Below are positions 1 to 64,000 of a DNA stretch of 64,000 nt, piece after piece (the stretch's first letter is position 1; each line of letters starts with the position of its first letter). Location of the stretch: positions 248,001 to 312,000 of the forward strand of contig SSEL01000023.1 of assembly GCA_008012315.1 (NCBI GenBank). The letters are read 5' to 3'. The stretch is from Rhodospirillaceae bacterium. GTDB lineage: Bacteria; Pseudomonadota; Alphaproteobacteria; Dongiales; Dongiaceae. A program made the translations under genes and the position numbers. Under the pieces are notes generated by a model. The model saw only the letters and a list, made by a program, of their open reading frames with translations, was not told the origin of the DNA and searched no databases.

Positions 1-339
1 CATCACCTTCATCGCCTCGATGATCAGCACTGTCTGTCCCTTTGACACCCGGTCACCGACCTTGACGAAGGGCGCGGCACCCGGTTCCGGCGCCATATAG
101 GCGGTGCCGACCATGGGCGAACTCAGCGTGCCGGCGGCGGGCTGGTCGCTCTTGGCCGGTACCGCGGCGGCGACCGCGGCGACCGGCGTCACCGGGACGG
201 CCGGCACGGCGGCGCTGATGCTGCTGTTCACGCGGATTCGCTGACCATTGTTTTCATATTCGATCTCGGTCAGGCCAGTTTCCTGCAGCAATTTGGCCAG
301 TTTGCGCACCAGGACATCATCGACGTCGAACTTGCTCAT
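1..339 (-). CDS. accB: Biotin carboxyl carrier protein of acetyl-CoA carboxylase, C-terminus cut off
   Basis: Carries the biotin that shuttles CO2 between biotin carboxylase and carboxyltransferase in malonyl-CoA synthesis. The 113 visible codons start [18 protein letters not shown], followed by an Ala/Pro-rich linker and the start of the biotinyl domain. The frame leaves the window exactly in the EAMKVM biotinylation motif, whose Lys receives biotin, so only the last part of the lipoyl-like domain is missing. The ATG overlaps the aroQ stop in an ATGA arrangement, which implies translational coupling; accC would be expected just outside the window. The gene links directly to the biotin genes further along the window, since AccB is the main biotin acceptor of a bacterial cell. 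Confidence 0.95.
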
Positions 340-797
340 CAGCGGTCTTTCTTATTTTTAAGGATCGTCGCCAAGGCATCGAGCGCCAGCAGATATCCCT
401 GGGCGCCCAGCCCACAGATCACACCGCTGGCGGCCTGGCTGACATAGGTATGGTGACGGTAGTCTTCGCGCCGAAAGATGTTGCTGAGATGCACCTCGAT
501 CACCGGCAATTCCGCGATCAGCAATGCATCCAGCAGGGCGATCGAGGTATGGCCATAGGCAGCCGGATTGATCACGATACCGGCTGCGTTGCCGCGGGCC
601 TGCTGTATCCAGGTGACCAATTCGCCTTCGAGATTGGATTGACGGAAATCCAGGCTGAGACCCAATTCCCGGGCGCGCTGTTCGCAAGCGCTCTCGATAT
701 CCTGCAAGCTATCCCGGCCGTAAATTGATGGCTCCCGAATCCCCAACATGTTGAGGTTCGGTCCATTCAAAACCAGGATACGCGGCAGAGTGGCCAA
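339..797 (-). CDS. aroQ: 3-dehydroquinate dehydratase, type II
   Basis: Third step of the shikimate pathway: dehydrates 3-dehydroquinate to 3-dehydroshikimate as a dodecameric cytosolic enzyme. Family motifs are clear: [13 protein letters not shown] with REPSIYG close behind, [10 protein letters not shown] in the middle and [18 protein letters not shown] towards the end, which supply the active-site Tyr, Asn and His residues. The frame is open back to an ATG at 857, but I prefer the TTG at 797. It gives a normal length of 152 residues, has GGAG eight bases upstream, and lies just downstream of a good promoter whose -35 box overlaps the ATG at 857. It is coupled to accB by a 1-base overlap of stop and start. 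Confidence 0.93.
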
Positions 798-828
798 AAT
801 GATTGCTCCCAATCGGCTTAAGCTTGTC

Positions 829-857
829 CTTATAGCGACGGACGCTGCAGGCCGCAA
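829..857 (-). promoter_or_regulatory. Probable sigma-70 promoter of aroQ-accB
   Basis: Read on the minus strand, TTGCGG (852-857) and TATAAG (829-834) are separated by exactly 17 bases. Transcription would begin near 822, leaving about 25 bases before the TTG start at 797. The placement supports the short form of AroQ. Confidence 0.5.
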
Positions 858-963
858 GGAAACCGGCTCAGGCCGATAAGAGATATTATTCCTATTTCAT
901 GTAAGGCAAAAAAGGCTGGTGAATCGGCCAGACAACGATGCGGCCAGCCGGGGGAACGGGCCG

Positions 964-1821
964 TCAGCTCTTCTGATCCCGGGCTTTGCTGACCAGCTGT
1001 TTCATGTCGTCGAAGGTGATCGCACCCGGTACTTTCTGGGTGCCGATGATGAAGCCCGGCGTTCCCTCGATGCCGAGTTTCTCGGCAAGGGCGCGATTGG
1101 CGTCGATTTCCGCCATCAGGGCCGGATCCGTCATATCGGATTGCAGCTTGTCGGCGTCGAGGCCGACATCCTTGGCGATCTGGACAACGACATCCTTGGT
1201 AAAAGTGCCGCGATGGCGCATCGCTGCCTCATGGAACGCCGAATATTTGCCCTGCTTGTTGGCGGCCAGCGCCGCCAGGGCGGCGACTTGGGAATCCGGC
1301 CCAAGGATCGGAAATTCCTTGAACACCACCCGGACATTGGGATCGTTATCGATCAGTTTGGTGACATCGCCGACGACCCGCTTGCAGTAGGGACACTTAT
1401 AGTCGAAGAACTCGACCATCGTCACATCACCCTTGGGATTACCGAGGACGGGCGAAGAGGGCGAATTGAACAATTGCTGCTGCTGGCTGGCGATCGTGGC
1501 CTGGAAATCCGCATCCTTGGCTTCGGCCTGTTTCTGCTGCAACCGGCCCACAGCCTTGACGATGACTTCGGGGTGATCGAGTAGATATTGCTCGATGATC
1601 GGGCCGAGCGCTTCGGAATCCAGAACCTGGCCGTTGGGCAATGTGATGGCGGGAGAAGACTGCGTCGGCGCCTTCTGATCGGAACTGGCCGATTGGGCCT
1701 GGGCAGGGGAAATCAGGGCCGAAGAAACCAGGGCAGGAGACATTGCCCGGCCGTAATGCATGACACCATAGCCGGCGGCGACGGCGAGCATGAAGCAGAT
1801 AGTCAGTGTGGCGAGACGCAT
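964..1821 (-). CDS. Periplasmic DsbA-family thiol:disulfide oxidoreductase
   Basis: A secreted thioredoxin-fold protein of 285 residues. An N-terminal signal sequence ends near the Ala-Gln-Ala at about residue 42. A helical linker with EQYLLDHPEV, typical of the DsbA/Com1-like group, is followed by the thioredoxin part with active site C143-P-Y-C146 and a cis-proline loop GTPGF near residue 250. It probably oxidises or isomerises disulfides in envelope proteins. The start is supported by AAGGAAGAG ahead of ATG. It lies 125 bases downstream of a BepA-like protease gene on the same strand, a context that points to outer-membrane protein quality control. Whether it acts as oxidase or isomerase cannot be told from sequence. 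Confidence 0.9.
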   Translation of the reverse strand: MRLATLTICFMLAVAAGYGVMHYGRAMSPALVSSALISPAQAQSASSDQKAPTQSSPAITLPNGQVLDSEALGPIIEQYLLDHPEVIVKAVGRLQQKQAEAKDADFQATIASQQQQLFNSPSSPVLGNPKGDVTMVEFFDYKCPYCKRVVGDVTKLIDNDPNVRVVFKEFPILGPDSQVAALAALAANKQGKYSAFHEAAMRHRGTFTKDVVVQIAKDVGLDADKLQSDMTDPALMAEIDANRALAEKLGIEGTPGFIIGTQKVPGAITFDDMKQLVSKARDQKS

Positions 1822-1946
1822 CTTCGGATCTCTTCCTTACGGCGGCGAGCGCCGGGTCAATGAGTATTAGTTAGGTAGCGTGTTGCGATGCGGCAGGGCA
1901 TCACGATTTCGTGTCGTCCGGCCAGTGCGGTGCAGGACCATAAGGC

Positions 1947-3383
1947 TCAATTATCGTCATTTTCCGATACGCCGAGGATGTCCTGGGCCCGCTGCCAGCT
2001 GGGTGATCCCATCGGCAGGCCGTCCATCGCCTTATTGGCGAAATATTTGGCCTGTTTCTTCCTGCCGCGCGCCAGTTGCTCTTCGGCTTGTGCCAGCGCG
2101 GCTTCGGGCAGATTGCCGGCACGGCCCTGCGCAACCGCCATGAATCGCCACGAAGAGGCATCGTTCGGCTCGAGCCGCGTCGCCTCGCTGAGATCGGCGA
2201 TGGCCGATTTCAGGTATTGCGGATCCTCGGTTTCCAACATCACCTGCGCCACTTCCTGGCGTAACAGCGGCTCGGTGGGTTTCAGGTCCAGGGCCTTCTG
2301 ATAATAAGGCAGCGCTTCCTTGATCCGCCCATTCTGGAACAGGATCTGTCCCTTCTGCTCCAGGAAGAAGGGATCGTTCGGGGCGTCGCGCAACAAGCTG
2401 TCCATCTCGTTGAGCGATTCCTGCAAGCGGGACACACGAAACAGGGCGATGGCCCGGGCATAACGGGCCGGCACCGATTGATCGCTTGGCGGATATTGCT
2501 GCAGCACCTGATTGAGCGGTTTCAGGAAGCCTACCAGCTTCGCCACCATGCGGTCATGCATGATGTCGAATTCAGCCGGCTCCTTCGTATTGCTGTAAGG
2601 CGACTGGTCGACATGGGCCTGGACGGCATCGATACGTTCGGGCACCAGCGGGTGGGTCTGCAGGTAAGGATCCTGATTGGCGCCGAGCAAGGCCATTTCG
2701 CCTTCGAGAATTTGAAAGAACTCAAGCAGGCCACGGGAGGATTGGTGCGTGGCGTCGAGAAATTTCATGCCGGCCTGGTCGGCCGATGATTCCTGGGTGC
2801 GGCTATATTTCAGAAAGCCGCGACGCGTGATGTCCTGGCCCAGCATGACCGCACCGGCGCCGACGCCGGCATTGCCCGCAGCGACGCCGGCACCGATGCC
2901 GGCGACCAGCCCAATGATTGATTCGATCGTGCGGTTTCGCAGCTCGTCCTGAATACGCGCCAGATGCCCGCCGGCCATATGGCCGGTTTCGTGCGCGATG
3001 ACGCCGATCACCTGATTGGCATTTTCCGACTTCATCAGCAGGCCGGTATTCAGGAACAATTGCTGGCCGCCGGCGACAAACGCATTGATGCGATCGTCAT
3101 TGATCAGGTGAACCTGGACGAAGGGCGCGTCCAACCCCGCGGCGGTGAACAGCGGTTCGGCATAGGCGCGGATGGTCGCTTCGATCTCGGCGTCGCGAAT
3201 CAGGCCACCGCTTGCCTGCGCCTGGGCGGGAACCATGCCAAGAGGACCGGCCAGCCAGGTCAGAATCAGCGCGCCGGCGACCAGGCGGCGGGCAAAAAAC
3301 CCTTTCCAGCCTTGCCGACTCGGTTGCTGTCCGGCCAGGCGGGCAAAAGCATTGGGCCGGCCAAAGATCGATCTGTTGATCAC
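1947..3383 (-). CDS. BepA/YfgC-like M48 metalloprotease with TPR domain
   Basis: A 478-residue exported zinc protease. The N-terminus holds a signal sequence (hydrophobic stretch about 34-55 ending in AQAQA). The peptidase domain has the HExxH zinc motif H131-E-T-G-H135 and a downstream ESSADQAG motif with the third ligand Glu. The C-terminal half (about 290-470) consists of tetratricopeptide-like helices such as EALPYYQKALDLKPTEP. E. coli BepA degrades or helps mature outer-membrane proteins such as LptD, and this has the same domain order. The start is a GTG preceded by GAAGGA at a spacing of eight. It is probably co-transcribed with the DsbA-like gene downstream. Confidence 0.9.
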   Translation of the reverse strand: MINRSIFGRPNAFARLAGQQPSRQGWKGFFARRLVAGALILTWLAGPLGMVPAQAQASGGLIRDAEIEATIRAYAEPLFTAAGLDAPFVQVHLINDDRINAFVAGGQQLFLNTGLLMKSENANQVIGVIAHETGHMAGGHLARIQDELRNRTIESIIGLVAGIGAGVAAGNAGVGAGAVMLGQDITRRGFLKYSRTQESSADQAGMKFLDATHQSSRGLLEFFQILEGEMALLGANQDPYLQTHPLVPERIDAVQAHVDQSPYSNTKEPAEFDIMHDRMVAKLVGFLKPLNQVLQQYPPSDQSVPARYARAIALFRVSRLQESLNEMDSLLRDAPNDPFFLEQKGQILFQNGRIKEALPYYQKALDLKPTEPLLRQEVAQVMLETEDPQYLKSAIADLSEATRLEPNDASSWRFMAVAQGRAGNLPEAALAQAEEQLARGRKKQAKYFANKAMDGLPMGSPSWQRAQDILGVSENDDN

Positions 3384-3545
3384 GTTGCGGGTCCTTCATT
3401 ATGCTCCGCCAAACCGATCGAGGCGCCACAAGCGGAGTGCATGATGTTAGGGCGTTATCATAATAGGCTGAGCCGCAGCGGCAAGGCCGCCAACGGGACC
3501 ACGATGAATGAAGCCAAAGTGGTTGATGGCGGACCCGTCCGCAAG

Positions 3546-5150
3546 ATGGGCAAAATACGTCGAAATTGTGGCCTGGGGCTGGTATCGGTCGCTTTGGTCA
3601 ATTTGACCGCCTGCAATACGGCGCCGGTCAATTATGCCGGCGATCTCTATTCGGTTGCCGATTTCTATGGCGGCGTCGTGGCGGACGAGCCGCGCGCGGC
3701 GCTGGTTGGGCGCGATATTCTGGCAAATGGCGGCAATGCAGCCGATGCGATGGTGGCCATGTACTTCGCCATGGCGGTCACCATGCCCTCCGCCGCCTCG
3801 CTGGGCGGCGGCGGCGTGTGCATCGCGCATCAGCCGGAAGAGGATAAGAACAAGCCAGAGACGCAGGTGATCGATTTCCTGCCGCGCATGGCGGCGGGTG
3901 GCCAGGTCGCGGTGCCGGGCAATGTTCGGGGCATGGCCGCGCTTTGGGCCAGTTTCGGCAGATTGCAATGGGCCGGACTGGTGGCCCCCGGCGAGAAGCT
4001 GGCGATTGCCGGCACACCGGCCAGCCGGGCCCTGGCGAATGATGTCGCCGCGGCCGGGACGATCCTGCGTGACGATCCGCAGATGGCCGGCCTGTTCGTA
4101 ACACCGGACGGCCGATTGCTCGGTGAGGCCGATAATCTGCGCCAGGCGCCGCTGGGTGCCGTTCTCGGCCAGATTCGCGCCCGCGGCGCCAGCGTCTTCT
4201 ATAGCGGCCCCTTGGCGCAACGTCTGGCGGATGCCGCGCAAGCGATCGGTGCCCCGCTGACCGTGGATGACCTGCGCAACTTCAAGGCCGAGATGTATAG
4301 CCCGCTGCAGGTGCCGCTCGGCGATCAGACCGTCTATCTGCCGCAGCCGCCGGCATCGGGTGGCGTCACCACGGCGCAAATGCTGAGTGTCATGGGGGCG
4401 GCGCCGAAGGGAAAGGACAGCGAAACGCAGTTCGTGGCCAGCGCCAGCATGCGATTGATGGCCGATCGCAGCAACTGGATGAAGCCCGGCGGCGATGCGA
4501 CACGCGAGGTCGCCGATCTCGTCTCGAGCAATCATACCGGCGAACTGATGTCGGGATATCAGGCCGGCCATGCTACCGCCGCCGCCGCGCTGGTGCCGCC
4601 GGCGCGGAAGTCGCCGGAAAATCCCTGGTCGGTCAACGCGGTTGCCGCTGATCTCAATGGCATGGCGGTCGCCTGTACATTCACGATGAATGCCTTGTTC
4701 GGTGCGGGGCGCCTGGCAGGCGATACCGGAATCATCCTGGCACCGGCACCGAATGACCAGGGAGCCGGCTTCAGTGCTTTGGCACCGATGATCGTGGCGA
4801 ACCAGCATAATGGCGAATTCTATTATGCTTCGGCTGCCAGCGGCGGTATGCCGGGTGCCATTGCCGAAGCCGTGATTCTGCACCGGGTCATGGGACAGGA
4901 CGTTCCCCTCGACAAGGCCGTCCTGGCGCCGCGGGTGTTTCACAACGGCGAACCGGACAAAGTCTTCTATGAAGAGGGGGCCGACATATCCGCCCTGACA
5001 TCGGCCGGTTTCCAGGTGGAGCAGAGCAAGGATCTCGGCCGGGTCAATGCGATCTATTGCCCGGGCGGTGCGCCGACCAGGCCGGATAGCTGTGTCATGC
5101 GCAACGATTATCGTGGCAACGGCTTGGCGAGCTTCTATTCCAAGCATTGA
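3546..5150 (+). CDS. Gamma-glutamyltransferase-like lipoprotein with an altered catalytic position
   Basis: An Ntn-hydrolase of the gamma-glutamyltranspeptidase family, anchored as a lipoprotein: the signal has charged GKIRRN, a hydrophobic core and lipobox LTAC with Cys23. Family landmarks are VVADEPRAALVGRDILANGGNAADAMVA-like sequence, then SLGGGG and VAVPGNVRGM. At the small-subunit N-terminus the usual TTH followed by SVVD is replaced by S362-V-N with VAAD behind it, so the autocatalytic Thr appears to be Ser and its neighbours differ. The enzyme may be slow, changed in specificity or inactive. Start choice is open: in-frame ATGs lie at 3444, 3504 and 3546; I chose 3546 because it gives a compact signal peptide. 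An aminotransferase follows 32 bases downstream. Confidence 0.82.
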   Translation: MGKIRRNCGLGLVSVALVNLTACNTAPVNYAGDLYSVADFYGGVVADEPRAALVGRDILANGGNAADAMVAMYFAMAVTMPSAASLGGGGVCIAHQPEEDKNKPETQVIDFLPRMAAGGQVAVPGNVRGMAALWASFGRLQWAGLVAPGEKLAIAGTPASRALANDVAAAGTILRDDPQMAGLFVTPDGRLLGEADNLRQAPLGAVLGQIRARGASVFYSGPLAQRLADAAQAIGAPLTVDDLRNFKAEMYSPLQVPLGDQTVYLPQPPASGGVTTAQMLSVMGAAPKGKDSETQFVASASMRLMADRSNWMKPGGDATREVADLVSSNHTGELMSGYQAGHATAAAALVPPARKSPENPWSVNAVAADLNGMAVACTFTMNALFGAGRLAGDTGIILAPAPNDQGAGFSALAPMIVANQHNGEFYYASAASGGMPGAIAEAVILHRVMGQDVPLDKAVLAPRVFHNGEPDKVFYEEGADISALTSAGFQVEQSKDLGRVNAIYCPGGAPTRPDSCVMRNDYRGNGLASFYSKH

Positions 5151-5182
5151 TGGCGCCGGATGAAAGGACGCAATAGAAGGTC

Positions 5183-6331
5183 ATGCTGAAAATCGCGCGA
5201 CGTGGCGAGGTGGATCCCTTCATCGTGATGGAGGTGATGCGGGAAGCCAATCTCCGCACGTCGCGCGGCGAAGGCATCCTGCATCTCGAAGTCGGCCAAC
5301 CCTCGACCCCGGCACCCCGGACGGTGCGGGCGGCGGCGGTTGCCGCGCTGGAATCGAATCGCATCGGCTATACCGATGCGCTCGGCGTGCCTGAATTGCG
5401 GGCCGCCATCTCGCGGCACTACCGGGATTTTTATCAAGCCGATATCTCGGCGGAACGCATCGTTGTCACCACCGGTTCGTCGGGCGCATTCCTGTTGGCC
5501 TTCCTCGCCAGCTTCGATCCGGGCGACCGGGTAGCGCTCGCCAGCCCGGGCTATCCTTGCTACCGCAATATCCTGAAGACCCTTGGCATCGATCCCATTC
5601 TGTTGCCGATGTCGGCGGACAGCAAATTCCAGCCGACTCTTGAAGCGCTGCAGCACTATCATGGCACGCCGTTCGACGGCCTGATCATCGCCAGCCCGTC
5701 GAATCCGGTCGGTGCCGTCATCCAGGCGGCGACGCTCGGCGATCTCTCGGCCTATTGCCGCAAGCAAGGGGTGCGGCTGATCTCGGACGAAATCTATCAC
5801 GGCATCACCTATGATGCGCCGGCGGCCACCATGGCGGCGATCGACGATCAAAGCATCGTGGTCAACAGCTTCTCGAAATATTTCTCAATGACCGGTTGGC
5901 GCTTGGGATGGCTTGTTCTGCCGCCGTCATTAATCCAGCCGGTCGAGCGTCTGGCGCAGAATCTGTTCATCTCGCCACCGACCTTGTCGCAATATGCCGC
6001 GATCGCCGCTTTCGATGCGCATGATGAGTTACGGCAGAATGTCCGGCGCTACGCCGCCAATCGGGAGATCCTCCTGAACGGCCTGCCCGAAGCCGGATTT
6101 AACCGGCTGATCGCCACCGACGGCGCCTTCTATGTTTATGCCGATGTTGGCGGCCTGACCGATGACAGTGTTGCCTTCGCCCGGCGCATCCTGGGGGAGG
6201 CGGGCATCGCGGTTACGCCGGGTGTCGATTTCGATCCCGAGAGAGGTCATCACTTCCTGCGTTTTTCCTTCGCCGGTGCGACCGAAGATATGGTCGAAGC
6301 CGTGCGCCGGTTGAAGGACTGGCATAAGTAG
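5183..6331 (+). CDS. Class I/II PLP-dependent aminotransferase
   Basis: A 382-residue fold-type I aminotransferase of the AspC/AspB-like group. Seen are GYTDALGVPELRAAI near the N-terminus, SPSNPVGAV (the NP substrate-binding motif), SDEIYHGI, and the PLP lysine K232 in SFSKYFSMTGWRLGW. The substrate cannot be assigned; relatives act on aspartate, aromatic or branched amino acids. The start is an ATG preceded by a weak AGAAGG. It lies just behind the GGT-like gene on the same strand and converges on bioC, whose stop codon abuts its own. Confidence 0.9.
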   Translation: MLKIARRGEVDPFIVMEVMREANLRTSRGEGILHLEVGQPSTPAPRTVRAAAVAALESNRIGYTDALGVPELRAAISRHYRDFYQADISAERIVVTTGSSGAFLLAFLASFDPGDRVALASPGYPCYRNILKTLGIDPILLPMSADSKFQPTLEALQHYHGTPFDGLIIASPSNPVGAVIQAATLGDLSAYCRKQGVRLISDEIYHGITYDAPAATMAAIDDQSIVVNSFSKYFSMTGWRLGWLVLPPSLIQPVERLAQNLFISPPTLSQYAAIAAFDAHDELRQNVRRYAANREILLNGLPEAGFNRLIATDGAFYVYADVGGLTDDSVAFARRILGEAGIAVTPGVDFDPERGHHFLRFSFAGATEDMVEAVRRLKDWHK

Positions 6332-7135
6332 TCAGAGGCGTTGCAGGACCAGGGTCACGATCTGGTAGCTGACGACGATCCGCTCGCTGGCATCCAATTC
6401 CTTTAAGACACGCCGCAGGGCACCTGGGGAGAGCGGCCGGCTGCCGGCTGCGGGAAAATCCGCACCGATCAGGCGCAGCGATCGCAGAAAGTCCAAAGCC
6501 GTCGGATGATGGCTTTCAAGCAGGTCTTCACGCGCGAGATAGATGCCGGCGGTTGCGGACAAGGCGGCGGTCAGCCGCTCGACGGTCGGATATACCGGTG
6601 TTGCGGCGCCAAGGCCCAGCCTGGCATGAGCGGCGTGCCATTCCTTGAAGGTTTCGCGGCCCAAGGTCGTGACGGCAAGATAGCCGCCGGGTCGCAAGGC
6701 CGCCATCAGGCGGGTCAAGCTCTTTGGCAGGTCGCAAAACCATTGTACGGCGAGGTTGGCGCAGATCAGGTCGAAGCTGCCATCGGCAACGGCGGGTAAT
6801 TCGCCGTCCATCGCGACGAAGCGGCGGATGCCTGCGTTGTCATGCTGGTGCTGACGCGCCAACCGGTCCCGGCAGGCTGCGGCCATGACTGGCGCGATAT
6901 CGCTGATCACCGCCTGCATCCGGGGAAATTGTCGGTACAGTTGTCCGGTCAGCGTACCCGGACCGCAACCGAGCTCCAATATCTGGGGAGCCTCAGGCAA
7001 GGGCAAGGTGGCGATACGTGCCACGAGACCGGCCGCGCTGCGCCGCTGGATATCGGCCGCCTGGTCATAGGTCGGCAAGGCTTCGGCAAAACGCCGGGCG
7101 ATCGGGCGTGCGATTGGGTGGGCGGTGTCAGCCAT
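6332..7135 (-). CDS. bioC: Malonyl-ACP O-methyltransferase
   Basis: Methylates the free carboxyl of malonyl-ACP so that fatty-acid synthesis can build the pimeloyl chain for biotin. The 267-residue protein opens with RRFAEALPTYDQAADIQ, the typical BioC N-terminus, followed by the SAM-binding motif ILELGCGPGTLTGQL and the later ANLAVQWFCDLP region. The frame is open upstream, but the ATG at 7135 is chosen because it overlaps the stop of the preceding hydrolase gene by eight bases (ATGGCTGA) and gives family length. It is the last gene of the minus-strand bio operon. Confidence 0.93.
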   Translation of the reverse strand: MADTAHPIARPIARRFAEALPTYDQAADIQRRSAAGLVARIATLPLPEAPQILELGCGPGTLTGQLYRQFPRMQAVISDIAPVMAAACRDRLARQHQHDNAGIRRFVAMDGELPAVADGSFDLICANLAVQWFCDLPKSLTRLMAALRPGGYLAVTTLGRETFKEWHAAHARLGLGAATPVYPTVERLTAALSATAGIYLAREDLLESHHPTALDFLRSLRLIGADFPAAGSRPLSPGALRRVLKELDASERIVVSYQIVTLVLQRL

Positions 7136-7760
7136 GGCTGGCACTGTCCCAGATTGGCCGAAGCTGTGTGGCCAGCCAGGATGGGTCTTGCTGCGGCAAG
7201 GCATGGCCGGCACGCTCATGCCAATGGACATCTCGGCCGGCGAAAGCCTGCATGGTCATGGCCGGCGAGACGATCGCGTCCAAGCGGCTGGCGATGACGG
7301 TAAGCGGGCCGTTGAAACCGGCAAGCCGGTCACGCCCATCCCAGTCCTGCAACCAACCCAACCCCGCCGATAAAGGCGATGTCTCGGCTGACCGCGCCGG
7401 GCCAACTGCCCCGCAACGCTGCCAGAAGTCTGCAAGCACGGCCGCCGGTTGCCGCTGGAATTGCTGGCGCATCCGGGTAAGCAGGCGGGGCGCGACGGCA
7501 GGCTGGAAATCGGCCGTTTCCGTGAAGCGGGGAAACGCGTTCACGGCGACCAGCGCTTTGCAGACCGGCAAGGCATGCCGCAGCAGCCACAGGAAACCGA
7601 GAGAATGACCGACACCGATACAGGGTTCCGGCGGCAGCACAAGCTGTTCCTGGCCGAAGAAACCAAGGTCGATCCGACGGACCGGCAGACCGGCCAAGCG
7701 ATCCGCCATCTCGTCCCAGATGGTGGCATCATAACCCCAGCCATGTACCAGCAGGATCAT
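7128..7760 (-). CDS. Small alpha/beta hydrolase, probable pimeloyl-ACP methyl ester esterase (BioH role)
   Basis: A 210-residue alpha/beta hydrolase located between bioF and bioC, where a pimeloyl-ACP methyl ester esterase is expected. It begins MILLVHGWGYDATIWD with the HGW oxyanion region. The nucleophile elbow is G-H-S53-L-G; likely partners are D161 (ASRLDAIVSP) and H186 (ERAGHALP). It is clearly shorter than E. coli BioH (about 256 residues), mainly through a reduced lid. Its ATG overlaps the bioF stop (ATGA) and its stop overlaps the bioC start, so it sits tightly in the operon. The enzymatic role is inferred from fold and position; the frame continues upstream inside bioF but that part is a shadow. 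Confidence 0.82.
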   Translation of the reverse strand: MILLVHGWGYDATIWDEMADRLAGLPVRRIDLGFFGQEQLVLPPEPCIGVGHSLGFLWLLRHALPVCKALVAVNAFPRFTETADFQPAVAPRLLTRMRQQFQRQPAAVLADFWQRCGAVGPARSAETSPLSAGLGWLQDWDGRDRLAGFNGPLTVIASRLDAIVSPAMTMQAFAGRDVHWHERAGHALPQQDPSWLATQLRPIWDSASHG

Positions 7761-8944
7761 GATGGTTGCCCCAACCCGGCAATCGCCGCAATCAACCGGT
7801 CGATATCTTCTGCGCGATGGGCTGCGCTCAAGGAAAGCCTGAGGCGGCTTTGCCCGGCCGGCACGGTGGGTGGCCGGATGGCGATACCCAGCAAGCCGGC
7901 TTCTTCCAATTGTCGCTGAGCCGCCAGTGTGTCGCTGGTCTCTCCCAAAATGACCGGTACGATCTGCGTGTCGGAAGGTCCGGTCGCGAAGCCGGCGGTG
8001 TGAAGCGCGGCGCGTAATCGGTCCGCCTGATGATGCAATTGCGCGCGCTCCGCCTCCATCTGCGGAACCAGATCGAGCGCCGCGTCGAGGGCGCCGAAGA
8101 CAGCGGGCGGCAAAGCCGTGGAATAGATGAAGCCGCTGCAACGGGTGACCAGGTAATCGATCAGCGCTCGCGATCCGGCGATATAGGCGCCGTAGCCGCC
8201 GAGCGCCTTGCCCAAGGTGCCCATCACGATATCGATGCGGCCGGGTATGGTCGCGCTCAGGCCACGACCCTGCGGTCCCAGCACGCCGGTCGCATGGGCT
8301 TCGTCCACGTAGATGATGGCGCCATAGCGTTCCGCGAGATCGGCCAGCGCGCTGAGATTGCAGCGATCGCCATCCATGCTGAAAACCGATTCGGTGACGA
8401 TCAATCGCGGGCCTGCTTCGGACGCTTCCTTGCGGAGCAGGCTTTCAAGATGATCGAGATCGTTATGCCGGAAACGGATCTGCCGGATACCGGCGGCGGC
8501 AAGTCCGTGATGCAGGCTGGCGTGGTTGAGCCGGTCGGCAAAAACCCGAACCTGGCCCTGCGTCTGCAGCAGCTCGATCATGGCGGGGAGAACCGTGGCA
8601 TTGGCTTGGAAGCCGCTGCCGAGGACGAGCGCCGCCTCGCTGCCTTTGAACGCCGCAAGACGCCGTTCGACATCGCGGTAACGCTCATGGGTGCCGGTCA
8701 CCAAGCGTGATGCGGCGGCGCCGGTGCCGAGGCGCTGTGTCCAGTCGACCGCTGCGGCAACGAGCTTGGGGTGCTGCGCCAATCCCAGATAGTCGTTCGA
8801 GGAAAAGTCAATCAGCTCGCGGCCGTCCTGATCTGTCAGGCGCTGGCCGTCGCGGCGAAAACCGCGCAACCGGCGCAGGCCGCTCTCCTGCATCAAGGAC
8901 TGCAGCTTAGCGCTCAGCAGCGCATCGAGAGAGGGCGATGTCAT
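7757..8944 (-). CDS. bioF: 8-amino-7-oxononanoate synthase
   Basis: PLP enzyme that condenses pimeloyl-ACP (or -CoA) with L-alanine to give KAPA, the first committed step of biotin ring formation. The 395-residue length is normal. Motifs: FSSNDYLGLAQHP and GTGAAASRLVTGTH near the N-terminus, YVDEAHATGVLGPQGRG, and the PLP lysine K246 in GTLGKALGGYG. It follows bioA by four bases and overlaps the esterase gene behind it, so the operon is continuous. Confidence 0.96.
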   Translation of the reverse strand: MTSPSLDALLSAKLQSLMQESGLRRLRGFRRDGQRLTDQDGRELIDFSSNDYLGLAQHPKLVAAAVDWTQRLGTGAAASRLVTGTHERYRDVERRLAAFKGSEAALVLGSGFQANATVLPAMIELLQTQGQVRVFADRLNHASLHHGLAAAGIRQIRFRHNDLDHLESLLRKEASEAGPRLIVTESVFSMDGDRCNLSALADLAERYGAIIYVDEAHATGVLGPQGRGLSATIPGRIDIVMGTLGKALGGYGAYIAGSRALIDYLVTRCSGFIYSTALPPAVFGALDAALDLVPQMEAERAQLHHQADRLRAALHTAGFATGPSDTQIVPVILGETSDTLAAQRQLEEAGLLGIAIRPPTVPAGQSRLRLSLSAAHRAEDIDRLIAAIAGLGQPS

Positions 8945-8948
8945 TTCG

Positions 8949-10256
8949 TCAGGCGCGTTCGCGCGACCAATCGCTCACCACTTTGACAACGGCGGCGATC
9001 AGGCGGTCGAGATCGGCAGGCTCGATGACGAAAGGCGGCATGAGATAGACGATATTGCCGAACGGCCGGACCCAGACACCTTCGGCGATCAAGCGCGGCT
9101 TCAGCCAGTTTGCCTCACCGGCGCGATCCAGCTCGACGACACCGATGGCGCCCTTGGTGCGGACATCGAGAACGCCCTTCAGCCCGTGGCAGGCGGAAAG
9201 GCCGTCACGCAAGCGCGTTTCGATGGCGGCCACCTGCTGCAAACTCGGTTCGCGCTCGAACAAATCGAGCGAGGCATGCGCCGCCGCGCAAGCGAGCGGA
9301 TTGCCCATGTAAGTGGGCCCATGCATCAGCGCGGTCGCCGGGCTATCGGAAAGAAAGGCATCGAAGACACGGCGCGTCGCCACCGTCGCGGCAAGCGGCA
9401 AGGTACCGCCGGTCAAGGCTTTCGAGAATGTGGCGATATCGGGAATGATATCGGCTTGCTGGCAGGCGAACATCGTACCGGTGCGGCCGAAGCCGGTCAT
9501 GATTTCGTCCAGGATCAGCAGATGGTCCTGCTCGTCGCAAGCCTGCCGGATGAAGGCGAGGGTTTCGGCATCATACATTTTGAGGCCACCGGCGCCCTGC
9601 ACCAGCGGCTCGATGATGACGGCGGCGATCTCCGCGCGGCGATCTTTGAGCAGTCGCCGGAAGGCTGCGCGCTGGTCGGCATTGCGCGGGACATCGGCGA
9701 TGATCTGTTCCGGCAGATAGCCCGCGAACAAGCCATGCATGCCTTCTTCCGGATCGCAGATCGACATGCAGGCCATGGTGTCGCCATGATAGCCGAAGCG
9801 AAAGGACACGAACCGGTGTCGTCCGATGATGCCGCGATTGATCCAGTATTGAATGGCCATCTTCATGGCGACTTCAACCGAAACCGAACCGGATTCGGAG
9901 AAGAAGACATGATCAAGCTCTCCCGGCAGCATCGCGGTCAGGCGCGTTGCGAGGCGGGCAACCGGCTCATGTACCAAACCGCCCAGCATGACATGCGGCA
10001 GATGCTGGATCTGCTCGACGACAGCGGCACGGATGTGCGGATGGTTATAGCCGTGGCAAACCGTCCACCAGGAGGAAATGCCATCGATCAGGCTGCGGCC
10101 GTCTGCAAGATGCAGACGAACACTCTCGGCGGAGACGATCGGCAATGGCGTCTGCAGATTGCGCATCTGCGTGTAAGGCAGCCACAGGTGATCGATACCG
10201 GCTTGCAGCCAGTCCGGCGTGGTGGATGCGGCAGTGCTGTCAGGCATGGCAGGCAT
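8949..10256 (-). CDS. bioA: Adenosylmethionine-8-amino-7-oxononanoate aminotransferase
   Basis: Transfers the amino group of S-adenosylmethionine to KAPA, giving DAPA. Recognised by HLWLPYTQM at the N-terminus, [18 protein letters not shown], the [10 protein letters not shown] motif, [14 protein letters not shown], and the PLP lysine in [15 protein letters not shown]. The start lies inside the 3' end of bioB. I chose the ATG at 10256 (GGTGG five bases upstream); an ATG at 10247 would overlap the bioB stop by eight bases and is equally possible. The open frame extends further upstream to 10292, but that part reads through the BioB tail in another frame. Confidence 0.94.
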
Positions 10257-11325
10257 GATCGCCACCATGACCGCAGCCATGGCCCTGGTCATGCGCGTCT
10301 TCCGACTCGATCTCGACTTCCATCGCCGTTAGGCCGAGCTTGGCGAACAGCTGGGCATCGCGATCCTGGGTCGGATTGGCGGTGGTCAGCAGCTTGGTGC
10401 CGACGAAGATCGAATTGGCGCCGGCGAGGAAGGCGAGGGCCTGGATCTCGTCACTCATGGTTTCCCGTCCGGCGGACAAGCGCACCATCGATTTCGGCAT
10501 CAGGATGCGGGCGACGGCGATCGTGCGCACGAATTCCAGCGGGTCGAGCTTATCGCTGCCATGCAGCGGCGTGCCGGGCACCTGGACCAGCATATTGATG
10601 GGCACGGATTCGGGATGTGTCGGCATATTGGCCAGGGTTACCAGCATGCCGGCACGATCGTGTTGTTGCTCGCCCATGCCGACGATGCCGCCGCAGCAGA
10701 CCTTGATGCCGGCATCGCGGACATGTTCCAGGGTTTCCAGGCGATCTTCCAGATGCCGCGTGGTGATGATCTCGCCATAATGCTCCGGCGAGGTATCGAT
10801 ATTGTGGTTGTAGTAATCGAGGCCGGCTTCCTTCAGCCGCTTAGCCTGATCGCCGCTCAGCATGCCGAGCGTGACGCAGCTTTCCATGCCAAGGGCGCGG
10901 ACACCTTTGATCATGGCAGCGATCTGATCGACGTCGCGATCCTTCAATTCACGCCAGGCGGCTCCCATGCAATAGCGCGAGGCGCCGGATGCCTTTGCCT
11001 TCTGGGCTTCCGCCAGTACAGCGTCGACCGACATCAATTTCTCCGCTTCGACACCGGTCGAATAGCGCGCCGCCTGCGGGCAATAGGCGCAATCTTCCGG
11101 GCAACCGCCGGTCTTGATGGACAGCAATGTAGCAAGCTGGACCTCATTGGGGGAAAAATGCGCCCGATGGATCGTTTGCGCCTGGAAGATCAGGTCATTG
11201 AAGGGCAGAGCGAACAGCGTCTCCACCTCTGCCAGCGTCCAGTCGTGGCGCGGCTCCGCGCCGATGCCGGCCGCGGCGATGGTCCCAGCCAGCTTACCGG
11301 TACCGTTCATGGCGATTGCTGTCAT
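10240..11325 (-). CDS. bioB: Biotin synthase with a His/Cys-rich C-terminal tail
   Basis: Radical SAM enzyme that inserts sulfur into dethiobiotin. The [4Fe-4S] motif is C75-P-E-D-C79-A-Y-C82; downstream are [13 protein letters not shown] and the Arg of RLSAGRE near the [2Fe-2S] site. The 361-residue protein exceeds the family norm of about 320-345 at both ends. The last 20 or so residues, about 340-361, form a tail rich in His, Cys, Gly and Asp ([14 protein letters not shown]) that looks like a metal-binding appendage. Start ATG is well supported by AAGGAG at a spacing of six. First gene of bioB-A-F-hydrolase-C; it depends on the ISC proteins encoded later in the window for its clusters. Confidence 0.96.
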
Positions 11326-11380
11326 CTTCTGCTCCTTGAAATTGCAACCCGCATGGCTCGGCCCTGGCTGCGATGGAATC

Positions 11381-11405
11381 CCAGCTTGCCTGGCTGACGA
11401 CAGCC
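11381..11405 (-). promoter_or_regulatory. Two adjoining stem-loops in the bioB leader
   Basis: On the minus strand GGCTG-TCGT-CAGCC (11392-11405) is followed by the partly overlapping CCAG-GCAAG-CTGG (11381-11393). Because they share bases they are mutually exclusive, so the leader could switch between structures. They match no riboswitch class I know. Regulatory meaning is speculative. Confidence 0.3.
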
Positions 11406-11421
11406 GGTTACAGGATGCCGG

Positions 11422-11450
11422 ACGCTATCGGCGACCTTACGTCCTGTCAA
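11422..11450 (-). promoter_or_regulatory. Probable bioB promoter
   Basis: On the minus strand TTGACA (11445-11450) is followed after 17 bases by TAGCGT (11422-11427), a perfect -35 with a weak -10. Transcription from near 11415 would leave a leader of about 90 nt before bioB. I found no BioR-type TTATNNATAA palindrome in the bioB-bioD gap. Confidence 0.45.
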
Positions 11451-11496
11451 GCAAAGGCCACGAAGGCAAATCTCATTGTAATTAGAAGAGTTTCCC

Positions 11497-12189
11497 ATGA
11501 ATCGACCGCTTAAACGGGGCTTTTTTGTGACCGCTACCGGCACGGATATCGGCAAGACCTATGTCGGCGCCGGGTTGCTGCGCCATTGGCGCCAGGCGGG
11601 CAAGCGGATCGCTGCGCTGAAGCCGGTCTTGAGCGGCTTCGATCGTGGCCAGGCGGCAACCAGCGATGCCGGCGAGCTGTTGCAGGCAATGGGCCTGCCT
11701 GTCGACGATGCGCATCTGGATCGCCTTGCGCCTTGGCGGTTTGCCGCGCCCTTGTCGCCCGATATGGCGGCGCTGCGTGAAGGAAAGACGATCGATCCCG
11801 AGGCGGTAACGGCCTTCTGCCGGCGGGAACTGGAAAACGACCTGGATTATATGCTGGTCGAAGGGGTCGGCGGGGTGATGGTGCCGCTCTCGGAGAAGGC
11901 CACGGTGCTCGATTGGATGGCAGGCCTGAAGCTGCCGGCCATCCTCGTGGCAGGCAGTTATCTCGGCACGATCAGCCACACCCTGACGGCTCTCGCCGTA
12001 TTGAAGACGCGACAAATCCCGGTGGTAACCGTCGTGCTGAACGAATCGCCCGTGAGCCCCGTTCCCCTCGACGAAACAGCGGCGGTATTGAAGCAGCATT
12101 GGGACGGCATCGACGTCGTCTGCCTGAACCGGCCAGCGGGCCCGGATGATTTCGCGGGATTGGCCGGACGCCTCGAGCGAACGGCATAA
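11497..12189 (+). CDS. bioD: Dethiobiotin synthetase
   Basis: ATP-dependent carboxylase that closes the ureido ring of DAPA to dethiobiotin. The 230-residue protein starts with the P-loop-like TATGTDIGKTYVGAGLL. It then has the substrate lysine region ALKPVLSG and VEGVGGVMVPLSE, the typical BioD second motif. It is transcribed divergently from bioB across a 170-base gap, so all ring-forming steps bioF, A, D and B are encoded here. The ribosome-binding site is weak (AGAAGAG). A strong hairpin terminator follows directly. Confidence 0.95.
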   Translation: MNRPLKRGFFVTATGTDIGKTYVGAGLLRHWRQAGKRIAALKPVLSGFDRGQAATSDAGELLQAMGLPVDDAHLDRLAPWRFAAPLSPDMAALREGKTIDPEAVTAFCRRELENDLDYMLVEGVGGVMVPLSEKATVLDWMAGLKLPAILVAGSYLGTISHTLTALAVLKTRQIPVVTVVLNESPVSPVPLDETAAVLKQHWDGIDVVCLNRPAGPDDFAGLAGRLERTA

Positions 12190-12191
12190 GC

Positions 12192-12222
12192 AAAAAGCCC
12201 GGCCGAACGGCCGGGCTTTTCT
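12192..12222. terminator. Bidirectional intrinsic terminator between bioD and rne
   Basis: A perfect inverted repeat, AAAAGCCCGGCC / GGCCGGGCTTTT with a GAAC-type loop, lies between the convergent bioD and rne genes. The A-rich and T-rich arms give a U-tract in either direction. Confidence 0.9.
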
Positions 12223-12239
12223 TTACAGGCTGTCTCTTT

Positions 12240-15200
12240 CTATTCCATCAGGCGACGCCACCAGCCACGGCGCTTCGGCTCGCCATTTTCGTCGCTCGGT
12301 TTGTCGAGCACGGTGACGGCGGGATCGCCGGAACTGGGGATATCGATCACCGTGATCGATGTCGAAGTCGGTTCGGCCACCGCTTCGTTCGCTGCGACGA
12401 CTTTTGCAGCCGCAATCGACGGTTCCCTGCTGGGCGGCTCCGCAGTGGTCGGCGAGGGCGGCACATAGGCCGGCTCGGCCGGCGTCGCGTCACCGGAGGT
12501 CGCATCGCCATGGGATGCCGCTGCGATGTCTTCGACCGGCGCGGCCGCTGGCGCCGAGGCGGCAGCTTCCTCGCGGCTTCGGCGCGGCTTTCGGGTACGC
12601 GGCGCACGCTCACCATCTTCCCGCTTGGCGCGCCGACGCGGCGTTGGCGTTCCCGTGCCGGTCTCTGTTCGAGCCTCGGCAACGACAGCCGGCGCATTAT
12701 CTGTTTTGGCAACCGGCTGATCCGACGCCTTTTCACCCGTAACCACTTCGGTTACCGCTTCCGCCGGGCCGCTACCGATCGGTGTTTCCGTTTTCGGCTC
12801 GGGTGCGGTCGTCTCTCCACCTTCCACCATGCTGTCGATGGTGATGGTGGCTTCCCGCGCGGCAACCGGCGTCAGGCCATGTTGCTGCCAATGAGGCGGC
12901 AGGGCGTCCGGCAATTCGGGTTGCTCGCCAAAGCCGACCGACAATGCCGGCTGCTCGGCCGGTTCGCCCGGCTGCGCTTCCTGAGAAGTTTCTTCCTGGG
13001 AAGCCTCATCCGCATGCCCGTCTTGCTGACGGCGAGAACGACGACGGCCACCGCGCCGGCCGCGTCGCCGGCGGCGGCGGGGCTGGTCATCGTCACCGGC
13101 AGCTGCATCGCTGGCTTCGCCTTCGTCTTCCTCACCATCATCCCCAGCGAAGTCGCCTTCCGCATCATTGAGCTCGGCAGCTTCCCCATCGCGTTGCGCT
13201 TGCGGTGTGGCTTCGCCATTTTCGGCGGCGATGGCGGCACTTTCGCTGGCTTCGGTAAACTCGTCAGCACGGAACCGTTCACCACGACCGCCCCGGCGCC
13301 GGCGCCGGCGCCGGCGGCCGCGGCCTTCGCTGCTCTCGGCGGCGACATCCTCGGTTGCCTCGGTTTCGCTTTCGGTATCTTCGTCTTCCGCTTCGATATC
13401 GGCTTCGTCCTCGATATCGATGTCTTCTTCCAGAATCTTCGCCGGCGGCAGCTGCCGCTGCTCGACTTCTTCGCCCGGCATCAACTGCTTGATCCGCTCC
13501 AGACGATAGTCGGGCGGGATCAGGCCGTCATCAGCCTGCAGATAGATGCGCACACCGCGGCGCAGCTCCAGTTCGGCGAGTGAGGCCCGCTTCTGGTTGA
13601 GAATATAGAGCGCCACGGCAGTCGGCACGAAAACGCTGACGCCCGGCGAATAGCTGCGGGTGATTTCTTCTTCCACCATGCGCAGGACATGTAGCGCGGT
13701 GGAATCCACCGACCAGATCCGGCCCGTGCCGGCGCAATGCGGACAAATCTCCGTGCTGGCTTCGGCCAAGCTCGGATGCAATCGCTGCCGTGACATTTCC
13801 ATCAGGCCGAAGGAGCTGATGCGGCCGATCTGGATGCGTGCCCGGTCGTTCTTCAGGCTTTCCTTCAACCGACGCTCAACCGCGGCATTGTTGCGGTTTT
13901 CTTCCATGTCGATGAAGTCGATGACGATCAGGCCGGCAAGGTCGCGCAGGCGCAGCTGGCGGGCCACTTCCTCGGCCGCCTCCTGATTGGTCCGCAGGGC
14001 GGTTTCTTCAATATTGCGTTCCTTGGTCGCGCGGCCGGAATTGACGTCGATCGCCACCAAGGCTTCGGTCTGGTTGATGACGATATAGCCGCCGGACTTC
14101 AACTGCACCACCGGCTGATGGATCGCCGACAGCTGGCTTTCGATCTGGTAGCGCTGGAACAGCGGAATCGAATTGTCGCGATAGAGCTGCACCCGCTTGG
14201 CATGGCTCGGCGTCAGCATGCGCATGAAGCTTTTAGCCGCGCGGTAGGATTCTTCGCCGGCAACCATGATGTCGCCGATATCGCGCGTATAGAGATCGCG
14301 GATCGAGCGTTTGATCAGGCTGGCTTCCTCATAGATCAGCGCCGGCGCGGTTGAGCGCAGCGTGACTTCGCGGATTTCATCCCACAGGCGCAGCAGATAT
14401 TCGAAATCGCGCTTTACTTCCGCCTTGCTGCGTTCGCTGCCGGCGGTGCGGACGATCACTGCCATGCCTTCCGGCGCGTCGAGATCGTCGATGATCGATT
14501 TCAAACGCTTGCGGTCATTGGCATTGGTGATGCGCCGGGAGATGCCGCCGCCGCGATCGGTATTGGGCATCAGCACGCAATAGCGACCGGCCAGCGAGAG
14601 ATAGGTGGTGAGGGCGGCGCCCTTGTTGCCGCGTTCCTCCTTGGTCACCTGGACCAGCAGGATCTGCCGGCGCTTGATGACTTCCTGGATCTTATAGCGC
14701 CGCATATTGCGCTGTCGGCGGCGGCGGGCCCGTTCTTCATCCGCCTCGGGATCGTCCTGGATGGCCGGCTCGTCGCCGCCCATGGTATCGATCACATCCT
14801 CGCGGACCGGTATTTCGACGATTTCACCCTGGCCGGGCGGCAGGAGCTCGCCTTCGATGGCGACGGCTTCCGCGCTTCCTTCGGCCGATGAGGACGGATG
14901 AATGGCCTCGCCCTCGGCCGGGATAATGACGTCGCCATGCAGCACGTCGCGCCGCGATTCCAGGGCCATGACGGCCGGTTCGCTCGACCAGGCCGGCGCG
15001 GCTGCTTCGGTAGCGGCGGCATCGTCCGGGTTTTCGGATGACGGCGCGGCGGATTCCGGTGCGTCCGGTGTCCCGTCGATTGCCGGCGCCGCGACGAATT
15101 CGCCGCTCTCGCTGACGATGACGCTCTGTTCCTCGCCGGAATGAGGGTCGGCCGCATGTTCGTCGCCGTGATCATGGCCATCATCGTCATGGTCATGACG

Positions 15201-15575
15201 ATGGTCATCGTCATGGTGATGATGCGCATCGTGACGGCGCGCATCGCCCGACGGAGAAGCGTCGATATCGTCGTCGTCGTCTTCCAGCGCCTCGGCGACC
15301 TCGCGCATCAGCGCTTCGCGGTCGGCGACAGGAATCCGGTAATAGTCGGGATGGATTTCGCTGAAGGCCAGGAAGCCGTGCCGGTTGCCGCCATATTCAA
15401 CGAAAGCGGCCTGCAGGGAGGGCTCGACCCGGGTGACTTTAGCTAGATAGATATTTCCTTTGAGTGGCCGCCGGGTGGCGACTTCGACATCAAATTCTTC
15501 CAGTTTCCGCCCGTCCACCACGGCGACGCGAGTCTCTTCCGGGTGGGTGGCGTCGATCAACATTGTTTTTGCCAT
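12240..15575 (-). CDS. rne: Ribonuclease E/G family endoribonuclease (RNase E)
   Basis: Central mRNA-decay and RNA-processing endonuclease and likely degradosome scaffold, 1111 residues. Start MAKTMLIDATH is chosen because GAGGAG precedes it and it matches the family N-terminus. The S1 domain (about 35-320) is split by an insert of about 200 residues (95-300), beginning with a run of Asp and His (98-145). Catalytic Mg-binding aspartates are D510 (VAIDVNSGR) and D553 (VIDFIDME); the Zn-link is C611-PH-C614. The C-terminal half is disordered, with Arg-rich patches (about residues 755-770 and 845-865), and ends RGWWRRLME. In Caulobacter such a GWW end binds PNPase. It is preceded by a long leader. 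Confidence 0.95.
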   Translation of the reverse strand: MAKTMLIDATHPEETRVAVVDGRKLEEFDVEVATRRPLKGNIYLAKVTRVEPSLQAAFVEYGGNRHGFLAFSEIHPDYYRIPVADREALMREVAEALEDDDDDIDASPSGDARRHDAHHHHDDDHRHDHDDDGHDHGDEHAADPHSGEEQSVIVSESGEFVAAPAIDGTPDAPESAAPSSENPDDAAATEAAAPAWSSEPAVMALESRRDVLHGDVIIPAEGEAIHPSSSAEGSAEAVAIEGELLPPGQGEIVEIPVREDVIDTMGGDEPAIQDDPEADEERARRRRQRNMRRYKIQEVIKRRQILLVQVTKEERGNKGAALTTYLSLAGRYCVLMPNTDRGGGISRRITNANDRKRLKSIIDDLDAPEGMAVIVRTAGSERSKAEVKRDFEYLLRLWDEIREVTLRSTAPALIYEEASLIKRSIRDLYTRDIGDIMVAGEESYRAAKSFMRMLTPSHAKRVQLYRDNSIPLFQRYQIESQLSAIHQPVVQLKSGGYIVINQTEALVAIDVNSGRATKERNIEETALRTNQEAAEEVARQLRLRDLAGLIVIDFIDMEENRNNAAVERRLKESLKNDRARIQIGRISSFGLMEMSRQRLHPSLAEASTEICPHCAGTGRIWSVDSTALHVLRMVEEEITRSYSPGVSVFVPTAVALYILNQKRASLAELELRRGVRIYLQADDGLIPPDYRLERIKQLMPGEEVEQRQLPPAKILEEDIDIEDEADIEAEDEDTESETEATEDVAAESSEGRGRRRRRRRRGGRGERFRADEFTEASESAAIAAENGEATPQAQRDGEAAELNDAEGDFAGDDGEEDEGEASDAAAGDDDQPRRRRRRGRRGGRRRSRRQQDGHADEASQEETSQEAQPGEPAEQPALSVGFGEQPELPDALPPHWQQHGLTPVAAREATITIDSMVEGGETTAPEPKTETPIGSGPAEAVTEVVTGEKASDQPVAKTDNAPAVVAEARTETGTGTPTPRRRAKREDGERAPRTRKPRRSREEAAASAPAAAPVEDIAAASHGDATSGDATPAEPAYVPPSPTTAEPPSREPSIAAAKVVAANEAVAEPTSTSITVIDIPSSGDPAVTVLDKPSDENGEPKRRGWWRRLME
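15141..15284 (-). other. His/Asp-rich low-complexity segment inside the RNase E S1 insert
   Basis: Encodes residues 98-145 of RNase E: a DDDDD run, then mixed His and Asp (HHHHDDDH, HDHDDDGHDHGDEH). The DNA is correspondingly repetitive (CAT, GAT and GAC codons), so slippage length variation is plausible. The segment resembles metal-binding loops of metal chaperones or ZIP transporters, but no such function is shown for RNase E. Confidence 0.7.
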
Positions 15576-15888
15576 GCGACAAAAGCTCCTCGGCGCGCCA
15601 AGCGTCATCCGCTGATCTAGCGGACGGCGGCGCGGTATGGGTTAGTGAATTCCAGACGTATGTCATTTTTGCCTGTGACGGTTGGCGGTCAATCGACCGG
15701 CCCTGACAACGTCATGGGCATTCAAGTCGATTTCCTGCCGATAAGCCCCCGCGCACCGGTGCGCCGCGACGGTGGTCGACGGCGCTGCTGCCTCGGGCGA
15801 TGGGGCCCGGTTGTCGCGAACCGATTGAGGAGAAAGCCAAGTTCTTCTCGAGCTTGCTCCGAAGAGTCGAAGACGCGACCACAGCCGG

Positions 15889-15917
15889 AGAATAGTGAGA
15901 CAGGGGGGTAAACACAA
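15889..15917 (-). promoter_or_regulatory. Probable rne promoter
   Basis: On the minus strand TTGTGT (15912-15917) and TATTCT (15889-15894) are spaced by 17 bases, placing the start near 15882 and giving a leader of about 307 nt. Confidence 0.45.
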
Positions 15918-15992
15918 TGGCTAATCCGGCGGCTAATCCGGAATGGTTAACTTTTTACCCATGACCTCATTTGGGTTTATTTAAATTTTCTG

Positions 15993-16021
15993 TTGATTCA
16001 CATGTAGTTAGCATATTAGAT
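15993..16021 (+). promoter_or_regulatory. Possible amidase gene promoter
   Basis: TTGATT (15993-15998) and TTAGAT (16016-16021) lie 17 bases apart in an AT-rich stretch, 29 bases ahead of the ATG at 16051. Confidence 0.4.
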
Positions 16022-16050
16022 TTAGCCGATCTTTTCGGAGCTGCCGCTAA

Positions 16051-17376
16051 ATGCCAGCGATACGGCACCTTTTGGCCATTCTCTTCCTGCTTCTGCCTGT
16101 GGCGGCCATGGCCAAGCCGGCCGTGACTGAAGCGCGTATCGGCGTCAGCTCGAGCGTGACGCGTATCGAGTTGCAACTAAGCTCGGCGGTCAAATTCCAC
16201 ACTTTTTATTTGGCCAATCCCTATCGGCTCGTCATCGATTTGGACGAGGTTGATTGGAAGGTGCCGGGCGGCCAGAAACTGCAGGGCAGCGGCTGGGTGT
16301 CGGGCATGCGCTACGGCCTTTTCAAGCCCGGCACCTCCCGGGTGGTGCTCGACCTCACCAAGCCGGCCAGGATCGGCCGGTCATCCCTGGAGGGCGGGGC
16401 CGGCGGCAAGCCCGCAGTCCTTGGCATCGATCTCCAGGCGACGAGCGACGCGGATTTCCTCCTAGCAGTAAAGGGCGGCAAGACCGGCCCGGTCGCCACG
16501 GCCAAAGCCGCGGACAAGCCGGCGATGACGGTTGCCGCCAAGGATGGCGGCAAGGAGAAGGGCGTCGATCCGGCTGATGCCCTGGCCCCGGTCGGCGATC
16601 AGCCCTCGGCCAGCGATCCGGTCGCCTCGACCAGCAAGACCGCCGGCAAGACCGCGCCCGTGTCCAAAAAGAGCAAGGCCCTGAAGCCGCTGGTGATCAT
16701 CGATCCGGGGCATGGCGGTGTCGATCCGGGCGCCTTGGGCGCCAATAGCGTGAAGGAGAAAAACATCACGCTGGCGGTCGGGAAGGCCTTGAAGAAGGAA
16801 CTGCAATCGACCGGCCGCTACCGGGTGATGATGACACGCGACAGCGACGTTTATATCCCGTTGCGCGATCGCTTCAAGGTGGCGCGCGACAACGGCGCGG
16901 ATCTCTTCATCTCCCTGCATGCGGATTCCCATAACAATCCGCTGATGCGCGGGGCCTCGGTCTACACGCTTTCCGAGACTGCCTCCGACTCCGAAGCCGC
17001 GGCTTTGGCGGCGCAGGAAAACAAATCGGACATCATCGCCGGCGTCGATCTGTCGAAGCAGAGCGGCATGGTGACCGATATCCTGATCGATCTGGCGCAG
17101 CGCGATACGATCAATTTGTCGTCGCGTTTCGCCGGCGATCTCGTCACCGAATTGAAAGCGGATACATTACTCCTCGATCATACGCATCGATCTGCCGGCT
17201 TCGCCGTTCTCAAAGCCCCCGATGTCCCGTCCGTCCTGCTGGAAATGGGCTATATCTCCAGCGCCAAGGACCGTGTCCTATTGGTCAGCAAAAAACATCA
17301 GGCTCAATTGGCCAAGGCCATCCGCCGGGCGATCGACGATTTTTTCGATTGGCACGAATTGGTTAAGCGCTCGTGA
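16051..17376 (+). CDS. N-acetylmuramoyl-L-alanine amidase, AmiC-like
   Basis: Periplasmic zinc amidase that cuts the bond between MurNAc and the stem peptide during daughter-cell separation. Order of parts in 441 residues: signal peptide ending AMA-K at about 22; AMIN domain (about 25-130) for septal peptidoglycan targeting; a Lys/Ala-rich linker; Amidase_3 domain from about 210. The catalytic domain shows IIDPGHGGVDPGALG with a zinc His, KEKNITLAVG with the zinc Glu, SLHADS, and LLEMGYISSAKD at the end. The next gene downstream encodes PBP1A, so synthesis and hydrolysis of the wall are encoded side by side. Confidence 0.94.
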   Translation: MPAIRHLLAILFLLLPVAAMAKPAVTEARIGVSSSVTRIELQLSSAVKFHTFYLANPYRLVIDLDEVDWKVPGGQKLQGSGWVSGMRYGLFKPGTSRVVLDLTKPARIGRSSLEGGAGGKPAVLGIDLQATSDADFLLAVKGGKTGPVATAKAADKPAMTVAAKDGGKEKGVDPADALAPVGDQPSASDPVASTSKTAGKTAPVSKKSKALKPLVIIDPGHGGVDPGALGANSVKEKNITLAVGKALKKELQSTGRYRVMMTRDSDVYIPLRDRFKVARDNGADLFISLHADSHNNPLMRGASVYTLSETASDSEAAALAAQENKSDIIAGVDLSKQSGMVTDILIDLAQRDTINLSSRFAGDLVTELKADTLLLDHTHRSAGFAVLKAPDVPSVLLEMGYISSAKDRVLLVSKKHQAQLAKAIRRAIDDFFDWHELVKRS

Positions 17377-17603
17377 CCCGGTTGACATCGCGTCTCTTCA
17401 AGGCCAGGCGGACCATAAATTTGCCTTGATCTTGCCCCATGGCTTGGATAAGGCCAAGATCGAGCTAGATAGGCTGCCGGTGGCGGTCGACCCCGTCGGC
17501 ATCTTGAGCGAAAGCGATTGGACCTGGCGGCAGATATACCGGGAGATCGGGCCTGAACCCGCCTACCGTCTTGCAGTAACCAAAGCGGCGAATCGAATCC
17601 CTC

Positions 17604-20402
17604 ATGCGCTTTTCGCGTTTTCTTTCTTTCCTGTTGGGCCTGATGATGGTGGTCGCTGTCTGTGGCGCGATCGCCGGCTGGTTCGTGTACAAGCATTTTT
17701 CCGAAGGCCTGCCGGATTACTACCAGCTTGCCAGCTATGACCCGCCGCTCGTGACGCGGGTCCAGGCCGGTGACGGCCGCCTGCTGCAGGAATATGCGGT
17801 GGAGAATCGTGTCTTCGTGCCGATCGGCGCGATCCCCAAGCGCGTCATCAATGCCTTTCTGGCGGCGGAGGATAAATCCTTCTACAGCCATCCCGGCATC
17901 GACATTCCCAGCGTCCTCAAGGCTGCTTGGATCAATGTGCTGAATTACGGGCGCGACCGCCGGCCGATCGGCGCGTCGACCATCACCCAGCAGGTGACGA
18001 AGAACTTCCTGCTGACGAATGAGGTCTCCTATGGCCGCAAGATCAAGGAAGCGATCCTTGCGCTGCGTATCGAAAAGGCCTTCAGCAAGAATCGGATACT
18101 CGAGCTCTATCTGAACCAGATCTATCTCGGTTCCGGCAATTACGGCGTCGCGGCGGCGGCGCTCAATTACTTCAATAAGTCGCTCGATGAGTTGACAGTC
18201 GGCGAGGCCGCCTATCTCGCGTCGCTGCCCAAGGCACCGAACAATTACAACATCAAGCGCAATCACGATGCGGCGAAAGCACGGCGCGATTGGGTCATCG
18301 ACCGCATGCTTGAAGATGGCCACATCACGGCAGAGGAAGACAAGACGGCCAAAGCCGAGGAACTGGTCCAACGCCAGCGGGGTAACACCGAACGCGTTCA
18401 GGCGGATTACTTCGCCGAGGAAGTCCGGCGCGAATTATTGGCGAAATATGGCGAGGACGGCCTTTATAAGCGCGGTCTCAGCGTACGCACCTCGGTCGAT
18501 CCGGAGCTGCAGGCGGATGCCGACAGGGCCTTGCGCAAGCAGTTGGTGAATTACGACAGGACGCAGGGTTATCGCGGTCCGTTGCGGCATCTTGAAACGA
18601 CTGACGACTGGCAGCAATCCATGGCGCATCTGCCGCCGATGCCATGGCTCTATGATTGGAAGCCGGCCATTGTGCTGTCTGTCGAAAAGAGCGGCGCTAA
18701 GATCGGCCTCGCCGATGGCAGCGAAGGCACTATTCCCACCAGTGATTTGAGCTGGGCACGCCGCCGTACCGTTGACCGCTCGGGACAGGGGCATATCGGG
18801 CCGGCGATCAAATCGGCGGAGGATGTCTTCAAGGTCGGCGATATCGTCGCGGTGGAACCGGCCGAGAAAGCCGATAAGGAAGACAAGGCAGCCGACGAGC
18901 CGATCAAGGCGGATGGGCAACCCGCCGATGCCGCGGGTAAAGACGCACAGGGTAAAGATGCACAAGGCAAGGATGCATCGACGAAGAAAGACGACGGTGT
19001 CTACGCACTGCGCCAGGTGCCTGAACTCAGCGGCGCTTTCGTGGCAATGGATCCGCATACCGGCCGCGTTCTGGCATTGTCCGGCGGCTGGTCTTATGAG
19101 CTCAGCGAATTCAACCGGGCGACGCAGGCGATGCGCCAGGTGGGTTCATCCTTCAAGCCGATCGTCTATCTCGCCGCTTTGGAGGCCGGATATACGCCCT
19201 CGACCATCATTCTCGATGCGCCCATCGTGATCGATCAGGGACCGGGCCTGCCGTTGTGGAAGCCGGAGAACTTCGAGAAGAATTTCCTTGGCCCCGCGAC
19301 CATGCGCGAAGGCCTGGAACATTCCCGCAATCTGATGACCATCCGCCTCGCCCAGACGATGGGCATGAAGCGTGTAGCGGAAATGGCCGGCCGTCTGGGG
19401 GTCGCGGATAACCTGCAGCAGACCCTGGCGATGTCGATCGGCGCCGGTGAGAGTACCTTGTTGCGGATGGTCAATGCCTATTCGATGATCGTGAACGGCG
19501 GCAAGAAAGTGACGCCCTCTTTCGTCGACCGGGTGCAGGACAATCAGGGCTGGACGATCTATCGTCATGACGATCGTCCCTGCGATGGATGCCTGGCCGC
19601 GGCCTATAACAATCAGCCGCCGCCGCAAATTCCCGATACCCGTCCGCAGGTGCTCGATCCCGTCAACGCCTATCAGATGGTGTCGATGATGGAAGGTGTC
19701 GTGCAGCGCGGCACCGGCTCGTTTGTCAAGGCGGTGGGCAAGCCCCTGGCGGGCAAGACCGGCACGACCAATGACGGCCGGGACGTGTGGTTCATCGGCT
19801 TCTCGCCCGATCTGGCGGCCGGTGTCTATCTCGGTTTCGACCAGCCGCGCTCCCTGGGGCGACGGGCGACGGGCGGTCTGCTATCGGCGCCGGTCTTCCG
19901 CGATTTCATGATCCAAGCGTTGAAGGACAAGCCGGCGACGCCGTTCCGCGTCCCTCCCGGCGTGCGCCTGGTGCGGGTGAATTACAAGACCGGCCAGCGT
20001 CCGGTGCCGGGCGATTCGGGTCCCATCATCCTGGAAGCCTTCAAGCCGGGAACCGAGCCGACAGGGCAGATGGCGGTGATCGAGGGTAACTCGAATTACG
20101 GTCAGGATGCCGGCTATGGCAGCATCATCCCGCTGGGCGGCAATGCCGGCCCGACCGATAGCGAGACCACGATTATCGATTCAGGCGGCAGCTATTCGGC
20201 GTCGCAGGACGAAACGGCAAGCACGCCGCAACCGGGCGCGGCACAGCCCGAGACGGCTCAGCCGGGCGAGCAGCCGGCCGTCAGCGATCAGCCCGCCGTG
20301 CCGGCAACCGGGATGACCCAGCAACAGCAGCAGCCGAACCCGATGCCGCCGGTTGCACCGGCCGCCCCGCCGGCCAGCGACAGCAGCGGCGGCCTGTATT
20401 GA
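17604..20402 (+). CDS. mrcA: Penicillin-binding protein 1A, bifunctional glycosyltransferase/transpeptidase
   Basis: Class A PBP of 932 residues that polymerises and cross-links peptidoglycan. One membrane anchor (about 5-30) is followed by the GT51 glycosyltransferase domain with catalytic E89 in AEDKSFYSHPGID and STITQQVTKNF. A PBP1A-type OB insert contains a Lys/Asp-rich low-complexity stretch including three 5-residue repeats. The transpeptidase has S515-SF-K518, SRN (HSRNLMTI) and K718-TGTT. The C-terminus is Pro/Gln-rich. The ATG starts the transmembrane segment directly. A 227-base gap separates it from the amidase gene; no clear promoter was seen there. Confidence 0.95.
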   Translation: MRFSRFLSFLLGLMMVVAVCGAIAGWFVYKHFSEGLPDYYQLASYDPPLVTRVQAGDGRLLQEYAVENRVFVPIGAIPKRVINAFLAAEDKSFYSHPGIDIPSVLKAAWINVLNYGRDRRPIGASTITQQVTKNFLLTNEVSYGRKIKEAILALRIEKAFSKNRILELYLNQIYLGSGNYGVAAAALNYFNKSLDELTVGEAAYLASLPKAPNNYNIKRNHDAAKARRDWVIDRMLEDGHITAEEDKTAKAEELVQRQRGNTERVQADYFAEEVRRELLAKYGEDGLYKRGLSVRTSVDPELQADADRALRKQLVNYDRTQGYRGPLRHLETTDDWQQSMAHLPPMPWLYDWKPAIVLSVEKSGAKIGLADGSEGTIPTSDLSWARRRTVDRSGQGHIGPAIKSAEDVFKVGDIVAVEPAEKADKEDKAADEPIKADGQPADAAGKDAQGKDAQGKDASTKKDDGVYALRQVPELSGAFVAMDPHTGRVLALSGGWSYELSEFNRATQAMRQVGSSFKPIVYLAALEAGYTPSTIILDAPIVIDQGPGLPLWKPENFEKNFLGPATMREGLEHSRNLMTIRLAQTMGMKRVAEMAGRLGVADNLQQTLAMSIGAGESTLLRMVNAYSMIVNGGKKVTPSFVDRVQDNQGWTIYRHDDRPCDGCLAAAYNNQPPPQIPDTRPQVLDPVNAYQMVSMMEGVVQRGTGSFVKAVGKPLAGKTGTTNDGRDVWFIGFSPDLAAGVYLGFDQPRSLGRRATGGLLSAPVFRDFMIQALKDKPATPFRVPPGVRLVRVNYKTGQRPVPGDSGPIILEAFKPGTEPTGQMAVIEGNSNYGQDAGYGSIIPLGGNAGPTDSETTIIDSGGSYSASQDETASTPQPGAAQPETAQPGEQPAVSDQPAVPATGMTQQQQQPNPMPPVAPAAPPASDSSGGLY
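18936..18980 (+). repeat. mrcA: Three in-frame 15-bp tandem repeats in the PBP1A OB-insert
   Basis: Units GGTAAAGACGCACAG, GGTAAAGATGCACAA and GGCAAGGATGCATCG encode GKDAQ-GKDAQ-GKDAS at residues 445-459. In-frame units allow length change without breaking the gene; the place is a flexible loop outside the catalytic domains. Confidence 0.8.
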
Positions 20403-20500
20403 CGAAGTGATGCGCTGGCTCGGCGGATCTGCGGGTTGACGGATCGGCCGAGTTCGCGCATGTATCGCCACATCTGACCATTTATGACCGAGGTTTCGCC

Positions 20501-21620
20501 ATGCGCGCTGAGATCGAGGCGGCGGCGGGGGAGATTCGTGCTTCCCTGGCCCTGCTGAGGAGGCATCTTTGACTGGGATAACGCGCTGCGTCGTCTCGAC
20601 GAATTGAATGCCCTGTCGGAAGATCCGCAAATCTGGGACAAGCCGGAAAAAGCCCAGAAGGTGATGCGCGAACGCACGCATCTCAGCGATGCGATCGGCG
20701 CCTATCGCGCCATGGAGCGGCAGCTCGACGATGCCATGACGCTCGCCGAACTCGGCGAGATGGAAGGCGATGAAGGCAGCATCGACGAAGCCCAGTCGCA
20801 GCTCATGACCTTGAAGGCCGAGGTCGCCAAGCGCGAGCTGGAATCCCTGCTGTCGGGTGAAGCCGATCAGAACGACTGCTATCTCGAAGTTCACGCCGGC
20901 GCCGGCGGCACCGAGGCGCAGGATTGGGCGCTGATGCTGATGCGCATGTATACGCGCTGGGCCGAACAGCACGGCTATAAGGTCGATTGGCTGGAAGAGA
21001 GCCCGGGCGAAGAAGCGGGCCTGAAATCGGCGACCATCGAGGTCAAGGGACACAACGCCTTTGGCTGGTTGAAATCGGAATCCGGCGTACATCGCCTGGT
21101 GCGCATCTCGCCTTACGATTCCAATGCACGCCGCCATACCAGCTTCTCGTCGGTCTGGGTCTATCCGGTGGTCGATGACAACATCCAGGTAGAGGTCCTC
21201 GATAAGGACCTGAAGGTCGATACGTTCCGCGCCTCCGGTGCGGGCGGTCAGCACATCAACAAGACCGATAGCGCCATCCGCATCACCCATCTGCCGACCG
21301 GTGTCGTCGTGAGCTGCCAGGTGGACCGGTCGCAACATCGCAACCGCGCCATGGCGATGGATATGCTGCGCGCCCGGCTCTACGAACTGGAACTGCGCAA
21401 GCGCGAGGAGGCGGCCCAGGCCATCGAAGCTTCCAAGACCGATATCGGCTGGGGCCATCAGATCCGGTCCTACGTGCTGCAGCCCTATCAGATGGTCAAG
21501 GACCTTCGGACGGAGGTCGAAACCAGCGATACGGCCGGCGTCCTTGACGGTGATATCGATCGTTTCCTGTCGGCTTCCCTGGCCGCCAAAATTCATGGCG
21601 GCGAGGACGAGCAAGCCTAA
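20501..21620 (+). CDS. prfB: Peptide chain release factor 2, requires programmed +1 frameshift
   Basis: RF2 terminates translation at UGA and UAA. The gene begins at ATG 20501; codons 1-23 end at CTT, the next codon is an in-frame TGA (20570-20572), and the remaining 349 codons lie in the +1 frame from GAC at 20571. This gives about 372 residues, the normal length. Visible in the long frame are the peptidyl-hydrolysis motif GAGGQHINK and [15 protein letters not shown]. The latter carries SPY where E. coli has the stop-codon-reading SPF; I recall SPY from other alphaproteobacteria. A gene finder would start only after the shift. RF2 scarcity promotes the shift and thereby its own synthesis. 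Confidence 0.96.
20558..20573 (+). promoter_or_regulatory. prfB: RF2 programmed +1 ribosomal frameshift site
   Basis: AGGAGG-CAT-CTT-TGA-C: an internal Shine-Dalgarno three bases ahead of the slippery CTT, then UGA followed by C, the weak stop context. This matches the classic E. coli prfB layout in every element. Confidence 0.95.
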
Positions 21621-21734
21621 GGATTTTGCTCAAAAAATAATCATTTCTCCGAATAAGCCGGCGAGTTGCCTTTATTTTGGGCGATTTTCCGGCTTTTCCT
21701 ATATGTAAAACCTGTCAAAACGCCGGTTTTCTCC

Positions 21735-21750
21735 TGGCATATCGCTTGCT
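21735..21750 (+). promoter_or_regulatory. Sigma-54 promoter of amtB
   Basis: TGGCAT-N5-TTGCT has the GG and GC pairs with the exact -24/-12 spacing of RpoN promoters. Transcription would start near 21761, 30 bases before the ATG. It implies control by NtrC under nitrogen limitation; no clear NtrC site was picked out upstream. Confidence 0.75.
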
Positions 21751-21790
21751 TTGTAATGCTGCAATGCGACGTAAAAAACAGGAGGCGGGC

Positions 21791-23137
21791 ATGTTGGCGA
21801 TCGGTGTTTGGGGGAAGAGATCCTGTGTTGCGAGCGGGGTTGTGCGGTGGCTGATGGTCGTCCCCGGATTTGCGGGGATCGGGGGATTGGCTGCCTCGCC
21901 GGCCTGGGCCCAGGCGAAACCTACATTGAACAGCGGCGATACGGCCTGGATGCTGACGGCAACAGCCTTGGTGCTGATGATGACCATACCGGGCCTGGCT
22001 CTGTTCTATGGCGGGATGGTGCGCAAGATGAACGTGCTCTCGGTCATCATGCAGAGCTTTGCCATCACCTGCCTGGTTTCAGTGCTCTGGATGATTGCCG
22101 GCTACAGCCTTGCTTTTATGGACGGCAACGCCTTCATCGGCGATCTGTCCCGCATCTTCCTCAAAGGAATGGAGGTCAATGCGCTTTCCGGCACCATTCC
22201 GGAATCGGTCTTCGTGTGTTTCCAGATGACCTTCGCGATCATCACTCCGGCCCTGATCACTGGCGCTTTCGCGGATCGCATGAAGTTCAGCGCCTTGCTG
22301 CTGTTTACAGCACTCTGGTCGCTCCTGGTCTATGCGCCGATCGCCCATATGGTCTGGGGTGCCACAGGCCTGATGTTCAACAAGGGCATCCTGGATTTCG
22401 CCGGTGGCACGGTGGTGCATATCAATGCCGGGATCGGTGGCCTGGTGGCGGCGCTCGTCATCGGCAAGCGCCATGGCTACGGCAGAATGCCGATGCCACC
22501 GCATAATCTCGTCTATAGCGTGACGGGAGCGGGATTGCTCTGGGTCGGCTGGTTCGGGTTCAATGCGGGATCGGCGTTGACATCGGGCGGCACCGCCGGC
22601 ATGGCGATGACGGTCACGCAAATCGCCACCGCGGCGGCGGGCCTTTCCTGGATGTTCGTCGAATGGGCGCTGAAAAAGCACCCCTCGGTGCTGGGGATCA
22701 TTTCCGGCGCGGTCGCCGGGCTTGTCGCCATTACGCCGGCTTCCGGCTTCGTCGACCCGACCGGCGCGCTGATCATCGGCCTCGTCGCCGGCATCGTCTG
22801 CTTCTTCGGCGCGACGACGGTGAAGAATCTCCTCGGCTATGACGATGCGCTTGATGCCTTCGGCGTGCATGGCATCGGCGGCATCATCGGCGCGATCCTG
22901 ACCGGTGTTTTCGCGACCCAGGCCGTGAAAGGCGGCGATGCACCGGTTGGCCTGATCGATGGCAATGGCTGGCAGGTGGTGACGCAGATCGAAGGCATTC
23001 TGTTGACCATTTTGTGGTCCGGCATCGGTACCTTCATCATCCTGAAAGTCGTTGACCTGATTGTCGGCCTGCGCGTGGCCGAGGAAATCGAGCGCGATGG
23101 ACTCGATCTCGGGCTGCATGGCGAGACCGTGCCGTAA
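21791..23137 (+). CDS. amtB: Ammonium transporter, Amt family
   Basis: Trimeric inner-membrane channel for ammonium uptake. The start ATG at 21791 is fixed by AGGAGG five bases upstream; the open frame further upstream crosses the promoter and is not coding. The 448-residue protein has a cleavable N-terminal signal ending near AWAQA, then DTAWMLTATALVLMMTIPGLALFYGGMV, the Amt signature region. Pore residues follow in hydrophobic helices, with the twin-His motifs in the AGGTVVHINAG and DAFGVHGIGG stretches. Unusually, no glnK or glnB gene is adjacent. The glnE gene a little further on also belongs to nitrogen control. Confidence 0.95.
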   Translation: MLAIGVWGKRSCVASGVVRWLMVVPGFAGIGGLAASPAWAQAKPTLNSGDTAWMLTATALVLMMTIPGLALFYGGMVRKMNVLSVIMQSFAITCLVSVLWMIAGYSLAFMDGNAFIGDLSRIFLKGMEVNALSGTIPESVFVCFQMTFAIITPALITGAFADRMKFSALLLFTALWSLLVYAPIAHMVWGATGLMFNKGILDFAGGTVVHINAGIGGLVAALVIGKRHGYGRMPMPPHNLVYSVTGAGLLWVGWFGFNAGSALTSGGTAGMAMTVTQIATAAAGLSWMFVEWALKKHPSVLGIISGAVAGLVAITPASGFVDPTGALIIGLVAGIVCFFGATTVKNLLGYDDALDAFGVHGIGGIIGAILTGVFATQAVKGGDAPVGLIDGNGWQVVTQIEGILLTILWSGIGTFIILKVVDLIVGLRVAEEIERDGLDLGLHGETVP

Positions 23138-23149
23138 TCGGGAGCAGGC

Positions 23150-23193
23150 GAACCGATCGTCGCCCACTTCAAACCTCAGCCGGCGATCGGTTC
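23150..23193. terminator. Hairpin between convergent amtB and DUF455 gene
   Basis: GAACCGATCG(T)CGCC pairs with GGCGATCGGTTC around a 17-base loop, one bulge. It spans the amtB 3' flank and the last codons of the minus-strand gene. There is no clear T-tract on the plus side. Confidence 0.4.
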
Positions 23194-24027
23194 ATAAAAA
23201 TCCGCGGGCAGATGAGCCGTATCGCGCGCGGTCGTGTTGAAGGGCCGCTTGAGATGGCCGCGGAAATGGCGCTTCACCAATTCCTGCCAGGCATCGACGG
23301 GCACGAGATGGCGTTTTTCGGCGATGGCGTGGAACCATCGGCTGCCGATCTCGACATGGCCGATCTCGTCGTCATAGATGCGCTGCAGGATGGCAGCACT
23401 CTCGGTGTCGCCGAAGCGTTGCAGATCGGCGATCATCGTCGGCGTGACATCGAGCCCGCGCGCTTCCAGGACCAGCGGCACAATGGCGAGTCGGGCCAGC
23501 AGATCATGCGCGGTTTCCGTGGCCGCCAGCCACAAGCCGTCATGCGCGGGCAAGTCGCCATAAGCGGCGCCCAGCGCCTGGAGGCGCCGGCTCAGCAGGT
23601 CGAAATGCAAGGCTTCTTCATCACCGACACGAATCCAGTCGTCGAAGAAGGCGCGCGGCAGATCGGCCGCACCGAAGCGGGCCACCATATCCCAGGCAAG
23701 ATCGATGGCGTTGAGTTCGATATGCGCCAAAGCATGCAACAAGGCGATGCGTTTTGCCGCGCTGCCGCTGGCCTTGCGTCTTGGCATATTGCCGGGCCGG
23801 CATAAGACGGGCCGCTCGGGGCGCGCCGGCCGCTCCGGCGGCGTCTGTTGGGGATCAAACGCCCGCTCGACATCGCCGGCCTGCCAGGCGGCGGCCAGAT
23901 GGTGGGATTTGGCGACTTTAAGCGCCGGATCCGCTGTGGTCAGGATATCGATTGCCGAATGCCGCAGGTTCATCGCGGCATCATACTCGGGCGGAAGGGG
24001 AATGCCAGACATCCCGTCGCGCCCCAT
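23176..24027 (-). CDS. DUF455 ferritin-like protein
   Basis: A 283-residue protein of the DUF455 (PF04305-like) family, related in fold to ferritin-type four-helix diiron proteins. Conserved parts: HALAHIELNAIDLAWD with a Glu/His pair, GDEEALHFDLLSRRL, ARGLDVTPTMI, and IYDDEIGHVEIGSRWF with another ExxH. These Glu and His residues fit a diiron site. Function in bacteria is not established; an oxygenase or oxidase activity is conceivable. It lies behind bcp on the same strand, which would fit oxidative stress but does not prove it. Start among the first few Met codons is uncertain. Confidence 0.85.
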   Translation of the reverse strand: MGRDGMSGIPLPPEYDAAMNLRHSAIDILTTADPALKVAKSHHLAAAWQAGDVERAFDPQQTPPERPARPERPVLCRPGNMPRRKASGSAAKRIALLHALAHIELNAIDLAWDMVARFGAADLPRAFFDDWIRVGDEEALHFDLLSRRLQALGAAYGDLPAHDGLWLAATETAHDLLARLAIVPLVLEARGLDVTPTMIADLQRFGDTESAAILQRIYDDEIGHVEIGSRWFHAIAEKRHLVPVDAWQELVKRHFRGHLKRPFNTTARDTAHLPADFYEPIAG

Positions 24028-24083
24028 TTCCCAGGAGCGTCTCCCGCGAGCGCAACCGGCAATGGCGCCGGCAGGGGTGCTCG

Positions 24084-24548
24084 TCAGAGCGCCTTGACTG
24101 CCTTCAGCACGTCTTCGACATGGCCGTTCACTTTGACCTTACGCCAGATGCCGCGGATGACCCCCTTGCCATCGATCAGAAAGGTCGCGCGCTCGATCCC
24201 CATATATTTCTTGCCATACATGCTCTTTTCGACCCAGACGCCGTAATCTTCGGTGACTTTGCCGGTCTCGTCGCTGGCCAGGGCAAAATTCAGATCGTAT
24301 TTTTTCTTGAATTTATCGTGGCTCTCGACGCTGTCCCGTGAAACGCCGATCACCACTGCATCGATTTTGCCGAAGCTCGGCATATCATCGCGGAAACCGC
24401 AAGCCTCTGCGGTGCAGCCGCTGGTGTCGTCCTTCGGATAGAAATAAAGAATGACGTTTTTGCCTTTCAGGCTGGAAAGCGAAATCTTACCGCCGCCATC
24501 GGTCTTCATGGTGAAAGCCGGTGCTTTATCGCCGATACTCAAAGACAT
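24084..24548 (-). CDS. bcp: Thioredoxin-dependent peroxiredoxin, Bcp/PrxQ type
   Basis: Reduces hydrogen peroxide and organic hydroperoxides using thioredoxin. The 154 residues show the AhpC/TSA fold with ILYFYPKDDTSGC45TAEAC50: C45 is the peroxidatic Cys and C50 the resolving Cys typical of the atypical two-Cys PrxQ group. The conserved GVWVEKSMYGKKYMGIERATFLID stretch lies near the C-terminus. It stands between glnE and the DUF455 gene on the same strand; the 73-base gap to glnE contains a possible own promoter. Confidence 0.95.
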   Translation of the reverse strand: MSLSIGDKAPAFTMKTDGGGKISLSSLKGKNVILYFYPKDDTSGCTAEACGFRDDMPSFGKIDAVVIGVSRDSVESHDKFKKKYDLNFALASDETGKVTEDYGVWVEKSMYGKKYMGIERATFLIDGKGVIRGIWRKVKVNGHVEDVLKAVKAL

Positions 24549-24621
24549 GTTACTTTCCTCGTGACACCCGGTTATTCGTCCAATGCCGGATCATGGCTTC
24601 GATCATAGCTCAGTCGTGCTC

Positions 24622-27597
24622 TTATTCCGATAACAAACTGGTGACGGCGCGCAAAGCAGATTGTGCACGCATCTCGATTTCCTCCCGAAGAGCTAGAAAA
24701 TCGGGGCAACCGGCGACCATGGCCAAATGGTTCTGGGTCGGCGGCGGCAGCTTCGTGTTGTCGATGCTGCCGGCGACCATCAGGCGGATCATCTGCTGCA
24801 ACCGACTCCAAAGCGTGCCGGCGACGATCAGGCCATCCGCCATCTCAGCATCGATCAAATGGAGGTCGCGTGCCGTTCTCAGGCAGGCGATCGGATTGCG
24901 TTGCAGCAGTTCCGGATGTGCATGCGCATCGCGCAACTGGATATATTGCGCCGTGAAGTCGATATCCACCTGGCCGCCGCGGTAGTATTTCAGGTCCCAG
25001 GGATTGTCGCCGCGATGCTGCTGTAAAACACGCTGGCGCATTTCCACGATATCGGTGCGCAGCTTCTCGGCATCGCGCGGCCGGGCGAGAATGCGCCGCA
25101 AGGTATCGTCGATGCGCGCCTGCATGGCCGGTGTGCCGGCGACGACCCGAGCACGGGTGAGGGCCATATGTTCCCAGGTCCAGGCTTCCTCGCTTTGATA
25201 GCGTTCGAAGGGGCCGAGGCCGCTGGCGATCGGGCCGGAATTGCCGGATGGCCGCAAACGCATATCGACATCGAACAGCTTGCCTTCGCCGGTCATGGCG
25301 GTCATCGCATTGATGAAGCGCTGCGCCAGCCTGGCGTAATATTGCATCGGTGCCAGCGGCTTTACCCCGTCCGATGGCGTGCTATCCCAATCCTCGGCAC
25401 CCTCCGGTATGTCGTAGATGAAAACGAGATCGAGATCGGATGTAATCGTCATCTCACGGCTGCCGAGTTTGCCAAGCGCGATGACCGCCAGGCCCTCTCC
25501 CGGCAATGTCCCGTGTTGGCGCGTGAATTCCTCGGTCACCAGCGGCAGCAATGCCGTGATGGCCGTATCGGCGACATCGCTGAGATCGCTGGCGGCGGCG
25601 TCGATATAGGCACCGCTATGCAACAGGCGTACGCCGATCTGGAATTGCAGGTCCTTGGTCCAGCGGCGAAGGATATCGAGGCTATCCTGAAAGTCGTTGC
25701 CCATGGCAAGCTGACGGGCGAGATCGCGCCGCAGATGCGCACGGTCCGGAACAGCCTCGAAGAAGCCGGCGCTCAGGACGCCGTCCAGCAGGACCGGCGA
25801 ATGGCTGACCATTTCCGCCAGCAAGGGGGCCGAGCCCATCACATCGGCGATCAGGCCGAGCAGGCTGCGATTGGCATAAAGCAGCGAGAAGAGCTGCACG
25901 CCGGCCGGCAGCCCGCGCAGGAAGGCATCGAAGCGCCGAAAGGCGGTATCGGGATCCGCCGTCTTCGTCAGGCTTTCCAGCAATTGCGGCATCAATTCGG
26001 TCAGCAATTCGCGGGCGCGGGCGCTGCGTGTCGAGCGGTAGCGCCCGTGATGCCAGGCGCGCACCAAAGCGGAAACCGCGGCGCCATCGGCAAAGCCCAT
26101 CTGTTGCAGCGTCGTGACCGTCGCCGGGTCGTCCTCGGTCCCGGTGAAGACGAGATTGCCGGACCCGGCCTCGGCGCTGCCGCCCAGGGACGGCGATTCC
26201 TCGAACAGTTCGGCATAGTGGTCTTCCACCTGTCCCAGGTGATGCAGCAAGACGCGTGAAAAATCATCGGTATCGGCGTGACCGCAGAACAGCGCCAGCC
26301 GATCAAGCGCGGGCCCAGCCTCGGGCAGTGTCTGCGTCTGCTGGTCGGCGACCATCTGCAGTCGATGCTCTACATGGCGCAGATAGCGATAGGCTTCCTT
26401 CAGCGCCGCCGCGACCGTCGGCCTGGTCTTGTCGAGGGCGACCAGCATATCGATGGCCGCACAGGTGGCCGGCACCCGCAATTCCGGCAAGCGGCCGCCC
26501 CAGATCAATTGCTGGGTCTGGGCGAAAAACTCGATTTCGCGGATGCCGCCGCGTCCCACCTTGATGTTGTGGCCGGCAACCGCGACTTCACGGTGTCCCT
26601 TGACCGCATGGATTTGCCGCTTGATCGAATGGATGTCCTGGATGGCGGCGAAATCGAGATGCTTGCGCCAGATGAAGGGGCGCAGATTGCGGAGGAACTG
26701 GGCGCCGGCAGTCTCGTCACCGGCGACGAGGCGGGCCTTGATCATCGCCGCGCGTTCCCAATTCTGTCCCATGCCTTCGTAATAGGTTTCCGCCGCCAGG
26801 GTTGAGAGCGCCAAGGGCGTGGAGCCGGGATCGGGCCGCAGCCGCAGATCGGTGCGGAAGACATAGCCGTCCTCGGTTACGTCTTGCATCAACCTGACGA
26901 GGTTGCGGGCGAGGCGGACAAAACATTCCTGGACGCTCTTTCGGCCCTTGTATTGCACCTTCTCCGGCTCGAACAGGATCATGAGGTCGATATCGGAGCT
27001 GTAATTGAGCTCCCGGGCGCCGAGCTTGCCGAGGGCGAGCACGATGAGTCCGCATTCCCGCAAGGGATGTGCCGGATCGGGCAGGATGATTTCACCGACA
27101 TCGTGCAGGCGGCGAAGCAGGAAGCCGATGGCCGCCTGCAGGGCGGTCTCGGCGAGATCGCTCAAGGCGCCGGTCACTTCCTCCAGCGACCACCAGCCGG
27201 CAATATCGGCGACCGCGATCAACAAGGCGGATTGCCGCTTGGCGTGTCGGAGCAGGCGCATCAATTCCTGCTCGTCGCTGGTGGCGGCGGTCGAATCTCG
27301 TAGATTCTGCAGTACTTTATTACAGACAGCTTCGGGTCGGTTGGTTAAAACTTCCAGGAAGAAGGCCGACTCGGCGAGAATGCATTGCCCAAGGAAGGGA
27401 CTATTGCCGAAAATCGCATCAAGCAGGGCTGTGGCGCCGGGTGCTTGCAGCTTATCGAACACGCCGTCCAGGCTCTCGGCCTGCAGTTTCTCGGCCAGAT
27501 GCTGGCGCCCAAGCTCGACCTGCCGGATGTCGCTGGGACGCGGTAGAAGTTGTGGATCGAGGGCGCGGGGCGTTTGCTTGTCGGTTGATGGCATCAT
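24622..27597 (-). CDS. glnE: Glutamine synthetase adenylyltransferase/adenylyl-removing enzyme
   Basis: Adjusts glutamine synthetase activity by attaching or removing AMP, steered by PII proteins and glutamine. At 991 residues it has the expected two nucleotidyltransferase domains. The N-terminal AR domain has LGARELNYSSDIDLMILFE and the C-terminal AT domain has LGSREMTITSDLDLVFIYD; each carries the GS...DxD metal motif. The N-terminus is MMPSTDKQTP. With amtB behind a sigma-54 promoter 1.5 kb away, this part of the window concerns ammonium assimilation. glnA and glnB are not present here. Confidence 0.96.
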   Translation of the reverse strand: MMPSTDKQTPRALDPQLLPRPSDIRQVELGRQHLAEKLQAESLDGVFDKLQAPGATALLDAIFGNSPFLGQCILAESAFFLEVLTNRPEAVCNKVLQNLRDSTAATSDEQELMRLLRHAKRQSALLIAVADIAGWWSLEEVTGALSDLAETALQAAIGFLLRRLHDVGEIILPDPAHPLRECGLIVLALGKLGARELNYSSDIDLMILFEPEKVQYKGRKSVQECFVRLARNLVRLMQDVTEDGYVFRTDLRLRPDPGSTPLALSTLAAETYYEGMGQNWERAAMIKARLVAGDETAGAQFLRNLRPFIWRKHLDFAAIQDIHSIKRQIHAVKGHREVAVAGHNIKVGRGGIREIEFFAQTQQLIWGGRLPELRVPATCAAIDMLVALDKTRPTVAAALKEAYRYLRHVEHRLQMVADQQTQTLPEAGPALDRLALFCGHADTDDFSRVLLHHLGQVEDHYAELFEESPSLGGSAEAGSGNLVFTGTEDDPATVTTLQQMGFADGAAVSALVRAWHHGRYRSTRSARARELLTELMPQLLESLTKTADPDTAFRRFDAFLRGLPAGVQLFSLLYANRSLLGLIADVMGSAPLLAEMVSHSPVLLDGVLSAGFFEAVPDRAHLRRDLARQLAMGNDFQDSLDILRRWTKDLQFQIGVRLLHSGAYIDAAASDLSDVADTAITALLPLVTEEFTRQHGTLPGEGLAVIALGKLGSREMTITSDLDLVFIYDIPEGAEDWDSTPSDGVKPLAPMQYYARLAQRFINAMTAMTGEGKLFDVDMRLRPSGNSGPIASGLGPFERYQSEEAWTWEHMALTRARVVAGTPAMQARIDDTLRRILARPRDAEKLRTDIVEMRQRVLQQHRGDNPWDLKYYRGGQVDIDFTAQYIQLRDAHAHPELLQRNPIACLRTARDLHLIDAEMADGLIVAGTLWSRLQQMIRLMVAGSIDNTKLPPPTQNHLAMVAGCPDFLALREEIEMRAQSALRAVTSLLSE

Positions 27598-27650
27598 GCA
27601 GGCTCGGCGGTCGGCTATGGCTGTGACCGAGACTGCTGAAGGATGGCGGC

Positions 27651-27824
27651 ATGGTCAAGATCGCTGACGCGCCAGAGATTATGGCAGGGACCAGGGCGGG
27701 GCCCGGCAGGGAGAGGAAGCCGGAAATCAGACACCCAGTCGAAATGCCGGCAATCGGGAGTCCGTCGGCGGAAAATTCGATGGACGAGAAAGCGCCGGCC
27801 GGAAAACCCGTGGTGCGGATGTGA
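27651..27824 (+). CDS. Possible 57-codon upstream ORF of the YhdP-like gene
   Basis: An open frame starting at ATG 27651, preceded by GAAGGA, encodes 57 residues (begins MVKIADAPEI, rich in Pro, Lys, Glu). Its stop overlaps the GTG start of the next gene in an ATGTGA junction. It resembles no family I know and lacks a membrane segment. It could be a coupling leader peptide or chance; the overlap is the only support. Confidence 0.2.
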   Translation: MVKIADAPEIMAGTRAGPGRERKPEIRHPVEMPAIGSPSAENSMDEKAPAGKPVVRM

Positions 27825-30800
27825 TACGACGCACGACAAAGTTTGTGTTGGAAGCGCTGGGCGCCGCCCTTGCCGGACTGGCTCTGTTGATCGGCTTCCT
27901 GGCCTGGCGGTTGACCTATGAAGGGCCGATCCATCTGCGGTTCCTGGTGCCGTATCTGGAAGAAGCCGTCAACGGTCCCGACCAGGATCTGCAGATAACC
28001 ATCGATGATGCGGTTCTCACCTGGGCGGGCTGGCAGCGCGCCCTGGATGTGCGCGGCGTCAACCTGCATGTCCGCGATCGCCGTGGCCGCGATCTCGCGA
28101 CCATTCCGGAGGCCGGCATTTCATTGAGCGCTCGGGCGCTGATGCGCGGCATGATCGCACCCAGCCGGATCGAAGTCTTCGGTGCCTCCCTGCGGTTCTG
28201 GCGCAGCCGTGATAACCGATTGATGTTCGGGCCGCGCGAGCTGGGTGGCGATTCGGCGGATGCGTCAGACAACCAATCGGAGGTCCTGGCGCAGGTCCTG
28301 GGTGAAATGCTGGCGCCGCCCGATCCTTACAAACAAACCGGCTATCTGACCGAAATCGCCATTATCGGCGGCAACATCACCTTGGCCGATCGTCAGATCC
28401 GCACTTTCTGGCGCGCCCAGCAGGTGCAGATCAATGTGGCACGAGATCGCGAAGGGCTTGATGGCACGATCAGCCTGCAATCGCCGGATCTCGGTATACC
28501 GGCCTTCCTGACCGGCCGGCTGAAGCTCAGCAATAAGACCAAGAAACTGGAAATCGATGCCCAGATGACCGGCCTGCTGGCCAGCAAGCTGGAGCTGGCC
28601 CAGCCGGGCCTGAAGATACTTGAGAATACCGATGTGCCGCTGAACGGCCGCGTGAAGACGGAATTCGATCTCGATGGCAAGATCGGCCCGACGAATTTCG
28701 AGATGACCGGTGGCCCCGGTACGATCTCGATGCCCGAGCACACCAAGAAGCCCATTCCGCTAAAGTCATTGTCACTGGCCGGCAGCCTGGATTCCTCGCA
28801 TGATCTTATCACGCTCTATGACCTAACGGCGGATATCGACGGGCCGATCTTGCGGCTGACGGGGTCGATCGAAGGGCTGTTGCGCGGGACGGCTTCGGAT
28901 GGCGGGCCGATGAAAGCGCAATTGAAATTGTCAGCCAGCAAGTTCGATGCGGCACTGATGGACGGCTATTGGCCGATTGGAGCAGCGGAAGATACGCGCG
29001 CCTGGTTGGTGCCCAATATTCCCGCCGGCATGGTCGACGATTTGCAAGCTAGCCTCATGCTGCGGGCGCCTGCAACGCCGGGTGACCGGCCTATGGTCGA
29101 GATCAATGGCACGATGCAGGCGAGCAACCTGACGGTTCATTACCTGCGGCCGTTGCCGCCGATCACCGAAGGCTCGGCATCGGCGACGTTTACCGAGAAG
29201 CAGTTCGCCGCCGATATCAAAGGCGGCCGTGCCGGCAAGATCAAGATCACGGGCGGCAAGCTGCTGATCACCGGCCTCGACCAGGAGGATCAGACGATCA
29301 GTGTCGGCGGCGATCTTACCAGCCCACTGATCGATGCCCTGACCTTGCTGGATAATCCGCGTCTCGGCTATCCGACCAAGCTCGGCTTGAAGCCGGCCGA
29401 TAGCAGTGGCGATGCAACGGCACATATACAATTCGATTTTCCGGCGGAAAAGAATCTGACCTTCGCCCGCGTCAAGCTGGCGGTGCAGGCAAAACTGGAA
29501 AATATCGGCTTGAAGAAAGCGATGTTCGGCCAGGATGTCTCGGAGGGCAATCTGTCGCTCGATCTGACGCAGAAAGGCATGACCATCAAGGGGCCGGCAA
29601 AGCTGGCGGGAATCCCGCTTGATGTCAGCTGGATCGAGAACTTCACCGACAAGGCGCCATTCGATCAGCAGATTCATGCAGTCGGCACGGCGACGGCCGA
29701 CCAGCGTGCGCTGCTGGGATATGATTATCGGCCCTATATCGACGGACCCGGCAAGGCGGATCTCACCTTTACCCGCTACCCCGATAAGCGCGGACAGCTG
29801 GATGCGAGTTTCGATCTGCAGGACTCGACGATCGATCTCGATTTTCTGAAATGGCGGAAGCCGGCCGGAACGCCCGGCAGCGCCAGACTGCGCCTGGACC
29901 TGGTTGGCGACAGGGCCGTGGCGGTTCCGTCCTTCCAAGTGACGGCAGGCAATCTTTCCGGCAGTGGCAGCCTGACCTTCAAGCCGGAAGGTGGCATCGA
30001 CAAGGTCAAGATCGCGGAAGCGAAATACGATCACACGGATGTCGATAATGTCGATCTCAGCTTTGTCGGCGATCGCATCGATGTTGTGGTCGGCGACGGT
30101 GTCCTGGATGTCGAGCCTTACATGTCGAGCGACGACACCGCGAAAAAGACACCGCCGAAAGACGATGCCACGATTGAAGCCGAAGCGGAGACCCCGCAGC
30201 GCCCCTTCACCCTGAAAGCTACGAATCTCCGCACCGCCCGGATCGCTGATGGCCGTGAGCTGACCAATGTCTCGGTGGAGGTCAAGCGCGATCCCCTGTG
30301 GTGGGACATCATCGATGTGCGCGCCACATTGCCCGGCGGGCAGCCCTTGACCCTGGTCTACCGTCCGGCCGGCGACGGCACGCATCAACTGGCGGCACAG
30401 ACCAAGGATGGCGGCGGTGCGTTGCGGGCGCTGAATATCTACGACTATATCAAGGGGGGCGAGCTGTCGATCACCGGCACGGTCAATGACAGCGAGCCGA
30501 AGCGGCCCTTGCGCGGCAAGCTGGAGATGAAATCCTACCGCTTGGTCGGGACGCCTTTCTTCGTTCGCTTCCTGACCGTTGCTTCGCTGACCGGCCTGGT
30601 GGATGTGCTGACCGGCGAAGGCTTCTTCTTCGACGGCGCCAGCGCCCGCTTCACCAAGACCCGCGGTGTCATCGATATCCGCAAATTCCGCAGTGCCGGC
30701 CCATCGATTGGCCTGACGGCCCAGGGCCGCATCGATCTCGACCGCGATCAGATCAATGTCAAGGGCACGCTGGTGCCGGCCTATGCTTTCAACAGCATCC

Positions 30801-31042
30801 TCGGCAATATTCCGGTGATCGGCAACATCATCCAGGGCGGCCCCGGTGAAGGCCTGTTCGCCGCCACCTATGCGATTACCGGCGGCTTGCTGGAGCCGAA
30901 GATCGACATCAATCCCTGGTCCGCCTTGGCGCCCGGCTTCCTGCGCAATCTCTTCACCGATGACGGCACCGATACCGACGATAACGATGACACCGGCCAG
31001 GCGCCCGCTAAGTCGAAGCCGCGCAATCAGGACGGCAAGTAA
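27821..31042 (+). CDS. YhdP/AsmA-like large envelope protein (DUF3971/AsmA_2)
   Basis: A 1073-residue protein with one N-terminal transmembrane anchor (about 8-28) and a long beta-rich periplasmic body, ending in the AsmA-like C-terminal region (TGLVDVLTGEGFFFDGASARF, then NSILGNIPVIGNIIQGGPGEGLFAATYAITGG). This is the architecture of YhdP-type proteins, which belong to the AsmA/TamB bridge family thought to move phospholipids to the outer membrane. E. coli YhdP is somewhat longer (about 1266). The C-terminal tail is Asp/Thr-rich. The start codon is GTG at 27821. Function is inferred from family only. Confidence 0.87.
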   Translation: MIRRTTKFVLEALGAALAGLALLIGFLAWRLTYEGPIHLRFLVPYLEEAVNGPDQDLQITIDDAVLTWAGWQRALDVRGVNLHVRDRRGRDLATIPEAGISLSARALMRGMIAPSRIEVFGASLRFWRSRDNRLMFGPRELGGDSADASDNQSEVLAQVLGEMLAPPDPYKQTGYLTEIAIIGGNITLADRQIRTFWRAQQVQINVARDREGLDGTISLQSPDLGIPAFLTGRLKLSNKTKKLEIDAQMTGLLASKLELAQPGLKILENTDVPLNGRVKTEFDLDGKIGPTNFEMTGGPGTISMPEHTKKPIPLKSLSLAGSLDSSHDLITLYDLTADIDGPILRLTGSIEGLLRGTASDGGPMKAQLKLSASKFDAALMDGYWPIGAAEDTRAWLVPNIPAGMVDDLQASLMLRAPATPGDRPMVEINGTMQASNLTVHYLRPLPPITEGSASATFTEKQFAADIKGGRAGKIKITGGKLLITGLDQEDQTISVGGDLTSPLIDALTLLDNPRLGYPTKLGLKPADSSGDATAHIQFDFPAEKNLTFARVKLAVQAKLENIGLKKAMFGQDVSEGNLSLDLTQKGMTIKGPAKLAGIPLDVSWIENFTDKAPFDQQIHAVGTATADQRALLGYDYRPYIDGPGKADLTFTRYPDKRGQLDASFDLQDSTIDLDFLKWRKPAGTPGSARLRLDLVGDRAVAVPSFQVTAGNLSGSGSLTFKPEGGIDKVKIAEAKYDHTDVDNVDLSFVGDRIDVVVGDGVLDVEPYMSSDDTAKKTPPKDDATIEAEAETPQRPFTLKATNLRTARIADGRELTNVSVEVKRDPLWWDIIDVRATLPGGQPLTLVYRPAGDGTHQLAAQTKDGGGALRALNIYDYIKGGELSITGTVNDSEPKRPLRGKLEMKSYRLVGTPFFVRFLTVASLTGLVDVLTGEGFFFDGASARFTKTRGVIDIRKFRSAGPSIGLTAQGRIDLDRDQINVKGTLVPAYAFNSILGNIPVIGNIIQGGPGEGLFAATYAITGGLLEPKIDINPWSALAPGFLRNLFTDDGTDTDDNDDTGQAPAKSKPRNQDGK

Positions 31043-31059
31043 GCCGCCAATAGCACGGA

Positions 31060-32313
31060 TCAGACGGCGCGGATCACCGCATGCCGCTTCTTGCCGGAAG
31101 ACAGCTTGATCACGCCATCGGCATTGATATCGGCGGTGCCGATCTTGCGGTTCTCGTCATTGATGGCGACATCGTTGAGGCGGGCGCCGCCGCCTTTGAT
31201 CAGCCGGCGCGCTTCACCGTTGCTGGCGACGAGACCGGCACGGCGCAGCAGCTCGTAGGCAGGAATGCCGGCGGCGAGATCCGTCTGGGTGATATCGATG
31301 CTGGGCAGCTCCTCGCCAAGCCCGCCTTCGACGAAGGTACGCCGGGCGGTTTCAGCGGCGGCAGCAGCGGCGGCCGCACCGTGGCACAAGGTCGTCGCTT
31401 CATTCGCCAGCACGATCTTCGCCTCGTTGATCTCGGCTCCCTGCAATGCTTCCAGCTTGGCGATCTCGTTCAATGGCAGGTCGGTGAAGAGCTTCAGGAA
31501 CCGGCCGACATCGGCATCCTCGGTGTTGCGCCAGTATTGCCAGTAATCATAGGCGGACAGCTTTTCCTCGTTCAACCAGACCGCACCTGCCGCGGTCTTG
31601 CCCATCTTCGCACCGGAAGCGGTGGTGATCAGCGGGGAGGTCAGGCCGAACAGGTCCCGGTTATCGACCCGGCGGCCAAGCTCGACGCCATTGACGATAT
31701 TGCCCCATTGATCGGACCCGCCCATCTGCAGGCAGCAATTGTTGCGCCGGCCCAGTTCGACGAAGTCATAGGCCTGGAGGATCATGTAATTGAATTCGAG
31801 GAAGCTCAGCGGCTGCTCCCGGTCCAGGCGCAATTTGACGGAATCGAAACTCAGCATCCGGTTGACCGAGAAATGCCGTCCGAAATCGCGCAGGAATTCG
31901 ATGTAGTTCAGGCGGTCCAGCCAATCCGCGTTGTTCACCATCATGGCATCGGTCGGACCGGCGCCGAAGGTCAGGAACTTGCTGAATACCTTCTTGATCC
32001 CCATGAGGTTGGCATTGATGGCGGCGTCGTCCAGCAGCGGGCGCGACGAATCGCGGAAGCTGGGATCGCCGATCTTGGTGGTGCCGCCGCCCATCAGGGC
32101 GATGGCGCGATGGCCGGTCTGCTGCAGGCGGCGCAGCAGCATGATCTGCACCATGGAGCCGACATGCAGGCTGTCCGCCGTCGCATCGAAGCCGATATAG
32201 CCGGTGATCGGTCCCTTGGCGGCAAGGGCATCCAGTTCCTCCAGCGCCGTGCACTGGTGCAGGTAGCCGCGCTCCAGGATCACGCGCAGGAAATCTGATT
32301 TCGGCTTGAACAT
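31060..32313 (-). CDS. tyrS: Tyrosyl-tRNA synthetase
   Basis: Charges tRNA-Tyr. The 417-residue class Ic enzyme has the HIGH-like HVGSMVQI (about 50), substrate-binding [27 protein letters not shown], and the KMSKS-like GAKMGKT. The C-terminal S4-type RNA-binding domain (about 355-410) starts near the [17 protein letters not shown] stretch. It is divergent to anmK, a pairing common in proteobacteria. It converges on the YhdP-like gene with only 17 bases between the stop codons. Confidence 0.97.
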
Positions 32314-32477
32314 CGTCGGCTCGTTGCTTGGGCTAAATGTTGGCTCGGACTAAAATTTGCCGGGAAATTTTGTTATGGTCCCGGTGAACGGCCGCTGATG
32401 TAACACAGAAGGCTGAGGCCAATCAAACCTGGCGGCCGGAAATGGATCTGGGGATGCGTAGGAGTGGAAGGGGAAGT

Positions 32478-33572
32478 ATGCCTAAATCGGCGGAAATCTG
32501 GGCCATCGGCCTGATGAGCGGCACGTCCTGCGATGGCATCGACGCGGCATTGCTGCGTACCGACGGGGATGTGGTGACGGCTTACGGGCCGAGCCTGACA
32601 ATCCCTTATGACGATGTTTTTCTCGGCGTCCTGCGCGGCTGCCTCGGCGGCGCGGATGAAAAAGTCGTCGCCAGGGTTGAGCAGGAACTGACCGAGCGGC
32701 ATGCCGTCGCCGTGCTGGAGCTGCTGCGGCTTGCCGATCGCGCCCCCCAGGATGTCGCTTTGGTCGGTTTCCACGGCCAGACGATCCTGCATGAGCCGGA
32801 GAAACGCCGGACTTGGCAGATCGGCGACGGCGCCCTGCTGGCCCAGGCAACCGGCATCGATGTCATCAATGACTTCCGCAGCAACGACGTTTCGTCCGGC
32901 GGGCAGGGCGCGCCGCTTGCACCGGTTTATCACCGCGCCTTGGCGTCGGGGCTGGAGGGGCCGCTGGCCGTGCTCAATCTCGGCGGCGTCGGCAATGTCA
33001 CCTGGATCGGTTCGGCCGAGCAGAACCTGCTGGCTTTCGATACCGGCCCGGCCAATGCCTTGATCGATGACTGGGCGCTGCTGCATACGGGGCGGGCGAT
33101 CGATCATGGCGGCGCTTTGGCCAAGGCTGGCCGGGTGGATGAGGCGATGCTGGCGCGCTGGCTGGCGCACCCCTATTTCCAGGCGCCGGCGCCGAAATCC
33201 CTGGATCGCGATGCCTTCCGCGACCTGATACCGACCGGATGCTCGCCGGCCGATGGCGCGGCGACGCTGACGGCTTTCACCGCGGCGACGGTGGCGGCGG
33301 CCCGGCAATGGTTTCCAAGGCCGGCGGTGCGCTGGCTGGTGACGGGTGGCGGGCGCCATAATCCGGTCGTAATGGACGAATTGCGCCGCCGCTTGTCCGT
33401 GCCGGTCGATCCGGTCGAGGTCGTTGGCTGGGATGGCGATGCTTTGGAAGCGCAGGCTTTTGCCTTCATGGCCGTAAGATCTTATGCCGGGCTGCCGATC
33501 AGCTTTCCGGGCACCACCGGCGCCCCCCGTCCCCTGAGCGGCGGGACGCTGCATCGGCACAGCCACCGGTGA
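32478..33572 (+). CDS. anmK: Anhydro-N-acetylmuramic acid kinase
   Basis: Phosphorylates and opens 1,6-anhydroMurNAc released during wall turnover, giving MurNAc-6-phosphate. The 364-residue ASKHA-fold protein has IGLMSGTSCDGIDAAL at the N-terminus, VGFHGQTILHEP, the ND-FRSNDV region, GQGAPLAP, and NLGGVGNVTWI with FDTGPANALID. The start at 32478 is preferred over 32442 because GGGGAAG precedes it and it begins directly at the family N-terminus. It fits with the amidase and PBP1A earlier in the window as part of peptidoglycan recycling. Confidence 0.95.
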   Translation: MPKSAEIWAIGLMSGTSCDGIDAALLRTDGDVVTAYGPSLTIPYDDVFLGVLRGCLGGADEKVVARVEQELTERHAVAVLELLRLADRAPQDVALVGFHGQTILHEPEKRRTWQIGDGALLAQATGIDVINDFRSNDVSSGGQGAPLAPVYHRALASGLEGPLAVLNLGGVGNVTWIGSAEQNLLAFDTGPANALIDDWALLHTGRAIDHGGALAKAGRVDEAMLARWLAHPYFQAPAPKSLDRDAFRDLIPTGCSPADGAATLTAFTAATVAAARQWFPRPAVRWLVTGGGRHNPVVMDELRRRLSVPVDPVEVVGWDGDALEAQAFAFMAVRSYAGLPISFPGTTGAPRPLSGGTLHRHSHR

Positions 33573-33580
33573 TCGCGAAA

Positions 33581-33616
33581 ACGGCGCCTGTTCTTACAAC
33601 AGGCGCCGTCTTTTTA
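33581..33616 (+). terminator. anmK: Intrinsic terminator behind anmK
   Basis: ACGGCGCCTGTT / AACAGGCGCCGT, a perfect 12-base stem with a six-base loop, followed by CTTTTT. Confidence 0.9.
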
Positions 33617-33645
33617 ACTGCATGCGATAATGGGATTATCCCGGA

Positions 33646-34314
33646 TCAGCGGGTGGCCCGGATCTTGGCCGCCACTTCCGGCACCTGCGTATTGAGATAA
33701 TCGTCCACAGTCTGGGTCAATTGATCCAGATGCTCCGTGAAGAAATGCGTGGCGCCAGGGATCATCCGGTAATCGATCTTGATGCCCCGCTGATGGCTCA
33801 GCTTGTTGACCAGCTTGGTGACCGATTCCTGCGGCACGATCGTGTCCTGGTCGCCCTGGATCATCAGGCCCGAGGACGGGCAGGGAGCGAGGAAGCTGAA
33901 ATCGTAAATATTGGCCGGCGGCGCCACCGAGATGAAGCCGCTGATCTCCGGCCGGCGCATCAATAACTGCATGCCGATCCAGGCGCCAAAGGAAAAGCCG
34001 GCGATCCAGCACTGGCTGGCATTGGGATTCCAGGTCTGCAGCCAGTCCAAGGCGGCGGCCGCATCGCTTAATTCCCCTTCGCCACGGTCAAATTTTCCTT
34101 GGCTGCGGCCGACGCCGCGAAAATTGAAGCGTAGGACGGAAAACCCCAGTTTTTGATAGCTCTGAAACAAGGCATAAATGACCTTGTTGTTCATCGTGCC
34201 GCCATGCTGCGGATGCGGGTGCAGCATCAGCGCAATCGGTGCATTGGGGCCACTACCCTGCTGATAGCGCCCTTCCAGGCGGCCTTCCGGCCCATTCATA
34301 ATGACTTCAGGCAT
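33646..34314 (-). CDS. Alpha/beta hydrolase of the COG2945-like group
   Basis: A 222-residue cytosolic hydrolase. It shows LMLHPHPQHGGTMNNKVI at the oxyanion side, RFNFRGVGRSQG, the nucleophile elbow GFSFGA, QGDQDTIVP with the likely acid and GATHFFTEH with the likely catalytic His. The group is widespread and its substrate is unknown. It faces the cysE-isc operon divergently across a 271-base gap. Confidence 0.85.
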   Translation of the reverse strand: MPEVIMNGPEGRLEGRYQQGSGPNAPIALMLHPHPQHGGTMNNKVIYALFQSYQKLGFSVLRFNFRGVGRSQGKFDRGEGELSDAAAALDWLQTWNPNASQCWIAGFSFGAWIGMQLLMRRPEISGFISVAPPANIYDFSFLAPCPSSGLMIQGDQDTIVPQESVTKLVNKLSHQRGIKIDYRMIPGATHFFTEHLDQLTQTVDDYLNTQVPEVAAKIRATR

Positions 34315-34464
34315 GCCTATTCAGCTCGTTCCTATCTTGTGCCGGCTTCACGTCAGCCGACCCTTTCATCGGGCGCGGCGCGCCCGCTTTAGTCAAAAAG
34401 TGTAATAGTTGATATCACATAGGGGATTTAAAGAGCCAGACTTTTTCTGAGCCACGGTGATAAA

Positions 34465-34486
34465 CTTGACTGTGTTAGTAGGGCAT
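34465..34486 (+). promoter_or_regulatory. Candidate IscR operator overlapping the isc promoter
   Basis: CTTGACT-GTGT-TAGTAGGGCAT resembles the type 1 IscR box layout (CTTGACT, AT-rich centre, AGTC-like right half) in its left half, with a degenerate right half. It would occlude the -35 and spacer, as expected for autorepression by cluster-bound IscR. Confidence 0.35.
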
Positions 34487-34494
34487 ACTATATC
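34466..34494 (+). promoter_or_regulatory. Probable promoter of the cysE-isc operon
   Basis: TTGACT (34466-34471) and TATATC (34489-34494) are 17 bases apart in an AT-rich stretch about 90 bases ahead of cysE. No other convincing promoter was seen between here and mnmA, so it may drive the whole operon. Confidence 0.55.
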
Positions 34495-34585
34495 ACCGAT
34501 TATGAATGGCATTCCCGCAGTCGCCCGCGTCAATATCCGACAAAATTTGTAGGTCTTGGCGCTCGGCGGCGAGGTAGTAAACACG

Positions 34586-35386
34586 ATGGCCGGTATGATT
34601 TTCAAGCGCCTTGCAGAGGAATTGGACGGGATTATTGCGCGCGACCCTGCCGCACGCTCCCGTTTTGAGGTGGCGTTAACCTATCCCGGGTTCCACGCCG
34701 TGATGGCGCACCGCTTGGCTAACTATTTGTGGCGCAACGGGTTTAAGACCTTCGGCCGGGTCGTGTCGCAGATCGCGCGCTGGGTGACGGGGATTGAGAT
34801 CCATCCCGGCGCCCGGATCGGTCAGCGCCTCTTCATCGACCATGGCATGGGGACGGTGATCGGCGAAATGGCCATCGTCGGCTATGACGTCACCTTGTAT
34901 CAGGGCGTCACCCTGGGGGGCATTCTCCCCTCGGTCAATGCGGCGGCCCAGGTCGGCGTGAAGCGGCATCCGACCCTGGAATCGGGCGCCATCGTCGGCG
35001 CGGGAGCGCAGGTGCTGGGCAATATTACCGTCGGGGCGGGCGCCCGCGTGGGCGCTGCCTCGGTGGTCTTGAAGGATGTCCCGTCGGGCGCCGCCGTGGT
35101 CGGCAATCCCGGACGCGTGGTGATGCCGAAGGGCAGCTGCAGAGAATTCAATGCCTATGTCATTCCGACCCGCGACCTGCCGGATCCCACGGCGCGGGCG
35201 ATCGAAGGATTGTTGGATCAGGTATCGAGCCTGCAAGCACGGTTGCGGGCATTGGAAGGAGAGCTTGAGGAAGCCAAGGCCTTGTCCGTCACCCTGAACG
35301 GTGCGTTGCCGGGCAATGCCACGTCGGAAGAACCGGGTCTGTCTCCGGACTCCGCGGCTCCTTGGCTTAAGGAGGCAAGTCGATGA
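34586..35386 (+). CDS. cysE: Serine O-acetyltransferase
   Basis: Makes O-acetylserine, the carbon precursor of cysteine. The 266-residue protein has an N-terminal helical part (YPGFHAVMAHRLANYLW) and a left-handed beta-helix of hexapeptide repeats with IEIHPGARIGQRLFIDHGMG containing the catalytic His. The C-terminal third is longer than in E. coli CysE, with a coiled-coil-like stretch (VSSLQARLRALEGELEEAKAL). The start at 34586 avoids a non-family extension. It overlaps iscR by four bases, so cysteine supply is coupled to cluster assembly. Confidence 0.94.
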   Translation: MAGMIFKRLAEELDGIIARDPAARSRFEVALTYPGFHAVMAHRLANYLWRNGFKTFGRVVSQIARWVTGIEIHPGARIGQRLFIDHGMGTVIGEMAIVGYDVTLYQGVTLGGILPSVNAAAQVGVKRHPTLESGAIVGAGAQVLGNITVGAGARVGAASVVLKDVPSGAAVVGNPGRVVMPKGSCREFNAYVIPTRDLPDPTARAIEGLLDQVSSLQARLRALEGELEEAKALSVTLNGALPGNATSEEPGLSPDSAAPWLKEASR

Positions 35387-35910
35387 GACTGAGCACCAAA
35401 GGACGATATGCAGTCATGGCGCTGGTGGACCTTGCCAGCAACAGCAATGGCCGGCCGGTGGCGTTGGCGGATATCTCCACGCGGCAGGAAATCTCACTGT
35501 CGTATCTTGAGCAGCTCTTTGCCAAGCTGCGCCGCAGCGGCTTGGTGAAAAGCGTGCGCGGTCCCGGCGGCGGCTATCTGCTGGCGCGGAGTGCCGAAGA
35601 TACGCGCATTTCCGATGCCATCCTCGCGGTCGACGAGCCGATCCGGGCGACGCGGTGCAAGCCGAATTCCGGTACCGGCTGCCATAGCGATAAGAGCCGC
35701 TGCCTGACCCACGATCTGTGGGAAGAGCTGTCGCATCAGATCCAGCTTTTCCTGAGTTCCGTTTCGCTGGCGGATGTCTGCCAGCGCCGGGTCCTGGGCA
35801 AGGCCGTGCCGATGGGGCGGCTGGAAGCCTCGACCGATGAACAGGCGGCTTCCGTGCCGCCGCAATCGCGGCCCGTCTCTGGTGACGGTGCCAATGTTGC
35901 TGCCGAATAG
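35383..35910 (+). CDS. iscR: Fe-S cluster regulator IscR, Rrf2 family
   Basis: Represses isc genes when it holds a [2Fe-2S] cluster. The winged helix-turn-helix covers about 1-65 (MRLSTKGRYAVMALVDLA, EISLSYLEQLFAKLRRSGLV). Cluster ligands are C92, C100, C107 and H110, with spacing slightly longer than the C92-C98-C104-H107 of E. coli. The C-terminal tail beyond about 140 is variable. GGAGG precedes the ATG, which overlaps the cysE stop (ATGA). Its presence in the operon predicts autoregulation through a box near 34465. Confidence 0.95.
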   Translation: MRLSTKGRYAVMALVDLASNSNGRPVALADISTRQEISLSYLEQLFAKLRRSGLVKSVRGPGGGYLLARSAEDTRISDAILAVDEPIRATRCKPNSGTGCHSDKSRCLTHDLWEELSHQIQLFLSSVSLADVCQRRVLGKAVPMGRLEASTDEQAASVPPQSRPVSGDGANVAAE

Positions 35911-35927
35911 CTGCGGGGAAGAAGGGC

Positions 35928-37109
35928 ATGACCAATCAGCCGGCAACATATCTCGATTACAACGCCACCTCGCCGGTGCGCCCCGAGGCGCTGTCGGTGA
36001 TGGCCGAGGCCTTGGTCGAGACCGGCAATCCGTCTTCGGTACATCTCTATGGGCGTGGCGCGCGCCGCCGGGTCGATACCGCGCGGGTGCAGGTCGCGGC
36101 CCTGGTGGGTGCGCGGCCCGAGAACGTTATCTTTACCGCGAGCGGCACCGAGGCCAATAACCTGGCACTGTTCAATCGCGAGTCTCGCCGGCTTCTGATC
36201 TCGGCGATCGAGCATGATTCGGTTCTGCGGCCGGCCCGCATGGCCGGTGCTGAAGTCATCCCCGTCCAGCGCAGTGGCGAGGTCGATCTCGACCAGTTGG
36301 ATTTCCTGCTGCGGCGTGACGGCCAGCCGGCATTGATCTCGGTCATGCTGGCGAATAACGAGACCGGCGTCATCCAGCCCATGCAGGCCGTCAGTGCCGT
36401 GGCGCATCGCTATGGCGCTTTGGTGCATTGCGATGCCAGCCAGGCAGCGGGGCGCATTGCCATCGACATGATGTCGCTGGATGTCGACCTCCTGACCTTG
36501 TCGGCCCATAAGATGGGCGGCCCGCAGGGCGCCGGTGCCCTGGTGCTGGGCAGGGATCGGGACATAGCAGCCATGCTCCTGGGCGGCGGGCAGGAACGCG
36601 GCCGTCGCGCCGGCACCGAGAACATCCCGGCCATTGCCGGTTTCGGCGCTGCGGCGGCTTTGGATACGTCGGCGGAAATGGCGCAGGTCGCTTATCTGCG
36701 CGACAAGCTGGAAGAACGGCTGTTGTCGCTCGGCCAGCCGATCACCATTTTTGGTCGGAGCCAGGGCACGGCGCTCGGCCAGGGGCAGATGCGTCTGCCG
36801 AATACGAGTTGTTTCGCGGCTGGGACGAAAAACAGTGAGACGCTGGTGATGGCGCTCGATCTGGCCGGCATTGCGGTGAGCGCCGGCTCGGCCTGTTCGT
36901 CGGGCAAGGTCCGGCCGAGCCATGTCATCACCGCGATGGGTTTCGACGCAGCGACCGCCGGTACGGCGATCCGCGTCAGTTTGGGTTGGCAATCGAGCCT
37001 GGGCGATGTGGAGCGGTTTGTGGCCGCCTGGTCATCCATCCAGGCACGTGGCGGAGCGACGGGGATGTCGGGCGCGGGAAGTGCGGCCGGCGTTTCATCG
37101 GCCGCCTGA
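35928..37109 (+). CDS. Cysteine desulfurase, NifS-like, first of two
   Basis: A 393-residue fold-type I PLP enzyme that extracts sulfur from cysteine as a persulfide. PLP lysine K195 is in LSAHKMGGPQ; the catalytic C323 is in SAGSACSSGKV, so both active residues are present. Sequence differs markedly from the IscS encoded next to it. Tandem nifS-iscS pairs behind iscR are also known from Rickettsia. It may serve a special acceptor such as tRNA thiolation, or be a partner of IscS; this is not resolved by sequence. It starts 17 bases behind iscR. Confidence 0.93.
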   Translation: MTNQPATYLDYNATSPVRPEALSVMAEALVETGNPSSVHLYGRGARRRVDTARVQVAALVGARPENVIFTASGTEANNLALFNRESRRLLISAIEHDSVLRPARMAGAEVIPVQRSGEVDLDQLDFLLRRDGQPALISVMLANNETGVIQPMQAVSAVAHRYGALVHCDASQAAGRIAIDMMSLDVDLLTLSAHKMGGPQGAGALVLGRDRDIAAMLLGGGQERGRRAGTENIPAIAGFGAAAALDTSAEMAQVAYLRDKLEERLLSLGQPITIFGRSQGTALGQGQMRLPNTSCFAAGTKNSETLVMALDLAGIAVSAGSACSSGKVRPSHVITAMGFDAATAGTAIRVSLGWQSSLGDVERFVAAWSSIQARGGATGMSGAGSAAGVSSAA

Positions 37110-37130
37110 GAATGAAGGAGAGTGAGTGGC

Positions 37131-38429
37131 ATGAGCGTCAACGGAAGTTCGACAAACGGTCAGCAGGTGCATGAGCCGGTTCAGGTAAACGGGCTGCGGC
37201 AGGATGGCCAGAACCAGCCGCAACTGCCGATCTATCTCGATTACCAGGCGACGACCCCCTGCGATCCGCGCGTCGTCCAGGCAATGCTGCCTTACTTCAC
37301 CGAGAAGTTCGGCAATCCGCATTCCCGCAACCACCATTTCGGCTGGGAAGCCGAAGAGGCGGTGGAGAAGGCGCGCCGCCAGGTTGCATCGATCATCGGC
37401 GCCGATGAGAAGGAGGTGATCTTCACCTCGGGCGCGACGGAATCCAACAATCTGGCGCTCAAGGGCGTCGCGCATTTCCAGAAGGATCGCAAGAACCACG
37501 TCATCACCACGGTGACCGAGCATAAATGCGTGCTGGATTCCTGCCGCCATCTGGAGATGGAAGGGTTCAAGGTCACCTATTTGCCGGTGCAGCAGAACGG
37601 CTTGATCGATCTGGAGCAACTGAAGGCGGCGATTACCGACAAGACGGTCATCGTCTCGATCATGGCCGTGAATAACGAGATCGGTGTGATCCAGCCTTTG
37701 GCCGAGATCGGCAAGATCTGCCGCGAGCGCGGCGTTTACTTCCATACCGATGCGGCCCAGGCCGTCGGCAAGATCCCGCTCGACGTCAATGCGATGAACA
37801 TCGATCTGATGTCGATCTCGGGTCACAAGATTTACGGGCCGAAAGGCATCGGCGCTCTTTACGTGCGACGCAAGCCGCGTGTGCGCCTGGATGCACTGAT
37901 CCACGGTGGCGGCCAGGAACGCGGCATGCGGTCGGGCACGCTGGCGACGCCGCTTTGCGTCGGTCTCGGCGAAGCTTGCGCCATTGCCGAAAAGGAAATG
38001 GCGAGCGAAGCCGAACGCCTGACATATCTTCGCGACCGGATGTATAACCAGTTCAAGGAGCGCCTGCCGGAGGTCTTCCTCAACGGCGATCTCGATCAGC
38101 GCATTCCCGGCAATCTCAATCTGTCCTTCGCTTATGTCGAAGGCGAAGGGCTGATGATGGGCATCAAGGATCTGGCGGTGTCGTCCGGTTCGGCTTGCAC
38201 CTCGGCTTCACTTGAGCCGTCTTATGTGCTGCGCGCCCTTGGCGTCGAGGAAGAACTGGCGCATACCTCGCTGCGTCTTGGTATTGGCCGCTTCACGACC
38301 GAGCAGGATGTCGATTATGCGGTTGAGCATATCATCGAATCGGTCAACAAGTTGCGGTCGATGAGCCCGCTCTGGGAAATGGCCCAGGAAGGTATCGATA
38401 TCAAATCGATCCAGTGGGCCGAACACTAA
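37131..38429 (+). CDS. iscS: Cysteine desulfurase IscS
   Basis: Main sulfur donor for iron-sulfur assembly and other thiolation pathways. In 432 residues PLP lysine K233 lies in [12 protein letters not shown] and catalytic C356 in [18 protein letters not shown], the long flexible IscS-type loop. The N-terminus has an extra 30 or so polar residues before [17 protein letters not shown], where most IscS proteins begin. ATG 37131 is chosen over the GTG at 37122 because AAGGAG lies at a proper distance. The C-terminus ends SIQWAEH, like E. coli IscS, where it contacts IscU. Confidence 0.96.
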
Positions 38430-38502
38430 GCTGGTCGGAACACTGAACACGGAACTCGCGTTGATTAGACGCGCATTGGATGAAGAGTAAGGGAGAGTAA
38501 CC

Positions 38503-38907
38503 ATGGCCTATAGCCAGCAGTTGATTGATCATTATGAAAACCCGCGCAATGTCGGGAGCCTGGAAAAGACCGACGGCACCGTCGGTACCGGCCTCGTCGG
38601 TGCGCCGGCCTGCGGCGACGTCATGAAGCTGCAGATCAAAGTGGGCGTCGATGGCCGTATCGAGGATGCCAAGTTCAAGACCTTCGGCTGCGGTTCGGCG
38701 ATTGCGTCGAGCTCACTGGCGACCGAATGGGTGAAGGGCAAGACCCTTGATGAAGCGGAGCAGATCAAGAATACCGAGATTGCTCAGCACCTTTCCTTGC
38801 CGCCGGTGAAGATCCACTGCTCGATCCTCGCCGAAGACGCCATCAAGGCGGCGATCAAGGATTATCGCGACAAGCAACAGGTTGCCGACGGCAAGGCAGC
38901 GGAATAA
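38503..38907 (+). CDS. iscU: Iron-sulfur cluster scaffold IscU
   Basis: Scaffold on which IscS-derived sulfur and iron form [2Fe-2S] clusters. The 134-residue protein keeps the three ligand cysteines C37, C63 and C106, the assembly Asp D39, and the LPPVK motif (99-103) recognised by HscA. GGGAGAG precedes the ATG. A 73-base gap after iscS could hold a processing site or weak promoter; none is convincing. Confidence 0.97.
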   Translation: MAYSQQLIDHYENPRNVGSLEKTDGTVGTGLVGAPACGDVMKLQIKVGVDGRIEDAKFKTFGCGSAIASSSLATEWVKGKTLDEAEQIKNTEIAQHLSLPPVKIHCSILAEDAIKAAIKDYRDKQQVADGKAAE

Positions 38908-38933
38908 GGATTGCTGAATAAGGATTGAAGATC

Positions 38934-39329
38934 GTGTCCGAACAGGTAACGACCTCATCGGAAGCTCCAGCGGCGCCGAAGCGCGCGGCCCGGCCGCGTC
39001 CCCAGGCGATGACGCTGACGCCGACCGCCGTCGAACGTGTGCGTGCGTTGCTGGAAAAGCGGGGCAAGCCTTCCATCGGTATCCGCATCGGTGTGCGTAC
39101 CAAGGGCTGCTCTGGCCTCAGCTATACGCTTGAATTCGCCGATGAGCGCGGCCCGATGGACGAGGCAGTGGAACAGGATGGCGTGACCGTCCTGATCGAC
39201 CCGAAAGCGGCGATGTTCATCTTCGGCACCGAGATGGATTACGTCGAGGAGAAGCTGCAATCCGGCTTCCAGTTCCGCAACCCCAACGAAAAGGGTCGCT
39301 GCGGCTGCGGCGAATCCTTCCACGTTTGA
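38934..39329 (+). CDS. iscA: A-type Fe-S carrier IscA
   Basis: Carries or matures clusters downstream of IscU. The core (about 25-131) shows MTLTPTAVERVRALLEK, TKGCSGLSY with the first Cys, and GRCGCGESF with the other two. The GTG at 38934 is chosen (AGGA nine bases upstream); a TTG at 38925 is also in frame. Either start leaves a 25-residue Ala/Pro/Arg-rich N-terminal extension absent from E. coli IscA. Confidence 0.94.
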   Translation: MSEQVTTSSEAPAAPKRAARPRPQAMTLTPTAVERVRALLEKRGKPSIGIRIGVRTKGCSGLSYTLEFADERGPMDEAVEQDGVTVLIDPKAAMFIFGTEMDYVEEKLQSGFQFRNPNEKGRCGCGESFHV

Positions 39330-39362
39330 GCGGTCCCGATAGCGGGATCGGAACGGAAGAGG

Positions 39363-40001
39363 ATGATGATCGGCGGCGAACATAAAGCCATTCCCCGCGC
39401 GGCTTTGGCCGAATGCTGGTCCTGCAAGGGGCCGGTATCGGTTCAGGCCATTTTTTGCCATACCTGCGGAGCGGCCCAACCGCCCCGACAGATCGATCAT
39501 TTCGCCCGTCTCGGCTTCGAGCCCGGCTTCGATCTCGATATCGATCTCCTGGAAAAACGCTATCTCGGGTTCCAGCGGAGTGTCCATCCCGATCGCTTCG
39601 CCAATAAATCGGCCCGTGATCGCGCCATGGCCGAGCAACAATCGGTCAGCCTCAATGAAGCTTTTGAGACTCTGAACGATCCTTTGCGGCGTGCGAGCTA
39701 TCTCCTGCAATTGAAGGGACAGACGGCGTCGGTGGCCAAGGACCAGACGGTCGACGATCCCGCTTTGCTGATGGAAGCGATGGAAGCACGTGAGGCGCTG
39801 GCCGAAGCGGAAAGTGTCGAGGCGATCGAGAAACTGGCGATCAAGGCCGGTGCCGACGCCATCAATCTGTTGTCGGAGATTTCCAAGGCCTTCGCGGCGG
39901 ATGATCTGGCAGCAGCCAATCGTTTGACGACACGGTTGAAATATCTGCGCAAATTCCTCGAGGAAACACGCGCACGCCGGGTCGCCCTGGAGAGTTTTTG
40001 A
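39363..40001 (+). CDS. hscB: Co-chaperone HscB with N-terminal zinc ribbon
   Basis: J-protein that brings IscU to HscA. Residues 18-35 form a tetracysteine zinc ribbon, C18-WS-C21 and C32-HT-C35, absent from E. coli HscB (171 residues) but present in the human mitochondrial homologue HSC20. The J domain follows (about 45-115) with HPD at 75-77, and then the IscU-binding C-terminal helices (about 130-212). The start is the first of two adjacent ATGs behind GGAAGAG. Its stop lies one base before the hscA start. Confidence 0.94.
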   Translation: MMIGGEHKAIPRAALAECWSCKGPVSVQAIFCHTCGAAQPPRQIDHFARLGFEPGFDLDIDLLEKRYLGFQRSVHPDRFANKSARDRAMAEQQSVSLNEAFETLNDPLRRASYLLQLKGQTASVAKDQTVDDPALLMEAMEAREALAEAESVEAIEKLAIKAGADAINLLSEISKAFAADDLAAANRLTTRLKYLRKFLEETRARRVALESF

Positions 40002-40002
40002 C

Positions 40003-41937
40003 GTGTTACTGCAGATTCACGAACCCGGCGAAACGCCGGAGCCACATGCGCTTGAGCGCGGCCTTGCCGTAGGGATCGATCTGGGCACCACCAATTCCGT
40101 GGTTGCCATCATCCACAGTCACGAAGATCGTGCCGAGGTGTTGCGCGATCAATGCGGGGATGGATTGATTCCCTCCGTGGTCGCCTATGTCGGTGATGAA
40201 CCCGTGGTTGGCCGCGCTGCTTTGGCCATGCAGATCGAGCAGCATGGACGGGTGGTGAGTTCGGTGAAGCGTTTGATGGGCCGCGGCATCGGTGATGTGA
40301 AAATGCTGGGCGGCAGCCTTCCTTATGAGCTGGCCGATGACAGCGCCGGTGGAATGGTGCGTCTGAAAATCGATGATCGCGCGGTTTCGCCGGTCGAGGT
40401 GTCGGCCGATATTCTGCGGGCGCTGAAGGCGCGTGCGGAAACCAAGCTGGATCAGCCGGTCGACCGCGCGGTGATTACCGTGCCGGCTTATTTCGATGAT
40501 GCAGCGCGCATTGCCACCAAGGATGCGGCGGCGCTGGCTGGTCTCGAGGTATTGCGCTTGGTCAATGAACCGACTGCGGCGGCGCTGGCCTATGGTCTCG
40601 ATACGGCGGCCGAAGGCCTTTACGCCATCTACGATCTCGGTGGCGGCACCTTCGATATCTCGCTGCTGCGTCTGGAGAAGGGTGTTTTCCGCGTCCTGGC
40701 GACCGGCGGCGATGCGGCACTGGGTGGCGATGACTTCGATCATGCCTTGGCCGAATGGGTGATCGCCGATCAGAAGCTGGGCAAGCTGACCCCGGTTGGC
40801 GCGCGGGCTCTGTTGATTGCCGCCCGTCATGCCAAGGAAGCCCTGACGGCGCAAGACAGCGTCTGGCTGGATTGCGATGTCGATGGTCATGTCCTGCATG
40901 TCAATGTGATGCGCGATGTGTTCGATCAACTGGTCGATGGGCTGATCGCGCGAACCCTGCGCGCCTGCCGCCAGGTTCTCATCGATGCGCGGGTCGAAGC
41001 GGCCGATGTGCAGGGCGTCGTGTTGGTCGGTGGATCGACCCGCGTGCCGGCCGTGCGTCATCGCGTCAGCAAATTTTTCGGCCGTGAGCCTCTCGCCGAT
41101 ATCGATCCGGATGAGGTCGTGGCGATCGGTGCCGCACAACAGGCAAAGGCGCTGACCCAGGGCAGCGACACGCTGCTGCTCGATGTCACGCCCTTGTCCC
41201 TGGGGATCGAGACGATGGGTGGCATCGTCGAGAAGGTGATCGAGCGCAACACGCCAATTCCGGTCACCAAAGGGCAGGAATTCACCACCTACCAGGACGG
41301 TCAGTCCGGCATGCTGATTCATGTCCTGCAGGGCGAGCGCGAAACCGTCGACGCCTGCCGGTCGCTCGGCCGGTTCGAGCTGAAGGGCATCCCGCCGATG
41401 GTGGCAGGCTCGGCCCGCATCCTGGTCAAGTTTGCCGTCGATGCCGATGGCCTGGTGACGGTGAGTGCCGAGGAGCGCCTGACCGGCGCCAAAGCGGAGA
41501 TCGAGATCAAGCCGAGCTACGGTCTGACCGAAGATGAGATGGCCGGCATGCTGCGCGACAGCCTGACGCATGCGCGCGAGGATATGGAACGCCGGCTGCT
41601 GATCGAGGCGCGGGTCGAGGCCGAGCGCGTGCTCCTGGCTCTTTCGGCTGCCTTGAAAGCTGATGGCAAGCTGTTGGATGCGGCTGAAAAAGCGGCGATC
41701 GATGGCGCTATTGCCCAGGTGCGACAGGCGATGTCGTCGGAAGACCGGGACCGCATCAGCGCCACGGTTGACATACTCGAACAGGCGACCCACGGCTTTG
41801 CCCAGAAACGGATGGACCGGGCGATCGCCCAGGCCTTGACCGGGCACAGCCTTGACGAGGTCGAAAAGAGTATGGCAACTGACGAGCCGAACGATCGCGC
41901 CGTGGCGGATGCCACCTCGGCCGCAGGTCGAAAGTGA
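40003..41937 (+). CDS. hscA: Hsp70-type chaperone HscA
   Basis: Specialised Hsp70 that releases clusters from IscU. The 644-residue protein has the nucleotide-binding domain with [26 protein letters not shown] and [13 protein letters not shown], then the substrate-binding domain from about 390 ([14 protein letters not shown]) and the helical lid. GTG start; the short leading stretch [11 protein letters not shown] matches HscA proteins rather than DnaK. It lies directly behind hscB. Confidence 0.96.
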
Positions 41938-41995
41938 CAGGGCCGAAAAATTAAAGGACTGCGCGGCAGCCGCCGGTCCGCATGGAGAAACTGAA

Positions 41996-42331
41996 ATGCC
42001 GAAGATGACTTTTATCAATCCGGATGGTAACCGCGTCGAGGTCGATGCGCCGGTCGGGTTGTCGGTGATGGAAATTGCCCATCGCAACAATATCGACCTG
42101 GAAGGTGCCTGCGAAGGATCGCTGGCCTGCTCGACCTGCCATGTGATCGTCGATCCGGAATGGTATGATGTCCTGGAAGGCGCCAGCGAGGATGAAGAAG
42201 ACATGCTGGATCTCGCCTTCGGCCTGACCCATACGTCGCGCCTTGGTTGCCAGATCAAGATGACCGAGGAGCTTGATGGGTTGACGGTCAGCCTGCCGGG
42301 TGCGACCCGGAACATGATGGTCGATAAGTAA
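41996..42331 (+). CDS. fdx: [2Fe-2S] ferredoxin, ISC type
   Basis: Electron donor for cluster assembly, adrenodoxin family, 111 residues. Cluster ligands are in [10 protein letters not shown] and in the later RLGCQ. The Asp/Glu-rich stretch [19 protein letters not shown] corresponds to the partner-binding acidic helix. ATG 41996 begins [11 protein letters not shown], the normal N-terminus; the frame upstream overlaps hscA and is a shadow. Confidence 0.96.
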
Positions 42332-42372
42332 CCGCCGCAACCGAGCAAGACCGCGGAAATAGGACGGCAGGG

Positions 42373-42579
42373 ATGGCAAAAAAATTGCGCTGGGTAGATG
42401 TCCACGATATCGCCATCGAGCTGGAAGAACAGCATCCCGGTGTCGATGTGGTGAATCTGCGATTCACCGATCTGTGGAAATGGGTCCAGGCTCTGCCGGA
42501 TTTCGCTGACGATCCGCAGAAATCCAACGAGAAAATTCTCGAAGCCATTCAGATGGCCTGGCTGGATGAGCGCAACTGA
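42373..42579 (+). CDS. iscX: Fe-S assembly protein IscX
   Basis: A 68-residue acidic protein (MAKKLRWVDVHDIAIELEE, FTDLWKWVQALPDF, ILEAIQMAWLDE) that matches IscX/YfhJ throughout. IscX binds IscS and iron and modulates the rate of cluster formation. It closes the standard isc gene set; the following hydrolase gene overlaps its last 14 bases. Confidence 0.95.
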   Translation: MAKKLRWVDVHDIAIELEEQHPGVDVVNLRFTDLWKWVQALPDFADDPQKSNEKILEAIQMAWLDERN

Positions 42580-44071
42580 CGCGACCAGCGGCCCTTCCGG
42601 AGAGCTTCCGGAGAAGGCCATGGCAGGTGATGCCGCGCTGAGCCCGGCCTTGCCGGGCGGTGCTCCGCCAGCGGGGACGATGCCCTCCGGCCGGTCGGCG
42701 ATTGCGCACCACATCCCGCTCAGCAATCGCCTGTTAGCAAAACCGATCATCGATCCGATCTGCCTCTGGGGTTTCAAGCGGCTGCTGCCGGCTTCGCGCG
42801 CCTGGGCGGCAGCCGATCTGGCCGATGGCGATGCAACCCGCTTCGCCGAGTTGCTGAAATTGCCGGCTATCCCCACGCATCTGCAGGCCCGGCTCAAGCG
42901 GACTGCGGCACTACGCCTGGCGGCCGATCATGCTTTCGACGTCTGGCGTGACGCGGCGTTCAATTCAAGCTCAACCATACCGGCCGAAAAGCTGGCCCAG
43001 ACCGAAATCGCGCGACGCCAATCGGCCCAGACGCATATCGGCCATCGCATGGCCTATCTGATGTTTGCCCGCAAGCATCGGTTGCCGGCGGTCAATTACG
43101 ATATTCCGAAACCCGATATCGCCCTCGCGCCGTTGCGCGAAGAACCGGCCGCTGTTGGGCGTTTATTTGCCTTGCCGGAGCATCTGCCATCCATCGAGGT
43201 CAGCCGGCGCACCATCATCGGCAACCAGGGGCCGGGCGGGGTTGCCGAATACTGGCTGAAATTCCACAGCCCGGTCGCGCCGGCCGTTGCCCATGGTGGC
43301 GGCGACACGGCCTGGGTGCATGTCTATGAGCCGGTGGGTGCGAACGCCGGCACGCCCAGCCTGATCTGGGGCCATGGCCTCGCCATGGAACTGGAAATGA
43401 TGGTCAAGGGGCCGCTGGATTTCCTGTCGCTGGCCCGCGCCGGCATCCGGATCCTGATGCCGGATGCGCCGGGGCATAACCGGCGGACCCGCCTCGGCTC
43501 CTTCGGAGGCGAGGCCTTCCTGCATGCCGCGCCGATTTCCGGCCTCTACCATTTCATCCAGGCGGCGCGCGAATTCGCTACCCTGATCGATTGGTGCCGG
43601 CGGCAGGGCAGCGGCAAGGTTGCCCTGGGCGGCATTTCGCTCGGCGCGCTCAGCACGCAGGTGGCCGCCTGCAACATGGCGAGCTGGCCCGATGCCTGCC
43701 GGCCGGATGTCTTGCTGCTGCTGACCACCACCGATCAGGTGAGCGGCCTGACCACGGAATCGGCACTTGGCCAGGTGGCCGATGTCGATCGTGCGGTGCT
43801 CGCCGCCGGTTGGCGCGAGGAGGACATAAGGGCGCTGTCGCCGATCACCGACGCGTCTCCCGAACCGCCGATCGATCCGGCGCGAATCGTCATGCTGCTT
43901 GGCCGGCGCGATAATGTCACGCCCTATGCCGGGGGCGTTCGGCTGGCGCGCAATTGGCGTCTGCCGGCCGGCAATATCTTCAATCGCGACCAGGGGCATT
44001 TCTCGGCGGCTTTTGGCCTAGCGGTGGATCCGGCCCCCTATCAACGCATCATCCAAATCCTGAAAGGGTGA
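42566..44071 (+). CDS. Large alpha/beta hydrolase of unknown substrate in the isc operon
   Basis: A 501-residue protein whose C-terminal half is an alpha/beta hydrolase. It has LIWGHGLAMELEMM (oxyanion region), a nucleophile elbow G-I-S358-L-G-A, LLGRRDNVTPYAGG with the probable acidic residue and DQGHFSAAFG with the probable His. The N-terminal 200 residues are helical and lack a known domain. No signal peptide is evident, so it should be cytosolic. It overlaps iscX by 14 bases and precedes the oxygenase-like gene by four, which binds all three into one transcript. I do not recognise a characterised homologue. Confidence 0.8.
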   Translation: MSATDATSGPSGELPEKAMAGDAALSPALPGGAPPAGTMPSGRSAIAHHIPLSNRLLAKPIIDPICLWGFKRLLPASRAWAAADLADGDATRFAELLKLPAIPTHLQARLKRTAALRLAADHAFDVWRDAAFNSSSTIPAEKLAQTEIARRQSAQTHIGHRMAYLMFARKHRLPAVNYDIPKPDIALAPLREEPAAVGRLFALPEHLPSIEVSRRTIIGNQGPGGVAEYWLKFHSPVAPAVAHGGGDTAWVHVYEPVGANAGTPSLIWGHGLAMELEMMVKGPLDFLSLARAGIRILMPDAPGHNRRTRLGSFGGEAFLHAAPISGLYHFIQAAREFATLIDWCRRQGSGKVALGGISLGALSTQVAACNMASWPDACRPDVLLLLTTTDQVSGLTTESALGQVADVDRAVLAAGWREEDIRALSPITDASPEPPIDPARIVMLLGRRDNVTPYAGGVRLARNWRLPAGNIFNRDQGHFSAAFGLAVDPAPYQRIIQILKG

Positions 44072-44075
44072 ACCC

Positions 44076-44990
44076 ATGGTGGCCGTCCACTTCCTGGACC
44101 GCGCTTTGCCGGTGGAGGATATTGGCCGGCTGACGCTGAACGGCGATCTCCTCGTCTGGCGGCAAATGCCGGCTTTGGCGCGGCTCTGCGAAACTGCCGA
44201 TGCGATGTTGCGTGACGGCTTTCAGGACGACGATCCGCTGACGATTGAAGCGCGCTTGCCGGCCGATCTCTTTTTGAAACGGGTGCGTGCCTTGCGCGGC
44301 CGGTTCAAGCAGGATCCCGCGATCGTCGCGGCGTTCAAGGACGCCTTGATCGCAACCGGCTTGACGGCGGTGGACAGCTATTGGGATCCGCTGCAACTGC
44401 GCGTCGTGCCGTTCCAGAACAGTCATCAGGGGCGCCGGATCATGCCATTGCCGGCGCATCGCGATAATTGGGGCTCCAATATCGCGCAGCAGATCAATTG
44501 GTGGACGCCGCTTTATCCCACCAGCGCCCAGCGGACGATCCTGTTCTATCCCAGCCTCTGGGCCGAGCCGGTTGGCAATAGCAGCGCCGATTGGGATTTC
44601 GAGATCCTGAAAGCCATGATGGAGAGCGGCAAGGCGGACAGCTATCCGGTGCTGCCGGTTGTGACGGAAGAATTATCCGCTGCCGCCGCAATGCCGATCG
44701 TCCTGCAACCGGGCGATATGTTGGCTTTTTCCGGCCAGCACCTGCATGGCAGCATTGCGACGGAGGAGGGCATTGCCCGCTTCAGTACGGAAAGCAGAAC
44801 CGTTACCTTGCGCCACGTGACAGCCGGCTTGGCGGCCCCGAATGTCGATGGGCATGCGCCTCATGTGGTGCCGGACTGGTTCCAGCATATGATTGATGAT
44901 ACGCCGCTCGCGGAGGCTTATCGCCTTGCCCAGGCTCAGTCGGCCGCTTCGGTCGGGGTCGATTTGGCGCAAGCCCCGTCGGTAGGATAA
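44076..44990 (+). CDS. Putative Fe(II)/2-oxoglutarate oxygenase-like protein
   Basis: A 304-residue protein without an obvious named family. The pattern H128-R-D130 (LPAHRDNWGSN), a distal His in GQHLHGS (222 or 224) and R241 (FSTESRTVTLRHV) spaced about 17 residues further fits the metal and co-substrate ligands of Fe(II)/2OG oxygenases of the phytanoyl-dioxygenase-like type. NWWTPLYPTSAQRTILFYPSLW lies between. If right, it would hydroxylate or cleave an unknown substrate. It is located between the hydrolase and mnmA in the isc operon, with nine bases to mnmA. A plain cupin without catalysis is the alternative. Confidence 0.6.
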   Translation: MVAVHFLDRALPVEDIGRLTLNGDLLVWRQMPALARLCETADAMLRDGFQDDDPLTIEARLPADLFLKRVRALRGRFKQDPAIVAAFKDALIATGLTAVDSYWDPLQLRVVPFQNSHQGRRIMPLPAHRDNWGSNIAQQINWWTPLYPTSAQRTILFYPSLWAEPVGNSSADWDFEILKAMMESGKADSYPVLPVVTEELSAAAAMPIVLQPGDMLAFSGQHLHGSIATEEGIARFSTESRTVTLRHVTAGLAAPNVDGHAPHVVPDWFQHMIDDTPLAEAYRLAQAQSAASVGVDLAQAPSVG

Positions 44991-44999
44991 TATACAAGA

Positions 45000-46160
45000 A
45001 TGAACTCGCTCGGTTTCGATAAGGCCCCCGGGGATACACGGGTCGTCGTCGCCATGTCCGGCGGCGTTGACAGCTCGGTGACGGCCGCGCTGCTGGCGCA
45101 GGAAGGTTATGACGTCGTCGGCGTCACCCTGCAGCTCTACGATCATGGCCTGACCGTGGGCAAGAAGGGGGCATGCTGTGCGGGCCAGGACATCTATGAC
45201 GCCCGCCAGGTGGCGGACAAGCTCGGCATTCCCCATTACGTGCTGGATTACGAGAACAAGTTCTCCGATGCGGTGATGCAGGAATTCGCCGATTCCTATC
45301 TGAACGGCGAGACGCCGATCCCTTGCGTGCGCTGCAATCAGCGGGTCAAGTTCCGTGACCTGCTCGACCAGGCCCGCGATCTTGGCGCGGAAGCGATGGC
45401 GACCGGCCATTACGTGCGCCGCGTCTCCGGTGCATTTGGCGCCGAGATGCATCGCGGTACCGATCCCAGCCGCGATCAAAGCTATTTCCTTTTCGCAACC
45501 ACCCAGCCGCAGCTCGATTTCCTGCGCTTCCCCCTGGGCGATGTGCCGAAGACCGAAACCCGTGCGATAGCGGCAAAGCTTGGCCTCGCCGTCGCCGACA
45601 AGCCGGACAGCCAGGACATCTGCTTCGTCCCCGATGGCGGCTATGCCAAGGTGGTCGAGAAGCTGCGGCCCGGAGCAATCGAGCCCGGTGAGATCGTGCA
45701 TCTCGATGGCCGCGTGCTTGGGCATCATGATGGCGTCATCAATTTCACCGTCGGCCAGCGGCGCGGCATTGGCGTGCATGATGTCGGCAGCAATAACAAG
45801 CCGCTTTATGTCGTGAAGGTTGAGCCGCAGACGCGCCGTGTCTATGTCGGCCCCAAGGAGGCCCTGGCGCGGCATTGCGTGACCTTGCGCGATGTGAATT
45901 GGCTCGGCCGTTCCGATGAGCCGACCCGTGACGTGCCGGTCACCGTGAAGCTGCGCTCGATGAGCCAGCCGGCGCCGGCTACTGTGACGTTGCAGGCGGT
46001 GTCATTGCAGGAGGCCGCGTCGGCCGGCAGCAATGCTATCGTCACGCTGGAGGCGCCGCAATATGGCATTGCGCCGGGCCAGGCTTGCGTTTTCTATCAG
46101 GGCGAAAGATTGCTGGGCGGTGGCTGGATCTGCCGCGACGATCAGGCTGTCATTCAATAA
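45000..46160 (+). CDS. mnmA: tRNA-specific 2-thiouridylase
   Basis: Thiolates U34 of the tRNAs for Lys, Glu and Gln with sulfur from IscS. In 386 residues it has the PP-loop S20-GGVDSS, catalytic C112 (RCNQRVKF) and C208 ([12 protein letters not shown]), and the C-terminal beta-barrels ([22 protein letters not shown]). Encoding the acceptor at the end of the isc operon ties it to the sulfur source. The extra N-terminal dozen residues are usual in alphaproteobacteria. Confidence 0.96.
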
Positions 46161-46177
46161 CCGAAGCGGGGGGCGTG

Positions 46178-46480
46178 ATGGAGCTGGCGCAACTGACCGA
46201 GGAAATGCGGCGCCGCGCCGCTCAGAACGTGCAACTGGGCTATAAAGTGAAGTTCGTTCTCGATGATGGGATCATCTTCTGGGACGGGACCGTCCATCCC
46301 CCGGCGATCGGTAACGAGGATGCCGGCGAGGCCAATACGACCATCGCCATGTCGGCGGAAAATCTGGAAAAGCTGATGGCCGGCGGCCTCGACCCCACCC
46401 TGGCCTATATGACCGGCAAGCTCAAGGTCGAGGGCAGCATGGGGGTGGCGCTGAAGCTCACCTCCATGTTTGGCGATTAA
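46178..46480 (+). CDS. SCP2 sterol-carrier-like domain protein
   Basis: A 100-residue single-domain protein: GYKVKFVLDDGIIFWDG, ANTTIAMSAENLEKLMAGGLDPTLAYMTGKLKVEG and a MGVALKLTSMF end match the SCP2 fold, which binds lipids or acyl chains in a hydrophobic tunnel. Function in bacteria is open. ATG 46178 is used; a GTG directly before it would add one residue. It is the last gene of the plus-strand run before the tRNA. Confidence 0.85.
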   Translation: MELAQLTEEMRRRAAQNVQLGYKVKFVLDDGIIFWDGTVHPPAIGNEDAGEANTTIAMSAENLEKLMAGGLDPTLAYMTGKLKVEGSMGVALKLTSMFGD

Positions 46481-46520
46481 CGCGCCGGATCAAAAGCTTA
46501 GTCTCGGTGCGAGAGGCCGG

Positions 46521-46549
46521 TTGACAGTCTGCCGGGGGGCGAGTATACG
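46521..46549 (+). promoter_or_regulatory. Strong promoter of the tRNA-Met gene
   Basis: Consensus TTGACA (46521-46526), 17-base spacer, TATACG (46544-46549). Start near 46556, about 40 bases ahead of the mature tRNA. Confidence 0.75.
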
Positions 46550-46594
46550 CATCCCGCCTGTTGCGGCAGGCAGCAGACCTATCCAGGTCCCGGT

Positions 46595-46669
46595 GGCAGC
46601 GTAGCTCAGTGGTAGAGCAGGGGAATCATAATCCCTTGGTCGGGGGTTCAAATCCCTCCGCTGCTACCA
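46595..46669 (+). tRNA. tRNA-Met (CAU), elongator type
   Basis: A 75-base cloverleaf with encoded CCA. Acceptor GGCAGCG pairs with CGCTGCT including the G1-U72 wobble seen in elongator Met tRNAs. D arm is GCTC-AGTGGTA-GAGC. The anticodon stem GGGGA/TCCCT has loop ATCATAA, anticodon CAT. The T arm contains GTTCAAATC. The lack of initiator features (three G-C pairs in the anticodon stem, mismatched 1-72) argues against fMet; a lysidine-type Ile tRNA cannot be fully excluded. It marks the left edge of the accessory block. Confidence 0.93.
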
Positions 46670-46839
46670 TCTTTATCACCCTTTTCAAGAATAACACTGG
46701 AACGGATGCCGCTCGGCTCCAGGATTCCTGGGATTTGTCCGACCAGTTCGATCTCGCATTCGCCCTGCTTTTTCGTGGGGTGAACAACGATGCGGTCGAT
46801 GAACCGCCGCACCGCCTCTTCCCACCTCCTGTTGCCGCT
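46648..46839 (-). pseudogene. C-terminal remnant of a recombinase, ending in the tRNA
   Basis: On the minus strand an open stretch of about 63 codons reads RRWEEAVRRFIDRIVVHPT, then GECEIELVGQIPGIL and IRSSVILEKG. It resembles the C-terminal end of large serine recombinases (the IDRIVV...EIELVG pattern). It has no start, is cut by a stop at 46840-46842, and its own TGA (46648-46650) lies in the T arm of the tRNA, so the coding frame was completed by the attachment site. The remaining 200 bases up to 47039 hold no gene I can support and may be more of the decayed element. Confidence 0.5.
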
Positions 46840-47039
46840 TCAGCTCCGGCCAGTGGCGGACGCCCCCGTCACGCTGCAGATGCGTGGCCGAGCCTGACGG
46901 CACGGAGTAACCCCTTGGTATTATGTTCGGGGGCACCCGCCAGTGTCATGGTTCAGATCAAGAAAATGCGAGCAGCACCGGACTTTGCCAGTCACGAGGT
47001 GCCGAAACGCGTCGGATGCCAGACATTGGGAGTGGAACA

Positions 47040-48371
47040 ATGAACGAACCGGTGAAACTCGATCGCGCGCTCGGCCTATGGTCCGTCGTGCTGTTCGGCC
47101 TTGCCTATATGACGCCGATGATTGTTTTCGGCACTTTTGGTGCTCTGGCCACCGCCAGCCAGGGGACGACCGCCATGGCTTATCTCGTCGCCTCGGCCGC
47201 GATCCTCCTGACCGCGATGAGCTACGGCGTCATGGCCCGGGTCTATCCGGTCGCCGGTTCATCCTACACCTATGCCCGCAAGTCGATCCGCCCGAGTGTC
47301 GGCTTCCTCGTCGGCTGGGCGGTGCTGCTCGATTATTTCTTCCTGCCAATGGTGATCTGGCTGATCGGCGCGGCCTACCTTACCTCGGCCTTCCCGGCGA
47401 TTCCCGCTTGGGTCTGGATCGTCGCCTTCATCGGGCTGACGACAGCCGTCAACGTCATCGGGATCGTCTTTGCCAACCGGGTCAACTTCATCCTGATGCT
47501 GGTGCAATTCGGTGTACTCTTTGCCTTCTTGTTCCTGGCCGCGCGCTATGTCGTTGCCGCCAATGGCCCCGGCGGGCTGATTTCGGTCGAGCCTTTCTTT
47601 AAGGCGGACGTGCCCTTCTCGGCCTCCGCCGCAGGTGCGGCGATCGCCGCCTATTCCTTCCTCGGCTTCGACGCTGTTTCAACGCTGACGGAAGAGACCC
47701 GCGACGCCCGGCGCACCATGCCGCGCGCCATCCTCATCACGGCGCTGGCCGGCGGCCTCATTTTCGTGCTGGCTGGCTATATCACCCAGCTCGCCCATCC
47801 CGGCTTCCAATTCGCCTCGGTGGACGCGGCCGCGACCGAGATCGGCAAGGCGGTGGGCGGCGATGTATTCGTCACAGTGTTCCTGGCCACGCTGGTGGTC
47901 GCGCAGTTCACCTCCGGCCTCGCGGCGCAGGCGAGCGTCGGACGTCTGCTCTTTGCCATGGGGCGCGACAGGGTGCTGCCTTCCGCCATCTTCGGCCGGC
48001 TGCATCCGAAATGGCACACGCCGGTCCTCAACCTCGGGCTGGTCGGCATCGTGGGCCTGCTGGCGCTGACGATGGACGTCACCACCTCGACGTCCTTCAT
48101 CAACTTCGGCGCCTTCCTGGCCTTCACCGCCGTCAACATCTCGGTGATCGCGCTCTATCTCCGGGGTGAACAGCAGGTCAGGCCGATCGGTGTGCTCTTC
48201 GGCCTCATCATTCCCGCTGTCGCGGCGGTCTGCGACCTCTACCTGCTGATCAATCTCGACGGTCACGCCAAGCTGCTCGGGCTGATCTGGCTGGCGATCG
48301 GCGTCGTCTACTTGTTGTATCTGACGAAGTTCTTCCGCGTCGCGCCGCCGGAGATGGACTTCGCCGAATGA
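47040..48371 (+). CDS. APC-superfamily amino acid permease
   Basis: A 443-residue inner-membrane transporter with about 12 helices. It begins LDRALGLWSVVLFGLAYM with the unwound helix 1 motif, then GSSYTYARKSIRP, and the conserved AYSFLGFDAVSTLTEETRDARRTMPRAI of amino acid/polyamine permeases. Substrate is unknown; the neighbourhood of amidases suggests an amino acid, amine or amide. ATG 47040 has GGGAG seven bases upstream. It is the first complete gene of the island. Confidence 0.9.
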   Translation: MNEPVKLDRALGLWSVVLFGLAYMTPMIVFGTFGALATASQGTTAMAYLVASAAILLTAMSYGVMARVYPVAGSSYTYARKSIRPSVGFLVGWAVLLDYFFLPMVIWLIGAAYLTSAFPAIPAWVWIVAFIGLTTAVNVIGIVFANRVNFILMLVQFGVLFAFLFLAARYVVAANGPGGLISVEPFFKADVPFSASAAGAAIAAYSFLGFDAVSTLTEETRDARRTMPRAILITALAGGLIFVLAGYITQLAHPGFQFASVDAAATEIGKAVGGDVFVTVFLATLVVAQFTSGLAAQASVGRLLFAMGRDRVLPSAIFGRLHPKWHTPVLNLGLVGIVGLLALTMDVTTSTSFINFGAFLAFTAVNISVIALYLRGEQQVRPIGVLFGLIIPAVAAVCDLYLLINLDGHAKLLGLIWLAIGVVYLLYLTKFFRVAPPEMDFAE

Positions 48372-48377
48372 GGGCAG

Positions 48378-48409
48378 GGCCCGATGCCGGGCCATCTCGG
48401 CATCGGGCC
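48378..48409. terminator. Hairpin between permease and LuxR-type gene
   Basis: GGCCCGATGCCG / CGGCATCGGGCC, a perfect 12-base stem with an eight-base loop, lies between two convergent genes. No T-tract follows. Confidence 0.55.
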
Positions 48410-48433
48410 ATCTCCACTTCGAACCGTCGGGTC

Positions 48434-49210
48434 TCACGCGAGGAAAAGGCGGAAAAGCTCGGCTTGGCTGGAAATATTCAGTTTCAGGTAGATCTGCCGG
48501 CGATGCACTTTGACCGTGTTGGGCGAAAGCGACAGCACGGTGGCAAGCGAGAAGTTGGAGTGCCCCTTGAGGATCAGCGTGACGATTTCAAGTTCTCGGC
48601 GTGTCAACAGCGGGTGTTCTATGCGCTCAACCGGCCTTGCCGTGCCGGTGGTGAGCGAACGGCCCGGAAGATGGAACCAGTGTCGCTCTCCGAGGGCACA
48701 CACGACCGGAGCCGTCGCGCGCAGGCTCTGCAGCTCTTCGTCGGCGAAGGGGGCCTCCGTACCAGTGCGCGACAGCGACAGCACCGCGCAGAAGCTGTCC
48801 TCCAGCTGCATCACGAAGCCGATCTCATCCACGATCCGTGTCGTGGCGTAATGCAGCCGGTAATATTCGGTCTGGCGGAAGTTGTCGGGTGCGAGCTCCC
48901 GCATCACGATCATGCGCCGGCTGGAATCCTTGCGCACGGCATCGTAGAACGGGTCGAGCACGAAGGCACCGGCAAGATAGCGGTCGACGATGATGGCCCG
49001 TTCGGCCACGATTTTCTCGTTGTAGAGATCGAAGGCATGGTTGTCGGGCGAATAGACGAAGCCGTTCATCATCTGGAATGGCGTCAGAAGCCGAAGCGCC
49101 GCCGCCAGCGCGTCGGGGAAGCCGCGCGTACCTATCGCCGTCGCTGCGGCGCCGAGGGCGGCATTCCACGCGGCGAAGGACGGGGGCTTGCTGTTTGCTC
49201 TGAATGCCAT
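48434..49210 (-). CDS. LuxR-family transcriptional regulator
   Basis: A 258-residue regulator. The C-terminal GerE/LuxR-type HTH (about 195-258) reads LTRRELEIVTLILKGHSN with SLSPNTVKVHRRQIYLKL. The N-terminal 180 residues show no autoinducer or receiver motif I can name, though a GAF/PAS-like sensory fold is likely. ATG 49210 is preferred over in-frame codons upstream, since those overlap the region before the divergent amidase. It stands between the permease and that amidase and may control both. Confidence 0.85.
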   Translation of the reverse strand: MAFRANSKPPSFAAWNAALGAAATAIGTRGFPDALAAALRLLTPFQMMNGFVYSPDNHAFDLYNEKIVAERAIIVDRYLAGAFVLDPFYDAVRKDSSRRMIVMRELAPDNFRQTEYYRLHYATTRIVDEIGFVMQLEDSFCAVLSLSRTGTEAPFADEELQSLRATAPVVCALGERHWFHLPGRSLTTGTARPVERIEHPLLTRRELEIVTLILKGHSNFSLATVLSLSPNTVKVHRRQIYLKLNISSQAELFRLFLA

Positions 49211-49336
49211 ACGGCGGGCCGGATGCGTTTTCTGTGACCGGCACAGATTGCGCAGGTGCGGGCACATGGCGCAACCCCCCATTGCCCGGCCCATTTACCC
49301 GGCCCATTACATGCTGAACCTTCAGGAGAATACGCC

Positions 49337-50743
49337 TTGACCCATCCGCTCGATCTTGCCGCGACCGCGATCGCAGGCGGCATCCGCACTGGCGCCTTCA
49401 GCGCCGAGACCGTGGTGATGGAATCGATCCGCCGCGCCAAGATGGCGGCGACGGCATTCAATCCGTTCACGCTCATCCGCGAGGAGAGGGCACTGGAGGC
49501 CGCTCGCGCAGCTGACAGAAGGGTGGCGCGCGGCGAGGCGACCGGATTGCTGCACGGCGTTCCCTTCGCCGCCAAGGACCTGACGCCGACCGAGGGCGAC
49601 CTTACGACGCTGGGCTCTTGGACCCGGCCGGACTGGGTGCCCGACAAAAGCGCGCTCTGCATTCGTCGCCTTGAGCAGGCTGGCGCCATCCTGGTGGCCA
49701 AGACCACGACACCGGAATTCGCCTATTCCAGCATGACGGCAAGCCCCCGCTGGGGCGTGACCCGCAACCCGTGGAACCGGGAGCGCACCAGCGGCGGCTC
49801 TTCCGGCGGCTCGGCCGTGGCTGTGGCGGCCGGCGTCGTGCCTTTTGCCGAAGGCTCGGACATGGGCGGATCGGTACGCATTCCGGCCGCCTTCTGCGGC
49901 ATCGTCGGGTTGAAGCCGAGCCTCGGTCGCGTCCCGATGACGCTCCTACCCAGCGTGTTCGACAACATCTCCCATTTCGGTCCGCTGGCGCGTCGCGTCG
50001 AGGACGCTGTCGCCTTCATGGCCGCCGCTGCCGGCCCGAGTGACGAAGACATCTCCTCCCTGCCTATCGCCTTCAGTCCTCAAGGTGCTGCTGCAGCAGA
50101 CCTCAAGGGGCGGCGCTTCGCGCTGTCGATGGACCTCGGCTACTATGCCATACAGCCCGGGGTCGGGGCTTCCCTGCGTCGCGCCGTCGAGGTGCTGCGC
50201 GGGGCCGGCGCTGTGGTGGAGGAAGTGCCGCTTGCCTGGACGCGCGCCGTCAACGACGAATGGTTTGACCTGTGGTGCGTGTTCATGTCGGCTTTCTTCG
50301 GCAAGGAGATCGAGACCTGGCGCGACAAGATGGATCCGACGGTGGTGGCCATGATCGAGCGCGGTAACGCCATGGGGGCGACCGCGTACAAGCGCATCGA
50401 GTTGCTGCGCACGGCGATGTGGCGCGATATGGCCGCGCTGTTCGAGCGTTATGAGGCGCTTCTGTGTCCAACCTGTGCCATAACCGCCCCACCGGTGACC
50501 GAGACGGACGACGATTATGTCGCGACACTGCCGAATGGCCGCTACAAGGGGCTGGACGTGACCTGCCCTTTCAACATGTTGCCGCAGCTCCCGGCCTTGT
50601 CGCTGCCTGTCGGGCTGGCGGAGGATGGCCTGCCCGTCGGACTGCAAATTGTCGGCCCCCGCTTTGCCGACGAGCAAGTGCTCTCCGTCGCCGCCGCGCT
50701 CGAAACCTTGATGCCGCCGGTGGTCTCGCCACGGCCGGCATGA
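49337..50743 (+). CDS. Amidase-signature family hydrolase, first of two
   Basis: A 468-residue Ser-cisSer-Lys amidase. Catalytic Lys in FAAKDLTPTEG, the Ser-rich signature TSGGSSGGSAVAVAAG, and the nucleophile in GSDMGGSVRIPAAFCGIVGLKPS are all present. Such enzymes hydrolyse diverse amides (aryl, aliphatic, carbamoyl), so the substrate stays open. The start is a TTG behind AGGAG at a spacing of eight; the frame upstream would run into the regulator's promoter region. It is divergent to the LuxR-type gene. Confidence 0.9.
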   Translation: MTHPLDLAATAIAGGIRTGAFSAETVVMESIRRAKMAATAFNPFTLIREERALEAARAADRRVARGEATGLLHGVPFAAKDLTPTEGDLTTLGSWTRPDWVPDKSALCIRRLEQAGAILVAKTTTPEFAYSSMTASPRWGVTRNPWNRERTSGGSSGGSAVAVAAGVVPFAEGSDMGGSVRIPAAFCGIVGLKPSLGRVPMTLLPSVFDNISHFGPLARRVEDAVAFMAAAAGPSDEDISSLPIAFSPQGAAAADLKGRRFALSMDLGYYAIQPGVGASLRRAVEVLRGAGAVVEEVPLAWTRAVNDEWFDLWCVFMSAFFGKEIETWRDKMDPTVVAMIERGNAMGATAYKRIELLRTAMWRDMAALFERYEALLCPTCAITAPPVTETDDDYVATLPNGRYKGLDVTCPFNMLPQLPALSLPVGLAEDGLPVGLQIVGPRFADEQVLSVAAALETLMPPVVSPRPA

Positions 50744-50898
50744 TGGGTTACGCCTATTGCGCGGTTCATTCAGGATCTTGCAGCAAGCCGGCAGGGCACC
50801 TTACAGGGCGCCGCCTTCGGCCTATGCGGATGGGATGCGAATAACCGAAATTGCAGGAATATGTGGGAAACCGGCATGGCGATCCTTGCTGACCGCCG

Positions 50899-51606
50899 TC
50901 ACAGCCATCCTTGTCGCTTGGCGGCGTCGATGAGCTGCTCTGATATCGTCTCCGCAGTCCGCTTGGCCGAACCTTCAATCGTCGATGAGCCGCTCCCTTC
51001 CTCGGCCAGTTTCACGGTGCCGCCGACAATAAGTCCGATGGGGCTTGCCGTTGCGGCCATGACCGCTAGCGGAAGAATAAGGCCCGGCGTTTTCGAACCA
51101 CTAGAATCAATCCTACCGCTGCCGAGCAGGCGCAACCCGTGCGATGTCATTTGAAAGCCTTCAACGGCGGTCGTGAGCGCGGCACCGCCGGAGCCGAAGC
51201 CGATCAGCATGCGCTTCGCGGTGCTGCCTTGGTCCTCCGACACGAAATAGCCCCTGATCACGATGTCATTGATCTTGATGGCTGGTTGGCTGCCTGCCTG
51301 TAGGGCTGGCAAGCCCGCATCCTGAAGCTTAGCCGTCATTTGTCGCGCAACTTCGGCGCCGAGCCTGGCGGTCATATCCAGTTGCTCTTGTGTCGGCATC
51401 GTCTGCGACACCGCATTTTCAGCCGCAAAGGATGACTCGGCCGGCACCTCTGCCGGATTAGCGGTGAAATCATAGATGAAGATTCGGTCGGGCCGGACCA
51501 GCTTCTCACCCTGGTAGTATTGCCGTTCACCTACATCGGTAGAAGCACATCCCGAGGCTACGAAAAGGAGGAGCAACCAGATTGCTGAGGGCCGGAACAA
51601 ATTCAT
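50899..51606 (-). CDS. DUF4410-type lipoprotein
   Basis: A 235-residue exported lipoprotein: MNLFRPSAIWLLLLFVASGC with lipobox Cys at 20. The body (IFIYDFTANPAEVPAES, ARLGAEVARQMTAKLQDAGLPA, IVIRGYFVSEDQGS, a Gly-rich segment) fits DUF4410. This family of unknown function resembles parts of outer-membrane-associated proteins. It has no evident relation to the transporters around it. The next start upstream, at 51627, would add seven residues. Confidence 0.75.
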   Translation of the reverse strand: MNLFRPSAIWLLLLFVASGCASTDVGERQYYQGEKLVRPDRIFIYDFTANPAEVPAESSFAAENAVSQTMPTQEQLDMTARLGAEVARQMTAKLQDAGLPALQAGSQPAIKINDIVIRGYFVSEDQGSTAKRMLIGFGSGGAALTTAVEGFQMTSHGLRLLGSGRIDSSGSKTPGLILPLAVMAATASPIGLIVGGTVKLAEEGSGSSTIEGSAKRTAETISEQLIDAAKRQGWL

Positions 51607-52203
51607 GATGGGGCTCCCCACATTCATACCAGCCTCCCCTTAAGCTATATCGGAAGAGTAGTATAACACGATTCCGATCGTCTCCCAACTCATGGATTTG
51701 ACCCGATCCGAAAACACCAGATCTGGCGCGCCGACGATCGGCCGAACAAGATTCGCAATAGGGGTGGAAAAGCTTATTGTGGGAACAATAGGGGCTCTTC
51801 GAATTTGCTCGGCGGGGAGATGACCGCGCTGACAACCTGCCGCAACGTAATGTACAACTCGATCTCGGCGATCCAATTGATCCGCAGCGTGGGGCTAAAG
51901 CGATCGTCAGCTAAGAAATTGAGACGGAAGCTAAGGCGGTTCTTAAGAACATCAACCGGATGCAAGATTATCTCAGCAACCTCACTCAAAATATCGCATG
52001 GAAGTTCAAACAGTAGCGGCCAAACCCTGGCATCGGCTGGGTCTTCAGGTCGCCAAGCGGTAGAGCAGCCCTTTGCGTCGCTGCGCGTCCTTCGATACAA
52101 CCGTGATGAGCAAAGGACCGCCGATCCTCTCCGGCCCGATCTTTACCTCTCGGGCGGTACGACTCTATGATGACGGCCACTCGATGGGAGGCCGCCAAAC
52201 GAC
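51607..52203. other. Gap of about 600 bases without a supported gene
   Basis: A minus-strand open frame (51774-52100) has a protein-like stretch (DILSEVAEIILHPVDVLKN, LRINWIAEIELYITLRQVV), but no good start or ribosome-binding site and no family I recognise. It may be a decayed gene. Around 52049-52066 a GCCAAGCGGTAGAGCAG stretch looks like a tRNA D-arm, but the rest of a cloverleaf is missing. The base composition is more AT-rich than the flanks. Confidence 0.4.
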
Positions 52204-53619
52204 ATGAGCGACGCAGCAGAAACGGCATCGGCTTTCGCGACCATCGCTGAACTGGCGGATGCGCTTGCCCGTGGCCGCACGACATCGACGGCCATCATCC
52301 GCCGTGCCCTTGATCGCGTCTCAGCCCACGACCCCTCGCTGCACGCCTTTGTGGCGCTTTTCTCCGAAGCGGCGCTCCAAGCCGCGACGGCCGCCGACGA
52401 GCGCAGGGCGCGGGGGGCCTCGCACGGGCCGCTCGACGGGCTTCCCTTCGCGGTGAAGGATCTCTTTCATGTCGACGGTTATCCGACCGCGGCTGGATCC
52501 AAAGCGCTTGGGGACGGCCCCGCAACGGCCACCGCAAATGCCGTCCGGCGCCTGACTTCCGCCGGCATGATCGCACTGGGCAAGGTCCAGACGGTGGAAT
52601 TCGCCTTCGGCAGTTGGGGAACGAATGCCGTCCTTGGAACGCCGCTCAATCCGCGCGAGCCGGCAGTGCCGCGTGCACCCGGCGGCTCATCGAGCGGCTC
52701 CGGCGTCGCGGTCGCAGCAGGGCTGGTGCCGGCGGCGCTCGGCACCGATACCGGCGGCTCGGTGCGCAACCCGGCGGCGATGTGCGGGATCGTCGGCCTC
52801 AAGACGTCGGTGGGCCTCATCGGCAGGGGCGGATTGCTGCCGCTTGCCGCCTCCTTCGACAGTGTCGGGCCGATGACGCGCTCGGTCGAAGATGCGGCGA
52901 TCCTGCTCGCTGCCCTGCAAGGGCAAGATGCCGATGATCCCGCCACCTTCGGCATTATGCCGGCCGATCCGCTGCGTCATCTCGGCGATGGCGTTGCGGG
53001 CTTGCGGCTGCGAATCCCGGCGGCGCGCGATCTCACCGCGGTCGAAGACGATGTATTGCGGCTGTTCAAGGCGACGATCGACGAACTGGCGACGCTTGGT
53101 GCGGAAATCACGCAAAAGCCGATGCCGCGCCGGCCGGAAGAATATATGGCCGTCACCGGCGACCTCATGGCGGCGGAATCATGGCACTACCTGCATCGCT
53201 ATGTGGCGCCTGAAGACAGCGTCGTCCATCCAATCATCCGCAACCGGATCCTGCATGGCAAGACGATCGACGGTGCGCATTATCAGGAACTCGTGGCGAT
53301 GCGGCGATGCGCCCAGATCGACTTCCATCGCTACTTGGCGGATGCGGATGCCTTTCTGACGCCGACCGCGCCGATCCTGCCACGGCCGTTGGCGGAAATC
53401 GATGAGGGGAAAACACCGCTCGGCACCTTCACCCGCATGGTGAATCTGATGGACATGGCGGCGCTCAGCGTCCCGGCCGGCCTTGTCGACCGTCTGCCGG
53501 TGGCGCTGCAGATCGTCGTGCGGCGATTCCAGGATCCCCTGGCGCTGCGTATCGGCCGTGCGCTGGAACTCCGTCGCGGCGGCCTTTTCGTGCCGCCGGC
53601 GGGTTACGCTGAACCCTGA
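52204..53619 (+). CDS. Amidase-signature family hydrolase, second of two
   Basis: A 471-residue Ser-cisSer-Lys amidase: catalytic Lys in PFAVKDLFHVDG, signature APGGSSSGSGVAVAAGLVP, and the nucleophile region GTDTGGSVRNPAAMCGIVGLKTS. It is only distantly similar to the amidase at 49.3 kb, so it is not a recent duplicate. It converges on the LIV transporter genes with 24 bases between, and may act on the compound they import. Confidence 0.9.
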   Translation: MSDAAETASAFATIAELADALARGRTTSTAIIRRALDRVSAHDPSLHAFVALFSEAALQAATAADERRARGASHGPLDGLPFAVKDLFHVDGYPTAAGSKALGDGPATATANAVRRLTSAGMIALGKVQTVEFAFGSWGTNAVLGTPLNPREPAVPRAPGGSSSGSGVAVAAGLVPAALGTDTGGSVRNPAAMCGIVGLKTSVGLIGRGGLLPLAASFDSVGPMTRSVEDAAILLAALQGQDADDPATFGIMPADPLRHLGDGVAGLRLRIPAARDLTAVEDDVLRLFKATIDELATLGAEITQKPMPRRPEEYMAVTGDLMAAESWHYLHRYVAPEDSVVHPIIRNRILHGKTIDGAHYQELVAMRRCAQIDFHRYLADADAFLTPTAPILPRPLAEIDEGKTPLGTFTRMVNLMDMAALSVPAGLVDRLPVALQIVVRRFQDPLALRIGRALELRRGGLFVPPAGYAEP

Positions 53620-53643
53620 CCGGCGAGCGGGATTACGCCAGCG

Positions 53644-54408
53644 TCATGCGCCGCTTGCATAGAGCCAGCGGGCGACCAGCGCGTCGGTATCGCTGCCAAA
53701 GTCTTCGCGAGCGCCTTCGGAAAAAACGACGCCGGTCTTGACCACATAGACGTAATCGGTGATTGCAAGCGCCGCCCGGATATCCTGGTCGACTAGAAGC
53801 ACGGCTTTGCCGAGGTCGTGAGCGAGATCGCGCACGATAGTATAGATGGTATCACTGGTAAGCGGGTCCACGCCCGCTGTCGGCTCGTCGATCAGATAAA
53901 CCGACGGGTCGGCCATCAGGCTGCGGGCGATCTCCACTTGGCGCTGCTGGCCGCCGGAGAGCTGCCCCGCCTGTTGATTTCGCTTCTCCCGGACGACGGG
54001 AAAGCGTGCATAGGCACGTTCCAGCCTTTCAGTGAGGACCGCTTTCTTCGGCCGTGCATGCCAGAGCCCGAGCTTGAGATTGGATTCGACCGTGAGATAG
54101 GGAAAGAGGCTCGGTCGCTGCGGCAGATAGGCGAGGCCGAGGCCGAGCATGCGGAAAGGTGGGCTCGCGGCGATCTCATTGCCGTCCAGCAGCACGCGAC
54201 CGGCGCGCGGCTTCAGGAAGCCGAACAGGGCCTTGAGCAAGGTCGATTTGCCGGTGCCGTTCGGCCCGACGACACATGAGATGCGTCCCGCCCAGGCCTT
54301 GGCGGAAATATCCCGCAGGATATCGATATCGCGGGTATAGCCGGCAACGAGGTTCTCGCAGGCAAGCAGCGCCGGTGCCTTGTGCCAGGGGATGGTTGCT
54401 TCAGCCAT
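53644..54408 (-). CDS. LIV-type ABC transporter ATP-binding protein LivF
   Basis: One of two ATPases of a branched-chain amino acid/amide-type importer; 254 residues. Walker A GPNGTGKST, signature LSGGQQRQVEIARSLM, Walker B VYLIDEPTAGVD and the switch His region are present. The ATG (RBS GAGAGG) lies seven bases past a four-unit tandem repeat that separates it from livG. Confidence 0.93.
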   Translation of the reverse strand: MAEATIPWHKAPALLACENLVAGYTRDIDILRDISAKAWAGRISCVVGPNGTGKSTLLKALFGFLKPRAGRVLLDGNEIAASPPFRMLGLGLAYLPQRPSLFPYLTVESNLKLGLWHARPKKAVLTERLERAYARFPVVREKRNQQAGQLSGGQQRQVEIARSLMADPSVYLIDEPTAGVDPLTSDTIYTIVRDLAHDLGKAVLLVDQDIRAALAITDYVYVVKTGVVFSEGAREDFGSDTDALVARWLYASGA

Positions 54409-54415
54409 GATGCCT

Positions 54416-54479
54416 CTCAGTGACTTGGCCGTTCAATGATTTGCCTGTTCAATGACTTGCCCATTCAATGACTTGTCCG
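54416..54479 (-). repeat. Four 16-bp tandem repeats spanning the livG stop and livF leader
   Basis: Plus-strand units: CTCAGTGACTTGGCCG (54416-54431), TTCAATGATTTGCCTG (54432-54447), TTCAATGACTTGCCCA (54448-54463), TTCAATGACTTGTCCG (54464-54479). On the coding strand each ends in a TCA(T/C)TGA motif, so the last codons and stop of livG have been multiplied. The innermost unit ends at the livF ribosome-binding site. Unit length is not a multiple of three. Confidence 0.85.
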
Positions 54480-55205
54480 CGTGCCGGTATAGGCGCGCAC
54501 GACGTCGGGGTTCTGCAGCACCTCGGCGACGTTCCCATCGGCGATCTTTTGACCGCGGGCCATCACCATGACGCGGGTCACGACCGACTGGATGGCCTCG
54601 AGATTGTGATCCACCAGGACGATCGTGTGCCCATCGCGGTTGAGGCTTTTGATGTGGTCGATGATTTCTTCCAGCAGGCGCGGATGGACGCCGGCAAAAG
54701 GCTCGTCGAGCAACAGCAGGCGCGGCTTGAGCATCAGCGCGCGGCCGAGCTCCAGCAGCTTTTGTTGGCCACCGGACAGGGCCCGTGCATATTGGTTGGC
54801 GAGATGGCCAAGCTTCAGGAATTGTAGCACGCCACGTGCCCGTTCCTCAGCGGTACTGCGCCGCTCGGCATAGTCCGAAAGGGCCGGTACGATCAGGTTT
54901 TCCAGCACCGTCATGCGCCGGAACAACCGTGGCACCTGGAATGTGCGTGCAACACCCCGCCGGGCGAAAAGATGAGCCGGCGAATGCGCCATGTCGCTGC
55001 CTTCGACCACGATGGTGCCGCCGGTTGGGCGGAGCGCGCCCGTCACCATATTGATCGTTGTTGTCTTGCCCGAGCCATTCGGCCCGATCAGCCCCAGGAT
55101 CTCGCCGCGCTCGAGCGTGAAGGAAAGATTCTCGACGGCGTGAATGCCGCCGAAATGCTTCGAAAGTCCGTTGACGGAAAAGAACATCGTGCCGCCATCA
55201 GCCAT
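54465..55205 (-). CDS. LIV-type ABC transporter ATP-binding protein LivG
   Basis: Second ATPase of the importer, 246 residues: Walker A GPNGSGKTT, the LivG-type RTFQVPRLFRRMTVLEN, signature LSGGQQKLLELGRALM, Walker B LLLLDEPFAGVHP. Its ATG overlaps the livM stop by eight bases (ATGGCTGA); an internal ATG at 55187 is a second possibility. Its last codons form the outermost unit of the tandem repeat. Confidence 0.93.
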   Translation of the reverse strand: MADGGTMFFSVNGLSKHFGGIHAVENLSFTLERGEILGLIGPNGSGKTTTINMVTGALRPTGGTIVVEGSDMAHSPAHLFARRGVARTFQVPRLFRRMTVLENLIVPALSDYAERRSTAEERARGVLQFLKLGHLANQYARALSGGQQKLLELGRALMLKPRLLLLDEPFAGVHPRLLEEIIDHIKSLNRDGHTIVLVDHNLEAIQSVVTRVMVMARGQKIADGNVAEVLQNPDVVRAYTGTRTSH

Positions 55206-56166
55206 TGCTGGGCCCTCCCACCGACGGTATGGCGGCGCGCCGCTCCTGCCGCCGCCTTCCCAGGCTTTCCAGAACCGGGAAAAGGCCGTTCTGTGCGAAG
55301 CGCTGCACCAGGATCAGGGCCAGTCCCATGAGCACGAACCGCCATTCGCCATAGGAGCGCAGCGTCTCCGACAGCAGGAAGACGACAACCGCGCCGATCA
55401 CCGCACCCGGGAGGCTTTCGATGCCGCCGATCACCGCCATGGCGATGACGAGTCCCATTTCCGGCAGGATGGCGATGTTCGGCGTGAGAATGCCGATGAA
55501 ATGGCCGTAATAGATACCGGCGATCGCGGCGATGACGCTGGTCACGACGAAAACCAGGATCTTGTACCGGGTCGTATCGACACCGCTTGCACGGGCGGCT
55601 CCTTCATCCTCGCGGATCGCCCGCAGGAAGAGGCCGACGCGGGTGGCGAGAAGCCCGTTCATGGCAACCAATGCCAGGACGACGAGCGCCAGCCCCAGAT
55701 AGTAATAGGGAATATCTGACTTGCCGGTGAAGAGGCCCGGCACCGGCAAGCCCAGCATGCCGCGGGTCACGTCCTCCTCGGCGACCAGCATCAGCCTGAA
55801 AATCTCCGAGATCGCCAGGGTGAACAAGGCGAGATAGGGGCCCGAGAGCCTGAGCACGAGCGCACCGATCAGGGCGCCGATCACGGCGGCAAGAAGAATT
55901 GCCGTAATGATGGCGACGGGCAGTGAAAATCCCAGCTGCCCGGCGCAAAGGGCGGAAGCATAGCCGCCGAGTGCCGCGAAGGCGACATGGGCGAAGGAAA
56001 ACTGCCCGGCATAGCCGGCGAGCAGTGCCCAACTGGCGGCGAGCAGCGCGTAATACCAGGCAATCGCGCCGACATGGATCCAGTACGGGCCCATGCCCAG
56101 CGGCAGGAGCAGCGCGACAATGAGGAGGACGGCCTGACTCCACCGCGTGAAAGAGAGGTGCAGCAT
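55198..56166 (-). CDS. LIV-type ABC transporter permease LivM
   Basis: Inner-membrane permease of 322 residues with about ten hydrophobic segments. YAGQFSFAHVAFAALGGYASA and the C-terminal half with RAIREDEGAARASGVDTTRYKI carry the conserved EAA-like loop that contacts the ATPases. The C-terminal tail is Arg-rich. It lies nine bases behind livH. Confidence 0.92.
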   Translation of the reverse strand: MLHLSFTRWSQAVLLIVALLLPLGMGPYWIHVGAIAWYYALLAASWALLAGYAGQFSFAHVAFAALGGYASALCAGQLGFSLPVAIITAILLAAVIGALIGALVLRLSGPYLALFTLAISEIFRLMLVAEEDVTRGMLGLPVPGLFTGKSDIPYYYLGLALVVLALVAMNGLLATRVGLFLRAIREDEGAARASGVDTTRYKILVFVVTSVIAAIAGIYYGHFIGILTPNIAILPEMGLVIAMAVIGGIESLPGAVIGAVVVFLLSETLRSYGEWRFVLMGLALILVQRFAQNGLFPVLESLGRRRQERRAAIPSVGGPSNG

Positions 56167-56175
56167 CTTCGTTTC

Positions 56176-57075
56176 CTATTCGAGCCGCAGATGCGACCGC
56201 CCGAAAAGGCCGGTCGGCCGGATGAGCAGGGTTACCACGAGCAGCAATGCGCCAAATGCCTGCGTGTAAGCGAGTGCCCGGTTCGGGTCCGGCAGGTAAC
56301 CGACGCCAAGCCCCTGAACGAGGCCGAGCAGGATGCCGCCGGCGATGCTGCCGCCGACGGAGCCCATGCCGCCGAGCACGATGATGATGAAGGCCTGCAC
56401 CGCCGGCAGATCCCCCATCGATGGCGAGAGCGCGAAGATCGGCGCAATCAGCGCGCCGGCACCGCCGGCGAGCGCGGAGCTGAGGCCGAAGGCAATCGTA
56501 TACATGCGGCGCGGATCGATGCCGATGACGGCGGCCGATTCCCGGCTCTGGCTGACCGCGTCGAGTGCCTGGCCGAGTGCCGTGCGCTTGAGGAAGAGCG
56601 TCAGACCGACGAGCAGGACGACAGCCACAACGGCTGCGATAAGCCGGTCATAGGGCAGGATCAAGGGGCCGAGGATCAGCGCGCCGGGCATGAAGGAGGG
56701 GGGTGATTTTGAAAAAGGTCCGAAAACCACGAGCCCGAGATTGCTCAGCAAAATGGTCAGGCCGAAAGTGACGATGATGGCATATTCGTCCTTGCGCTCG
56801 ACCTTGTCGGTATACATCGGCGCGATCACCAGCCGTTCGAAGATGACGCCAAAGATGAAGAGCGCCACCATCGCGCCTGCGACGCCAACCAGCGACGGCA
56901 AGCCAAGGGCGGTGATGAGATAATAAGAGGCATAGCCGCCCAGCATGTAGAGCGATCCGTGGCCGAAATTGACGACCTTCAGCACGGAGAAGACCAGCGT
57001 CAGCCCCGAGGCGACCAGCGCGAAGATGAGGCCGATGACCAAGCCGTTGACGGCAAGGAGGAGAAAATAGCTCAT
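56176..57075 (-). CDS. LIV-type ABC transporter permease LivH
   Basis: Inner-membrane permease of 299 residues: ALVASGLTLVFSVLKVVNFGHGSLYMLGGYASYY at the N-terminus and the coupling loop ALGQALDAVSQSRESAAVIGID. ATG 57075 begins MSYFLLLAVNGLVIG, the normal N-terminus; the upstream open frame is not coding. The 139-base gap to livK is GC-rich and contains a CGCCGGCG-type hairpin, which could reduce transcription beyond livK so that more binding protein is made. Confidence 0.92.
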   Translation of the reverse strand: MSYFLLLAVNGLVIGLIFALVASGLTLVFSVLKVVNFGHGSLYMLGGYASYYLITALGLPSLVGVAGAMVALFIFGVIFERLVIAPMYTDKVERKDEYAIIVTFGLTILLSNLGLVVFGPFSKSPPSFMPGALILGPLILPYDRLIAAVVAVVLLVGLTLFLKRTALGQALDAVSQSRESAAVIGIDPRRMYTIAFGLSSALAGGAGALIAPIFALSPSMGDLPAVQAFIIIVLGGMGSVGGSIAGGILLGLVQGLGVGYLPDPNRALAYTQAFGALLLVVTLLIRPTGLFGRSHLRLE

Positions 57076-57214
57076 GGTTCGATCGCAGTCCCGATATCGC
57101 AATCCCCGATAGGGGCGGTGGTCCCGACGGTGCGACAACCGGTGGGACGTGGCGGACGGCCGTGGTACCGACAACCGAGGCGCCGGCGACCGAGGGGCCG
57201 CCGGCGGGCCAGGA

Positions 57215-58441
57215 TCACTTCTGGACTTTGTCGGTCGTGGCCCATTTCTTCGGATAGACGATCGCCGCGTCTTCCGGCGGCTGGTTCTCGGCCGTGTACT
57301 GGATGATGGTGAAGGGCACGTCCTTGAACTGATGATATGCCCAGTCGGGCGTCTTATCCGTCGGGAATGTGTAGGTGGCGTTCAAGCCCTCGTAGGTATT
57401 CTCTTCGATCGCCTTGATGATGGCGGCCCGGTCGGCGGAACCGGCCTTTTTGATCGCCGCGACCACGACGCCAAGAGTGTCATGGGCTTCTAGCGCGACG
57501 CCGGTGGGCGCGCGGTTGTAGCGCGCCGTGAAGTCCTTCACAAATGCCTGGGTCGCGGCGTTCCATTGCGATTTCGGCTGGGCGACATTGACGATCAGAA
57601 GGTTTTTGGCACAGGGGCCATCGACTTCCCAGACTTCCTTCTGCAGCAAGCCGGAGGAGCCGATCAGGGCGGTCTGCGCGGTCGGCGCCAGGCCGAGCTG
57701 GCAGGCCTGCTTGACGAGCTGGTATTGCGCCTGGCCGGCGATCACCATCTGGATCGCGTCAGGGCGGGGGTTCTGGCTCATCAGCCGCAAAAGCGCAGGC
57801 GTGAAGTCCTGCTGGTTGAGATCGATTGTCGCCAAGGTGTAGTTGATGTTCTTCGCCTTCAATTCATTGGCGACGATCGACGCACCTCCCTGTCCGAAAT
57901 CGGTATTCTCGGCGACGATGGCGATGTTCTTGTAGCCCTGCTCGATTGTCCAATCGGCGGCTTTGACATAGATCAGCGAATTGGCGGGCGCGACGCGAAA
58001 GACCTCGGGATATTGCTTGGCCGTGATGGCATCGGCCCAGACATCCGCGCCGACCCAGGCAACGCCGTATTTGTGTGCTTCCTCGATTTCCGCCAGCGCG
58101 ACCGAAGAGTGGAATTCGCCGACGATCGCCGAAACATTGTCTTTGGTGATGAGGCGGACGGCGGCAGCGCCGCCTTCCGCAGGCTGCCCCTTGGTATCTT
58201 CATAGATGACTTTCAGCGGGCGGCCGAGCACGCCGCCGTCCTTGTTGATCTGGTCGACCTCGAGCTGGACCGCCCACTGCATCTCCTGGCCGCCGGAATA
58301 GTTGCCTGGAGGCGAGAGCGGGCCGACCCAGCCGATCGTGATCGGATCTTCGGCCAGTGACGAAGCTGCGGCCAATGGCAGCATGGCCAAAGCAAGGGCT
58401 GCGGCACTCAGATGGAAACGTAAGCTGCCTTTCATACTCAT
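57215..58441 (-). CDS. LIV-type periplasmic substrate-binding protein
   Basis: A 408-residue exported type I periplasmic binding protein. It has a signal peptide ending near SLAED, then ITIGWVGPLSPPGNYSGGQEMQWAVQLEVDQIN, VIYEDTKGQPAEGGAAAVRLI and AIVGEFHSSVALAEIEEAHKYGVAWVGA, typical of LivJ/LivK-like proteins. These bind branched amino acids, amides, urea or related small compounds, so the ligand is open. First gene of the minus-strand transporter operon, divergent to the RpiR-type regulator. Confidence 0.92.
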   Translation of the reverse strand: MSMKGSLRFHLSAAALALAMLPLAAASSLAEDPITIGWVGPLSPPGNYSGGQEMQWAVQLEVDQINKDGGVLGRPLKVIYEDTKGQPAEGGAAAVRLITKDNVSAIVGEFHSSVALAEIEEAHKYGVAWVGADVWADAITAKQYPEVFRVAPANSLIYVKAADWTIEQGYKNIAIVAENTDFGQGGASIVANELKAKNINYTLATIDLNQQDFTPALLRLMSQNPRPDAIQMVIAGQAQYQLVKQACQLGLAPTAQTALIGSSGLLQKEVWEVDGPCAKNLLIVNVAQPKSQWNAATQAFVKDFTARYNRAPTGVALEAHDTLGVVVAAIKKAGSADRAAIIKAIEENTYEGLNATYTFPTDKTPDWAYHQFKDVPFTIIQYTAENQPPEDAAIVYPKKWATTDKVQK

Positions 58442-58464
58442 GTCCTCCCTGGCTTTTTGATTTG

Positions 58465-58505
58465 TTTGAAATGAAACATTACACTCATTTTACGAATTTT
58501 GAAAT
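58465..58505. promoter_or_regulatory. Candidate regulator-binding repeats between livK-type and rpiR-type genes
   Basis: TTTGAAAT occurs at 58465-58472 and 58498-58505, 33 bases apart (about three helical turns), in an AT-rich stretch between divergent genes. RpiR-family operators often contain TGAAA elements, so this is a plausible operator and promoter region. Confidence 0.4.
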
Positions 58506-58545
58506 ATCCATTGCAGCACCAAAGCGACGAGCGTAGATTCGGGCC

Positions 58546-59409
58546 ATGTTGGAACCTGCCTTTCGTTCGCGTCTCCTGGAAGCCTATCAAGCCATGCCTC
58601 GCCAACTTCGCGCGGCGGCGCAATGGGTTCTCGATAATCCGCGCGACGTGGCGCTGCTGACCATGCGTGAACAGGCGCGCCGGGCGGGTGTGAATCCCGC
58701 ATCCATGACCCGGCTGGCGCAACGCATGGGACTTGAAGGCTATGAAAGCATCCGCGACCTCTATGCGGAAAGGCTGCGCCGCGGTGAGACGGAATTCTCC
58801 GGACGGGCGGAAGCGCTGGTCGCAAGGCGGCGCCAAGATGGGGATGGCGCACTCGCTTACGATCTTGCGGAAACGCTCGGCCGGCATATGACGGCTCTTG
58901 GCAGCCCCGCCACCCTGGATCAGACGACCCAGGCAGCCGCTTTGCTCGCCAAGGCCGCGCGCATCCACGTCCTCGGTTACCGGTCGAGCTATCCCGTCGC
59001 CTGTCATTTCGCTTATGTCTACGGCCTTGCCGGCGGCAATGTCCGGCTGCTGGACGGGCCGGGTGGCACCGGCCCGGATGCGCTGCGCGGATCGGGACAG
59101 GGTGACGCGCTGCTTGCCGTCAGCGTCAAGCCTTATACGCGGGCGGCGATCGAGGTGGTCGATTACGCCGTCACCCTGGGGATCTCTATCATTGCCATCA
59201 CGGACAGCGTGGTGTCGCCGCTTGTCGGGCGCGCCCATGCCGCCGTTATCGTGCCGACGGAAAGCCCCTCTTTTTTCCATACCATGGCGCCGGCTTTCGC
59301 CATCGCCGAAGGCCTGGCCGCGATTCTCGCGGCCACCGCGGGGGGAAGCGCGCTTACTGCCGTGCGCGCGATGGAACACCAGTTCGACATGCTTTCAACC
59401 CATATCTGA
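58546..59409 (+). CDS. RpiR/MurR-family transcriptional regulator
   Basis: A 287-residue regulator with an N-terminal HTH_6 domain (about 1-77; MLEPAFRSRLLEAYQAMPRQ, TMREQARRAGVNPASMTRLAQRMGLEGY) and a C-terminal SIS domain (about 125-265; RIHVLGYRSSYPVACHFAYV, LAVSVKPYTRAAIEVVDYA, AITDSVVSPL). SIS domains sense phosphorylated or other small metabolites. It is divergent to the transporter operon and two bases ahead of an aminotransferase gene, so it probably controls both. Confidence 0.92.
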   Translation: MLEPAFRSRLLEAYQAMPRQLRAAAQWVLDNPRDVALLTMREQARRAGVNPASMTRLAQRMGLEGYESIRDLYAERLRRGETEFSGRAEALVARRRQDGDGALAYDLAETLGRHMTALGSPATLDQTTQAAALLAKAARIHVLGYRSSYPVACHFAYVYGLAGGNVRLLDGPGGTGPDALRGSGQGDALLAVSVKPYTRAAIEVVDYAVTLGISIIAITDSVVSPLVGRAHAAVIVPTESPSFFHTMAPAFAIAEGLAAILAATAGGSALTAVRAMEHQFDMLSTHI

Positions 59410-59411
59410 AT

Positions 59412-60755
59412 ATGGCCGCCCCCATGACTCACATCCTTCACCGCTCCACCACGTCAAAGCTGCCCGTCGCTGTGGGCGGCAAGGGTATCGAGCTCTTCGA
59501 CAACGAGGGGCGCGCCTATATCGATGCATCGGGTGGTGCGGCGGTCTCCTGCCTGGGCCATGGTCATCCGGACGTGCTGGCGGCGCTGCATGCGCAGCTC
59601 GACAAGCTGGCTTATGCCCATACCGGCTTTTTCACCACCGAGGTGGCGGAAGAGCTGGCTGATTGCCTCATCGCCGATGCGCCGGCAGGTATCGGCCATG
59701 TCTATCTGGTCAGCGGCGGGTCGGAAGCGATCGAAGCCGCGCTGAAAATGGCGCGGCAGTATTTCGTCGAAAAAGGGGAGCCTCAACGGCGCCATATCAT
59801 CGCGCGCCGGCAGAGCTATCACGGCAACACGCTGGGGGCCCTGGCGGCCGGTGGCAATGAATGGCGGCGTGGCCAGTTCAAGCCGCTGCTCGTCGAGACG
59901 CATCACATCGATCCGTGCTTCGCCTACCGCTTCCAGCGGCCAGGCGAATCGGATGCGGATTATGCGGCACGCGCGGCGCAGGCGCTGGAGGACAAGATCC
60001 TTGAGCTTGGATCGGGAGAGGTCATTGCCTTCGTTGCCGAGACCGTGGTCGGCGCTACATCCGGCGCGGTGCCGCCGGTGGCGGATTACCTCAAGCGCAT
60101 TCGCGCGATCTGCGACCGCTATGGCGTGCTGCTGATCCTCGATGAGGTGATGTGCGGCATGGGCCGCACGGGCACGCTGCATGCCTGCGAACAGGATGGC
60201 GTGGCCCCGGATTTGATGGCGATCGCCAAGGGGCTTGGGGGTGGCTATCAGCCGATCGGCGCGGTGCTCCTCTCGGAAAAGATCTTCGACGCCTTTGCCG
60301 GCGGCTCGGGCTTCTTCCAGCATGGCCACACATATATGGGCCATCCGATGGCCGCTGCCGCCGGATTGGCCGTGCAGCACATCATCCGCCGCGACAATCT
60401 GCTGGATAACGTGCGGATGATGGGCACGCAGTTGAGGCGCCGTCTCAACGAATGCTTTGGCAACCATCACCATGTCGGCGACATTCGCGGGCGCGGCCTG
60501 TTCCAGGCGATCGAGATCGTCTCCGACCGCACCACCAAGGAACCTTTCGATCCTGCCCTGAAACTCCATGCGCGAATCAAGCGGGAGGCGATGGCCAAGG
60601 GGTTGATGGTCTATCCGATGGGCGGCACTATCGACGGCTACCGTGGCGACCATGTGCTGATCGCACCACCCTTCATTTCGACGGCCGGCGACATCGACAC
60701 GATCGTCGAGCGGCTGGGCGATGCCGTCGATGCGGTATTGCGCGGTCTCGGCTGA
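59412..60755 (+). CDS. Class III PLP-dependent aminotransferase
   Basis: A 447-residue fold-type I enzyme of the omega-aminotransferase group: ASGGAAVSCLGHGHPDV, SGGSEAIEAALKMARQYF, RRQSYHGNTLGALA, LLILDEVMCGMGRTGTLHACE, and the PLP lysine in MAIAKGLGGGYQPIGAVL. Members act on omega-amino acids, beta-alanine, GABA, diamines or 2,2-dialkylglycine; the exact substrate is unknown. Translation starts two bases behind the regulator's stop, so they share a transcript. Confidence 0.92.
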   Translation: MAAPMTHILHRSTTSKLPVAVGGKGIELFDNEGRAYIDASGGAAVSCLGHGHPDVLAALHAQLDKLAYAHTGFFTTEVAEELADCLIADAPAGIGHVYLVSGGSEAIEAALKMARQYFVEKGEPQRRHIIARRQSYHGNTLGALAAGGNEWRRGQFKPLLVETHHIDPCFAYRFQRPGESDADYAARAAQALEDKILELGSGEVIAFVAETVVGATSGAVPPVADYLKRIRAICDRYGVLLILDEVMCGMGRTGTLHACEQDGVAPDLMAIAKGLGGGYQPIGAVLLSEKIFDAFAGGSGFFQHGHTYMGHPMAAAAGLAVQHIIRRDNLLDNVRMMGTQLRRRLNECFGNHHHVGDIRGRGLFQAIEIVSDRTTKEPFDPALKLHARIKREAMAKGLMVYPMGGTIDGYRGDHVLIAPPFISTAGDIDTIVERLGDAVDAVLRGLG

Positions 60756-60767
60756 GCTGGCCGGCGT

Positions 60768-60798
60768 TTGTCGCGCTCTTAGATGGGCGCGATGACAA
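60768..60798. terminator. Imperfect hairpin between convergent genes
   Basis: TTGTC-GCGC and GCGC-GAT-GACAA can pair with a small asymmetry around a short loop. It lies between the aminotransferase and the isochorismatase-type gene. Weak support. Confidence 0.3.
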
Positions 60799-60812
60799 GA
60801 ATTTGCCGATCC

Positions 60813-61397
60813 TTAAAGTGTCAATCCCGGCGGCAGTGCCTGCGGCAGTTCCGCCTTGATCGCGGCATTGGTCTTCAAATCGCGCACCCATTCATAATAG
60901 ATGCCCTTCACCGAAGTGATCATCACGCCCGCCGCCGTCATCCGCCGCAGGCCGTGATTGTGATGCGGTGGCGGTGAGCCGGTGGCATCATCCACGACGG
61001 CGACCCGATAATCTGCGTCGAGAAGGCCGATGGCGGAATGCGCGATGCAGACATCCGTCTCAAGCCCGACCAGCACGAAATCATGCCGTCCGCTGGCTTC
61101 GACCGCAGCTCTGATATCGGGCTGGCCGAAAAGCCCGAAAGTTATCTTGTCGAATGTCTTGCTGCCAGGCGGCAGTTCATCGGTCAGTGAGGAAACCAGC
61201 GGCCCGTCTCGTTCGATATCTTCCGCCGTCGCGATGATGGGAATGTCGAGTGCACGCGCCACCCGCATCAGCCAGGCGATCCGCTCGATCAGCGGTCCCC
61301 GCTGATCGAGCGGCAGTTTGTCGAGGAAATACTGTTGGACATCGATGACCACCAGGCAACTCTGCGTGCGGTCGATCAGTCCATGCGAATGTCCCAT
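60813..61397 (-). CDS. Isochorismatase-fold cysteine hydrolase
   Basis: A 194-residue protein with the cysteine hydrolase triad D19 (VVIDVQQYF), K84 (TFDKITFG) and C117 (LETDVCIAH). Members hydrolyse amides or ureides such as nicotinamide, N-carbamoylsarcosine or ureidoacrylate. With two amidases, an aminotransferase and an importer nearby, an amide-cleaving catabolic step is likely. It is the last island-type gene before ygiQ. Confidence 0.9.
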   Translation of the reverse strand: MGHSHGLIDRTQSCLVVIDVQQYFLDKLPLDQRGPLIERIAWLMRVARALDIPIIATAEDIERDGPLVSSLTDELPPGSKTFDKITFGLFGQPDIRAAVEASGRHDFVLVGLETDVCIAHSAIGLLDADYRVAVVDDATGSPPPHHNHGLRRMTAAGVMITSVKGIYYEWVRDLKTNAAIKAELPQALPPGLTL

Positions 61398-61478
61398 TTT
61401 CGTCCCCTTCCGTTTGTGCAGACCATAGCTATTGCGGCGAGGCTAAGCCATTGATCTAATGGAAAAGGGTCAAAACAT

Positions 61479-61508
61479 TGACTTTTCAGTAAGTTAGATG
61501 CTATATGC
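61479..61508 (+). promoter_or_regulatory. Probable ygiQ promoter
   Basis: TTGACT (61479-61484) and TATATG (61503-61508) with an 18-base spacer; start near 61515, about 27 bases before the ATG at 61542. Confidence 0.5.
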
Positions 61509-61541
61509 CGCGCAACTTGGCACGATCCGCCGGCCCGCCAG

Positions 61542-63614
61542 ATGAGCACAGGTGCTTTCGTTTTCGGGCGTGATGAATTCGGTGCGGAAATTATGGAAAC
61601 CGCGAAGCAACTTTTCTCGTATCGCAAATATTGGGCGCATCGGTTCGGCACCGCGCCTTTCCTGCCCATGTCCCGCGCGGAGATGGAGGAACTCGGCTGG
61701 GATTCCTGCGACGTCATTCTCGTGACCGGCGATGCCTATATCGATCATCCGAGTTTCGGCATGGCGGTGATTGGGCGATTGCTGGAGGCGCAGGGATTTC
61801 GGGTGGGGATTCTCGCGCAGCCGGATTGGCAGAGCGCGGAGCCGTTCAAGGCGCTGGGGAAGCCGAATCTGTATTTCGGGATCACCGGCGGCAACATGGA
61901 TTCCATGGTCAACCGGTATACGGCGGATCGGCGGTTGCGGCATAATGACAGCTATACGCCGAATGATGAAGGCGGGAAGCGGCCGGACCGGGCGGTGATC
62001 GTCTATTCGCAGCGCTGCCGGGAGGCCTACAAAGATGTGCCGATCGTGCTCGGCGGCATCGAAAGCTCGCTGCGCCGTATCGCGCATTACGACTACTGGT
62101 CGGACAAGGTGCGCCGCTCGATCCTGGCGGATGCCAAGGGCGATATCCTGCTTTATGGCAATGCCGAGCGGGCGGTGGTCGAGGTGACGCATCGTCTGGC
62201 CAAGGGCGATGCGCCGGGCGATCTCGACGATATCCGCGGCGTCGCCCTCCTCCGAGACCGCGTCCCCGACGGCTGGATGGAAGCCCCGGCCAACGACCTC
62301 GACGACGGGGCCGAAGGCGCCAGGCGGTTGGAGGGCAATACGGTCATTCGCCTGCCATCCTTCGAGCAGGTGGAAAAGGATCCGGAAGCCTATGCCCGTG
62401 CCTCGCGCGTGCTGCACCGGGAAAGCAATCCCGGCAATGCCCGGCCGCTGGTGCAGCGCCACGGCAATCGCGAGCTCTGGGTGACGCCGCCGCCGATCCC
62501 GCTTTCGACGCCGGAAATGGACGGTGTCTTCGAGCTGCCCTATGCCCGCGCGCCGCATCCTGACTATGGCGATGCGAAGATCGCCGCCTGGGACATGATC
62601 CGCTTCTCGGTCACCATCATGCGCGGCTGCTTCGGCGGCTGCTCCTTCTGCTCGATCACCGAGCATGAGGGACGCATCATCCAGAACCGCTCGGAAGGAT
62701 CGATCCTGAAAGAGATCGAGCAGATCCGCGACAAGACTAAGGGCTTTACCGGGATCATCTCGGATATCGGCGGCCCCACCGCCAACATGTATCGCATTGC
62801 CTGCAAGGACAAGCGCACGGAAGAACTCTGCCGCAAGCCGTCCTGCGTCTTCCCCGATATCTGTCCCAATCTCAATACCAGCCATGACTCGCTGATCCAG
62901 CTTTACAAGAAGTCGCGCGAGATCCCGGGCATCAAAAAGGTCATGGTCGCATCCGGCGTGCGCTACGATCTCGCCGTCCAAAGCCCGGCCTATATCAAGG
63001 AACTGGTCTCGCATCATGTCGGCGGCTATCTGAAGATCGCGCCAGAGCATACCGAGGAAGGCCCGCTTTCGAAGATGATGAAGCCGGGCATCGGCAGCTA
63101 TGACAAGTTCAAGGAGCTGTTCGACAAGGCGGCCAAGGAAGCAAAGAAAGAATACTTCCTCATTCCCTATTTCATCGCCGCGCATCCGGGTACCACGGAT
63201 GAGGACATGATGAACCTGGCTTTATGGCTGAAGCGCAATAAATATCGGGCGGATCAGGTCCAGACCTTCCTGCCGTCACCGATGGCGCTGTCGACAGCGA
63301 TGTATCATTCGGGCCTCAATCCACTGCGCCCGATCCGGCGCGGCGCGTCGGAACCGGTCGAGACCGTCAAGGGCCTGAAGCAGCGTCGCCTGCACAAGGC
63401 TTTCCTGCGCTACCACGATGCGGAAAACTGGCCCTTGCTGCGCGATGCCTTGAAGCGCATGGGCCGGGCCGATCTGATCGGCCCCGGCAAGCATCAGCTC
63501 ATTCCGACCTGGCAGCCGGCGGGCACGGGGCTGAGCGGCGGCGAAGGCCGGCGTCAGGGGCGCAAGCACGGCATGCAAAAGTTCACCACCAAGGGCGTCC
63601 TGCCGCGCCGATAA
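61542..63614 (+). CDS. YgiQ-family radical SAM protein
   Basis: A 690-residue member of the conserved YgiQ (UPF0313) family with unknown reaction. The radical SAM cluster motif is in [18 protein letters not shown] at about 363-373. The N-terminal half is highly conserved ([55 protein letters not shown]). The basic C-terminal tail may bind nucleic acid. An ATG at 61593 ([15 protein letters not shown]) is an alternative start; I kept 61542 because the promoter lies just ahead, though no clear ribosome-binding site is seen at either. Confidence 0.92.
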
Positions 63615-63637
63615 CTGCGGCTGGTGGGTAATAGCCG

Positions 63638-64000
63638 TCAGAGCTTCACAAGAGCGGCCAGGTAAGCCAAGGCTGGCGGGTCGATTTCCCGCCGGTCGAT
63701 ATGCACGCGCTCATCGAGGTTGGTGATCAGGGAGACGGTACGCAGGGCCGCGAGGAAATCCGCGCCGGTCGCATCGGCCGATAGCTGCCCAAGCCGGATC
63801 AGCGCCCGCCGCAGCTCGGCTTCGATCGCGCCCTCGATAACGAGGCGTTCCGTGGGATCGCTGTGATCGAAATAAAGATGCTGCGAGGCCAGCAAGCGTT
63901 CCAGTTCGGCAACCGGCTCGGCATCGTCATCGACCCTGAGATCGACGACGACATCGCTGCCGCCGTAACCACCATCGGTCCGGTGCACGACAAGGGCAGC
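63638..64000 (-). CDS. DUF1028 protein, N-terminus outside the window
   Basis: The 120 C-terminal residues of a DUF1028 protein, recognised by VVHRTDGGYGGSDVVVDLRVDD followed by AEPVAELERLL. DUF1028 proteins are Ntn-hydrolase-like enzymes of unknown function, often found near amino acid or peptide catabolism genes. The frame is open to the window edge, so the catalytic N-terminus is not visible. It converges on ygiQ with 23 bases between the two stops. Confidence 0.85.
   Translation of the reverse strand, partial: AALVVHRTDGGYGGSDVVVDLRVDDDAEPVAELERLLASQHLYFDHSDPTERLVIEGAIEAELRRALIRLGQLSADATGADFLAALRTVSLITNLDERVHIDRREIDPPALAYLAALVKL

Follow-up and report, generated by a model that had tools for sequence, protein, structure and literature searches.

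A frameshifted serine recombinase remnant in a tRNA(CAU) gene and a group of related integrases whose genes end inside tRNA genes

Analysis of a 64,000-nt stretch of a Rhodospirillaceae bacterium contig (the window) revealed an intact tRNA(CAU) gene that is met from the opposite strand by the end of a recombinase-like reading frame (Table 1). On its chromosomal side the tRNA gene is preceded by an SCP2 gene and by an open frame that resembles trmU. The 3′ half of the tRNA occurs once in the genome at two or fewer mismatches, besides a tRNA-Thr copy that the degenerate search pattern also covered. Among 13 loci of the window's own family in related genomes (L272-L284), SCP2 adjoined the tRNA gene in nine and trmU only did so in one more, and the sequences 3′ of the tRNA differed from locus to locus. 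In two relatives, detached copies of the 3′ half of this tRNA, beginning at about the anticodon, lie 2 and 28 kb further on (G013:C23:90021-118201) and 17 kb further on (G011:C2:679558-696287); they are probably the traces of tyrosine-integrase elements at the window's tRNA. This place is an insertion hotspot.

The minus-strand frame at 46648-46839 encodes 63 residues, including FIDRIVVHPT and CEIELVGQIPGIL, before a TGA (TCA on the plus strand, 46648-46650) that lies in the T loop of the tRNA (46595-46669); translation thus bore out the original prediction of a frame with these motifs and a stop in the T arm. To identify it, we built a profile HMM from the C-terminal 140 residues of the large serine recombinases (LSRs, or serine integrases) collected in this analysis and ran it on the 1487 stop-to-stop segments of the window. 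The segment at 46651-46839 (minus strand) ranked first with an E-value of 2.8e-10, and the second rank fell to another frame at the same place (46629-46868, minus strand, E 0.018). In the organism's own genome, the 63 residues matched, at E 1.7e-5 and 40% identity, an open frame of 587 aa on contig C85. This nearest full-length relative (P0002) carries Resolvase, Recombinase and zinc-ribbon domains (PF00239, PF07508 and PF13408), none of which is present in the window fragment, which corresponds to the C-terminal end alone. Searched against 96 relatives, the 63 residues had matches in four genomes; one of these, in locus L003, lay on the strand opposite a long ORF and was dismissed as a chance hit.

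Curated libraries alone were insufficient to place the fragment. In the Pfam scan the sole match was to DUF4368, which at 18 bits stayed below the threshold of 25, and no recombinase emerged from NCBIfam or PHROGs; tblastn against plasmids gave no match, and the four tblastn matches in phages (E 3 to 9) were at chance level. Such results would fit a chance open frame across the tRNA, particularly since the tRNA sequence dictates the final codons of both frames and any frame antisense to a tRNA could yield a GFEPPT-like tail. However, the significant HMM match spans residues 8-43 of the segment, which lie upstream of the tRNA, and collinear matches link the fragment to many LSR C-termini, so that a chance origin is very improbable. 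The complete lack of recombinase similarity that the original prediction named as grounds for abandoning its reading did not arise, and its tentative assignment to the serine recombinases was strengthened. We also considered that the fragment could derive from a tyrosine integrase, the class of enzyme that normally occupies tRNA sites, given that tyrosine integrases do occupy tRNA-Met in related genomes (five checked insertions with anticodon-type junctions and an adjoining PF00589 gene) and that the displaced halves in G013 and G011 follow the same anticodon-type pattern. This assignment is highly unlikely, however, as the fragment had no PF00589 (Phage_integrase) match in the Pfam scan but matched the LSR C-terminus profile, and its nearest full-length relative bears the three LSR domains. 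The window fragment is an LSR remnant, not a working member of the family; the copy is dead, with no remaining function apparent.

Table 1. Features at the tRNA(CAU) locus of the window.
Feature	Position	Strand	Evidence
trmU/mnmA-like ORF (45000-46160) and SCP2 gene (46178-46480), chromosomal side	45000..46480	+	Pfam SCP2; synteny in relatives
tRNA(CAU) gene, intact; elongator Met or Ile2; putative attB of the lost element	46595..46669	+	ARAGORN; Rfam RF00005, 69.7 bits; fold
Probable ancestral stop, a TGA that overlaps the antisense anticodon (46627-46629)	46626..46628	-	sequence; same stop in full-length relatives
Neighbouring frame with tRNA-coded tail ending KRVIKMVAAEGFEPPTKGL and stop; probable ancestral gene end	46626..46787	-	P0002 match; identical tails in relatives
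LSR C-terminal remnant, originally predicted frame; TGA end in T loop	46648..46839	-	translation; HMM E 2.8e-10; own-genome match E 1.7e-5
Putative P2 half of attachment site, LSR side	46659..46688	-	attP inverted repeats and attL/attR pairs at other loci; shares AAAAGGGTGA
Frame change in remnant	46686..46692 (46677-46719 by L011 alignment)	-	LSR similarity switches frame

From 46693 to 46818 the similarity to LSRs follows one frame and from 46638 to 46685 a different one, indicating a frame change within the remnant; beyond about 46818 (at most 46886) no LSR sequence was recognisable. The E-values of the frame-change search carry no composition correction, with unrelated places reaching 1.7e-4, and we therefore used this search for positions only. 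The neighbouring frame matches residues 518-533 of P0002 with 69% identity, overlaps the convergent tRNA gene by 44 nt and ends in MVAAEGFEPPTKGL on the TGA that overlaps the anticodon, as full-length LSRs do in four other genomes (L009, L010, L011 and L019 (Azospirillum)). These four genes lie at an identical tRNA 3′ half, end in VAAEGFEPPTKGL on the same TGA and share the last 11 residues of the neighbouring frame. Because the similarity changes frame and the full-length relatives stop at the anticodon TGA, the TGA in the T loop is unlikely to have been the original stop and was probably brought into frame by a shift in the dead copy. Thus, of the original prediction that a recombinase frame ends inside the tRNA, the overlap stood, while the stop that it had named is better explained by the frameshift. 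It had also proposed that related strains might hold the full-length gene at the same tRNA; such genes were found at the same kind of tRNA in the four other genomes, but no LSR lay beside the tRNA in any of the 13 relatives' loci of the window's own family. Taken together, these data make it very likely that the window retains the last 60-odd codons, now frameshifted, of an LSR gene from a lost prophage or island that once occupied tRNA(CAU).

To determine how widely LSR genes end in this manner, we combined two genome and two viral searches with the relatives and phage records, which yielded 235 loci; after removal of 49 duplicates and nine ORFs lacking a stop, 177 distinct complete LSR genes remained. 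These loci are the best matches to our queries, among the matches listed, and because they were picked by similarity the proportions below are not population frequencies. Fifty-seven of the 177 LSRs stop inside an intact tRNA gene, which in all 57 lies on the opposite strand, convergent with the LSR gene; the targets, among the matches listed, are tRNA-Met(cat) in 52 cases, Glu(ttc) and Thr(cgt) in two each and Ser(gct) in one, and in 50 of the 57 the stop lies at precisely 44 nt within tRNA-Met. A further 48 keep a tRNA-coded tail, 27 of them without an intact tRNA and 21 at a contig end. The remainder, again among the matches listed, comprise 34 with a tRNA 3′-end core followed by other sequence (attP/attR-like) and 38 without a tRNA-like core. 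As a control, only one of 855 other long ORFs in the survey loci stops in a tRNA. In a Pfam-selected sample of the phylum, 110 of 249 genomes had a match, and of the 29 LSR loci read, five stop inside an intact tRNA gene (Met three times, Glu(ctc) and Asn(gtt)). The named hosts of the group are mostly Alphaproteobacteria. The original expectation that serine recombinases would target tRNA genes less commonly than tyrosine integrases agrees with a 2011 actinobacterial survey, passages of which call such use "rare"; within this LSR group, a gene end inside a tRNA is common and not peculiar to one site.

In a FastTree phylogeny of 176 rows, from which the last 45 residues had been removed and in which several branches are long, target class changed 28 times compared with 63 in shuffles, a difference that near-copies in the tree enlarge by making the target label look more clustered. 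The tRNA users did not form one clade (18 changes). These results suggest that targets are inherited but often switched. In the organism's own genome, the full-length relative on contig C85 (P0002) ends inside tRNA-Thr(cgt). There (L002/L006, C85:10979-18368), the LSR gene is followed by genes for SSB, the DNA polymerase beta-clamp and ParB in what appears to be an intact element. The outer att arm at this site shares AAAAGGGTGA with the arm in the window, and the tRNA cores differ.

Comparison with relatives suggested where the crossover falls. In these, the LSR gene is convergent to the tRNA and its 3′ end contains the inverted repeat of attP, which in virion genomes lies inside the LSR gene with its left inner half formed by the tRNA 3′ end. 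Fifteen of 18 outer-arm positions match in Microcystis phage Mae-JY30 and nine of 18, a weaker repeat, in Rhizobium phage RR1-A; the LSR gene of a third virion genome, phage Mae-JY29, had no inverted repeat. Ten of the 34 attP/attR-like loci reach 12/18, compared with 0.3% in a matched shuffle null, and 21 of the 34 fall below 10/18 and show no clear repeat, a number that may include tandem insertions, in which the two arms belong to different elements. Four of 50 attL loci also reach 10/18. The best attL/attR pair flanks a 15.5-kb element of Gluconacetobacter diazotrophicus, whose arms match at 20 of 26 positions (elsewhere in 19.5 kb the highest score is 17); weaker pairs were found in L022 and L036 (14/20 each). 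A paper on phages of acetic acid bacteria (PMC8566455) deals with tyrosine integrases and has no bearing on the LSR question. In every case the centre of the repeat lies at the junction of the acceptor and T stems, which by analogy would place the crossover in the window at 46658|46659. Only one att arm is left in the window; the best candidate for its partner in the 64 kb scores 16/26, which is at noise level, as does the best candidate (17/26) for the second end of the tRNA-Thr element on C85. A displaced 32-nt tRNA half was absent from the Azospirillum and MAG sites, where this sequence is single copy, which is what crossing over at the acceptor/T junction should produce.

An alternative crossover point is the anticodon loop, where the stop codon would coincide with the crossover and the tail of the protein would never change. 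This possibility was raised by the 27 of 177 loci, among the matches listed, that keep the tRNA-coded tail without the tRNA 5′ half, the initiator-tRNA cases among them diverging right after TTATGA(G). In all five of the 27 that were examined, however, one end of the insert carries a PF00589 tyrosine integrase, which accounts for the junction (six ORFs from these junctions were submitted, the sixth, at the other end of one insert, being an alginate-export match). Moreover, the attP repeats of the phages and the Gluconacetobacter pair are centred on the acceptor/T junction. We therefore dropped the anticodon loop as the LSR crossover and regard it as unlikely. With LSRs crossing over at the acceptor/T junction and tyrosine integrases at the anticodon loop, the same tRNA appears to take two kinds of element at two points. 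Separately, five loci (L070, L077, L026, L081 and L087) contain two att-like cores about 66-96 bp apart within one LSR 3′ end, both in frame, which may mark either tandem att sites or places from which small insertions have been deleted.

We propose that, upon integration at the acceptor/T junction, the element half-site, consisting of the acceptor 3′ strand and the outer arm and coding throughout for the LSR C-terminus, would be joined to the T arm of the host, leaving the tRNA whole. In the integrated form the LSR frame would cross the crossover point and end in antisense tRNA sequence, usually on the anticodon-loop TGA, and in the free element the same frame would continue into the other half-site and end differently. 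Because the gene spans its own crossover, integration would swap its last codons for antisense tRNA, an exchange apparent at the level of DNA. In the relatives, as far as sequence can indicate, the att site thus lies within the integrase gene itself and the product would be changed on integration. In the AlphaFold model of the Azospirillum LSR (548 residues), the last ordered element is placed at residue 516, and pLDDT values are below 50 over residues 522-548, so that the part exchanged is expected to form a loose tail; a tail predicted to be disordered also implies that the enzyme should tolerate the swap.

Whether the swap would have a function is a separate question, and we consider it probable that the overlap between gene and tRNA is a neutral side effect, in which attP happens to lie against the gene, no stop is maintained, translation runs to whichever stop it meets and the exchange does nothing. 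The predicted disorder of the tail and the variable length and sequence of attP-form tails agree with this explanation, which passages of a paper on Dehalococcoides offer as one option for dsiB (PMC3146451). Against it stands the conservation of the acceptor-strand frame across a wide range of LSRs (the 50 of 57 noted above, among the matches listed), although this follows from homology and is not proof of function. Alternatively, integration could act as a switch on the integrase, by which the free-form tail, often ending in AA and resembling an ssrA-type degradation signal, is replaced by a tRNA-coded tail that alters stability or activity. Since the tRNA core would be both target and tail-coding sequence, a new choice of tRNA would then automatically rewrite the end of the protein. 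Among the matches listed, AA ends occur in 11 of 34 attP/attR-like tails, compared with none of the 105 tRNA tails and 38 of the 863 other ORFs, and tails end in A in 19 of 34, none of 105 and 141 of 863, respectively. By analogy with phage BPs, the loss of AA on integration suggests the removal of a degradation signal. AA ends were also found in 10 of the 38 LSRs without a tRNA core, among the matches listed, and in eight of the 29 LSRs of the unselected Pfam sample, most of them nowhere near a tRNA. AA may thus be an ordinary habit of LSRs that integration into a tRNA erases, which weakens the idea of a degradation signal, and the switch appears doubtful.

Comparison of our results with published systems showed several partial precedents. 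Passages of one earlier source call serine integrases in tRNA genes unknown. An inducible, functional phage of Paracoccus aminophilus JCM 7686, phiPam-6, has a serine recombinase and is integrated in tRNA-Met (PMC3925955, PMC6536676), and its 17-bp att sequence, CCCTCCTCCGCTACCAT, is, like the sites described here, the tRNA-Met 3′ end and spans the acceptor/T-stem junction; in contrast, the relevant passages mention neither a reading frame through att nor a changed C-terminus. According to passages of a later Paracoccus virome paper, phiPam-6 is the sole serine-recombinase prophage with a predicted site (PMC6536676), and in a Paracoccus survey no integration site was identified for most serine-recombinase prophages, nor for a cluster of 11 serine recombinases. 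In the ssrA islands of Dehalococcoides, the 3′ end of the gene for the CcrB-like LSR DsiB invariably overlaps attL, and its frame may extend into ssrA, which encodes tmRNA, so that its stop codon depends on the sequence beyond, and the authors speculated in 2011 on a function in the circular form (PMC3146451). This system differs in its tmRNA target, its restriction to one genus and its CcrA/CcrB-like two-recombinase module, and the passages concerned contain no inverted-repeat attP and no comparison of tails.

In the integration-dependent immunity of mycobacteriophage BPs, attP likewise lies within a reading frame and integration changes the C-terminus of the product, but the passages on it describe a repressor gene with a separate integrase and a longer viral form with an ssrA-like tag (PMC4557955), whereas here the gene is that of the integrase itself. 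Serine recombinases of mycobacterial AICEs at tRNA-Leu and of phage phiRSM1 at tRNA-Ser also use tRNA genes, but belong to other lineages and use other tRNAs, and overlap between gene and tRNA is not discussed in the passages concerned (PMC3218068). Thus, an LSR phage in tRNA-Met (phiPam-6) and an LSR gene reading into tmRNA (dsiB) were already known. In the open-access literature we found no description of the alphaproteobacterial LSR group, its acceptor/T-stem crossover, the tail swap or the breadth of the phenomenon, and our claim that the mapped crossover, tail swap and breadth are new extends to that literature.

Location in tRNA genes, a short shared core and overlap with the integrase gene may explain why many serine-integrase prophage sites stay unidentified. 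An LSR frame that ends in a GFEPPT-like tail inside a tRNA could serve as a signature for locating these elements and the points at which they cross over, and natural LSRs that target conserved tRNA genes might be used as integration tools. The possibility of an integrase switched by the act of integration raises a question that can be tested.

Several LSRs in our collection depart from the pattern described above. On own-genome contig C31, an LSR of a different branch (L293, 1-1478) has a frame that crosses an antisense tRNA-Ser(cga) from end to end and reaches its stop on the far side. Seven LSRs of free viruses (L236, L240, L245, L248, L252, L259 and L263) share a conserved end, G-R-W/Y-R-x-A-A, and an inverted repeat that precedes the stop by 65-77 nt, but lack a tRNA-like core. 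Finally, in L013 (about 9889) and L016 (about 12228), sequence resembling 16S rRNA lies about 4.3 kb past the LSR stop, suggesting that some elements sit at the ends of rRNA operons, facing their transcription.
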